From IMG/VR virus record IMGVR_UViG_3300029983_000035, positions 1 to 48,911 of that record: 48,911 nucleotides of DNA; one strand, written 5' to 3'. This DNA comes from a virus. This document shows, one piece after another, positions 1 through 48,911 of the stretch. Numbering within the stretch: position 1 is the stretch's first letter; each line of letters begins with the position of its first letter. The notes below the pieces were generated by a model, which was not told where the DNA came from, made no database searches, and worked only from the letters and a program-made list of their open reading frames with translations. The position numbers and the translations under genes are program-made.

Positions 1-1
1 A

Positions 2-250
2 AACATAAATTTTGAGAATGAAACAGTAAATTTTACTGTAAAAACATATCTTAATAAAACAGTAAAAGACTCTAAATTGAGTACTATAATTTCAGATAAA
101 CAATTTGGCATTAATACTTATCCTAATATAGGAAATACTAATGTTACTGAAAATTTATTTGAAAAATACATTTTAACTGGCAATATTTTACAAAATCTTG
201 AATTATATCTAATTACTTTAGATGATTATAAAGATGCAACAATAATTTAG
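2..250 (+). CDS. Unidentified protein, C-terminal part (gene starts before the window)
   Basis: An open frame runs from the left edge to a TAG stop at 248-250, giving 82 residues. The fragment is rich in Asn, Thr and Ile, with alternating polar and hydrophobic residues that suggest beta structure, and ends in DDYKDATII. I recognise no family. It lies upstream of the scaffold and capsid genes, where crAss-like phages usually carry other packaging or structural genes, but that placement is only inference. It contains no TGA codon. A 150-base non-coding stretch with a promoter-like element separates it from the next gene. Confidence 0.6.
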   Translation, partial: NINFENETVNFTVKTYLNKTVKDSKLSTIISDKQFGINTYPNIGNTNVTENLFEKYILTGNILQNLELYLITLDDYKDATII

Positions 251-329
251 ATTTTACTTATCTATATTATATAAATATTTATTGTATAAATTAATACATT
301 TTAAATTTAAAATAAATCTAATTTCATTT

Positions 330-360
330 ATTTTTTACTCAAAAATGTATTAATTTTGTA
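330..360 (+). promoter_or_regulatory. Possible Bacteroidota-type promoter before the scaffold/capsid operon
   Basis: The element TAATTTTG at 353-360 matches the Bacteroidota -7 consensus TAnnTTTG exactly. The expected -33 TTTG is only weakly represented by T-rich sequence around 329-336. The site lies about 40 bases upstream of the ATG at 401, in the only sizeable non-coding gap before the capsid genes. T-rich DNA produces such matches by chance, so this is tentative. Confidence 0.4.
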
Positions 361-400
361 CATAAATAAAAATATGAACTAATATGAAAAAATAAAAATT

Positions 401-1426
401 ATGGCAGTAGATACTAATGATTACGATATTAATTTAGATAATTATCCAGTAGTAGAAAATAATGATGATATTGATGATCCTTTTTTATCAGAAATAGATA
501 AACAAGATGATACAATACCATCAGAAACAACTACTGATACTTTTTTAGATACAGAAACAGAAAAAGAAAGCAATAATGTAATTGCATCTTTACTTAGTCA
601 AAAAGGAATTGTAGATTCTTCTAAGATTCAATTTCAAAATGAAGAAGGGGAATTAGAAGAGATAAATTTTAATGATTTATCTTTAGAAGAACAATTAGCA
701 ATTCTTTCAGAAGAAACATCAACACCTGAAATATCAGAACATGAAATGGATGTTTTAAATTTTATGCGTGAAAATAATGTTACTTTTGACGAAGTAATGC
801 AATATGAAAAAGAAAAAGCAATTGCAGAATATATTGAACAAAATAAAGAAACTAATTATACAGTAGATGATTTAAGTAATGAGGAATTATATAGATATGA
901 TTTACAATCTAGATATCCAAATTTATCAGATGAAGAATTAGATGCAAAAATAGCACAAGAAATACTTCAACCTGATACTTTTACTAAAATGACTGATGCT
1001 TTAAGAACAGAATACAAAGGTTTAGAAGATGCACAACAACAAGAATTAGTTGAACAAAAAACACAAGAAAGTGAAAAAACTTATGATGCATTAGTAGAAA
1101 CTATGGTAAAAGTAGCAGAAAATACTAATGATTTATATAGTTTAGATTTAGAAGATAATGATAAAGAAGAAGTATTATCATTTTTATTAGATAGAGATAT
1201 TAATGGACAAAGTGAATTTGCTAAATTACTTGATAATCCAGAAGACTTATTTAAGTTAGCTTGGTTTGCAATTAAAGGTGCAGAGGCATTTGATGTAACA
1301 CATGAATATTATAAAAAAGAAATAGATACGGTTAGAAAGCAGGGTTCTACCAAACCTCCAAGGACAGTGATAGTAAAGTCAGAGGAAAATACAGAAGATA
1401 CTTATGGTATCTGGGATAAAAAATAA
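401..1426 (+). CDS. Putative capsid scaffolding protein
   Basis: A 341-residue, strongly acidic and hydrophilic protein. The first 60 residues are dominated by Asp, Asn, Glu and Thr. The middle (about 85-230) is Glu/Gln/Lys-rich and probably helical or coiled coil, with repeated LSxEE-type segments. It ends in GIWDKK. Its position directly before the major capsid gene (23-base gap) and its composition are typical of phage scaffolding proteins, and crAss-like genomes carry an acidic gene here. No protease motif was seen, so a scaffold/protease fusion is not supported. Both Trp codons are TGG. The assignment rests on context and composition, not on a motif. Confidence 0.6.
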   Translation: MAVDTNDYDINLDNYPVVENNDDIDDPFLSEIDKQDDTIPSETTTDTFLDTETEKESNNVIASLLSQKGIVDSSKIQFQNEEGELEEINFNDLSLEEQLAILSEETSTPEISEHEMDVLNFMRENNVTFDEVMQYEKEKAIAEYIEQNKETNYTVDDLSNEELYRYDLQSRYPNLSDEELDAKIAQEILQPDTFTKMTDALRTEYKGLEDAQQQELVEQKTQESEKTYDALVETMVKVAENTNDLYSLDLEDNDKEEVLSFLLDRDINGQSEFAKLLDNPEDLFKLAWFAIKGAEAFDVTHEYYKKEIDTVRKQGSTKPPRTVIVKSEENTEDTYGIWDKK

Positions 1427-1449
1427 ATCAATTAAAAAATTAATTAATT

Positions 1450-2868
1450 ATGGCAATAATTGCTGAATTTACAACAGTAAAACCTGAATTAGCTCACTCT
1501 AAAACGTATGAAGATTTTTATAAATTTCTTGGTGCTCGTCCAACTCGTTTGGGTATCGTGTCTAAAATGTATGAACATTTAACTGCTTCATATTTAACAG
1601 AAGGACTAGGAAACATTATGTACAATAGTCAAAAAACAGGTTCTAAATTTCAAAAAATCAATTCTCTTATGTTTGAGTGAGAAATTGATGTTAACTTTAT
1701 CAAACGTATAGAATTTGCAGCTGTTCCAACTGGAAATGGTGCTAATGGTTCTGATATTACCATGCAATTTACAGAACGTTATTTTGAACGTAATGATACT
1801 TTCATTATTGAAGAATCAAAACAACAATGTATTGTTATGGAAGCCCCAATTCGTAAATCAGATAATTTCTGGGAATATTCAGTAAGATTAATCGATTCAA
1901 CTTATAAAGAAACTTTAGATTTTACATCATGTCAAATTGGTATGACTACTCGTTTCGTATCTAATATTCAACCAGAATATCATGAAGAAGGTTTTGCTAA
2001 ATTCCAATCAAATATTGAAAAACATCGTAATTGGATTACTGAACATAGAGTTGATGTTAATTACTCTTCTCGTTATGCTTTAACCGAAGATGTATTCTTG
2101 AAAATCTCTAATGGAGAAGATGGTGGAGCTTACAAAGAAGCAATCTTTAAAATGCCTAAAGCAAAAGAACAAGCATTAGCTAGTTTCATGGAAGCTCGTA
2201 ACAATGCTTTACTTTTACAAAAAGGTACTATGGATGTGAATGGTAAGTCTTCAATCATTGACAAATTAGGTCGTCCATTGATTGCTGGTGATGGAGCAAT
2301 CCCTCAAATTAATCGTTTTGCAGGTAAATATAATTACTCTAAATTAAGTGTAGCTGTATTTAATAAAGCCATTACTACAATGACTCAAAAAGCTTCTTCT
2401 CCAGGTGGAAATACATTTGTATTTGTATGTAATGAGGTAGCTTATGCTGATGTTCAAACTACATTAGCTGAATACTTAAACAACTTCAAAGTATTAAATT
2501 CTTACATCTACTCACAAGCAGAAGGGAAAACTATTAAAGTTGGTGCTACTTATAGTTCTTATGAATTCTTAAATAACACAATCGTATTCAAAGTAGATCG
2601 TGCTTTATCTCGTGAATATCCAAATAAAGGTTATGCAATCTTAGTAGATTTAACTGCTGATAAAGCAAGTGGTCAACCAGCATTACAATTATTCTCTTTA
2701 AAAGGCGCTGAATTTACAAGTAATACTTTAGCTGGTGTTGGTGGTCTTGATGGTGCAACTTCAGGTGTAGTTTCTACTCCAGTTGCAGGTAGCAAATTAA
2801 TCAATAGTGGATTTGCAGGTATTGGGGTATTTACACCGTATAGAGCGTTCGTACTTTGTCAATCATAA
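1450..2868 (+). CDS. Major capsid protein (crAss-like; TGA read as Trp; C-terminus also encoded by a downstream exon)
   Basis: HK97-fold major capsid protein of crAss-like phages, 472 residues when TGA at 1678-1680 is read as Trp77 in the segment FEWEIDVNFIKRIEF. Recognisable crAss capsid segments include EAIFKMPKAKEQ, AGDGAIPQINRFAGKY, KVGATYSSYEF, FKVDRALSREYP, GGLDGATSG and STPVAGSKLI. The frame reads through to TAA at 2866-2868, ending PYRAFVLCQS. A group I intron appears to begin after T2839; splicing to the exon at 3921-3949 would instead give PYRSFVLMQN, also 472 residues. Arg is mostly encoded by CGT, unlike the AGA-rich neighbours, as expected for a highly expressed gene. It follows the scaffold-like gene by 23 bases. 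Confidence 0.93.
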
Positions 2869-2932
2869 TCAATATAGAAATATTTGATTAAATATCTGAT
2901 TATAGTAATATTTAAAATATATTCTAAATCAT

Positions 2933-2964
2933 TTTGTTTTACCACATAAGTTTCGTAACTTTGC
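2933..2964 (+). promoter_or_regulatory. Bacteroidota-type promoter for the intron-encoded endonuclease
   Basis: TTTG at 2933-2936, a 19-base spacer, then TAACTTTG at 2956-2963. This is a full match to the Bacteroidota primary-sigma consensus (TTTG, 19-21 nt, TAnnTTTG). The endonuclease ATG follows at 2982, leaving a very short leader. It lies inside the intron, so the endonuclease could be transcribed by host RNA polymerase independently of the capsid message. Confidence 0.62.
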
Positions 2965-2981
2965 ATATTATTAAAATAAAT

Positions 2982-3713
2982 ATGGAGAAATACAAAATTA
3001 AAAATAATCACTATTTATATAAAATTACCAATGTAATAACTAAAGAATATTATTTAGGTGTAAGAAGTTGTGATTGTGAAGTAAAAAAAGATAGATATAT
3101 GGGTTCAAGTCAAGTTTGGACTAAGGAATATATTAAAGATAATAAACAAAATCTTAAGAAGGAGATTCTAAATGAATTTCCTTCGAGAGAAGAAGCAGAT
3201 ATTAATGAAGTTATATTATTAAAAGAGAATGAACATAATTCTTTATGTATCAATATTTTATATGATTCAATTCCTAGTTGGTTGGGTAAAAAACAATCTG
3301 AGGAACATATAAATAAACGGAAATTATGTGGTGAAAGAAATGGTATGTTTGGTAAACATCATACAGATGAAGTTAAATTTCAAATTTCTGAATCACTTAA
3401 AGGACGTACTATTACAGAAGAAACTAGAGAAAAGATGTGTAAAGCTCAAAAAGGTAGAGTAATAACAGATGAAACTAAAGAAAAACTTAGAATTGCTAAA
3501 GAAGTTAAGAAATTAATTATAGATACAATTACTAATGAACAATGGGTTATGGGTTTAAAGTCATTTGCCGCTGAACATAATTTAGTTTATACAAGTTTAC
3601 GTTATGCTGAAAAAAATAAAACTTTATATAAAAAACGATACAAAGTAGAATGCATTAATGATGCGGCCTTCATTGGTAACAATGATTGCAAATTGGGTGA
3701 AAACGGGGAATAA
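2982..3713 (+). CDS. GIY-YIG homing endonuclease with NUMOD3 repeats (intron-encoded)
   Basis: A 243-residue site-specific DNA endonuclease of the type that spreads group I introns. The N-terminus has a GIY-YIG-like pattern: YLYKITN at about 12-18, then YYLGVRS at about 25-31, with a conserved-type Arg. A Glu in an EADINEVILL helix follows. Then come NUMOD3-type DNA-binding repeats (about 105-170) with motifs such as GERNGMFGKHHT, SLKGRTITEE and KAQKGRVITDE. A C-terminal helix-turn-helix-like segment follows (FAAEHNLVYTSLRYA). I chose ATG 2982 over an in-frame TTG at 2934 because the TTG overlaps the promoter. The stop lies at the start of the ribozyme core. All three Trp codons are TGG, so the gene is readable under the standard host code. 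Confidence 0.85.
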   Translation: MEKYKIKNNHYLYKITNVITKEYYLGVRSCDCEVKKDRYMGSSQVWTKEYIKDNKQNLKKEILNEFPSREEADINEVILLKENEHNSLCINILYDSIPSWLGKKQSEEHINKRKLCGERNGMFGKHHTDEVKFQISESLKGRTITEETREKMCKAQKGRVITDETKEKLRIAKEVKKLIIDTITNEQWVMGLKSFAAEHNLVYTSLRYAEKNKTLYKKRYKVECINDAAFIGNNDCKLGENGE

Positions 3714-3920
3714 CCAGAAGTGGTCAATCCCGTCGGAAGTTTGGGAAAACTAATTAAAGTACCAAAAACCGCTAACGACTAATAGGTGAGTATAGTAAAC
3801 AATAATCCTAACACGAGTGCCCGACCTCTTTATTTAGAGAGGATGATATAGTCTGAGCAATGGTATAACAAAAGAAGCCATTGAATTAAGGGATAAAGAG
3901 CCTTTAAGATAACAACACTG

Positions 3921-3949
3921 ACAGAAGCTTCGTACTTATGCAAAACTAG
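3921..3949 (+). other. Second exon of the capsid gene (last nine codons)
   Basis: After the proposed splice, T2839 joins AC at 3921 to form a TAC codon. The frame then reads Y-R-S-F-V-L-M-Q-N and stops at TAG 3947-3949. Capsid proteins of crAss-like phages commonly end near a PYRSF motif, so this exon looks like the ancestral C-terminus. It resembles the in-frame sequence at the start of the intron (2839-2868), with 20 of 30 bases identical including TTCGTACTT. Confidence 0.7.
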
Positions 3950-3975
3950 GATTAAGTTTAAATAATCCAAAATTA

Positions 3976-4020
3976 AAATATAACTGCTACATAAATCGTG
4001 TAGCAGTTATATTTATTAGA
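3976..4020 (+). terminator. Rho-independent terminator after the capsid gene
   Basis: A perfect 15-bp inverted repeat (3976-3990 with 4000-4014) surrounds a 9-base loop. The core pairing is ACTGCTAC with GTAGCAGT, followed by T-rich sequence. It lies 27 bases after the second-exon stop and separates the abundant capsid transcript from the downstream genes. The remaining 60 bases before the next gene are A/T-rich, with a small GTAGT/ACTAC hairpin near 4045-4057. Confidence 0.75.
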
Positions 4021-4081
4021 TAATAAAATATAAAAAATAGATATGTAGTTTAACTACTACTTAAATTAAAAATGAATTAAT

Positions 4082-4897
4082 ATGAATGATAATATTATTA
4101 TTATAAGAAGTGTATTTGGAAAAGTTGAACAATCATTCTTTATCCAACCATGTCCTAATCCAAAAACTGGTCAATTACCTGCACATGTAAAACCAATAAA
4201 TTCAAATGGGGATATGATTTTATCTGAAAAAGATAGAACTGAGATGAGTCAAGGTGCAATATTTATTGCCGCTGATGAAGCAATTGAAATAGTTGATGGA
4301 ACTATGTTCGATTTAGACAATGATTATCAAAAAGCAAGATGGGAAGCTATTCAATATTCTAAACTGATTGCAAAAGAGAGAACCGCTACTAATGAACAAG
4401 GTGAATTCCTTATTGATGGTGGTCAAAAAAGATATGGAATTGCAGATTTATATATACAACGTCCAGGAGAAGATACTAAGATTAAAAATACTAAAAAACG
4501 TTTAGTTATTAAAGCTCAAAATTTTGTTTTAGAAGATTCACAAGAAGGTAGAGTTACAAAATGTAAATTACTTGGTAAAGAAATGGGTAGTGCACATTAC
4601 AGTGATGTTGAAGATTACTTATTAAGTATTGCAGAAAAAACCCCAAATAAAATTATTGATTTGTATACAGGTACAGATACAGAAATTCGTATGTTATTAA
4701 TTGATGCTTTAAAAGCAGGAGTTATATTAATTAAATCAGGTATTTATACCTATGGTGATTATGTAAATCTTGGTGTAACTGAAAATGCAGCTATTGCATG
4801 GTTAAAACAACAAGGAAATGCTAAATTAGTTGCAGAAATTAACTCTGAAACATACCCAAATTATAATAAAGTAGAGAAACCAATCTCTAAAAAATAA
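4082..4897 (+). CDS. Conserved-type crAss-like structural protein, function unknown
   Basis: A 271-residue soluble-looking protein with mixed alpha/beta composition and no signal peptide or membrane segment. It opens with NIIIIRSVFGKVEQSFFIQP. A central segment has KKRLVIKAQNFVLEDS, and the C-terminal half is helical (AEKTPNKIIDLYTGTDTEI). Its place between the capsid gene and the connector gene suggests a head-auxiliary or head-tail interface protein, but no motif proves that. Both Trp codons are TGG. ATG 4082 is used because an earlier ATG at 4071 stops after two codons. It is transcribed after the capsid terminator, so it needs read-through or its own promoter; no clear promoter was seen. 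Confidence 0.6.
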   Translation: MNDNIIIIRSVFGKVEQSFFIQPCPNPKTGQLPAHVKPINSNGDMILSEKDRTEMSQGAIFIAADEAIEIVDGTMFDLDNDYQKARWEAIQYSKLIAKERTATNEQGEFLIDGGQKRYGIADLYIQRPGEDTKIKNTKKRLVIKAQNFVLEDSQEGRVTKCKLLGKEMGSAHYSDVEDYLLSIAEKTPNKIIDLYTGTDTEIRMLLIDALKAGVILIKSGIYTYGDYVNLGVTENAAIAWLKQQGNAKLVAEINSETYPNYNKVEKPISKK

Positions 4898-4922
4898 TAT
4901 CATTCATTAACCTAATTAACCA

Positions 4923-6194
4923 ATGACAGCAAACCAAGTATTCGAAGCAGCTTTAACAGAGGTAAATAAAACTGGTGCTCCAAGTTTATTATTAGAGGAT
5001 TATAATTATTTTATCAATAAAGCTATTAATGTTTTTATTAATAAAGGTTATAATGCTTATGATATAAATCAGCAGAAATCAGATGATTTAAGAGTGTTAA
5101 AAAGTACTGCTGTTTTAACTCCAAAATTACAAAATGTATATCCTACTATTTCTGGTTCGGGGTCAACAGCAGTATCAAATTCTCAATTATTTAAAGCAAC
5201 ATATGAGGTAAATCTGCCAGATGATTATTTTCATATTTTAAATTGTTTAGTTGAATATAATGTTAAAAAACGATTTAAATGTTATAATGAAGGAACGTAT
5301 ATACAATTTGGGGCTAAACGATTAACAGGGGATATGTGATCACAAGTTATAAATAATTATTATATGAGACCTACATATAATAACCCCTATTTCTATATTC
5401 ATAATGTAAATATACAAAATACATTTCCTACACAAGATACTCAAAAACCTTTAGTAGTAGATAATTTTACTGATATTTCAAATATAGGGCCTTTAACATT
5501 GAAAGGATATTATAAAATAAATACTGTAGGAAAAACAAATCAAACTACATATTATTATACTTCTGAACCAATTACGAGAAAAATTATTACTGGAACTTTT
5601 ACAGTAGGAGGACAAGATGTATTATTAAAAACTCCTACTACATATACAAGAACTACAGGAAATTTTATTACTGATGGTTTACAAATTAATGATTTGGTAT
5701 ATATAGCAACTGGTGGTCCAGCTTTAACAGCAAGAATACTTGAAGTTACAGAACTTGTAATTACATTAGATACTTATTCAAATTCGCAAACTACTTTTAT
5801 AGGTGATATATATGCTTATTTAAATTTAAATAAAGTTGATCCAGATTTTAATATGAATTTAGTAGAAAAAGAAGAAGAAATGAGATATGGAAACACTAAT
5901 GCTGTAAGAATGGAACTTCGTTTTGGAAAAGATGATACTGTTTTTAAACCAACAAGTGTTTATGTAGATTATTTAAAAACTCCTCAATATATAAGATTAA
6001 CACCAGATCAAGTTGATGCAGTAGAAGATACTTCTCAAATATTAGAATTTCCTGATTATGTAGTTCAAGAAATTGTAAATGAATTAGTTGTTTTATTAAT
6101 GGAAAATGCCGGTGATCAAAGATTACAAACGACTATTCCTATAAACCAATCAATAGCTAATCCTGCACAACAACAACCTCAAGGAAAAAGATAA
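4923..6194 (+). CDS. Putative head-tail connector (ring/collar) protein
   Basis: 423 residues when TGA at 5337-5339 is read as Trp139, which joins two same-frame ORFs. The N-terminus (about 5-50) is a predicted helical region with FEAALTEVNKTGAPSLLLED and YNYFINKAINVFINKGY. The middle is beta-rich. The C-terminus has a helix, FPDYVVQEIVNELVVLLMEN, followed by a Pro/Gln-rich tail. Helical N- and C-terminal parts around a beta insert resemble the connector/ring proteins next to crAss capsid genes. The exact ring identity cannot be set by eye. It starts 25 bases after the previous gene and probably shares its transcript. Confidence 0.6.
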
Positions 6195-6265
6195 GATTCG
6201 TACTATTATTTAGTACATTAAAAGATTAAGAGGAAACTCTATTAACAAAAATAAAAAAAAACAAT
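6195..6265 (+). other. Short spacer with two small hairpins
   Basis: This 71-base gap holds GTACT/AGTAC (6200-6204 with 6212-6216) and AGAG-GAAA-CTCT (6229-6240, a GAAA tetraloop) before an A-rich leader and the ATG at 6266. Neither hairpin has a T tract, so they look more like RNA-stability or processing elements than terminators. No consensus promoter was seen. Confidence 0.3.
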
Positions 6266-7375
6266 ATGTTTCAATTCACAACAGAAACCATTATTAATTC
6301 AAATGTAGATTCAAGTGGTGCTACTAAATTTTTCGCAAATGGTAACACTTTTAGTGTACTACGTGCAGGTAATTATAAATCTTCAGAAGTAGTAAGTGTA
6401 TTTAAAAATCCTTATTCAGCTGCTGTTAAAGAAACTTTAGTAACTACTATTACGGGTAATCCTGTAGTTGGTCAAATCTATCGTTTAGCTTTAGATATTA
6501 AATTATCTGGTTCAGCTAATTCAGAATATGCAAATGATTTTGTAGTTCGTTCAAAAAGATTCTTCTATGAAGTTAAAGCAGCTACAACAGTAGCAGCAGA
6601 CTTAGCAACTTTATTTACAACAGCTGTATTAAAAGAAGCAACTGTAACTGGTTTCTCTTTATTTACTGTTAGTAATGCAGGTGCAGTTATAACAATAACT
6701 TCAGGTACAGAATATCAACGTTTCAAAAAAGCAGAAATTCAAACTTTACTTGATGGAACAGTAGTTAACGGAGCAGTTCTTACTGGTTATGATAACTATA
6801 ATGTTTATCAAGATTTAATTGCAACTGGTGCAGTAACAGCTGGAAAACAAGGATTTGGTACAACTACATGGTTGACTAAAAACTTACGTTTACCAACTAT
6901 TGATCGTACTAATTGGACTGCAATTGGTCAAGAAGAACTTCCTGCTGCAGGTGGACAATATACACAATATTCTATTCGTAGTGCTATCAAACGTAGTGTT
7001 ACAGGAATGGGAGCAGTAGGTCAAGAAATGACATCTATTGTAACTGCTATTTTCTATGTATTATCAACTGTAACTACAGCTTTTGAATCAGCTATGACAA
7101 CTGCTGGATTAACTATACTTAATGCACAACCTGCTACTGGTAATGAATTCATTGTAACTACTCCTGATACAACTATTGCTGTAGGAGACTTTACTACTTT
7201 AACACCTCAAGGTGCAGTTGGTGCAGTAACTTATGCAGTGTCTGATGCAACTAAATTTGCTTCTGTAAATGCTAATGGTGTAACTAGTGTTGCTTTAGCA
7301 CCAGGCGCAAACATTGTTACAGTTACTGATTCACTTGGAAATACAGGAACTATTACAATCAATGTAATTGCCTAA
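6266..7375 (+). CDS. Abundant structural protein with C-terminal Ig-like domain
   Basis: A 369-residue Ala/Thr/Val-rich protein. Residues 1 to about 285 are beta-rich with an Ala/Thr helical stretch (MGAVGQEMTSIVTAIFYVLS, about 249-268). The last 80 residues resemble a bacterial Ig-like fold: FTTLTPQGAVGAVTYAVSDA, then FASVNANGVTSVALAPG and a terminal TVTDSLGNTGTITINV strand. Such domains decorate phage capsids or tails and can bind surface glycans. Arg codons are mostly CGT, as in the capsid gene, suggesting high expression. It is followed at once by a strong terminator. A head decoration/fibre protein or a tail protein are both possible. Trp codons are TGG. Confidence 0.6.
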   Translation: MFQFTTETIINSNVDSSGATKFFANGNTFSVLRAGNYKSSEVVSVFKNPYSAAVKETLVTTITGNPVVGQIYRLALDIKLSGSANSEYANDFVVRSKRFFYEVKAATTVAADLATLFTTAVLKEATVTGFSLFTVSNAGAVITITSGTEYQRFKKAEIQTLLDGTVVNGAVLTGYDNYNVYQDLIATGAVTAGKQGFGTTTWLTKNLRLPTIDRTNWTAIGQEELPAAGGQYTQYSIRSAIKRSVTGMGAVGQEMTSIVTAIFYVLSTVTTAFESAMTTAGLTILNAQPATGNEFIVTTPDTTIAVGDFTTLTPQGAVGAVTYAVSDATKFASVNANGVTSVALAPGANIVTVTDSLGNTGTITINVIA

Positions 7376-7399
7376 TATTAACATTTTCTAATCACCACT

Positions 7400-7440
7400 A
7401 AATTGCGGGCAGGGAACTTCCTGTTCGCAATTTTTTATTT
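7400..7440 (+). terminator. Rho-independent terminator after the Ig-domain structural gene
   Basis: AAATTGCG at 7400-7407 pairs with CGCAATTT at 7426-7433. CAGG/CCTG continues the stem through two G-T pairs, giving about 14 bp with a short loop, followed by a run of T residues. It starts 25 bases after the TAA at 7375 and is one of the more G/C-rich hairpins in the window. Confidence 0.8.
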
Positions 7441-7450
7441 AAATTAAACT

Positions 7451-8119
7451 ATGATTATACAAAAACAAGCATCTGCAATCTGAAATGATGTAGTAGGTGG
7501 ATTAGAAGGTTTAAGATCTACTCCTGCAATATCTATGGATCAATTAGAAGATGATGTAGTAGATACACGTTTACAAGTTATAAAAGAATATTCTACTAAA
7601 AATCTTTTACCTATTAGAGATTTAATGGATTCAATAAATTGCATACAAGTCGATTGTATGAGTTTAGATAAATGCTGTATTGCAATCAATAATCACAGCA
7701 AACCTATCTCTCATTTTGAAATACCACAATTAGTTAATGATTTTGGAGAACAAGCAATTGGATTTTTAGGAAGTACAGATAAAATGATACATTTTAAGGC
7801 TTATACTAATAGAATGTTTAAATATCATAAAACCAAATTTAGAGGTGCGGATAAACCTTATGTTTATATTGAAACTACTCCAAATAAAAATAATTTATAT
7901 GATTGTTGAATTTTTAATGCTCCTTTATTAAAACAATTAACTATTATAGGTATTTTTAAAGATCCTAGGCAAGTAGAACAATATTCATGTTGTACAGAAG
8001 ATTCTGATAATATGACATTTATAAATAAAGAAGTAAGAAAAAGACTTACGCAAGAAAAATTATACTACTACCGACAAATGGTAGCTCAACCTCAACCGAA
8101 TACTCAAGTAGCACATTAA
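7451..8119 (+). CDS. crAss-like tail/ring structural protein
   Basis: 222 residues starting at ATG 7451, with TGA codons at 7481 and 7907 read as Trp (AIWNDV and DCWIFN). Under the standard code only a 124-codon internal frame would be seen. It is a mixed alpha/beta soluble protein. Cys residues are frequent (CIQVDCMSLDKCCIA and a later CC), with no obvious metal-binding pattern. The C-terminus has a helical KEVRKRLTQEKLYYYRQM. It is the first gene after a terminator and begins a compact run of tail genes; the next ATG is 1 base after its stop. Position suggests one of the stacked ring proteins of the crAss tail. Confidence 0.6.
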
Positions 8120-8120
8120 A

Positions 8121-8828
8121 ATGGATAATACACTAAACTTTTATACTGCATATTCACATTTATATGATGTATATGGAGTCGAAATAAATGAAGATTTATT
8201 TGAGACACTAGGTATGGTGGCTTGAAATAAAATAGGAAATAGGCAATCTAGAATATACAGTATTCAATTAAAACCAGAACCTAATACAATTGGAGGATGA
8301 TCTATTGAATTACCTTGTAATGTAGATTCTATAGAAACAGTTACTGCTAATTATGAAGATTATCAAAAAACTAGTCCAACTCAAAATTTTCCAGGAATAT
8401 TAAGTATGCCTACAGAAAATCATATTGAATTTGAAAAATATGGAACAAATGATCTTTATATATCAGGAAAATTTTTAAAATATAGACAAGTTGGAAATAC
8501 TTTAACATTCACAGAACCATATAATGTAGTTAATATATTATATAAAGGAACTTATGCAGATGAAGATGGATTACCTTATTTAAATATTAAAGAAGTAGAT
8601 GCAATTGCTTTATATATTGTATATACTGATGGTTTTAAAAAGGCTAGACAAACTCATGATCAAGCTACTCAACAAATGGCTATGCTTGATAAACAGTTAT
8701 GGGATAAAGCTTGTAGTGCTGCAAGAGTTCCAATGACTATTTCACAAAATGAAATGAATGAAATTTTAGATGCTAATACATCTTGGAATAGAAAAATGTA
8801 CGGAAAAAGTTTCAAACCAATTCAGTAG
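8121..8828 (+). CDS. crAss-like tail/ring structural protein
   Basis: 235 residues from ATG 8121, with TGA at 8223 and 8298 read as Trp (VAWNKIG and GGWSIEL). The N-terminal half looks beta-rich. The C-terminal part has YIVYTDGFKKARQTHDQAT followed by helices, ending SWNRKMYGKSFKPIQ. The FKKARQ segment recurs in the next gene product (DDFKKARQNGAF), but the shared stretch is very short. The one-base gap to the upstream stop suggests translational coupling. No enzymatic motif was seen; a stopper, ring or connector role is inferred from position. Confidence 0.58.
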
Positions 8829-8880
8829 TAGTATTAAATGATGAAAATTATATTGAACTTTAATTAAAGAATAAAAAATT

Positions 8881-9306
8881 ATGAATTATGCAACAGGATA
8901 TGGAATATCTCCTAAAGAATTATATACTACTTTTAAATTAGAAAATATAACTACTCCACAATCTCAATTATGAGATAAAAGTAAGAAAAAAGTCTGTGGT
9001 AAGATATTTACATATTGTATGTTGCAAATTCTTAATGATATTATAGATAATAATGTTATTTTTCAATTACCAGTTAATACTGAAGCATATATTGAAATGA
9101 CAAGTATTACAGGAGATGATTTTAAAAAGGCTAGACAAAATGGAGCATTTGAAGATATAAATTTAACTACATCTCATTTTACAGGAAATCAACTTGTCTA
9201 TAGAGCAAAACGTACTGGTTATTGAAAATTAAAACCTATTAAAGTTAGTAAGGTTTTAAAAAATAGAATAACTGAGCACACAAATAATGGAAAAAACTAT
9301 AACTAA
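8881..9306 (+). CDS. Small tail-region structural protein
   Basis: 141 residues starting at ATG 8881, with TGA at 8971 (SQLWDKS) and 9223 (GYWKLKP) read as Trp. It begins NYATGYGISPKELYTTFKL and has a basic C-terminus (KVSKVLKNRITEH). The stop TAA at 9304-9306 shares its last base with the ATG of the next gene, a tight coupling. No family is recognised from the sequence alone. The location among tail genes suggests a small connector or tail-completion component. Confidence 0.55.
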
Positions 9307-9884
9307 TGGTAAAAACAATTGAAGATTATATACAAATAGTTCATAATCAATTTCCACAGTTAACAGAGAAAGAAATTAAAAAGATCATTACATTTGGATT
9401 TAGAATGTATCACTTTGTAAATAAAATGGGTTGTGATGTTCTAATTAAAGATGATATGACAACAAAATATACTATGTTTACTGGGCAATTAGGATATTGC
9501 CCTTTAAAACATTATAATAGAGGACTTTTCAAATGAAGAATGAAGGAAAGGATGTTATATAGATTAAAGAAGATTGAATGAGATGGTTATTACTATTTTG
9601 GGGTTAATGAGGAAAAATATCAGGATATTAATAAACAATTATTGAATAAAAAGATAAAAAATATAAAAATTGGTAGAACATTTTTCTATAAAGTTTTTAA
9701 AGAAATAGAACATGATCATGCAATAAAGCATGTATTTAAAATTAAATACCCAATAGATTGTGGTTATAAATTTATAATTAATAATTTTATAACTAAAGAA
9801 TTAGAGTATATTGGGATAAACGAAATAAAAATATGGGACAAGAAACAATCTCAAGTTTCACTGGTGGACTTATCAGTGACTTAA
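9306..9884 (+). CDS. Tail-region protein of unknown function
   Basis: 192 residues from ATG 9306, joined across TGA at 9534 (LFKWRMKE) and 9579 (KIEWDGYY). It is basic, Lys/Ile/Tyr-rich and contains HNQFPQLTEKEIKKIITFG near the N-terminus. No enzymatic motif is visible. Its 3' end overlaps the next gene by 52 bases in another frame, an unusually long overlap here. A conserved tail-assembly or structural role is inferred from position only. Confidence 0.55.
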
Positions 9885-11773
9885 ATCCAATAACTACACC
9901 TAAAACAGTACTCACAGATTGTCTTAATGGATCACTTTTAACAATGAATGGTAATGAACTTATATTACAAAATGATATGGGCAATACTACAATTGGTGAT
10001 GCTAAATTATCAAATGGATTTATCCCATTAGGTGTTAAAGAATCTGGAGGTATTGTTTATATAGTATCATATAGTCCTTCACAAGGTAAAACTGAAATTG
10101 GTAGTTTTCCTAGTCCAAATTATTTGGATGCAACTATAATATCAACTACACCAGATCCATCAAATATAATTACAAAACAAGTAATTATTCCAGGAGAATT
10201 TATACCTAGTACAGATATTAATAATACTGGAAAAACTATTTATCTATCAGATCATGAACTTTCTGTTGGAGAACCTTTTATGGTTATATTAAATTTAGAT
10301 GAAACAACTGAAAAACCATTAATAAGTAATTTAATTGGTAATAGAAATTACTACATTCCAAAACTTATAAGTATTACTGCTTCAGGTGAAATAGATATAA
10401 CTGATAAAGTTTCAATTCAAAAATACTATGATAATAAATCTACAGATAATTTCTGGTTTTTATCAAAACCTATATCTAATACATTTCAAGAATATATTAC
10501 AGCAAATTTAACTCAAAGGTATAAAAATATTAAATCTGGAATATTAGGTATTAGATTTGATTTAGAAAGTATTGATAAATTTCATATTAAATCAGACAAT
10601 AATGGAAATTATTTTCCAATTTTAAAATATGTAAATGTAGATCAAAGTTATACAGTAAATTTTGATGGATTTTATATAGAACATCCTAGTTTATTTAAAT
10701 GTAATAAAATTAGTATGATTTATCATATATATGATAATATAACTGGAGCCTTAGATTCATCTAATGTATCTAATCCTTTTATAATAGAAAATACAACAAC
10801 AACTATAGGACATCGATTACTTACTGATAGTAATTCAATTGTTGCAACTAATATTGTATCTGATATTAATAATGTAATTCCAAGAAAATTTGAAATAGCT
10901 ATTCCAAATAAGAATAAAACTATGGAATATACAATAATACCATCTAATTCTTATTATGATTATGAATTTACAAAATTTATAATAAGTGATAGAATAGATT
11001 TATCAAAAGATGCATTAACTTGGGGATTAAAACCTTATTTAGCTCTTATAACTGTACCTGATCCTAGTTATGCTGAACTAATTGATGATACCAAACTTAG
11101 TACATATTTATTTTTATATAATTTAACACACCCATCTGTAGTTAATAGTACTGGATCTACAATTAGTTTAGTAACAGATGCATTTACAATAACAACAATA
11201 TCTAATATTGAAAAAACTATTACAATTCCTAATTTAGCATTAAATATGATAGCACCCGATTCAGGTGATTTTACTGGGAGTGTAACTTATTCTTTATTTA
11301 TAAATAATGATGCACGTTTAATTTTAGCAATGAACACATTTACAGGAGTTCATAATGCTAATTATTATAATTTCGGAACCTCCTTTGCATTTCAGGATGA
11401 TGGAAAAAAAGATAATAGTTATGTTCTACAAATAGATGTAAACTATGATGATATTGATTCTACAAATGTAACATCAGAAATGACTCTATCAACTCCTATA
11501 AATTTAACTTATGGTAATACATCTGGTTATAAAATACATCCATTAATTGGAAGTTTTGGTTACTTAAATAACCTAGTTATAAAATTAGATAAAAATAATG
11601 TATCTATCATAAATAGTGGGTTAAAACAAGCTATTTATAAATATATTAATTATACAGGTGATATAAGTAACTATGAACAAATAGGGACTTTTACAATAAA
11701 TGATAATAATATTGCTGTATTAACACCACATGAATCTGATTTAATAACAGTGAGAACTCTAAATATAGTTTAA
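9833..11773 (+). CDS. Large tail protein, N-terminal part of a muzzle/stabilisation-like module
   Basis: A 646-residue protein beginning MGQETISSFTGGLISDLNP, followed by TVLTDCLNGSLLTMNGNE, LILQNDMGNT, GFIPLGVKESGGIVYIVSY and IGSFPSPNY. This opening pattern is characteristic of the long tail tubular/stabilisation (muzzle-type) proteins of crAss-like phages. The rest is beta-rich and Asn/Ser/Thr/Ile-rich, as expected of a tail protein. It ends in TAA and the next large tail gene starts two bases later, so the two may be halves of one ancestral protein. It contains no TGA, and its two Trp are TGG. Confidence 0.68.
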   Translation: MGQETISSFTGGLISDLNPITTPKTVLTDCLNGSLLTMNGNELILQNDMGNTTIGDAKLSNGFIPLGVKESGGIVYIVSYSPSQGKTEIGSFPSPNYLDATIISTTPDPSNIITKQVIIPGEFIPSTDINNTGKTIYLSDHELSVGEPFMVILNLDETTEKPLISNLIGNRNYYIPKLISITASGEIDITDKVSIQKYYDNKSTDNFWFLSKPISNTFQEYITANLTQRYKNIKSGILGIRFDLESIDKFHIKSDNNGNYFPILKYVNVDQSYTVNFDGFYIEHPSLFKCNKISMIYHIYDNITGALDSSNVSNPFIIENTTTTIGHRLLTDSNSIVATNIVSDINNVIPRKFEIAIPNKNKTMEYTIIPSNSYYDYEFTKFIISDRIDLSKDALTWGLKPYLALITVPDPSYAELIDDTKLSTYLFLYNLTHPSVVNSTGSTISLVTDAFTITTISNIEKTITIPNLALNMIAPDSGDFTGSVTYSLFINNDARLILAMNTFTGVHNANYYNFGTSFAFQDDGKKDNSYVLQIDVNYDDIDSTNVTSEMTLSTPINLTYGNTSGYKIHPLIGSFGYLNNLVIKLDKNNVSIINSGLKQAIYKYINYTGDISNYEQIGTFTINDNNIAVLTPHESDLITVRTLNIV

Positions 11774-11775
11774 TT

Positions 11776-14700
11776 ATGAAAAATCTACCAAATTTATCTA
11801 TAGAAAAACAACTATATTTATCTTATATTCCAAAAGAAGGTACATTATCAAATGTTTATAATCCTTTAAGAAATTTATTAACTAATGATGGAGTTATAAA
11901 TAACTTTACAACTTCAAATTTAGATTTAGATTTAAATTCACCTATTAATATAGAAATTCAACCTTCTTTTGATGGGAGTGTTAATTTAATAATAAATAAT
12001 GATAAGATAAAACCTAAATTAATTAATTCTAGATTTTCAGTTCAAGAAAATAATACATATACAATTATAGATCATAAAGGTAATAAAGATACTAATTTAT
12101 ATGAAGATTTGCAATTAGATCTTGATACTAGATTATATAAAACTATTAATCAAATTCCTTCATTAGAATTTGAAGGTTTAACTATTAATGGTAAAATGAA
12201 ATGTGGTGGTTATCATTTTTATTTTAAATTTACTGATAATGATGGAAATGAAACTGATTTTATATCAGAATCTGGTCTAGTAACTTGTCATATTGGTAAT
12301 CTTAATGATCCATTCTCTATACGAATGGGAATGCAAAATGAAGATTCTAAAAAAGCAATTAAATTTAAACTTACTAATTTAGATACTTCTTTTGATTTTA
12401 TTAAAGTGTATTATACAAGAACAACATCTGATAGTAGTCAACAAGATGTAACAACAGCACATTTAATTGATAATAAATATGTAATTAATGGTAATATCGC
12501 TGAAATACTAATAAGTGGATTTGAAAATGTTATAGATATATCATTAACTGATATAAATCCTTTATATGAAATTGCAAATTCTGTTAAAGCACAAGCTCAA
12601 TGTCAGAATATGTTATTTTTTGGAAATATATTTAAACCTGAAATACCTTATCAAGAACTAGAAGATTTAAGTTTACAATTTATACCTAAATTAGCTAATA
12701 AAGAATCTATTGGTAATTTAGATGGTAGTTATAATGATAAATCAGGACAAAAATTATTTGAATATTATAATACAAAAAATATTTATTACAATTTAGGATT
12801 ATGACCTGAAGAATATTATAGATTAGGTATTGTATATTTATTAAATGATTATACATTATCACCAGTTTTTAATACTAGAGGTTTAGATTTTACTAATTAT
12901 AATTATCAAAATTATTCTGTATTTACAGATGAAACTAAATTAATACGTAATTATATAAATGTGGATGAATCAAATTATTTAGTAAATAAATTAAATACTT
13001 TTGAAAATTCAAAAGGAGTTATTAAATTAAATAAAGAACAAGTGATATTTTCTGATGGTGTAAAACCAATTGGATTAAGTTTTAATATATCTTCTGAAAC
13101 TATAACAGAATTAAAAAAATATACTAAAGGATTTTTTATTGTTAGACAAGAACGTATTCCTACTATATATGCGCAAGGATTAAATATTAGTAAAACAGAA
13201 AAAGATTATGGAAATATTCCAGTATTAAGAATAGATGGAAAAGGTATTACTCAATCATTTCTTACCCCAAAATTATTACTAGGGACAACACAATTAACAA
13301 CTACTAATATTTCAAATAAAGCAGCTATAGTTCCTGAAGCTGAAATAAGAGAATCATTATTTAGTCAATTATTTACATCTTCTGAATATAAATTAACAAG
13401 TGCTTTTGAACAGAGTGAATTACTAACACAAGTAAATAATAATTTTATAATAGATAGAAATGTAACTTTATCAAATGATAATATAAGATCATCATTATTA
13501 ACTATGGTTAAAGATGGTTTAAAATTAACTACAAATGGTACTGATTATTTTTCAGCAAAATCAGGAGAAGCAGAGGAAGCTTGATTAACAAATGATTTAA
13601 CTAATCAATGAACTACTAAAGATGATCCAAGTGATTTAAATGAAACTGCTGCAAAAGTAAATGATCCATTGACAACAAGTTCTAATTTAATTAGAGGAAT
13701 GTATGGATCATATGTTGGATTATCTAATGGATCATTAGAATTTGGGACTATTTTCAATGTAGGGGTTATATTTAATGTAAGACCTATAGATTTTAGTAAT
13801 TCTGATGACTATAAATTAAATATGTTTAAAGTAAGAATGGATTCATCTGAACCATATTCTGCAGTTAGTGATAGACTTTCTTGAGATACTTTTATTAGTA
13901 ATGGTTTAAATGTATATAGAGGTGATTGTTTTGTCTGTAATTTTACACATAGAATGAATCGTAATTTTATTGATCCAGATTTACCAACAAATACTAAAAT
14001 AATAGATGTAAATACTTGAAAAAAGAATTATACTGTTTATCAAGATGGTGTTGCAGATAATTTAGCTGCTAATAGAGTTTTAATTAGTTATAAACAAAAA
14101 GGAACTGATACACCTATTGAACCTTCAGATGCTAGTTATGCAAATAAAGGATCTGGTGTAAGTTCTTTATTGGGTGGTGGTGATGATTCCTATAAAATTA
14201 AAGGTGCTGATAAAATAAATAGAGCAGATGTAAATAGTGTTCAATTAGGTCAATGAGTTACTTTTAAAGTTATGTCTAATATAAATTTATCTATGCGAGA
14301 TATAGATTATAGTAATACTGCAGAAGAAGCTATATTTGGACATAAACGTAGTTTTTACCCATTACAACCAATGTCTTCAGAAGGTCCATTTAAATTACCA
14401 GATTCTTCTGTAATAAACGGAGCTGCTAATTTAACATTATCAGAACGTAAAAACTTTATTATACCTGATGTGCCATTTATTAAAAATAAATTTGATACAA
14501 GAATTTTATATTCTGATATACATGTAACAGATGCATTTAAAAATGGTTATAGAGTATTTGAAGGAGGGCATTATCAAGATTATACTAAAACATATGGATC
14601 TATAGTAGATTTAAAAGAATGGTATGGAAGTTTATTTTGTACTATGGAACATGGTTGTTTATTAATACCTGTAAATGAAAGGGCTATAGCTGCAGAAGGT

Positions 14701-16023
14701 GCAGGTGGAAATGCTTATATTAATACTTCAAATGTATTACCTGAAAATCCAAGAGTTATATCTGATTTATTTGGAAGTACATGACAAGAATCAATTATTA
14801 AAACAAAAACAGGTATCTATGGTTTAGATACAGTAGCTAAAAAAATCTGATGTGCTACTTCTGGTGGAGATGGGAATATACAATTAGAAACTATATCTGA
14901 TTTAAAAGTTCAAAAATTTTTAAATGATAATATAAATTTAAAAGAAGCTGATAAAATTCCTACAATGGGATTAAAAAATGTAAAAACTCATTATAATAAA
15001 AATAAAGGAGATATATTATTTACATTTTATAATGGAATTAAAGAATGAAATTTATGTTATAATGAAAATCTTAAGAAATTTATTACATTCTATTCATGAA
15101 CTCCAAGTCATTCTGCTAATATTGATAATATATTTTTTACTTTTGATAAAAAATCAAGTAAGAATAATCTAAAATTAGATGCAAATAATAATATCTTAAA
15201 AAGTACCAATGGTTTAATGAGTCCAATTACTGGAGTTGTTGATAATAAAATTTGAAAACATGGTCAATCTGGTATATATGATAATCAAGGATTAATAATG
15301 CCTACAAATTGGTATGGCGAATTACACCCATTTGAATTTGAATTTGTAGTAGCAGATATACCAATTGCACAAAAGATTTTTAATAATTTAAAATTAATTA
15401 GTAATAAAGTTGAACCTGAATCATTTGAATTTGAAATTGTTGGGGAAAGTTATGATTGATTTGAAATTAAAGATTTAATTATCTGAATAAATAATCAAGT
15501 AAAATCTTATTCAACTACAAATTCTCATTTTGTTGACTTACCAACGGCATATAAATACATTCTAGGATTAAATTTATCAGAAATTGAACAAATATATCCT
15601 AATTTTATTAGACCTTTCTCAAAAGAAGATACTTTATATGATCTATATAAATTTCCTAAATTACCATACTTAAATAGAATTAGAAAATCTAATGGTTTAT
15701 GAGAAGCTAATTCTGCAAATGTAGAATTAAGAGTAGATGATCTATTAAATGAAGACAGAATTCATACTCAACAAAATGCTAATAATATGAAAAAATATGG
15801 CAGAGTAAAAGGTAATATGCAATATAAAGAAGATGTCTGAGATGTAGAAATTAGACCAATAACTTTTAAATATGCTTATTTAAAAAATGGCATTTTAAAC
15901 TATACAGTAGGTAAAGAATTAAGAATTAGAGATAAATATGTAAAAATTAGAGTTAAATATACAGGAAAAGATTTAACTATTATACAAGCAATTAAAACAA
16001 ATTTTACAATAAGTTATGCATAA
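11776..16023 (+). CDS. Giant tail protein (muzzle/tail-hub-like), rich in TGA-encoded Trp
   Basis: 1415 residues when about fifteen TGA codons are read as Trp (for example 12802, 13582, 13882, 14782, 15838). Only two TGG codons were seen. Under the standard code this gene is broken into small fragments. It is beta-rich, Asn/Ile/Lys-rich, with many short polar strands typical of tail proteins. Recognisable stretches include GGYHFYFKFTDNDGNETDF (about residue 137) and RDIDYSNTAEEAIFGH (about 839). It follows the 646-residue tail gene by two bases. Its last bases overlap the ATG of the next gene. I infer that it forms the distal tail with the preceding protein. Confidence 0.66.
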
Positions 16024-17380
16024 CATTAAAAAATATCAATGAGGTGGAACCCCATATAAAGATAACCAACAAACTAGTAATGTTTGGGATTCTGCACAAG
16101 ATAATATTGGAAGTATCTTAGGTAATAATTATAAAAGTTTAATTAGTGCTGTACAACCTAAAAAATTATCAATAGATTTATCAGGATTTAAAACATCTTT
16201 ACCAGAAATTAAACCTATTAATTCTGCATTAACAGAAGATACAGCAAGACAAACTCGTCTTGCTGGTAATAAAAATTCATTTTTAAGTAGTGTATCTAAA
16301 TATGGAAATCTTGCTGGAGACTTATCTGCATCTATGCCAAATGCTAATAATAATCAAGGTACAAATGCTTTAAATACAGCAACAGATGCAATATCTGATA
16401 CTATGATGACAGTTAATCCCGTAATTGGTGGGGCTATGAAAGTTGCTGGATTTGCAAATAAAGGTCTTTCTGCTATAACTGGCGGGGCAACAACTATTAA
16501 TGATGCTAGTAATGTGGGAGATCAATTATTAAGTAGTGATGTAATGGCATTAACTCCTGTTGGATTAGTAAATTCATTGACTAAAAAGAAAGTTGCAGGT
16601 TCAAGTTCAGCATTAGCACAAAGTGCAGCAAGTTCTGCTTATGGTGCAAGTGATGTATCTAAAAAAACTGAAATTGGTGGAGTATCTAATTTCTTTAGTA
16701 AATTATTTGGCGGTAAAGATTTAGTGAAAAGTAAACAAAAAGAAACAGCTAGAATTAATAGTGAAAATGCACAGAAAGCAACTAATCTTAGAACAAATGC
16801 ATTTCAAGATCAAGCTAGAACACAAACAATACAAAATACAGGAGTTAATAATCAATCTGTTTTAAATAATTTTGATCCATCAAAAGTATTATTATCAAAA
16901 AGAGGTTCTAAATTAGAAAAACTTAAAGAACTTAAAAATAAATCAAAAAATATTAAAAGCAGTCAACATGGTTCTGCACTAGATGTAATTGAATTAGATA
17001 AAAAAGGTGGAGATGTAAATGTTATTCCAAGTGGTGCATTACATGCTAGAATAAATAATCTAGAAGATACTAATGATGAAATGACTAAAAAAGGTATTCC
17101 TGTTATTAATATAGCTAAAAAAGGAGATGTTTTAGAATTTGAAAAAGATGGTAAAACTCCTAAAGTATTAGCAGTAGGTGGTGAAGTTATTCAACATGCA
17201 GAAATTGAACGTGATGAAGTTATTCTTCATTTATCATTAACAAATCAACTTGAAAAACTTAAAAAAAATAATACACTAGAATCTGCAATAGAAGCTGGTA
17301 AATTACTTTCAAAAGAATTAATGGAGAATATAGAAGATAATACTGGTTTAATTGATAAAGTAACAGAAAATGAAAATTAA
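16016..17380 (+). CDS. Virion protein with N-terminal K-x-Q-x-G-G tag (crAss-like)
   Basis: 454 residues from ATG 16016, overlapping the previous stop. The N-terminus reads MHNIKKYQWGGTP, where W is TGA, matching a tag shared with other proteins at 18.5-25 kb. Residues about 110-200 are Gly/Ala/Ser-rich with hydrophobic segments (TMMTVNPVIGGAMKVAGFA). A conserved-looking domain near 325-420 contains NVIPSGALHARINNLED and KKGDVLEFEKDG, then VGGEVIQHAEIERDEVILH. The C-terminus is helical. Similar proteins occur in crAss-like virion modules, but their function is not known to me. Its last bases overlap the DUF192 gene. Confidence 0.6.
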
Positions 17381-17945
17381 AATTGGAGAACAAGAATATA
17401 ATGTTCAAATAGCAGAAACAGAAGAAGAAAAAGAAAATGGATTACAACATACTAGGTATCTTCCAAATAATGAAGGAATGTTATTTGTATATGATGAACC
17501 TGATGAAGTTAGTTTTTGAATGAAAGATACTCCTTTAGCATTAGATATAATTTTTATTAATGATGATTATGAAGTTACATCTATACATAAAGGAGAACCT
17601 AATTCTGAAACTCCTATGACAGGTCAAGATGTTAAATTTGTTTTAGAATTAAATGTAAATTCTGAAGTTAAAATTGGAGATGAATTAGAATTTCCAGATG
17701 ATAAACAATCCATTAGTAAAATGTTAGTATTAAATGAAAAAGGAGATACTCAAATGGAATTAGATGGAGGAGAAAGAATTTTTAGTAGACCAAATACTAA
17801 AACTCTTATTAAAATGGCTAATAAAGCATATTTATCAAAAAAAGATTCAGATTATAAAGCATTAGGACTTAAAGTTTTTAAATTTTTAGAAATACAAGAT
17901 AATAACAAAGCGGAATTCGTAGAACCGCCAACTAAAAAAGAATAA
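17370..17945 (+). CDS. DUF192 family protein
   Basis: 191 residues from ATG 17370. The DUF192 signature is clear: ENGLQHTRYLPNNEGMLFVY (about 23-42), then EVSFWMKDTPLALDIIFI (about 47-64). The Trp of FWMK is encoded by TGA at 17517-17519, direct evidence for recoding. The DUF192 fold is a small beta-barrel of unclear biochemical role, usually secreted or periplasmic in bacteria; no signal peptide is seen here. A C-terminal extension of about 90 acidic/charged residues (ending EPPTKKE) goes beyond the family core. It overlaps the upstream gene by 11 bases and precedes the M15 peptidase by one base. Confidence 0.86.
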
Positions 17946-17946
17946 T

Positions 17947-18426
17947 ATGGATTTAAAAGAAAAATTATCAGAACATTTTACAGTAGAAGAAGTTGTTTCA
18001 TCCCCTACTGCTGAAAAGTATAAAATTAATAATGAACCTTCTATCTCACAGTGAGTTAGAATTAAATCATTAATTACAAATTTGTTAGAACCATCTAGAG
18101 TTGCATTAGGACATCCATTCATAGTAAATTCTATATTTAGATCTACAAAATTAAATGAAAGAGTAAAAGGTTCAGGAACTTCACAACATTGTGCAAATAA
18201 TGGTGCAGCTGCTGATATTGAATGCCCTGAATTAGGTAATGACGTATTATTTACTTATTTACTTGAACATACTGATTTTGATCAATTAATTTGAGAATAT
18301 GGAACAACAAAATCTCCTGATTGAGTGCATGTTAGTTATGATTCACATAGATTAAATAGAAAACAAGCATTAAGATGTACAAAAGATAAGAATGGTAATC
18401 CTAAATATATTTCCTATAAAAAATAG
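17947..18426 (+). CDS. M15-family peptidase (D-Ala-D-Ala carboxypeptidase-like endolysin)
   Basis: 159 residues, a zinc peptidase expected to cut peptidoglycan cross-links or stems. Zinc-ligand pattern: SQHCANNGAAADI gives His81 and Asp90, and DWVHVSY gives His128; the FRSTKLN segment precedes them, as in M15_3 proteins. Trp126 beside the last ligand is TGA (18322-18324), and TGA also encodes SQWVRI and LIWEYG. It stops at TAG 18424-18426, showing TAG remains a stop. No signal peptide. Placed between tail/virion genes and cargo genes, it could act in host lysis or, as a virion enzyme, in cell-wall penetration. Confidence 0.87.
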
Positions 18427-18438
18427 TTAATATCTTTT

Positions 18439-18466
18439 TTATTACAAAAAATATGAGTAAATTTGC
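18439..18466 (+). promoter_or_regulatory. Possible Bacteroidota-type promoter before the cargo genes
   Basis: TAAATTTGC at 18458-18466 matches the -7 element TAnnTTTG. The -33 region is TTTT, with suitable 19-base spacing, rather than TTTG. It sits in the 80-base gap after the M15 peptidase and 40 bases before the ATG at 18507, which may allow separate expression of the small tagged protein. Confidence 0.48.
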
Positions 18467-18506
18467 AACAATATATATCAATAAATCTTTAAAGAAAAAT
18501 TAAATT

Positions 18507-18827
18507 ATGAATTTCAAAGTTAAAAAATACCAAGAAGGTGGAGCTGCTCCTGCAGCAGACGATCAAGCTGCTGCTCCTGCACAAGGTGCTCAAGATCAAG
18601 GTGGGGCTCCTGCAGAACAAGGGCAAGATCCTATGATGCAAATTGTACAAGCTGCTGCACAAGCAGTTCAAGCTAAAGATCCTAATATGGCATTACAAGT
18701 TTGTCAAGCTTTAGTGCAATTAGTACAACAAGCCCAAGGTGGTGGAGCTAATGGTGCAGGTGGGGAACAACCACAACCAGCACCTACTTACCAAAGAAAA
18801 GGTGGTGTTATTAGTAGAATAAAATAA
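18507..18827 (+). CDS. Small Ala/Gln-rich virion-type protein with K-x-Q-x-G-G tag
   Basis: A 106-residue low-complexity protein. The N-terminus MNFKVKKYQEGGAAP carries the shared tag. Residues 15-45 are an Ala/Gln/Asp/Pro linker. Residues about 46-78 form a likely amphipathic helix (MMQIVQAAAQAVQAKDPN, then MALQVCQALVQLVQQAQ). A Gly-rich linker follows, and the end is YQRKGGVISRIK, a second Lys-Gly-Gly. It has its own promoter-like site upstream and a perfect terminator downstream, so it may be a separate, strong transcript. Possible roles are a membrane-active ejection peptide or a cargo linker; both are inference. Its codon choice favours GCT/GCA. Confidence 0.6.
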   Translation: MNFKVKKYQEGGAAPAADDQAAAPAQGAQDQGGAPAEQGQDPMMQIVQAAAQAVQAKDPNMALQVCQALVQLVQQAQGGGANGAGGEQPQPAPTYQRKGGVISRIK

Positions 18828-18828
18828 G

Positions 18829-18858
18829 AAAAAAGGGAGAAATCCCTTTTTTTTATTA
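18829..18858 (+). terminator. Rho-independent terminator after the small tagged gene
   Basis: A perfect 10-bp stem (AAAAAAGGGA with TCCCTTTTTT) closed by a GAAA tetraloop is followed by more T residues. It begins two bases after the TAA at 18825-18827. The A-tract on the left could also allow function on the other strand, though no minus-strand gene lies there. Confidence 0.82.
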
Positions 18859-18887
18859 TTCAACTGAGAACCAATTTAAAAAATAGT

Positions 18888-19304
18888 ATGAATGAATTAC
18901 AAATAACACATGAAGATATTACTGGAAAAATGTCAAAACCGGTAAGACAATTAAAAAATAATCAATTAATTAAACTCTGAAAATCTTCTAAAGAAGCTGA
19001 AAAAGAAGGAGGATTTAACCCATCATCTATAAGAGATGTTTGTTCTGGAAGACGAAAAGTACATAAAGGATTTGAATGGGAATATGATAATGAAGAAGAT
19101 ATTTTTTCACAAAAAAATGGAAATGTGGGTATAAAAAAACCTATACAATGTATTTACCCTAATGGAGATATAGAAATCTTTGAATCTAAAAAAGATGTTT
19201 CTGTAAAATTAAATTTAAAAGAAACAACTGTACAAAATATAGTATTAAACAAAACCAAACAAAAACAACTTTTCACATTAAGTTATAAACATGGCACAAA
19301 TTAA
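18888..19304 (+). CDS. NUMOD1-type DNA-binding protein, free-standing homing-endonuclease relative
   Basis: 138 residues from ATG 18888, with TGA read as Trp31 (IKLWKSS). Residues about 30-67 match the NUMOD1/intron-encoded nuclease repeat pattern: SSKEAEKEGGFNPSSI, then VCSGRRKVHKGFEWEY. Residues about 88-125 look like a second, weaker repeat (FESKKDVSVKLNLKETTVQ). No HNH, GIY-YIG or other nuclease catalytic motif is visible, so this may be a DNA-binding remnant or a regulatory derivative of a homing endonuclease. It lies between tagged cargo genes and overlaps the next by 14 bases, consistent with insertion into the operon. Confidence 0.7.
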
Positions 19305-22300
19305 AAAATTACAAAAAGGAGGGGGTATTTCAAATACTACACCAACACCACCTATAGATACTAATAGTATTACATATAAAGGAGTTAATTTTGATAAAAA
19401 TTCATTAATAAATAGTTATAAAGATTATCTAAAAACAACTGCTCAAAATAATGTAACTGGTTTTGGACAAGCTGATCAATATAAAGATATTGATGAACAT
19501 TTAAATAAAAGAATAGGTGATTTACAAAACTCTACAGTTATAAATGAAAATCCAAATTTTACTACAGCTCCTGTACAAGTTAATGGAATTACAGGGTTAA
19601 ATAAATTTTTAGATAGTGGTGATAAATCAAAATCGCAACAATTTGAAAATGAAGCATTTTATAATTTTCTTAATAAATCTGTTGAATTAAATAAACAATC
19701 ACCTACATCTACAACTACTACAGGAGATGATAAATATCATCGTTTTAATTCAATTATTGGGAGTATTATTCATAATGATTATGGAAATAAAGAAGAAGGA
19801 TTTAAAACTGGGTGAAGTACTATAGACCCAACTGCAAAAAAAGCTAGAGTAAAACAAGCAATAGTTACAGAATTAACAAATCTTAAAAATTCTGGAGATA
19901 AAAAAGTTTTAGGATTAGATGAAGAAACTGCAACAAAATTAAAAAATGGAGATGCAGATAAATATATTACTGAAATACCAGGAGCTACTGATAAACGCTT
20001 AGCTGAAATAGCTGGACATTTAGGATTAAATACTGAGTTATCTGATTTATTACAACCTACAACAACAGAAGTAGAAAATAAACGATTAGCAGATGCAACA
20101 GCACAGGCTACAGCAGATGCAAATGCATTGACTGCTACTAATACTGCTTTAGCACATCAAACTTTACTTGATAAAATTAATGCTCGTAAAGCCTATAATA
20201 TAAAAGTAAAAGCATTTAATGCTGCAAATCAAGCAAATGCAGATAAATATAATTTACAAAAGAATAAAGCATTTAATATAACACATACACCAGAATCTGG
20301 TACTGGTACAGTAAATGAGTTACTTGATCCGAATAAATGAACAGGTGCTGGTGCATTAGATACATTATCTTTAGCTGGTGATGCTGCTAGTTTTATACCA
20401 GGAGTTGGGGCAATAGGGGGATTAGTAGCTACTGGTGCTACTTTAGGTTCTGATTTAATGAGGGGTAAAGATACAGGAGAAATTGTAAAGAATTTAGGTA
20501 TGAATTTAGGATTTACAGCTTTATCTTTATTACCTGGAATTGGTGGAGCTACTAAATTAGCTAGTAAAGCAGCATTAGAATCTGCAAAAGTGGCACATGG
20601 TATAAAAACTGTAGAAGAGTTAGCTAAAATTGAAAAAGCAGCTAATGCAGTTATTACATCAGAAAAAGCTGTATCAGGTGGAATTAAGACTGCTAAAGTA
20701 CTTGAAGCTGAAAAAGCTTTAGAAGGTGTAGAAAAAATGAGAGAAGCTAGTACAATAGCTGAAAAAGTTGTAAATACTGGATCTACATTAGCTGAGAAAC
20801 ATGGAATGCCTACAATAATAAAAGCTGCTAATAAAGTAGCTTCTATTGCAAATCCAAATGCATTAGGTTTATTAGGGACTGTTGGTAGAACTGGATTAGT
20901 AGGTACAGGTTTATATGGTGGATATCAAGCAGGTAAACAAACTATTCAAGATATTACAACTGGATATAATCAATCTGATAAAGAGGGAAATGATGTTTTA
21001 GAAAATATTAAAGGAGGTTTAGGAAATATTTCTGCAAATGATGCAAAAGGATTACTTTATGGAGTAATGGCTGGAAAAGGTCTATATAATAGAGCATTAA
21101 GAGGTGCAGGTACAAATATTGCAAAAGGAGAGATAAATAATGCATCTGAAGTTGGATCAAAAGTTAATTTAAAAGGATTACCTGAAGGAGTTAATAAAGA
21201 AGTATTAATTAAAGATATGAAAAATCCTAAAGTGGATATTGATGCACATCTAGATTTACAAAAAGTTCCAAAACTATCTGAAATTGAAACTTTAAAAACT
21301 CAACCTTCACCAGAAAATGAAATTAAAATTGCTGAATTAACTAAACAAGTAGATGCTTTAGAAGCTGCTAAAAATACAGCAACTGTAGATAGGACATCTT
21401 CTATAAAAAGTAAATTAGGTGTTAATACTACTAAAGAACAATATGATCCTAATGAAAGAGTTCTTAAAACAGAAGTAGATCCTAGATCTTGGTATACTCA
21501 AAAATTTCAACAAAAAGCAATAAATAAAATTAATGCTCGTGAAAATACATATAAATTAGGTATGGATGAATCTGATGCAAAATTAAAAAAATTACGAGAT
21601 TTAGTAGAAACAAAAGAAACACCTGTTACAACAAAACCTATAGTAATTGAAAAACCAATTGAAGTAAAACCTGAAAGTATAGAAACAAAAAAAGTATCAC
21701 AACCACAAGAAGATACAATTAGAAAAGAAAGAAAACCTTTACCAGAAGTTAGTGCTTCTCAAAAGAAAATTAATAAGACTAAAGCTAAAGAAGCAATGAC
21801 TAGATTAAAAGATACAGGAAAAATTAAACCTAGTTTAAAACAAGGTGGTTTAATACCAATGTTTCAAAATTCTGGAATATTAAAATTTCAAAGAACTCCA
21901 ACAAATGATTATAATCCTTGGGAATCTCCACTATATAAAGATGATATAAATAAAAGTAATAAAGCTAACTGGATAGCAGGTAATGCATCAAATGCAACTT
22001 CATTTACTTATAAAGCACCTGCATTAGTACCTGGGAAAGTTTTACCAGAAGTAACTGTTGTTGGAAAAAAATCTTTGATCACTACTAAAAATCCATTAGT
22101 TAATACATTTATAAAACCAACTGCAATAACTCCAGTAAGTAATAATTTAACTATACCAAATATTGCAGAACCTATAAAATATTTAGCAGGGCAAGCAACT
22201 AATAAACAAAATTTACAAACAGCTATAGAACATCTTACTCCAGTATTAGATACTCCATTTCAAAAAGCTACTGTAGATAAAAATTGGTTACCTATTCAAG

Positions 22301-23259
22301 AACAAACTAATAGAACTGCAGTAGAAACACAAAGAATAGCTTCAAAACCAATGACTTCAAATGCTAGTTTACAAGCAGCATCTAATTTAGAAGGTGCAAC
22401 TAAAGCAAATGAAATTAGAACACAAGGTACTGAAAAAGCATGAGGAGTTCAAGAAGAAAATAAACAAAATGCCAATGCTGTTGCAAATGAAAATGCACAA
22501 TTAAGAAATGCAACTGCTAATAAAAATCTTGCTACAATGTCAGCATACAGAGGTGTTATTGGTAATTTAGTTGCTGGAAAAAGGATGCAAGATTATGCTA
22601 ATCTTACTAAATTTATTGATGCTACATCTAAAAGAATTACTGATAGAAATATAGTTAAATATGAGTATGATATAAATGCACAAAAACAAGGTTTAATAGA
22701 TACATATAAAACTAGTTTAAAACCATTACAAGATAAATTTGATTTTGAATATGGAACATCTGGAGAAAATGTAGTTAATACACCAGAATATAAAACTTGG
22801 CAAGAACAACAACAAGGTTTAAAACCTGGAGATTATGGATATTATTCATGAGAATCTAATAAAAATGCAGTAAATAGAGATGCATATACTAATAGAATGA
22901 CTGAATTAAACAGAAATCTATCTAATACACAAAAAAGAGCTATGGAAACTTATGATATAAGTTCACAAGGTCTTAATAAATATTATGATCCTACTGGGTA
23001 TACAATTAAAAAACCTAATTGATTTCCTACATTTGGAAATACACCTGCAAAATTTAAAAAAGGTGGTTCAGTAGATACTATAACTCCAGGACAAAAATAT
23101 GAAATTGAAATTTTGAAATTAAAACAAAAAGATAAAGAACACGGAGATAAAAATTTTCAAACAACATTAGATAGAACTGATAAAAATACTTCTAAAGTAT
23201 TGGATGGTTTATCTAAAGAAAAATTAATGTTATTAAAAACAGTATTAGGAACTAAATAA
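19291..23259 (+). CDS. Large cargo/ejection-type protein with K-x-Q-x-G-G tag
   Basis: 1322 residues joined across TGA codons including 19813, 20338, 22441 and 22852. The N-terminus MAQIKKLQKGGGI carries the shared tag. Residues about 350-435 are Gly/Ala-rich and hydrophobic (AASFIPGVGAIGGLVATGA and NLGFTALSLLPGIGG), possibly a membrane-active hairpin. Residues about 850-870 contain a tag-like KQGGLIPMFQNSG and LKFQ, and KFKKGGSVDT appears near 1255. The remaining sequence is Lys/Ala-rich and helical. Its place before the giant enzymes fits a virion cargo protein ejected with the DNA. No enzymatic motif was seen. The stop overlaps the next ATG (TAATG). Confidence 0.62.
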
Positions 23260-25121
23260 TGAAATTCAATATACAAAAATTACAACAAGGGGGAGGTATG
23301 CCATTCGTGTCATACCAACCTTTTGACTATAATCCACAAACTCAGACTGCACCTAAACAAAGTGCTCCAGCAAAAACTGAAGAAAAAAGTGGTACAGATT
23401 TACTTTCAAAAGAAGTAATAAATGAAATTATTAAAACTGGTATGCCTAATGAAGTTGAAACATTTTTAAAACAATTGAAACAAGTTGAAAATAGTGGGCC
23501 TTTTACATCTAGTTTTGATACTAATAAATTATATGATTTAGCAGCAAAAGGTAATCAAATAATTACTAATTCTAAATTAATGGGTGAAGCTACTACTAAA
23601 GCATATGAAAATGGAGGTTTAGATGAATTAGCAGTTACTTCTACTGGAGGATTATATGTTAGAGATTCAGAAGGTTCTTTATCAACTGTTAGTATGGGGG
23701 ATTTTGCTAAAAATAGAGATAAATACCAAGCTTTAAGTGTTAATGATTTAAGTCAAGCAAGACGGTATGATACTAAATTATCGTTTGATAAAACTATCAT
23801 ATCTACTGTACAAAATGCAATTGGTATTGATAAAGTTTCTGATCATATTGTAGAAGTACTTAAAAAATTAGGATCAGAAACTACTGAATCTAATAGGTAT
23901 CAAAGTGGTAGTGATTATTATAAAAATGCTTTTCAAAAAGGAGTAACATCTTTAGGTGGGAAACAACCTACAGAATCACAAACAGAGGGTCTTAAACAAT
24001 TAAGTACAATGTATAATAAAATGGGTAATGAAGGAATCCTAAATATTAAAACTGAAAATGAAACTCAAAGAAATCATATAAAAGATGCTTCAGCTTATAT
24101 TTTAGCAACTATGTCCCCTAATGCAGTTAATTTATTAAAAGCTAGGGCTATTGTTAATGGTACAAGTGCTTCTCCAGAAAACCTTATTGCAGTTGCATTT
24201 GAATCCTTTACTAATGATAAACATACTTCTAATATAGGTTATGAAGCAGATATATCAAAATTAGGAACTGGAGTTAAAGGAACTGCAGAAAAAACTTATA
24301 ATCAAACTCCAATGGAACAAATTATTAATGGGGATTTGAACACTACTACAATGAGTTTAATAAATCCTGATAAATCTAATTATGGTATGATTTTAAAAGG
24401 ATCTATGATTGGTAAATTACCAGATATAAATGGTAAACCATTACCAATGGCTCCTTTAGGTAGAGTTTTAGATAGTGGTTTAGGGGTAGCTGTTGATCAA
24501 AATAATATGTTTTTTGGAGATAAAGGAATTAAACCGTATGAAAAAGATCAAATTATATATGGTGGAGGTGAAGCAATTAAAACTATGGTTCCAGTAGATG
24601 TAAATGGACATCCTAATTTAAAAGCATTAGAACAATTTGAATCTGCTGAAAAATCTATTGCTTCAAAAGGATTAACAACTCCAGAACAAAAAAATGCTGA
24701 ATATGCTAAATATGGTTTACAAGGGATTCAATTAGGTACAGATGGTAAATTAACAACTATGTCTACTAAATATTTAAAACCTTTTATTGTAACTCATGGT
24801 TATAGTACAAATGGAGTAGCATCCGCATTAAATAATGATTATACACATACAGTAGATTCATCTGAACAAAAAGGAGTAACAACAATGTTGCAAGGAATTT
24901 ATAATAAATATAAATTAACTTTTCCAGCAGCACCTACATTTACATCAAATAAAATAGTACAAGCACCAATATTTATGCCTATTTTACAAGGAGCACAAAA
25001 TACAGTATCTGCTTATGAAGGACATGGAAGTGTTGTTCATGCAAATACATTATTCGAAGATATACAACGACAACCAAGTTCTGCTACAGGTAGAACAGGT
25101 GCAGACATTTTACACCAATAA
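23259..25121 (+). CDS. Cargo-type virion protein with K-x-Q-x-G-G tag
   Basis: 620 residues. It begins MKFNIQKLQQGGGMPFVSYQ, a clear version of the shared N-terminal tag, followed by a Pro/Gln/Ala linker and a mostly helical body. Recognisable stretches are FLKQLKQVENSGPFTSSFD, GKLPDINGKPLPMAPLGR and RQPSSATGRTGADILHQ. No Trp at all is present, hence no TGA. Translation probably couples to the previous gene because the stop and start overlap, and the next gene starts one base after its stop. A structural or DNA-ejection role is inferred from neighbours. Confidence 0.6.
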   Translation: MKFNIQKLQQGGGMPFVSYQPFDYNPQTQTAPKQSAPAKTEEKSGTDLLSKEVINEIIKTGMPNEVETFLKQLKQVENSGPFTSSFDTNKLYDLAAKGNQIITNSKLMGEATTKAYENGGLDELAVTSTGGLYVRDSEGSLSTVSMGDFAKNRDKYQALSVNDLSQARRYDTKLSFDKTIISTVQNAIGIDKVSDHIVEVLKKLGSETTESNRYQSGSDYYKNAFQKGVTSLGGKQPTESQTEGLKQLSTMYNKMGNEGILNIKTENETQRNHIKDASAYILATMSPNAVNLLKARAIVNGTSASPENLIAVAFESFTNDKHTSNIGYEADISKLGTGVKGTAEKTYNQTPMEQIINGDLNTTTMSLINPDKSNYGMILKGSMIGKLPDINGKPLPMAPLGRVLDSGLGVAVDQNNMFFGDKGIKPYEKDQIIYGGGEAIKTMVPVDVNGHPNLKALEQFESAEKSIASKGLTTPEQKNAEYAKYGLQGIQLGTDGKLTTMSTKYLKPFIVTHGYSTNGVASALNNDYTHTVDSSEQKGVTTMLQGIYNKYKLTFPAAPTFTSNKIVQAPIFMPILQGAQNTVSAYEGHGSVVHANTLFEDIQRQPSSATGRTGADILHQ

Positions 25122-25122
25122 T

Positions 25123-28100
25123 ATGAATGAAATACAAAAACCGAACGATATGTTCGTTTCTACAGTTTTAAATCCACAAGCAAATTTATTAGAGTTATCC
25201 CAAGCTGGGGTAACTCCAGATAATACAGCTTTATTACCAATGGATGAATATAAAGAGACAAGTTTTGCAAAGAAAACTTTTACAGATGATAAAGGTAATT
25301 TTAATAATGCCGCTTTTCAAAATGCTTATGTAACTGCTGCAAATAACTTTAAATCATTAACTGATACAAGTTATATACAAAATTTACAAAAAGATGCAGA
25401 ATATGCACCTGATAGTAGATTTAAACCAGTGGGAGCTAAAGAACAAGATTTATCAGTAGGTTTACAATTAATTAAAAATCCATATCATACACAACAGGGT
25501 ATTACTTCTATGTATGGTACTACAGAATCTAATTGAAGTGTTAGAGAACTTGCTCAAAATAGTAAAATATTTGATACAGAAACTGGTAAATTTACAGATA
25601 AATCAGCAAATGATTTAGGATTATTAGGAAGTATATTTAATAAAGATACTTTAGTATATGCACAGTATGATGAAGATGGTAAACATATGGATACTGATAC
25701 AGGCAGACAAGTATCTCATAAAAAAGGTGAATATAAAATTGATCCTACAGGTAATTTTTACACAGAAACTTTAGGTAATAGAGAAATCTATGGAAAAGAA
25801 ACTGTTAATTCATTAGATTTATTAACTAAAGATGGTGAATTTTTAAATAGTGTAGATTTTTTTGACTCTGATGGTAAAAATAAAAGTGCTTGGGGAACTA
25901 CATTTAAAATTGCTGCAAAAATTGCTCCATTTTTAATATCTTATAAAGGTTTTAATAATATATATGGTGGTCTTTCTGCTGCTGTAGGATTAGCATCTGC
26001 TATGCCAGTATTATATAAATCAATTGAAGGTATTCTTACAGGTGAAGATGATATTAATAAACAATCAGGAGCTTGGAATTTAGCTAATAAAACTGAAAGT
26101 TTTATGGGTAAATTTGGTACTAGCACTTCTGATGAAGGATCTCAAGGTATGTTTAATTATGAACAAATTGGGGGAATGGTATCAAGTGTATTTGGTCAAA
26201 TTTATGAACAAAGAGCTATGGCAGGTTTATCTAATTTATTTAAATCAACAAGTTTAAGTAAAACAGAAGCAGAAGAAATGGCAAGATTTCAAGGAGCATT
26301 TGTTGGTAAATTACAATCATTAGAAGCAGAGGGCAAAACTGTAGATGCTGTTAAATTATATAAAGATGCTGTAAATTTAAATCCAGCAATGAAAGCAATG
26401 GGGGAAAAACAATCTGAAATTGCTAAAGCATTATCTTTAGGATATATGGCATTAACAACCTCAACTGATGTCTATTCTGATGCTATTAAAGGTGGGTATG
26501 ATAGACGTACAGCAGGTACTGCATTTTGATTAGCTGCTGCTGGACAATATGGAATTATGATGAATAATAAAATGTCTACTTGGTTTTTAGATAAAACTGT
26601 TGGTTTTTCTGAAGAAACTAATAGATCTTTAGTTAAAAAAGCTTTAATGCCAGTAATGGATAAAATTGCTGAAGGAACTAATTTATTAGAATCTAATCCA
26701 ATATTAGGTCAAAATGTACTTAAAAAAGCAATTACATCTGGTAAAAATGCTTTATATAATGTATTTAATGAAGCATCAAATGGTGGTTTAAGAGGATATT
26801 GGGAAGTATCTATGATTGAAGGTGTAGAAGAAGTAACTGAACAAATGGTTATGGATGCTACAAAAGGAGCTATAGATGTTGCTAGTTCATTAGGATTAAC
26901 TAAAAAACAAGGTTCATTTGGTGGGTGGGATACTGTATTCTCAAAAGCAGGATTAGAAAATTATGTTTCTAACTTAGTTGGAGGTATGATTGGAGGACCT
27001 ATGTTTAAAATGAATGAAAAATTAATTGAACCAATGTTTAAAGGTGGTATTGCACAACCTGAAGATGAATATTCAATGTATTCAATGATAGCTAATGGTA
27101 AAACTGATGAAGCACTTACTATGGCTGAAAATATGAGAGGGTATGTAGGTAATAAATTTTTAGCAACTGGTACTACTACAATAGATGGTAAACAAATTTT
27201 TAATGCAGCAGGTGATGCTAAAACTCATGCAGATTTAATTGTAGATGGTACAAAAGAATATATAAGAACTTTAGATAGTATTTTTAATCAAGAAGGATTA
27301 AAAGTAGATGATACATCTTTATTTAATAAGGCATTATTAAATCAATATATGATTCCAGAATTAGAAAAATCTGGTGTTGATAAATTAATTATTAGTGATT
27401 TTAATAAAACAGCTGGTCAAATAGTACAACTTAGATCTGAACTTAAAGATTTAGAAAGTGCACCAGTTACTGCAGAAGGTGCTACTGGAATTGCATTAAA
27501 AAAAGCTGAATTAGATGAAAAAAGATTATCAATTCAAGAAATAACAAATGGTGATAAATCAGATGATTATTTAATGAAATCTTTATTGTATTTAATTCCA
27601 GATATGCATAAACCTTTTATTGCACTTAATAAAGAGCAATATACTCAAGCTAATTATGATAAAAGTTATTTTGATTTACCTGACAGTGGTGTTGGAGTTA
27701 CAAAAAAATCTGTAACAACTAATTTTGATGAATATATTAAAAATCCAGATATTGTTTCTAATTTAGATACTATTTTAGGAGCATATAAAAATGCACAAGG
27801 TATATTTTCAAATACAATTAAAGAATATGCAGAAAGTAAATATAAAGATGTTCGCTCTGCTGCATTTAAAAATTTATATAATTTAACTGGTCAATTTGAT
27901 TTAGTAGAAAATTTTAAAGCAAATAATGGGGCATTTAGAGAAATTTCTAAATCTGCTGCTAATAATAACTTGAAAAACTTCTCAGTAAATGATATGTTTG
28001 ATTATGATATTAATGAATATTTAGGTAAAGAAGGATTAATTGATAATAGTATAGTAATTGATCCTGCAAATGATCCTATAGCAGAAAAATATAAAACTTT

Positions 28101-31100
28101 TGTACAACAAATACCAATGCAAGAGATGAATGTGAAATTTTTACAAGATACTGTTAAAGATTTCTTTGCAAATATTATTAGTGAAGGTAATAATAAAGAA
28201 TATTTATTAGAAACTACTCCTGAAAATATTGCTACTGCTTCACCAGAAGCTATTGCATTTAGAACTAATTTTAATGCTTTACAAGATAAATATTATAAAC
28301 CATTACAAAATTACAATAAACCATTACAAAAATTTGATTTTCAATTAAAAATGTTAGTGAATGCTTTATCTGAAAGTAAAGTTAGTACAATTGATAATGA
28401 AGTTTTAATAGGTATTAATAAAAAATTAACAGCATCTTTTAATGAAAGTAAAAAATCATTAAATAATGAATTGAAATCTCCAACTATACAAACTAATATT
28501 GGAGATATGAGTTTAGATAATATTTTAGGTATTATATCTGAAGCTACTATTCCAGATCCTACTTCTACTGATTTTCAATTTAATGATAGTAGTGCAATAA
28601 ATGTAAGATTACAAGAAAAAATTGATGCAGGACAAACTCATTCAGAAGCTGTGGCAGAAGTTAAAGGTGAACTTAAACAATTTATAAAAAATAAATTTAA
28701 AAGTGAAATAAATCCACTAAGTGAAAATGATTACTTATTAGGTGAATTAACTAATAGTCAAAAAACTATTGATAACTATATAGATGATCAATTTAAATTA
28801 AATGATACTTTTGATAAGTTTGATAAATATGTTTCAAAGAAAACTGCTATTGCTAATCCATTATATGATTTTCTAAGAAAATTACAATTAAAATTAGATA
28901 AAGGAACTTCAAAAACTGTATTTAATATATTAGAGGATGAAGATAATTTGTTATCTATGTCTATTATAGATGATTATTTAAAATCAGATTTTACTTTAGG
29001 ACAAATTAATAGTGCAATAACTACTATTGAAATGGCTAAATCTATATTAACTGGTATGTATACTAAACAAGGAGCATTAATAGATGGTAAAGAAACTATG
29101 TATGGTTTTAATTATGCTATGCAAAATTATCTTAAAAAATATAAAGAATCTACAGGTTTAGACAATTATGCAATAATAAAATCAGAAGATGCTTCTTTAA
29201 TTAATACAGATTTAAATAATTTATTATCTAAATTAGTATTCTTAAAAGATTTATCTAATTCTAATACTGAATCTAAAGCAAAAGAACACATACTTTCTAG
29301 AGAAAATATGGATAAATTATTTTTAGATTTATTAGATAAGCAAGATTTTCAATACAAAGGTAAACCATTAATTGCAGATAAAGATACTATTTTAAATCTT
29401 CCGATAAGTCAAGAAGCTAAATTACTTAAATGTCAAGATAGTATTTTTGAAAATTTCAAAGACACTCTTCCAGAAAATTATGCTGCTGGATTAGAAGAAA
29501 TTTTTAAAGATTTTGATTTTAATGCAGTATTTAATGGGGATAGTAATGGAATTTCTTCTACTACACAAGTTCTATCACAATATGATATATTCATAAATAT
29601 GTTAACAAATCTTTCTTTACGTTCTACAGAAGTACAAGAAAGAAATAAACGTATTATAGAATCTCCTGAATTTAATTATGCTCCTTTTTATGGACAAGAA
29701 TATGCAGCAAAAATAGCTTTAGCATTAGTTAAAAATCCTAAATTATTTTATGAAGCTCAAGAATTAATTTATAGAAAAGTTAATGGAGAACAATCACAAC
29801 TTAAACCTGGTGCATTTAATCTTATGTCAATTACAGGTGTTGCTGGATCAGGTAAAACTTCAGTAGTAGGGCAATTTATTTTAAAATACATGTTACAAGA
29901 TGATGCAAAATCAAACATTATTATAAGTTCACCAACTGCAACGCAAACTAAAGGATTACAAAATTCTTTATTATCTACTTTTTCAGAGGATGAAGTTAAA
30001 AAATTAAATCAAACAACTAAAACAACAGAAGAAATCTTTAATAAATTTTTACAATTTAATTATGCAGATTTTAAAAATGAGATTAAAACAGTATCATTTG
30101 GTAATAAGAAAACTTATAAATTCTTTGATGAAGTTGAAATAAATGGCAATACTACATTAGTATTAAAAAATAATCAAATCAATTATAAATATCTAAATAA
30201 ATTAGATACTCCAAAAGCTATTTTCTTAGATGAAGGTACTCATTATAATAGTTTAGAATTAGCATTATTTGCTAATATTTCAAAGAAATTTGGATTTCCA
30301 TTTATTATATTTGGAGATAAAACTCAAAATGGAGCAATGATTAATAATAATTCTTTTAATTTAAATAGAATATTTACTTTAAATTCTCCTGTTCTTACAT
30401 CATCTATACGAGCATCTAATATTCATCAACATGATAATAATTTTAAACTTGCATTAGCTAGTAGTAGTGTTATTAGAGCAGTAGCAATGAGTCCTGGTTT
30501 AGATCCTGAATTAGATCAAGAAAATGCTGTTAAAAGATTAGATGAATTAGATATTACTTTAAATTATTTTCAAGATAAAAATGTATTTAATGGTGGGAAA
30601 ATTGTAAGTTCTATTACTGATGAAGATTTAACAACTATAAAAGAAGCTTTAGATAGAACTTTAATTGATAATCCAACTGCAAAAGTAGGAATAATTACTG
30701 ATAAAGGAGAAATAGATGATAATTTAGTTATTCAATTAGCAAAAGTTGGTATTACTCCTGATCATTATATATTCTATTCATCGGATAATAATGGTACTAA
30801 TCCAATGCAAGGTAACCAAGAAGAATTTATGATTATTGATAAGGATTTAACTATAAATTCTAATAATAGGATTGAAACTTTCTTTCAAGATATGAATACA
30901 TTAGGTAGTAGAGCTTTTCAAGGTTCTTTAATTCTTGATAAAAATGGTATATTAAATCAATTTAATATTAAAAATAAAAAAGAAGATTATACTTCAGAAA
31001 GAAGATTAGGAGAAAAGATTATAAATGATGTTAAAGAATTAAGAAAAAAAGATTTTGTAGATATGGGAATCAAAGACTATATCCCAACAACTACTATTAC

Positions 31101-33744
31101 TCCAGTTGTAAAAAATCCTATAACTACTCAACAACCTATTGTAGATAAAAAATTACAAGATAAATTAGATGAATTAAAAAATCCATTAGTTATAGTGAAT
31201 AATTTTGGTAAAAAAGAAACTGCAGAGACAGATACAGATGGAATTACTAAAAATCTAACGCCAGAAGAACGAAAGAATAATTTAATGATTCATGCTTTTT
31301 ATAATCATTTGTCTGTACCAGTTGATGAACATCAACATTTATTAGAACAAACTGGAAATGAAAACTTACAATTACTTAGTCATAACAATGGAGATTTATT
31401 TGATTCAAAATTAGTAAATACTTTTATAGAATTTAAAAATATAGTATCTTTGTATTACGATAATGAAGAAATTTTAACAAAATTGTTAATTGGAGATTCA
31501 ATAAAAGAATCTAAATTTACAGACTTAATGTCTAAGTTAGGTATTACAGATGTAAATTTATTAATATCTTCAATGAAATCTAATATAAAAGTTGTTGGAA
31601 ATAGATATATAAATAATATAGATGATCCTAGATTTAAAGCTGGATTTGATGCTACTAAAACTTTAACAGGGGATGGAAATATTGGAGATGATATATTTCT
31701 TAGATTAGTCTTAAAATTAAATTTAGAGAATAATAAAGTAGGTTATATAACAATAGGTGCATTACCAACATTAGATACTTTAACAAAATCTTTTACATCT
31801 AAAACTGGTATAGTAGACCAAGAAACAATAGATTTATTTAGTAGTATGAATAAAAAAGTTAATACTACATTATTAAATAATGATACTGACCAATCTACAA
31901 CTAATAAAAATCCTATTATAGAATTAGATTTTAATGGTGACATAGTTAGAAAATTTACATCTGGTTTAAGATTTATTGAATCATCACAAAATATATCAGC
32001 CGATAGTTTACAAATACTTCACCCTGATATTAAAATTGAGACACAAATTACAAATGGAATTGAAACTATTCCAATATTTGGAGGTTTAAATGTATATAAA
32101 AATGATTCTTATAATGATCAAACTATAGAACAAACTATATTAAAATATGGTTATAATCGCGATCCAAAATATAGAATTGATGCAGATACATTAGCAAGTT
32201 ATAGGTCTAGACCTTATGTAATTGTATCTTTTAGTGGAGAAAATGGAAATGAATTTAAAAAACTTATTGTATTAACTCCAAAAACTAGAGGATATGAAGA
32301 TTTAACATCTGAATTTAAAGAAATAAAAGATAATTTATATGATAAGGAAGAAAAATTTGAAAATATTAATAATAATTATTCTTTTAATGTAAGTAAATTA
32401 TTTAGCAAATATACTGGATTTGAGATGTTTTATAATATAAAATCTAGTAATATAAATAATATGCAATCAATTGTTGAATTATTTAAATCTCAAATTAATA
32501 AATTTTATGCTGGTAATACAACTAAAATTAATAAAATTAATGGTGAGTTAGATTTATTAAATAAATTTAATTCTCCTGCAGAATTTACTAAATATATAAA
32601 AGATAATGTATTAGCTTTTCCAGAATTTAATGTTGGCCAAATAATAATGACTACTTTAGATGCAATGGATAAATCTTCTGATAAAGAAATTTTTAAAGAT
32701 ACAATAGAAACTATTAAAAATTCTTTAACATCTAAAAATGGTCAAGATTTAGTTTATGCTTATAATGGAAGACCTTATTCATTAGGTATAACAGAAGATA
32801 TGTTAGGTATTAGTATTGATGATTTAAAATATTTTGAAATGAATATTATACCTGAAATGCCTAGATATGTAGTAGATTTTAGTAATATTAATATAAATCA
32901 AAAAGTATTAAATATTCCAGTAAATCCTATTGTTAATAATAATTCTGGAACTGATAATTACATAACAAAAGCAGAAATTAGTACTCAAGGAGATTTAGAT
33001 ATTTATGTTACAGGAGAATCTGGACAAAAATTTAGAATAAATGTTAATCCTACTGGAGTTTATGATATACATCTAATCAATAAATTTGATGATAGTTATC
33101 ATTTATCAATAGAACCGTATACAGATACACAGATTCATAATCTTGTAACTAAATATGTATCAACTGATACACAAAGTATGATTGATAAATGGATTCAATA
33201 TAGTAATGATAATTCAACATTAGAACAATTCCGTATATTTAAAAATGAGGAATTAGAACCTTATATATCTAAATTAAATAAAAATCCAGAAATACTTCTA
33301 CCTGAAATTTTACCACCAAATGTAGATGAAAAAACTAATTATATAAATAATTTATCTAATAAAGCTATTGAAAATAATTTAACTAATAATTTAATTCCTG
33401 CATTAACTTCAAGATTTAATATTGCAGATATTAATAATTATTACAAAAGTATTTATTATGGAGATTTCTATGAAAAATTAATGAATTATAAAACTGATTT
33501 ATCTAATATATTAAGTAAATTAAATGTAGTTGATGGTAATTTCCAACCTACTGGTGAAACACCTATAGAAGAAGTTATTAAAAATGTTAAAGACTCATTT
33601 AGTACTTTAATTGATCCACTTTTAAAAGGTATACAAAATTATCAAGAAGTTATGGGTGAAGAAGTAAAAGATGCTAGACTTAGAAAAGTAAAAATGGATT
33701 TAATTAATGAATTAACATTAGATCTAAAATTAAAAGATTGTTAA
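25123..33744 (+). CDS. Giant virion-type protein with SF1 helicase domain
   Basis: 2873 residues joined across TGA at 25534 and 26527. Residues about 260-305 are hydrophobic (FKIAAKIAPFLISYKG and GLSAAVGLASAMPVLY). A superfamily 1 helicase domain starts near 1560: Walker A GVAGSGKT (1572-1579), Walker B AIFLDEG (Asp1703-Glu1704), motif III IIFGDKTQNG, an SSIRAS-like motif IV, and TLGSRAFQGSL near motif VI. Long helical regions lie before it and beta-rich ones after. Helicases accompany the RNA polymerase in crAss-like giant genes, so this protein may unwind or translocate DNA during ejection or early transcription. The last 2395 codons have no TGA and four Trp as TGG. RNA polymerase follows after 19 bases. 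Confidence 0.82.
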
Positions 33745-33763
33745 AAATAAAAATAATAAATAA

Positions 33764-36700
33764 ATGGCAAATTGCACAGTATCAAAAAAAGGATATACAA
33801 TAGATTTTTTAAAAGAATCTGTAGTAGATGTGATAGCAAAAGGGGGAGATTTATATTCTCCCCTTTTAGCACTTAAAACAGACCTTGAAGAAGAGTTAAA
33901 TACAAATGAATATTTGGATATTGATGATTATCTTCAATCAATAAAATCAGCAGTAAAAGATTATAATCAAACTGCTGAAAAAAAGTTATACTTTGATAAA
34001 AATATATTTAATATTAAATTAGAGAATTTAACTAAAACTAAAGCATCAACATCTAAAGAATTAACTATTAAAGATAATGTTGCAAATTTATTTACTAACA
34101 AATCTAATGCATATAATTATTTTATTAATGAATTTAATAATAATATGATTGAAGCTTCTTTAATGAATAAAAAAGATAGTCAAATTGTTGATACTGAGGA
34201 TAAATTAAATGCTTATATAGTAGATTTAAAAAATAAATTATATAATACATTACAAACTTATTTAGGTTTAGAATCTAAACCATTATATGATGAAGTTGGT
34301 AATTTAACAGAAGAAATTGTAAATTATAATGATATATTATCTAAATTTGCAGTAGATAATTTTTCTCCATTTTTTACTGAAGATTTACAAGATACAATGA
34401 TAAGACATCATTTAGATGCTTATAATGCAGCTGTAACTTTGAATAATTTTGATGCTTTAGTAAGTAATACATTTTCTAGTATTGTAAAAATTGATTATAG
34501 ATATAAAGGATTTTTAGAAAATGGGAATGGAACAAAATATAGTTTTGATGAAAAATCTATTGAAACACAATATTGGAAAAAAGATAATCATTCTACAAAA
34601 GCTGCTAGTTTAGTTAGTTCAAACTTAATTAAGGTTTTTACTAACAATATTCCATTATATGATAAATTAGGTAAAAGAATTCATGGACAATACTTTGGAA
34701 TGAGTAGATTATACAATTTTGCAGCTTTAATTAAACAATTAGAATTTGGTAATACAAATAAATCTTTTTCTTCTAATCCTACAAAATTATTAGAACATTA
34801 TTTAAAAAATTATAATAATTATACAGCATTAAAAGAGAATGCAGATATTGCATATTCTTTACAAAATTATATTTATGGTAATCATGGTGTAGCTGATATC
34901 TTTTTAGATAGTAATTATAAACTATCTGGAAATACTACTAATATTATGAATATTGAGGCATTATTTGCTTTCGAAATAAATAAAGTATTTTCTCCTAGTT
35001 ATGGTGTGTATAATAATAATACTTTAGAAATTAAGGATTTTAGTAATTATCAAAAAGTAACTAGTGTTGTAAAAGATTTAATTGGGTCTACAATTATATT
35101 AAAAGTACCTGATCCAATTAGTCCAGATAAATATAAACTAGCATTTGATAATTTATATAATGCTGATCATAAAGTGTATATAAATGGAACTAGTAAAGCA
35201 GTTACTAATTTAGATATAAATGATTTAAGAACTTCTGAATTTAAAAAATATTTTTTAAAATTAACAGGTATACAATTAACTAATAGTTTATATAAAGCTA
35301 TTAGTAAACAAAAACAATCAGGTGCTGAATGGGAATCAGTAGCAGTTATTAAAAAAGTTATAGAATTAACTAATTCTATAGCAAAAGATACTCAAACTGA
35401 AATGAATGGAGATAATAATCCTACAGTTATTGCTGATATTAATAATAGATTTAGTGAAGATACTAATTATAATAGTTTAGCAAATGCATATGTAGATACA
35501 TTAATGTATATACCAATTCAAAGCATTCGTAACAGTGAAGGTAGTGAGATACCTTTATATAGACAAACAAGTTTTACTGCAAATGATAAAAATACTATTG
35601 AAAATAATGTTCATCCTGATGAAAATTTCTTTGCAGCTAATCCAACTTTATTAAAAAATACTATTATTAGATTAGAAGGAACTTCAGAAGAATCTGATAC
35701 TGGTAAAAATTCAGCTAAATTTACAGCAGAAGAAGGCATTTTTTCAGCATTCTTTGCTGATTATTTAAGTAGTTATTTAAATAATAAAAGTGTTGTAGTT
35801 CAACCTTTTCCTTATTCAGATAAATCAACTGATTCTTTAAAACAAGTTTCTATAAATACAGATGTTGCCATTAATGGTCAATTAGTTACAAATATTATTG
35901 TTGATGCTTATTCTAAATTAGGTGTGAAAATTGATAATACTAATTATAAAATTTCTAAATTTGATGATACTATTAAAAATATTAATACTTTTTTATCTGG
36001 CAAAAGTATGCAGGAATTAAAAGCATTAGGTTTAAAAGATGGCTTACATTTTAAATTTGAAGGAAAAACAGCTAAATTAAATACTCAAATTATAACAAAT
36101 GTAAAAACTAAATTAGAAAATTTATCTATTAAAGAATTAGAACATTTACATTATTATTATAATAATACTTATTTTACTGAATTAAATAAAAGAATGATGA
36201 ATACTTGGACTACTTTAATAGGTAAACTTCCAGGCGGGACTAAAGCATTAAATACTAAATTAGCTAAATTAGAATATTCTGATATTTATAAATTATTATT
36301 AAAAAATCCAGGGATTGAATTAACTGAAGGATTACATTATGTAGTTTATAATGATAAAGGTAAAAAGAAAATTCAATTAAATAATTCTTTTTTAGATTAT
36401 GTAAAAAATAATAGCACTAAAGAAGCATTTGATAAATGGAATTTAGATAATAAAGTAAAATCTTTATTAGATTTAAATAAACTAACTGATATTAATAATA
36501 TATTTAATCCATATAATTTTAATCAAGATTTAGCAATAATTAGAGGAACATTAACTACTCCAGAGGAAAAAGTTAATTTTGATCGTACAACTTCTACTAG
36601 TAATTTTGATACATTACTTGAATTTTATCCGATAGCTATGAATTTTAGTGGACAATGGGTAGGAATTGATTTTCAATCAGAACAATTTGATATAGCAATG

Positions 36701-39700
36701 AAAAAATTGAAATCTGGTAGTTCTGATGTAATAATTAATCCTCTTATAGATAAATTTATTCAATTTACTAATTTTACTAAAGATCAATATTCTTCTTTAA
36801 CTACAAAACATGAATATCTATATGTTGCAAAAGTTAATATGAATGAGAATATAGATATTGAAAATTCTATGAGATATAAAGTATTATCTAAACGTATGGT
36901 TGGTCATCCAGGTACTATACAACCTTATATGCAAGGATTAATTAATGGTATTCCTAGTAAATATAATGTTTCAATTGTAGAAGATGCAGCATTTCCAGTA
37001 TTTAATTATTCTGGAGATTTTAAAAAACAAGATGGATATGATGGATCTGCTTGGATGAATCCATTTATTGCAGTATTAGAAAATAATTCATTACCTGGGT
37101 CAGGTATTAAAGGTACTAAAAAACCATTAGGATTACATATTGGAGATGGATTTTCATCTTTATTTAAATTTGCACAATTTCCTATAACAAATAGTTTAAT
37201 TAGAAATTCTACAGAGTCAGAAAATTCATTCTATGAAATTATGAGAAAAATGAATAATCAACCTTTAGATTCTTCTTTAAATTTTACACAAAATTTAAAT
37301 AAAGAATTATTTCAAATTGATGATGCTATACATAAGTATAATCCTGAAGGTCTTTTTGTAAAAAAGAATGGAGGTTATGAAAAGATTACTAATATTAATC
37401 TTAATAGAGATATTAATAATATAATTGATACTACAAATAAATATGTAGTTGTTAGTCAAAAAACTGATGAATTTGGAGTTCCTTATGGAAATATAATTAC
37501 AAAACCTATAAATATAAATTCAGTATTTGATTTATGGAATACATTAGGTGGTCAATATTCTATGGAATTAAAAGATGGTAAATTAGAATGGGGAGATCTT
37601 TCTATTAATGCTGTTTCAGAATATATGAATAATATAGGTAGTCAATCTAAAAATACTTTTAATCAGCCTTTAAAAGATTCTGTAGTTGCTATGCTTGCTA
37701 ATAAATCTGCAGTTAAAATGGGAGCTACTAATGTAAATATTGTTGATACTTGGAAAAGTCCAGAAAATTTATTATCATTTAAAGTAAATACAACTAATTT
37801 TGGTATTCAAATGGATGCTAATCATGAAGCAGATGATTCTGAAATTACTGAAATGACACAAATTATTAGTATGCTTTCTGCTTTAGGATATACTTCTACT
37901 TATGCTGAAACTGCTTATACTGCATTAGCAGATATTATGGAAGAAAGTTTAAAAGAAGTTGATAAAGTATTAGCTGATAAAACTGGTAAAGAAGTTTATA
38001 AGTATTTATCTAAATTTGTTATAAGTGAATTTTCTAGAGCAAATAAAATTAGTACTGCACAAAATGTAATTGAAATTTTATCAAAAAATCAAGCAATTGG
38101 TATTCCATTTAGTGATAGTAGTATATTTAACTTATTTACTACTAATTTATTATCTAAATTAAATAAAGATACTCTACGTCGTAAATTATCAGGTCTAGCA
38201 GGTATTTTAAATCCTTCTCATGGTGTTATTCAATTATTTGAAGACTCTAATGGACGTAAAATGTTATGGAGTGACATGTTAAATGATATCTATAAAGGAT
38301 TAGAAAATCCCAATGAAAGTGACCCATTATATGGTAGATTAAGAACTATACTTGCAACAGGAGAAATAAATAATACTAATGTTAATGCAGATCTTGTAAA
38401 AGAATATATAGCTACTAAATTTAAAAATATTCAAATTGATGCTGATAAAGTAAAACTATTTGATACTATATTAGTTAACGGTGAAGAAAAAATTTTATTA
38501 ACACCAACTGATATACAAAATTTTACTGATACTATAAAACCAACTGATATAATTCAAAAAGTACAAGGAAAAGCTAGAGATTTAAAACCTGCTGAATTAA
38601 CTTGGGTAGATAATTTAGGGAAAACACAAAATATTTGGACAACAACTCCACTTAGAATTGTAACTAATTTTGAACAATATAAAAATTCAGATGTATTAAA
38701 AGATTATTTAGAATTTGCTAAACCTATTTTAATATTAACAAATCCTAAAGATGAAGTTCCTATTTATAAATCAGAAGGTACACAATTATTTGAAGATTTA
38801 CAATCTACTAATAAAGATATTAAATCTAATGCAGATACAGTAACTCATGAACTTCTTAATAATTGGACTCAAAAATTATTTAGTGCATTGAAGAATAATG
38901 TAATGTATAAAGATTTAGTTTTAAATAAAAAAATAGGTCGTTATGATTTTGGTACCTATTTTAAAGGAGATGATTTAGTACATAAAGTGGATACTAGTTA
39001 TTATACTCAAGATAATTTTAATCCTATACAAAATTTTGTATTAAATAGAGCAGAGACTATTATTCCTAAAATTTATAAATCAACTTTAGATTTACATAAT
39101 GATTCTTTACATGAAATATTATCTCAAGGAAAAGAATATTTTAAAGGAAAACTTAATGCAAATTATGAATTTTCTGAAAGTACTGAAAATATAGATGCTA
39201 TGTTTAGAACTACTTTAGGAAATATAGGAGTTATGGTTTCAAATAAAAAAATAGATCCTTCTTTAAAAGAAAATATTATGTTAGAAGTTTATGAAGATTC
39301 TAATGATGTATTTAGAGTAGATGAATTTGGTGAAAAAATGTATAAAATGCCTAAAGATTCCTACATAATTAAAGAAGGTAAGGCAGATATATTAGTAGTG
39401 AATAATGTTAATCAAATAGCACAATTTGCAGGAAGTTTAAAGAACAAAACTAATAGTATTCAAATATTTGGTAATAATATAAAATCAAATGAAGATATGC
39501 AAACCCTATTAAAAGTAGGAGTTGATTATAATTCAGTAAAATATTACTCTAATAAATATAGAGAATATGGTAATACATTAGAATCTAATATTGATAATAA
39601 AGATAGTTACAAAACTTCACAAACAAGTGCAAATATATTTTATTTAGATAAACAAACTAATATTGATGTTATAGGTAATGCAATATATAATTCATTTCTT

Positions 39701-42412
39701 AAAACTCAAGAAATAATTGCAGGTCGTATTCCATCACAAGCATTACAATCTTATATGTCAATGCAAAATGTTGCTTTTACTGAAACAGGTTCAAGTGATG
39801 TATATGTATCATTATGGCAAATATATTTACAAGGGGCCGATTTTGATATTGATAAAGTGTATATGATGGCTTATGCATTAGATGCAAATGGTATGTATGA
39901 AAATTGGTCTCCATTATTTGATTATTCAAGTAAAGAAGCTTTAGATTTATCTGAAAAACTTCCTATACCAACTGGTATTCCTATTAATTTTCAAATTATG
40001 TCTACTAAAGAAATTAAAGGATTAAATAGAACTGGAGTTGATTTAACTGATACAATTAAAACAGCAAATGGTAAATTAAATCATATAGAAACTTTGAATT
40101 TAATTAATGATTTACTTCCACGTATTAATAAAAATCCTGATGAATTCTTTTATAGTAAAATAGCAGATGAAAGTGGATTAATGGATAAAATTAATCAACA
40201 TAATACATATAGTAATCAAAAAGAAGGATTAAAAAATAATGTAGTAACAATGGTTCATAATGTAAATATGGATTTAGAAAATCAAGTATCTGCATATACC
40301 TCTATTGATTCTGGAACAGCACCATGAACTGAACAAGTTAAAAAAGCTGATACAGGAGATATTTTATCTGCACATAGTGTAGTTTCATTATATAAACTTA
40401 AAGAAACAAATTCTGTGGGTAAAGATACAGTAGGTGTAATGGCTAATGGTTTAAAAACATTTTTTGCATTAACTCAATATTTTAATAAATACTATAAATC
40501 AACTGACAGTATTTCTCCAAATGATAATGCTTATTTTATAAAGAAATTTAATATAGGTGGTGGAGATAAATATGTTAGTACAATTGGAGATATTAGAATT
40601 ACTAGTGAACAAGCTGATATGATTAATAATTATATTAATAAAGTAGCTGATACTGATAATACTTATATGTATTTTAATAATAATGATATTTCAATTTCAT
40701 TATCTGCATTAACTAGTTTAGCAGTAGATAATGCTAAAGAATTGGCATTGGCAAAACTTAATGCTGGATTAGAATTAGCAAGTATGCATATTTATTTAAC
40801 TATATTAGGATTCACACCAAAAATGGTTGCAGATTATATGATGGGGCCTAATGTAAGTAGATTAGTTGCTTCTCTTAAATACAATTTCTTTACAGATGAA
40901 AAAACATCAGTAGATGATTTAGTAACTAAAAGTGGAGATAGACAATTTATTCAAATTTATCAAGGGGCTAAAGAATTAAGAGCATTAAATACCTTTTTGG
41001 CTTTAAATCAAGGAGTAAAATCTAATATCTATGAAATTCATGGTTCTTTAGAATCTATGAATCAAATTATTTATACTAGAGAAAGTATTTTATATAAAGG
41101 CAATACTGGAAATATGCAAAATAATTTTGATACAACTGTAGATAAAATGGTAAAAGAAATTAGTGTTAATAAACCATACTTAACTAAAGAATATATTAAA
41201 AATACATTAATACAAGCTCATAAAGAGAATATAATAATGCAGAATTTTAATTTAGATAAATATCTTAATGATCCTATGTATAGAAAAGTAATTGTAGATT
41301 ATTATAATATATTAAAACATACTATTAATATCTTTGATAGTATAAATAATCTTCCTCATTTTTATCAAATGTTACAATCTTTAAATTCATCAGTAAATTT
41401 ATTAAAAGTAACATCAGCTAGAGTAAGTTTTATTGAAGATACAGTTCCAGTAGTTTTAAAATATTATAAAGATACATTAAAAAAGAAAATCACTATTAAC
41501 AATGATCCCTTTGCACCATTAATATATTCTAAAGATGGGGCAAAAGCAATGAGTACTTTATTTACTGATCATGTTATATATGAATGAATGAAGTCTCCTG
41601 ATTTAGATTTTTTTAGTCTTAATTTAGAACAAATTGCAAACTTAACATCTAATTCTAAAATTGAATATTTTAATGATAAAGGTAGATTTTCAAATGATAA
41701 TGTAGAAACTACTGCTGGGAATGTAATTATAGATACTAAATCTTTAGATAATTTAGCTACAATTAAAGTACTTATGGAGAAATATTTGATTCCTTATTTA
41801 AAAGAAAATGAATCTGATAATACATTTGTTAAATATTTAATTAAAGCTACTAATAAATATTCTAAAAGAGAATTCTATAAATTAAATATTAACATGAGTG
41901 CTTTAAATGATAGTATATCTGGACCATTATTTAATGAATTACTTAGTTCATTTAATGAATTATCAGATAAAAATAGTGGTTTAACTGGAGAAAATGATAC
42001 AAACTTAAATTGAGGTGACATATTTTTTGTTTATAATACTATTATAAATAAAAATGCAATTGGAAATGAAAGAATGAGTAGAATTTTTGATGATTATGTA
42101 CAAAAACCAAATTCATTAGCTATTAAATTACCAATATTTTTTGCAGAATTTGATAATAAAACTAGAACTTTAGATATTAGTCCATATGATATAATGTATA
42201 GTTTATATAATAAACATGGAGTATTAGACCTTGTAAAAAAATCAGGGGAAAAAACAATACCAGAATCATTAGAAATATTAAATCAACATTATACTTTAAA
42301 TGTGGATTTAATTCCTTCAAATAATGAATCTAAATTAAAAAATCAATTATTAACCAAAATTATGAATGCTATGAATAATGGGCATTTCACAATAGATTTA
42401 AACTGTAACTAA
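33764..42412 (+). CDS. Giant crAss-like virion RNA polymerase (double-psi beta-barrel type)
   Basis: 2882 residues joined across TGA at 40325, 41585 and 42011. The catalytic motif of multisubunit-like RNA polymerases is clear: GADFDIDKVY, with Asp2026, Asp2028 and Asp2030 expected to bind Mg. It is preceded by GRIPSQALQSYMSMQNVAF. Near residue 1045-1130, RMVGHPGTIQPYMQG, GYDGSAWMNPF and KKPLGLHIGDG fit the other barrel region. After the motif, VGKDTVGVMANGLKTFF is also typical. crAss-like polymerases of this kind are packaged in virions and transcribe early genes. The N-terminus (MANCTVSKKGYTIDF) resembles the starts of the next two genes. The first 2187 codons use only TGG for Trp. The last base overlaps the next ATG. 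Confidence 0.9.
33838..33867 (+). other. Terminator-like hairpin inside the start of the RNA polymerase gene
   Basis: AAAAGGGG (33838-33845) pairs with CCCCTTTT (33860-33867), with AGA/TCT extending the stem across one bulged G. It lies about 75 bases after the polymerase ATG and encodes the K-G-G-D-L-Y-S-P-L region. A run of only four T follows. It could attenuate, pause or protect the transcript; it may equally be a chance result of the coding sequence. Confidence 0.4.
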
Positions 42413-43260
42413 TGGCTTGTGACTATATAATAACAACTAAAGATGGAGGTACTTTTAAAGTACCTTCACCTTTTGATACGAAATCTGATACATTATTTTC
42501 TAGTATTTTATCTAATTTAGATACTAAAACTTTAGGGCAATTAATGTCTACTATTCAAACTTCTATAAATAAAAAGATACCTAATAAACCAGTAATATCT
42601 GAAGAAATAATAAAACCAACAGATAATAATGAACTATTAGATACAATATTAACAGAAATGACTTCTAAATTTGGTATACAATTTGTACAATTTAATAAAG
42701 ATAATTATGCAGATATACAACAATTATCAGTAGAAGATTTAAATAAAGTTAAAGCATTTGCAAAAGATGGTGTAATTTACTTTAATAAAACAGAAGGAAC
42801 TATTGAAGAACCTTTACATGAATTTATGCATTTGATTTTAAATACATTAAAAGTTAGAAATCCAACTTTATTTGAAAATATTGTAAAAAATATGTATAAA
42901 GTAGAAGGATATCAACAAATTGCAGATTTATATCCAAATTTAACAAGATTAGATTTAGGTGAGGAAGCATTTGTAAGATTATTTTCTAGTAAAGCAACAG
43001 AATTAATGCAAAGTACTGATTTAATGACAGCTGTTAAACAATCATTAAACGATATATTACAACCAACTAAAGATACTTCTAATATATCTACTGAAGATTT
43101 ACTTGATTTATCTATAACAGACTATATAAATCAATTTGGAAGTGAATTAATACAAGGTAAACAAGGTTTATATAATAAAACAGATAGTAATTTAGGAACT
43201 CAAATCTTAAATATAAAACAAAATTTAATGGAATCTAAAGAATTAGGAGAAAAATGTTAA
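42412..43260 (+). CDS. Zincin-like metallopeptidase
   Basis: 282 residues. The zinc-binding motif HEFMH at 136-140 (HExxH) sits in EEPLHEFMHLILN, followed by a downstream acidic ligand candidate in LGEEAFVRLF (Glu184/185), giving a gluzincin-like arrangement. A strand with GVIYFNK precedes the motif, as in many zincins. The N-terminus (MACDYIITTKDGGTFKV) resembles those of its two neighbours. Zincin-like peptidases occur next to the RNA polymerase in crAss-like transcription modules. A plausible job is processing virion or cargo proteins, but the substrate is unknown. No Trp is present. ATG overlaps the polymerase TAA, and the stop overlaps the next ATG by seven bases. Confidence 0.83.
   Translation: MACDYIITTKDGGTFKVPSPFDTKSDTLFSSILSNLDTKTLGQLMSTIQTSINKKIPNKPVISEEIIKPTDNNELLDTILTEMTSKFGIQFVQFNKDNYADIQQLSVEDLNKVKAFAKDGVIYFNKTEGTIEEPLHEFMHLILNTLKVRNPTLFENIVKNMYKVEGYQQIADLYPNLTRLDLGEEAFVRLFSSKATELMQSTDLMTAVKQSLNDILQPTKDTSNISTEDLLDLSITDYINQFGSELIQGKQGLYNKTDSNLGTQILNIKQNLMESKELGEKC
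42447..42465. repeat. 19-base perfect palindrome in the 5' part of the metallopeptidase gene
   Basis: AGGTACTTT at 42447-42455 and AAAGTACCT at 42457-42465 are exact inverted copies around a single T. The site is 35 bases after the ATG at 42412. It could be a protein-binding site or form an RNA hairpin. It lies in coding sequence (G-G-T-F-K-V-P), so a chance origin is possible. Confidence 0.45.
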
Positions 43261-46200
43261 TGGAGGGATGTAAATATATATTAAAAAGTAAAGGAATGGA
43301 ATTTGATTCTGAATTAGAATTAAATGATTATATTAAAAATAATATTGATGATTTTGACCATACTGGTAATATTGTTTATAGTTTGGCAGATAAAAAAGAA
43401 ATTAATGTTTCTAAAATAAAAGAATTAATTAAAACTTACAGCCAACGTGTAAGTGATGGTACTTCTTTATCTGTTAATGATTTTCTTGTACAAGAACATC
43501 AAATTGGAGAAAATACTGAAAGATTAGTTCCAGAATATATTGAGGAAAATAGAATTAAAAATACTATTACTCAAATTATGAAAAATAATCCTAGTTATAC
43601 TGAAGCATTTGCTAGAGCAGAAATATTAAATACTATTGCTCAAGAAAATAAGATGGTAAATGTAGGTACATGAATGCATAAACTTTTACAAAAAGGGTGA
43701 AAAAGTACTTCTAGCTCAGATTTTATATCTGAGTTAGCAGGTATGGCTCAATTTAAAGATGTATTAGGTACAACAGATGAAACCGCACAACGAAAAGTTA
43801 GTGATGCTATTATAGAAGTTATAAGATTAATTTCATCAACACATCCAAATGCAACATCATTTCCTAATCTTCAAATTGTAACTGAAGATATGCTAGGTAG
43901 AAAAGTTAATGGAAAAATTGATTTACTTTTAATTGGCGAAGATGGAAAAGCTCATATTTATGATTTAAAAATATCTACTAAAGCATTTAATGATTGGGAT
44001 TCTGCTAAAAAATTAAATACTAATTATCAATTGGGAGCATTAAGACAAATGTTATCTGCAAATGGAGTTAATATTCAAGATGCAACATTAAATGTAATTC
44101 CTATTACTATACCATTTGGTAATATAAATAGAATGCAAACTGATATAAAAATTGAATTATTAAATCCTAAAACTCAATTAAATAATAAATTAAATTATTT
44201 TCAAGGAGATGTAAGTTTAAAACTTAAAAAATACTTACCATCTACTATATCTAATGCAGATGTTGAAAATGTTCATTTAGATAATACTTTAATTGATCAA
44301 TTAGGTGTTTTATTTCCTAAATTTAATTTTGAATCTCAACAAATTAAAGTTAATTCAGAAGAATTATTTAATAACGCATCTAAAACTAAAAATTCAAATG
44401 GTGAATTTCAATTCTATAATAAATTACAAGGTAAACGTACTACAGCAAAAAATGAAACTGAATTAAAAGAAAAAATTGATCAGTATGTTATAGATTTAGA
44501 TCAACAAAAACATACAGTTATTGAGGGTTTATATGAACAATTGGATGGTTTTATAAAAACTGGACAAAAGCCTGAAAATTTATTTGGTAAAAATACTAAT
44601 GCAGTTTTAAATGAAGCTATTTCATATAATTTTGATAAATACATGGATGGTACATGGAATCTTATTAAAATAGATGCATTAATGTCTGCTGGTATTTTAG
44701 GTTTTCAAAGTGAAAATGGCATGCTAGAATTCATGGTTATTTCAACTAATAGAAAAAATATATCTTATAAATTACCAGAAGGTAATTCTTTATTAGGTAA
44801 ATTTCTTAATAATGAAAAAGCAAGAGAATTCTTTCCAGAAGTATTAGAAGCAACTACTAGTAATATTGAATTAATGAAAGTATTAACTGTACTAAATTCA
44901 ATACCTGAAATCTTTAATGGATATACATTAGGAGATATAAAATTTCTAAATTATCTTGAAGGTAAAGCTGATTCTAAAGATTTAAATATATTAATTAGAA
45001 ATTTTAATGCATTAGCTGAAAAAGGAGGTATTGAAAGTAATTTTAAAAATAGTAAAATTAAACCTGTTGAAACATTAGATTATATATATAATAATTTAAA
45101 TTCAATTCTTAAAGTAAGTACAAATGCTGCATTGACAGATATTTTTAATGCTGTTGAGAGAGAAGATTTAATTACATTAAAACTTGAAACTTTACAAGAA
45201 TTAAGACAAAAGATTTTAGATATGCCTAATCAAGCTTATTTAAAAAATAAATCTCCTAATGAAATGCTTAATTTTAATACACAAGAAGAATATGCATTAT
45301 ATTTAGTTAGTTTAGGAATTGCCTATTATTCTGGAATTACTAATAATGGAGATTATATTATCCCTCAATTAGGAATAAGTGGTGCTAATACTGTAGATGT
45401 TTTAAAGTCACCATTTACTTATAATGAAACTTCAAGAGATAAACAAGGTAATAAAGTTGTAGGGTTTCTTGGAGGTTTAACATTTGCAACTGCAAGTACA
45501 CTACCTTCTAAAGATTTACATAGTATTGTAAATTTAGTAAGTATTGGTAATCAAAGAATTAGAGGTGAATATGAAAAAGTATTAACTGAAATTATACCAC
45601 ATACTAAAAAATATTATAAAGATTCAGGATATTCTGAAGTTTATCAACATATAATTGGTAACACATATCCATTACATGATAATTTTTATAAAAGAATGTC
45701 AGATGATACTTTAGATCCAGCAATGATGTTTAAAAATCCATATGATGAACATGAATCTTTATTAGTGCCTCAAAGAGACTATTTAATGAGAATGTTATGG
45801 GAAATAAATAAAAGACGTTTAGGATTATCTATAGAAGAAAAACAAACCGATTATAAAAAAGCAGATAAATTAGAGAAAGTTATAAAAGCTGGTGATAAAT
45901 ATTTCGAAGTACCATTAATGAGGGGTACAGATGCTTCTAAATTGCATAATATAACACTTAAAAATACTCTTGAATCTATAAAAAATAAAGTTGATGAAGT
46001 TAGAGATTATATAGATCCTAGAGAATTAACTGAAGAACAACGTATTAATGTAGTTAAACAAAAAAATAATTATCAAAATATGTACAATCAATTTAGAATG
46101 TCTGAAAATTCAAGATCTAAAATGATTGCAAATAAAGGAGTTAAATATTTTGAGACTAATCTTGATAGAATAACATTAGAATATGTATATGCTGATATAA

Positions 46201-47813
46201 AAGAAAATATAATGAATAATGTATTAAGTAAAATGAATTCAGCAATTTATTTACTTAAATTTTATGCTAAACAATCTGGGGATGATATATCTTCAACTCT
46301 TCAATATTTTCAAGATTACATACAATCAAATATATATAATGAACCTATAATTTCATCAGAATTACAAGATGTAGTTAAATGAGTAGAAGCTGCAAAAGGT
46401 TTTACAAGTAAATTAATTATGCCTTTTAGACCTGCAATGTTAGTAAAAGAATTAAGTATGGGAACAATTGTTAATGTTTCAAGAGCTTTTACACAAATTT
46501 ATGGAGAAAATTCATTTAATATTAAACATTTAGCAGAAGCATATAAAGTTATGATAGGATCTAATAAACAATTTTCAAGAGATTTTAATAAAGTAGATGC
46601 TGTTAATAATGCCTATGGTGTAGTAAATTTAGATATGAATGTACTTGTTAATAAAACAAGAACAGATAGAGTTGGGGCATTAAATGCATTTAATGAATGG
46701 ATGTATTTTACTGCAGGACATGGTGATTATGTAAATAGAATGACTTTATTTATTGCACAAATGATACATGATGGTGTATGAGATGCTCATACTGTAAATG
46801 AAGATGGGCATTTAATTTATGATTTTGAAAAGGATACTAGATTTGCAGAATATAATGCTCATAAAAACTCTAAAAATTATACTTCAAAAGCATTTTTAGA
46901 TCAAAAATCTCTCTATAAAGTAATTCTACAACAATTTAATACAGAAGGTTATACTAAAGAAGATGGTTCCTTGTATACAGAAGGAGATGCATTACCACAA
47001 GCATATACAGTTAAAGATAAAGAAAGTTTAAAATCTTTTGCTGATTTAGCTTATGGTTTTTATGATCATGAACGTAAATCTATGTTTAATAAAACTGCAA
47101 CAGGTATTGTATTTATGCAATTTATGACATTCTGGACTGCTAAAAAAGCCTTATGGTTTACTAAACCTGGAAGTACAGAAAATAGTCAAGGTATGTGAAA
47201 AACTAAAGAAGTTATAGATCCTACTGATGGTATAAAGAAAACAGTATTTAAACGTGAATTTAAAGATGAAAATGGTATTATAGAGCATGTAGAAGAAACA
47301 TTTGAGAATGATGGTAAAATGGAACCAGTAAAATATTGGGAAGGTAATCCACATGTTGGATTATTTTATGCATTAACTCATACTTTTAGAGATTTAAGTA
47401 GAGGTAATTTTAAAGAAGCATTTGCAGATACTAAACGTAATAATAGATCAAAACAAGCTTTACATGATATACTTGCTGTAATGTTTTATGCATTTATTGC
47501 AAGATTAATGTTCGGAGCAGCTAGAGAAGCTATGGGAATGGATACAACAGTTGATCCATTAAAACCAACTAAAAATGGTGGAGATTTAACTATAGTACAA
47601 AATTCATTATCATTACTTGAAAAATCCCAATTAAAAGCCTTTGGTGAATTTAATCCAGTATCAAATATTTTTGGTGGATTTAGTTGGGAACCAGCATTTG
47701 CTACTAAAGTTACAAATGTAGTTACTGGAGCTCAAAATGTAATTTTTGGTGATGGAGATCTTCTTAACTATGCTAAAAAGAATGTTACAATGTTAGAAAA
47801 TTTCAATATTTAA
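43254..47813 (+). CDS. Giant virion-type protein with PD-(D/E)XK nuclease domain
   Basis: 1519 residues joined across TGA at 43671, 43698, 46380, 46779 and 47196. Near 215-260 it carries a RecB/Cas4-like PD-(D/E)XK core: NGKIDLLLIG with Asp223, then HIYDLKIS with Asp237-x-Lys239, followed by NYQLGALRQ resembling the QxxxY helix. The long central region is helical. Near 1404-1430 there is a hydrophobic segment (DILAVMFYAFIARLMFGAA), possibly membrane-inserting. The first residues (M-L-M-E-G-C-K-Y-I-L) resemble the N-terminal pattern of the polymerase and peptidase. It is the last gene of the rightward block and ends at a bidirectional terminator. It may process DNA during entry or degrade host DNA. 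Confidence 0.78.
43711..43737 (+). other. Strong intragenic hairpin in the PD-(D/E)XK gene
   Basis: CTAGCTCAGAT (43711-43721) pairs with ATCTGAGTTAG (43727-43737) over 11 positions with one G-T pair and a TTTAT loop. It lies just after two TGA-Trp codons (43671, 43698) and before an in-frame ATG at 43743. It may be an RNA structure affecting translation or may have no role. Confidence 0.4.
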
Positions 47814-47816
47814 AAA

Positions 47817-47856
47817 AATAGCCCCTATATATCGGTTAAGATACATAGGGGCTATT
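47817..47856. terminator. Bidirectional terminator between convergent genes
   Basis: A perfect 12-bp stem (AATAGCCCCTAT at 47817-47828 with ATAGGGGCTATT at 47845-47856) surrounds a 16-base loop. An A tract lies on the left and T-rich sequence on the right, so it can end both the rightward giant-gene transcript (stop at 47813) and the leftward lysozyme transcript (stop at 47867). Confidence 0.85.
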
Positions 47857-47866
47857 ATTATTTTAA

Positions 47867-48574
47867 TTAAGAATTATAAAATTTACGAGCATATTGTCGT
47901 CTTAAACTCTCCATTTTTGCATTTGGTGCAGGATTTTCAAAATGTTTTCTAAATAATTCAGCTGCATCTTCTGGAGTTTTTGCTTCTTTTATCTTAGAAA
48001 GAACACCACTATAACTATTATTTAATTCATGCCATAGATATTCCATTTGACCATTTACAGAGGTATTATCTAATCCTCTTGCAGTTGAAAAGTTTTTTAA
48101 ATTAGTCCATCTTCCTTGACCTACAGTTGGATCTCTCCATTGTGCTAACCCAAAAGATGTACCTTTATCCCCACCTGCTGTGGTATTTAATCCAGATTCA
48201 ACCATTAAATTACCAACTACACCAGAAGCTGCTTCTTTAGATAAACCTTTATTAGTTAAAAAAGAAACCATATCTTTAGCTACACCTGTTTGTCCTTTAC
48301 TAATTTTTATATTAGCAGTAATTGGGGTTTCTTTAGGTACAATTGGTGTTACAATTTGTGGTGTAGAAGTTGAAAATAAAGGACTAGTAGATTTTATAAC
48401 ATCAGGTATATTATAATTTGGTAGAGTTGGTGTTTGTATATTAGTTATTGGTGCTGTATAAATAGGTGCACCTGTATATTGTACAAAAGGTAAAAGTACA
48501 GAGGTTTCTCCTGGATTATATTTATTCATATACTCTGCATATTGATTTATATCATTTGTTGTATCGTAGTCCAT
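47867..48574 (-). CDS. Phage tail-type lysozyme (peptidoglycan hydrolase)
   Basis: 235 residues on the minus strand. The N-terminal ~90 residues are a Pro/Thr-rich linker starting MDYDTTNDINQYAEYM. Residues about 100-235 match phage_tail_lysozyme-type domains: KDMVSFLTNKGLSKEAASG, then VVGNLMVESGLN with the likely catalytic Glu, then SFGLAQWRD and GRWTNLKNF. It probably cleaves peptidoglycan glycan strands at entry or lysis. I chose ATG 48574; an in-frame extension to 48661 would run through a terminator T tract and promoter-like sequence. All Trp codons are TGG, readable under the standard code. Its opposite strand separates it from the late block. Confidence 0.85.
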   Translation of the reverse strand: MDYDTTNDINQYAEYMNKYNPGETSVLLPFVQYTGAPIYTAPITNIQTPTLPNYNIPDVIKSTSPLFSTSTPQIVTPIVPKETPITANIKISKGQTGVAKDMVSFLTNKGLSKEAASGVVGNLMVESGLNTTAGGDKGTSFGLAQWRDPTVGQGRWTNLKNFSTARGLDNTSVNGQMEYLWHELNNSYSGVLSKIKEAKTPEDAAELFRKHFENPAPNAKMESLRRQYARKFYNS

Positions 48575-48595
48575 ATTTTTAGATTTATTTAATTT

Positions 48596-48630
48596 GTAAA
48601 GGTACAAAATAAAACCTATAAAAAATACTA
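48596..48630 (-). promoter_or_regulatory. Possible promoter of the lysozyme gene
   Basis: On the minus strand TACCTTTAC (48604-48596) resembles the Bacteroidota -7 element TAnnTTTG, with a T-rich -33 region about 20 bases upstream but no exact TTTG. It lies about 22 bases before the chosen ATG and just after the upstream terminator. Confidence 0.4.
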
Positions 48631-48639
48631 AAATATAAA

Positions 48640-48682
48640 TAAAAAAAAATAGCCTAACCACATCATCACGACGGGGTTAGGC
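48640..48682 (-). terminator. Minus-strand rho-independent terminator
   Basis: Read on the minus strand, GCCTAACC (48682-48675) pairs with GGTTAGGC (48659-48652) and is followed by a run of T at 48650-48642. It ends the transcript of the partial gene at the right edge and insulates the lysozyme gene. Confidence 0.78.
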
Positions 48683-48714
48683 TTCACTACTTTATAAACA
48701 AAAAAGTATTTTTT

Positions 48715-48729
48715 ACGTGTACTACACGT
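48715..48729. repeat. Short perfect inverted repeat
   Basis: ACGTGTA (48715-48721) and TACACGT (48723-48729) form a 15-base palindrome around one C, immediately after the stop of the right-edge gene on the minus strand. It may be an operator or a small RNA hairpin. Confidence 0.4.
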
Positions 48730-48734
48730 TATAT

Positions 48735-48911
48735 TTAAGAAAATAGTTTACTCCAGGCAGATTTTCTGGATAAATTATTTTCTAATTGAGTTTTAAATTC
48801 TTCTTTATTATTGTTATCAATTGATATTCTTTGATTAATACCAAGTAATAATTCAATAATTTTTGATTCTAATGCTTCTACTGATTCTGGTATTGACTCT
48901 GTAGAATTTAT
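48735..48911 (-). CDS. Unidentified protein, C-terminal part (gene runs off the right edge)
   Basis: On the minus strand an open frame enters from the right edge and stops at TAA 48737-48735, giving 58 residues that end SRKSAWSKLFS. The segment is acidic and Glu/Ser/Asn-rich with a helical stretch (EALESKIIELLLGINQR). No family is recognised. Its one Trp is TGG. It lies upstream of the lysozyme on the same strand, separated by a terminator. Confidence 0.6.
   Translation of the reverse strand: MNSTESIPESVEALESKIIELLLGINQRISIDNNNKEEFKTQLENNLSRKSAWSKLFS

Follow-up and report, generated by a model that had tools for sequence, protein, structure and literature searches.

We analyzed the complete 48,911-base IMG/VR record IMGVR_UViG_3300029983_000035 (hereafter, the window), which derives from a gut-type, Crassvirales-type phage. 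The ORF at 1450-2868 encodes the major capsid protein (MCP), which matched the Pfam Crass_capsid family (PF23898) at 3e-11, above the cut-off, and the PHROG major head protein at 1.4e-6. TGA is read as Trp in this and many neighboring genes. Three IMG/VR contigs (L001, L002, and L004; L numbers denote the loci collected in this study) are 99.98-100% identical to the window in this region, intron included. The features of the locus are as follows, all on the plus strand:

1450-2839 (+), MCP gene, exon 1, 463 codons plus the first base of Tyr-464, with one in-frame TGA read as Trp (W77)
2836-2841 (+), P1 5' strand CCGU|AU, with the 5' splice site after U2839
2840-3920 (+), group I intron of 1081 nt
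2840-2868 (+), surrogate capsid C-terminus with stop codon, encoded by the intron 5' end (with T2839, YRAFVLCQS*)
2934-2963 (+), Bacteroidota-type promoter-like site (TTG...TAACTTTG) upstream of the endonuclease gene, from a sequence match only
2982-3713 (+), GIY-YIG/NUMOD3 homing endonuclease gene in the P1 loop, whose 3' end overlaps the internal guide sequence (IGS), P2, P3, and P4
3661-3666 (+), IGS, the P1 3' strand (AU-GCGG)
3670-3685 (+), P2 hairpin with a GUAA tetraloop
3693-3920 (+), group I catalytic core P3-P9 and the terminal omega-G (G3920)
3921-3949 (+), native 3' exon, from the rest of Tyr-464 to the stop (spliced, YRSFVLMQN*)
3980-4010 (+), inverted repeat after the native stop, a likely transcription terminator of the capsid gene

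A previous sequence-only reading had noted that the capsid ORF, read straight from T2839 into the intron, ends in a near-copy of the C-terminus that splicing at T2839/A3921 would supply, and that chance seemed unlikely. This observation was confirmed. The unspliced product ends PYRAFVLCQS*, the spliced product ends PYRSFVLMQN*, and both comprise 472 residues with TGA as Trp. The two 30-nt stretches share 19 bases. Three codons differ at all three positions (GCG/AGC, TGT/ATG, and TCA/AAC, copy/exon), whereas the remaining codons are identical or differ only at the third base (Tyr, TAT/TAC; stop, TAA/TAG). This pattern is unlike ordinary substitution, and we infer that pairs of opposite one-base indels would explain AGC/GCG and ATG/TGT equally well. 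In simulated intron-like sequences, an equally good match in register occurred with P about 6e-5 at the DNA level, and at least five of eight residues plus the stop at the same codon occurred with P about 1e-6.

For the identification of the intron, we first applied the Rfam group I model (RF00028), which gave no hit in the window even at E=10; hence, the structure was tested by comparative alignment instead. The 3' part of the insert is 72-74% identical to introns of other phages, including the Crassvirales cr50_1 dUTPase intron. Nine homologous introns were aligned over P1 to P9. As a result, 97.4% of the cells paired, 37 of 56 pairs changed on both sides, and the covariation was 0.563 against 0.200 in shuffled alignments, with none of 500 shuffles and no slid version coming close. 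P7 is invariant, whereas P6a, P8, and P9 covary. P1 joins the exon bases CCGU with the guide GCGG in the window, whereas other lineages have CCUU/GAGG and CCAU/GUGG. Thus, exon and guide covary (exon position 7, G-C/U-A/A-U), and the U.G pair at the splice site is invariant in all nine. All six pairs of P2 covary, and this hairpin, which lies inside the endonuclease gene, has a GNRA loop in seven of the nine. The 3' splice site is fixed by the omega-G and by empty-site alleles. No RNA data were available, and self-splicing was not assayed.

Alternative splice sites were also considered. A 5' site at U2859 with an IGS GCAAA next to P3 and a 3' site at G3940 (which would give PYRAFVLCQN*), as well as a 3' site at G3950 (4-bp P10), were rejected because the GCGG guide with the P2 hairpin covaries in nine sequences. 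We also rejected the possibility that the resemblance reflects only the P1/P10 rule, in which the intron start and the exon 2 start pair with the same guide bases. This rule explains at most the first 1-4 nt, and P10 in the window is 1 bp.

The endonuclease gene matched phrog_314 (homing endonuclease) at 6.6e-28 and NUMOD3 at 1.3e-7. The Pfam GIY-YIG models did not score above the cut-off, and the YKI...YLG motif was read by eye from the alignment. Cleavage of the intronless allele and homing were not assayed; the evidence for mobility is indirect. On the MCP tree, the intron needs nine changes and sits next to intronless close relatives in several clades, as expected of a mobile or readily lost element, and L116 and L044 form a near-isogenic pair with and without the intron. 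Additionally, endonuclease identity follows MCP identity (Mantel r 0.91, p 0.0003), so transfers stay among related phages or losses are frequent. A Bacteroidota-type -7 promoter element (TAnnTTTG) lies 12-27 nt before the endonuclease start in six of eight leaders (the window, L053, L048, L051, L115, and L116), with a chance of about 0.06-0.21 each.

We next searched for the same arrangement in other MCP genes. Seventy-five MCP loci hold the C-terminal site. Ten have a group I core shortly downstream, three of them copies of the window's phage, and every one carries a surrogate ending. L116 was found through its endonuclease gene, whereas L094 and L115 re-find contigs or near-copies of cases already counted. 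In total, the same intron occurs at the same codon in eight further MCP genes, and all nine distinct introns encode a surrogate C-terminus at their 5' end. The nine cases (copy/spliced) are as follows:

Window, YRAFVLCQS/YRSFVLMQN
L115 (= L032 contig), WRSFIIEEV/YRSMIIEEV
L116, WRSFIVEEV/YRSMIIEEV
L048, WKSFILEEV/YKSFILEEV
L051, YKSFILEQV/YKSFILEEV
L053, YRSFILR/YRSFILREA
L064, YRSFVLK/YRSFILREA
L070, YRSYVLRQI/YKSYVLREI
L114 (= L088 contig), YKSYIARQI/YRSYIAREI

In L053 and L064, the copy stops two residues early, although this is within the natural range, as the intronless relative L060 also ends that early (PYRSYVIR*). In three loci (L115, 2691-2693; L116, 2296-2298; L048, 6746-6748), the first codon of the surrogate ending is TGA. 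There, the full-length unspliced capsid needs TGA to be read as Trp, and splicing replaces it with a Tyr codon; splicing and stop-codon recoding are tied together in these loci. L114 and L008 appear to read TAG as Gln, not TGA as Trp, and the same intron family occurs across different phage genetic codes (L114).

As a control, 69 introns at other MCP positions were read from the upstream exon into the intron. None encodes a copy of its downstream exon (best local score of 17 against 25 for the window's eight residues), including introns in the C-terminal part of the gene (aa 429/430 and 450/451). This control set contains near-duplicate contigs. The 69 junctions, from loci L005-L093, fall at about a dozen or more positions, with several introns in single genes such as L088; hence, the capsid gene of these phages is an intron hotspot.

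To determine which ending is native, we compared intron-bearing loci with intronless relatives. L044, intronless here, has nearly the same DNA as L116 next to the site (98-100% identity; further upstream the two diverge because other introns differ). Its capsid end equals the L116 3' exon at 29 of 29 bases and the L116 intron copy at 21 of 29. L065 against L064 gave 27/29 for the exon and 14/23 for the copy. Thus, the exon ending is native, the junction is exactly T|A, and the copy came with the intron. For the window, the nearest intronless relative with a similar ending, L037 (KSFILSQN*), is too distant (54% by best tblastn segment) to decide by counting bases (19/29 copy, 18/29 exon). However, the Ser after Arg/Lys, conserved in the relatives' endings, is in the exon, whereas the copy has Ala. 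The sequence-only reading had specified that its proposal would fall if relatives showed the 2839-2868 ending to be ancestral and 3921-3949 to be unrelated to any capsid gene. The comparison came out the other way, as 3921-3949 is the capsid gene's own kind of ending.

Counting codons after the Tyr, the nine copy-exon pairs have a pS of 0.79 and a pN of 0.15 (Fisher p about 2e-14, which overstates independence), indicating selection on both protein endings. The estimate relies on 6-8 codons per pair and ignores relatedness. The window is the exception and has the least constrained copy of the nine, differing about as much at nonsynonymous as at synonymous sites (pN 0.37, pS 0.41). Between lineages, the copy keeps 57% nucleotide identity, whereas intron bases 30-120 are at 32-35%. 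Each copy resembles the exon of its own phage more than those of others on average (0.78 against 0.47 aa; 2 of 720 permutations were as good). Additionally, L064 has lost the endonuclease but keeps the copy.

These data bear on four alternative explanations, all of which we consider unlikely. First, the copy may be a DNA binding site, an operator resembling the homing site through which the endonuclease represses its own gene, with the peptide as a by-product. I-TevI of the T4 td intron, also GIY-YIG, binds an operator upstream of its gene with 15/20 identity to its homing site (PMC2988022), and the copy lies upstream of the endonuclease gene and resembles the exon-2 half of the presumed homing site. 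However, the differences are mainly synonymous and include Ser AGT against TCC/TCA, so that protein is kept and DNA is not. The reading frame, the end point within two codons, and the stop are kept in all nine. The copy ends 76-119 nt before the endonuclease start codon, not at the promoter-like site at -12 to -27, and it persists in L064. Although improbable, this is the main rival.

Second, the element may once have captured the end of a capsid gene with a downstream endonuclease gene, the copy being a relic without present use. An endonuclease gene, NUMOD-like, does sit directly downstream of a capsid gene in another Crassvirales phage (L190, MT835839.1, about 2350-2860). It looks free-standing and not like this intron, but it is a possible source of an endonuclease plus gene-end element. 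The low constraint on the window's own copy also fits this view. Nevertheless, most lineages are only 42-72% identical in MCP and the neighboring intron leader is unalignable, yet the copy still encodes a capsid-like ending with a stop in all nine, with pN far below pS overall. We regard passive hitchhiking as improbable.

Third, splicing may make two functionally distinct capsid isoforms, the second option of the sequence-only reading. Two different C-termini are encoded and both are conserved as protein, but the differences are small and not conserved between lineages (A/S, C/M, and S/N in the window; Q/E in L070, L114, and L051; W/Y in L048, L115, and L116). This option has no specific support and is very unlikely. 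Fourth, no splicing may occur, the element being a replacement 3' gene end plus endonuclease and 3921-3949 a dead remnant, as in Glomus atp6 and cox2, where the displaced native end is not expressed (PMC3630166). This is the least likely, as the group I core is complete and covarying with exon-IGS pairing, and the presumed remnant is intact in all nine loci and identical to the empty-site allele in L116.

The interpretation that we favor, with fairly high confidence, is a mobile group I intron specialized for the very end of the phage capsid gene. In this view, its endonuclease cuts intronless capsid genes near the C-terminal Tyr codon, and repair copies the intron in. The first 22-29 nt of the intron encode a substitute for the residues beyond the insertion site, followed by a stop. 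Ribosomes can reach the 5' splice site of a self-splicing intron before the intron is complete, which may prevent folding; translation running over the 5' splice site impairs group I splicing in bacteria, and most group I introns have an in-frame stop just inside (PMC3073962). Here, the stop is preceded by a usable gene end. Ribosomes that reach the intron before it has spliced, as expected in bacteria where translation follows transcription, would still finish a full-length capsid protein and stop before entering the ribozyme core, whereas spliced transcripts would give the native ending. The insertion would be harmless to one of the phage's most highly made proteins, whatever the splicing efficiency. 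The 3' exon is also kept, and the P1 and core covariation implies that splicing is used. The intron, its splice sites, the copy, the conservation of both endings as protein, and the presence of the copy only with the intron are read from the sequences; translation of unspliced mRNA, equal function of both proteins, and endonuclease activity are our inferences. Protein data were also lacking. A sequence search of the PDB returned no match for the capsid, and we have no evidence on whether its last residues matter. The first option of the sequence-only reading, a mobile element carrying the 3' end of the gene so that the capsid stays functional without splicing, is well supported. Between duplication within the gene and import from elsewhere, the recent transfers are settled as carried in, but not the first origin of the copy.

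A broader reading, which we hold only tentatively, is that these elements form a class of splicing-indifferent phage introns. The codon-diverged but protein-conserved spare gene end would be kept by selection for translation of unspliced mRNA, and its transfer would also move an alternative capsid C-terminus between phages. The nucleotide divergence of copy and exon may itself be selected, to stop recombination between them or self-cleavage by the endonuclease. Introns in heavily translated phage genes face the problem of ribosomes reaching the 5' splice site before the intron is finished. This element appears to solve it by making splicing optional, which turns the notion that splicing makes introns neutral into a testable, partly different proposition. 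It also warns annotators that the unspliced ORF looks like a normal full-length capsid gene.

Related strategies are already described in fungal mitochondria, as the sequence-only reading had pointed out while knowing of no such case in a phage capsid gene. Among the papers that could be searched, in which subscription journals are mostly missing, we likewise found no phage intron with a spare gene end. The present element extends the strategy to phages, here in a capsid gene, with repeated natural cases and near-isogenic pairs with and without the intron. In Tremella fuciformis mitochondria, intron 5' ends encode an analogue of the downstream exon in frame with the upstream exon, and these were proposed to spread gene fragments with the intron (PMC7315562). 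They were described within one species, and of six predicted, a cDNA test found only nad4-i2 to be a real intron, three to stay in the cDNA, and two to be downstream sequence. The phage elements likewise carry an in-frame copy of the downstream exon, but the copy is short, both endings are conserved in nine loci, and the ribozyme is shown by covariation. No fungal intron was compared for common descent, and the resemblance is of architecture only. In the mobile ORF elements of Allomyces and Glomus atp6/atp9/cox2/nad3, an endonuclease gene travels with a foreign C-terminus that substitutes for the native one (PMC3630166). There, the element itself replaces the gene end and no intron joins the native end back, whereas here a group I intron keeps both ends usable.

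Among phage introns, the T4 td intron with I-TevI shares the group I core and a GIY-YIG endonuclease gene overlapping the ribozyme (PMC3073962), although the I-TevI gene lies in the P6 loop, not P1, and we know of no gene-end copy in td. Group I introns in major capsid genes are described in crAss-like phages, in high numbers (PMC7886860), and in mycobacteriophage LittleE, where splicing was shown (PMC3706429); no copy of the gene end was reported in the text consulted. Finally, the Crassvirales dUTPase introns (L009, cr50_1; L191, cr1_1) have a related core and an endonuclease gene in the P1 loop, annotated as HNH instead of GIY-YIG, and cr50_1 has no downstream-exon copy at the intron 5' end. 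The intron splits the cr50_1 dUTPase gene, which is annotated as two separate dUTPase genes, and cr1_1 is annotated in the same way.
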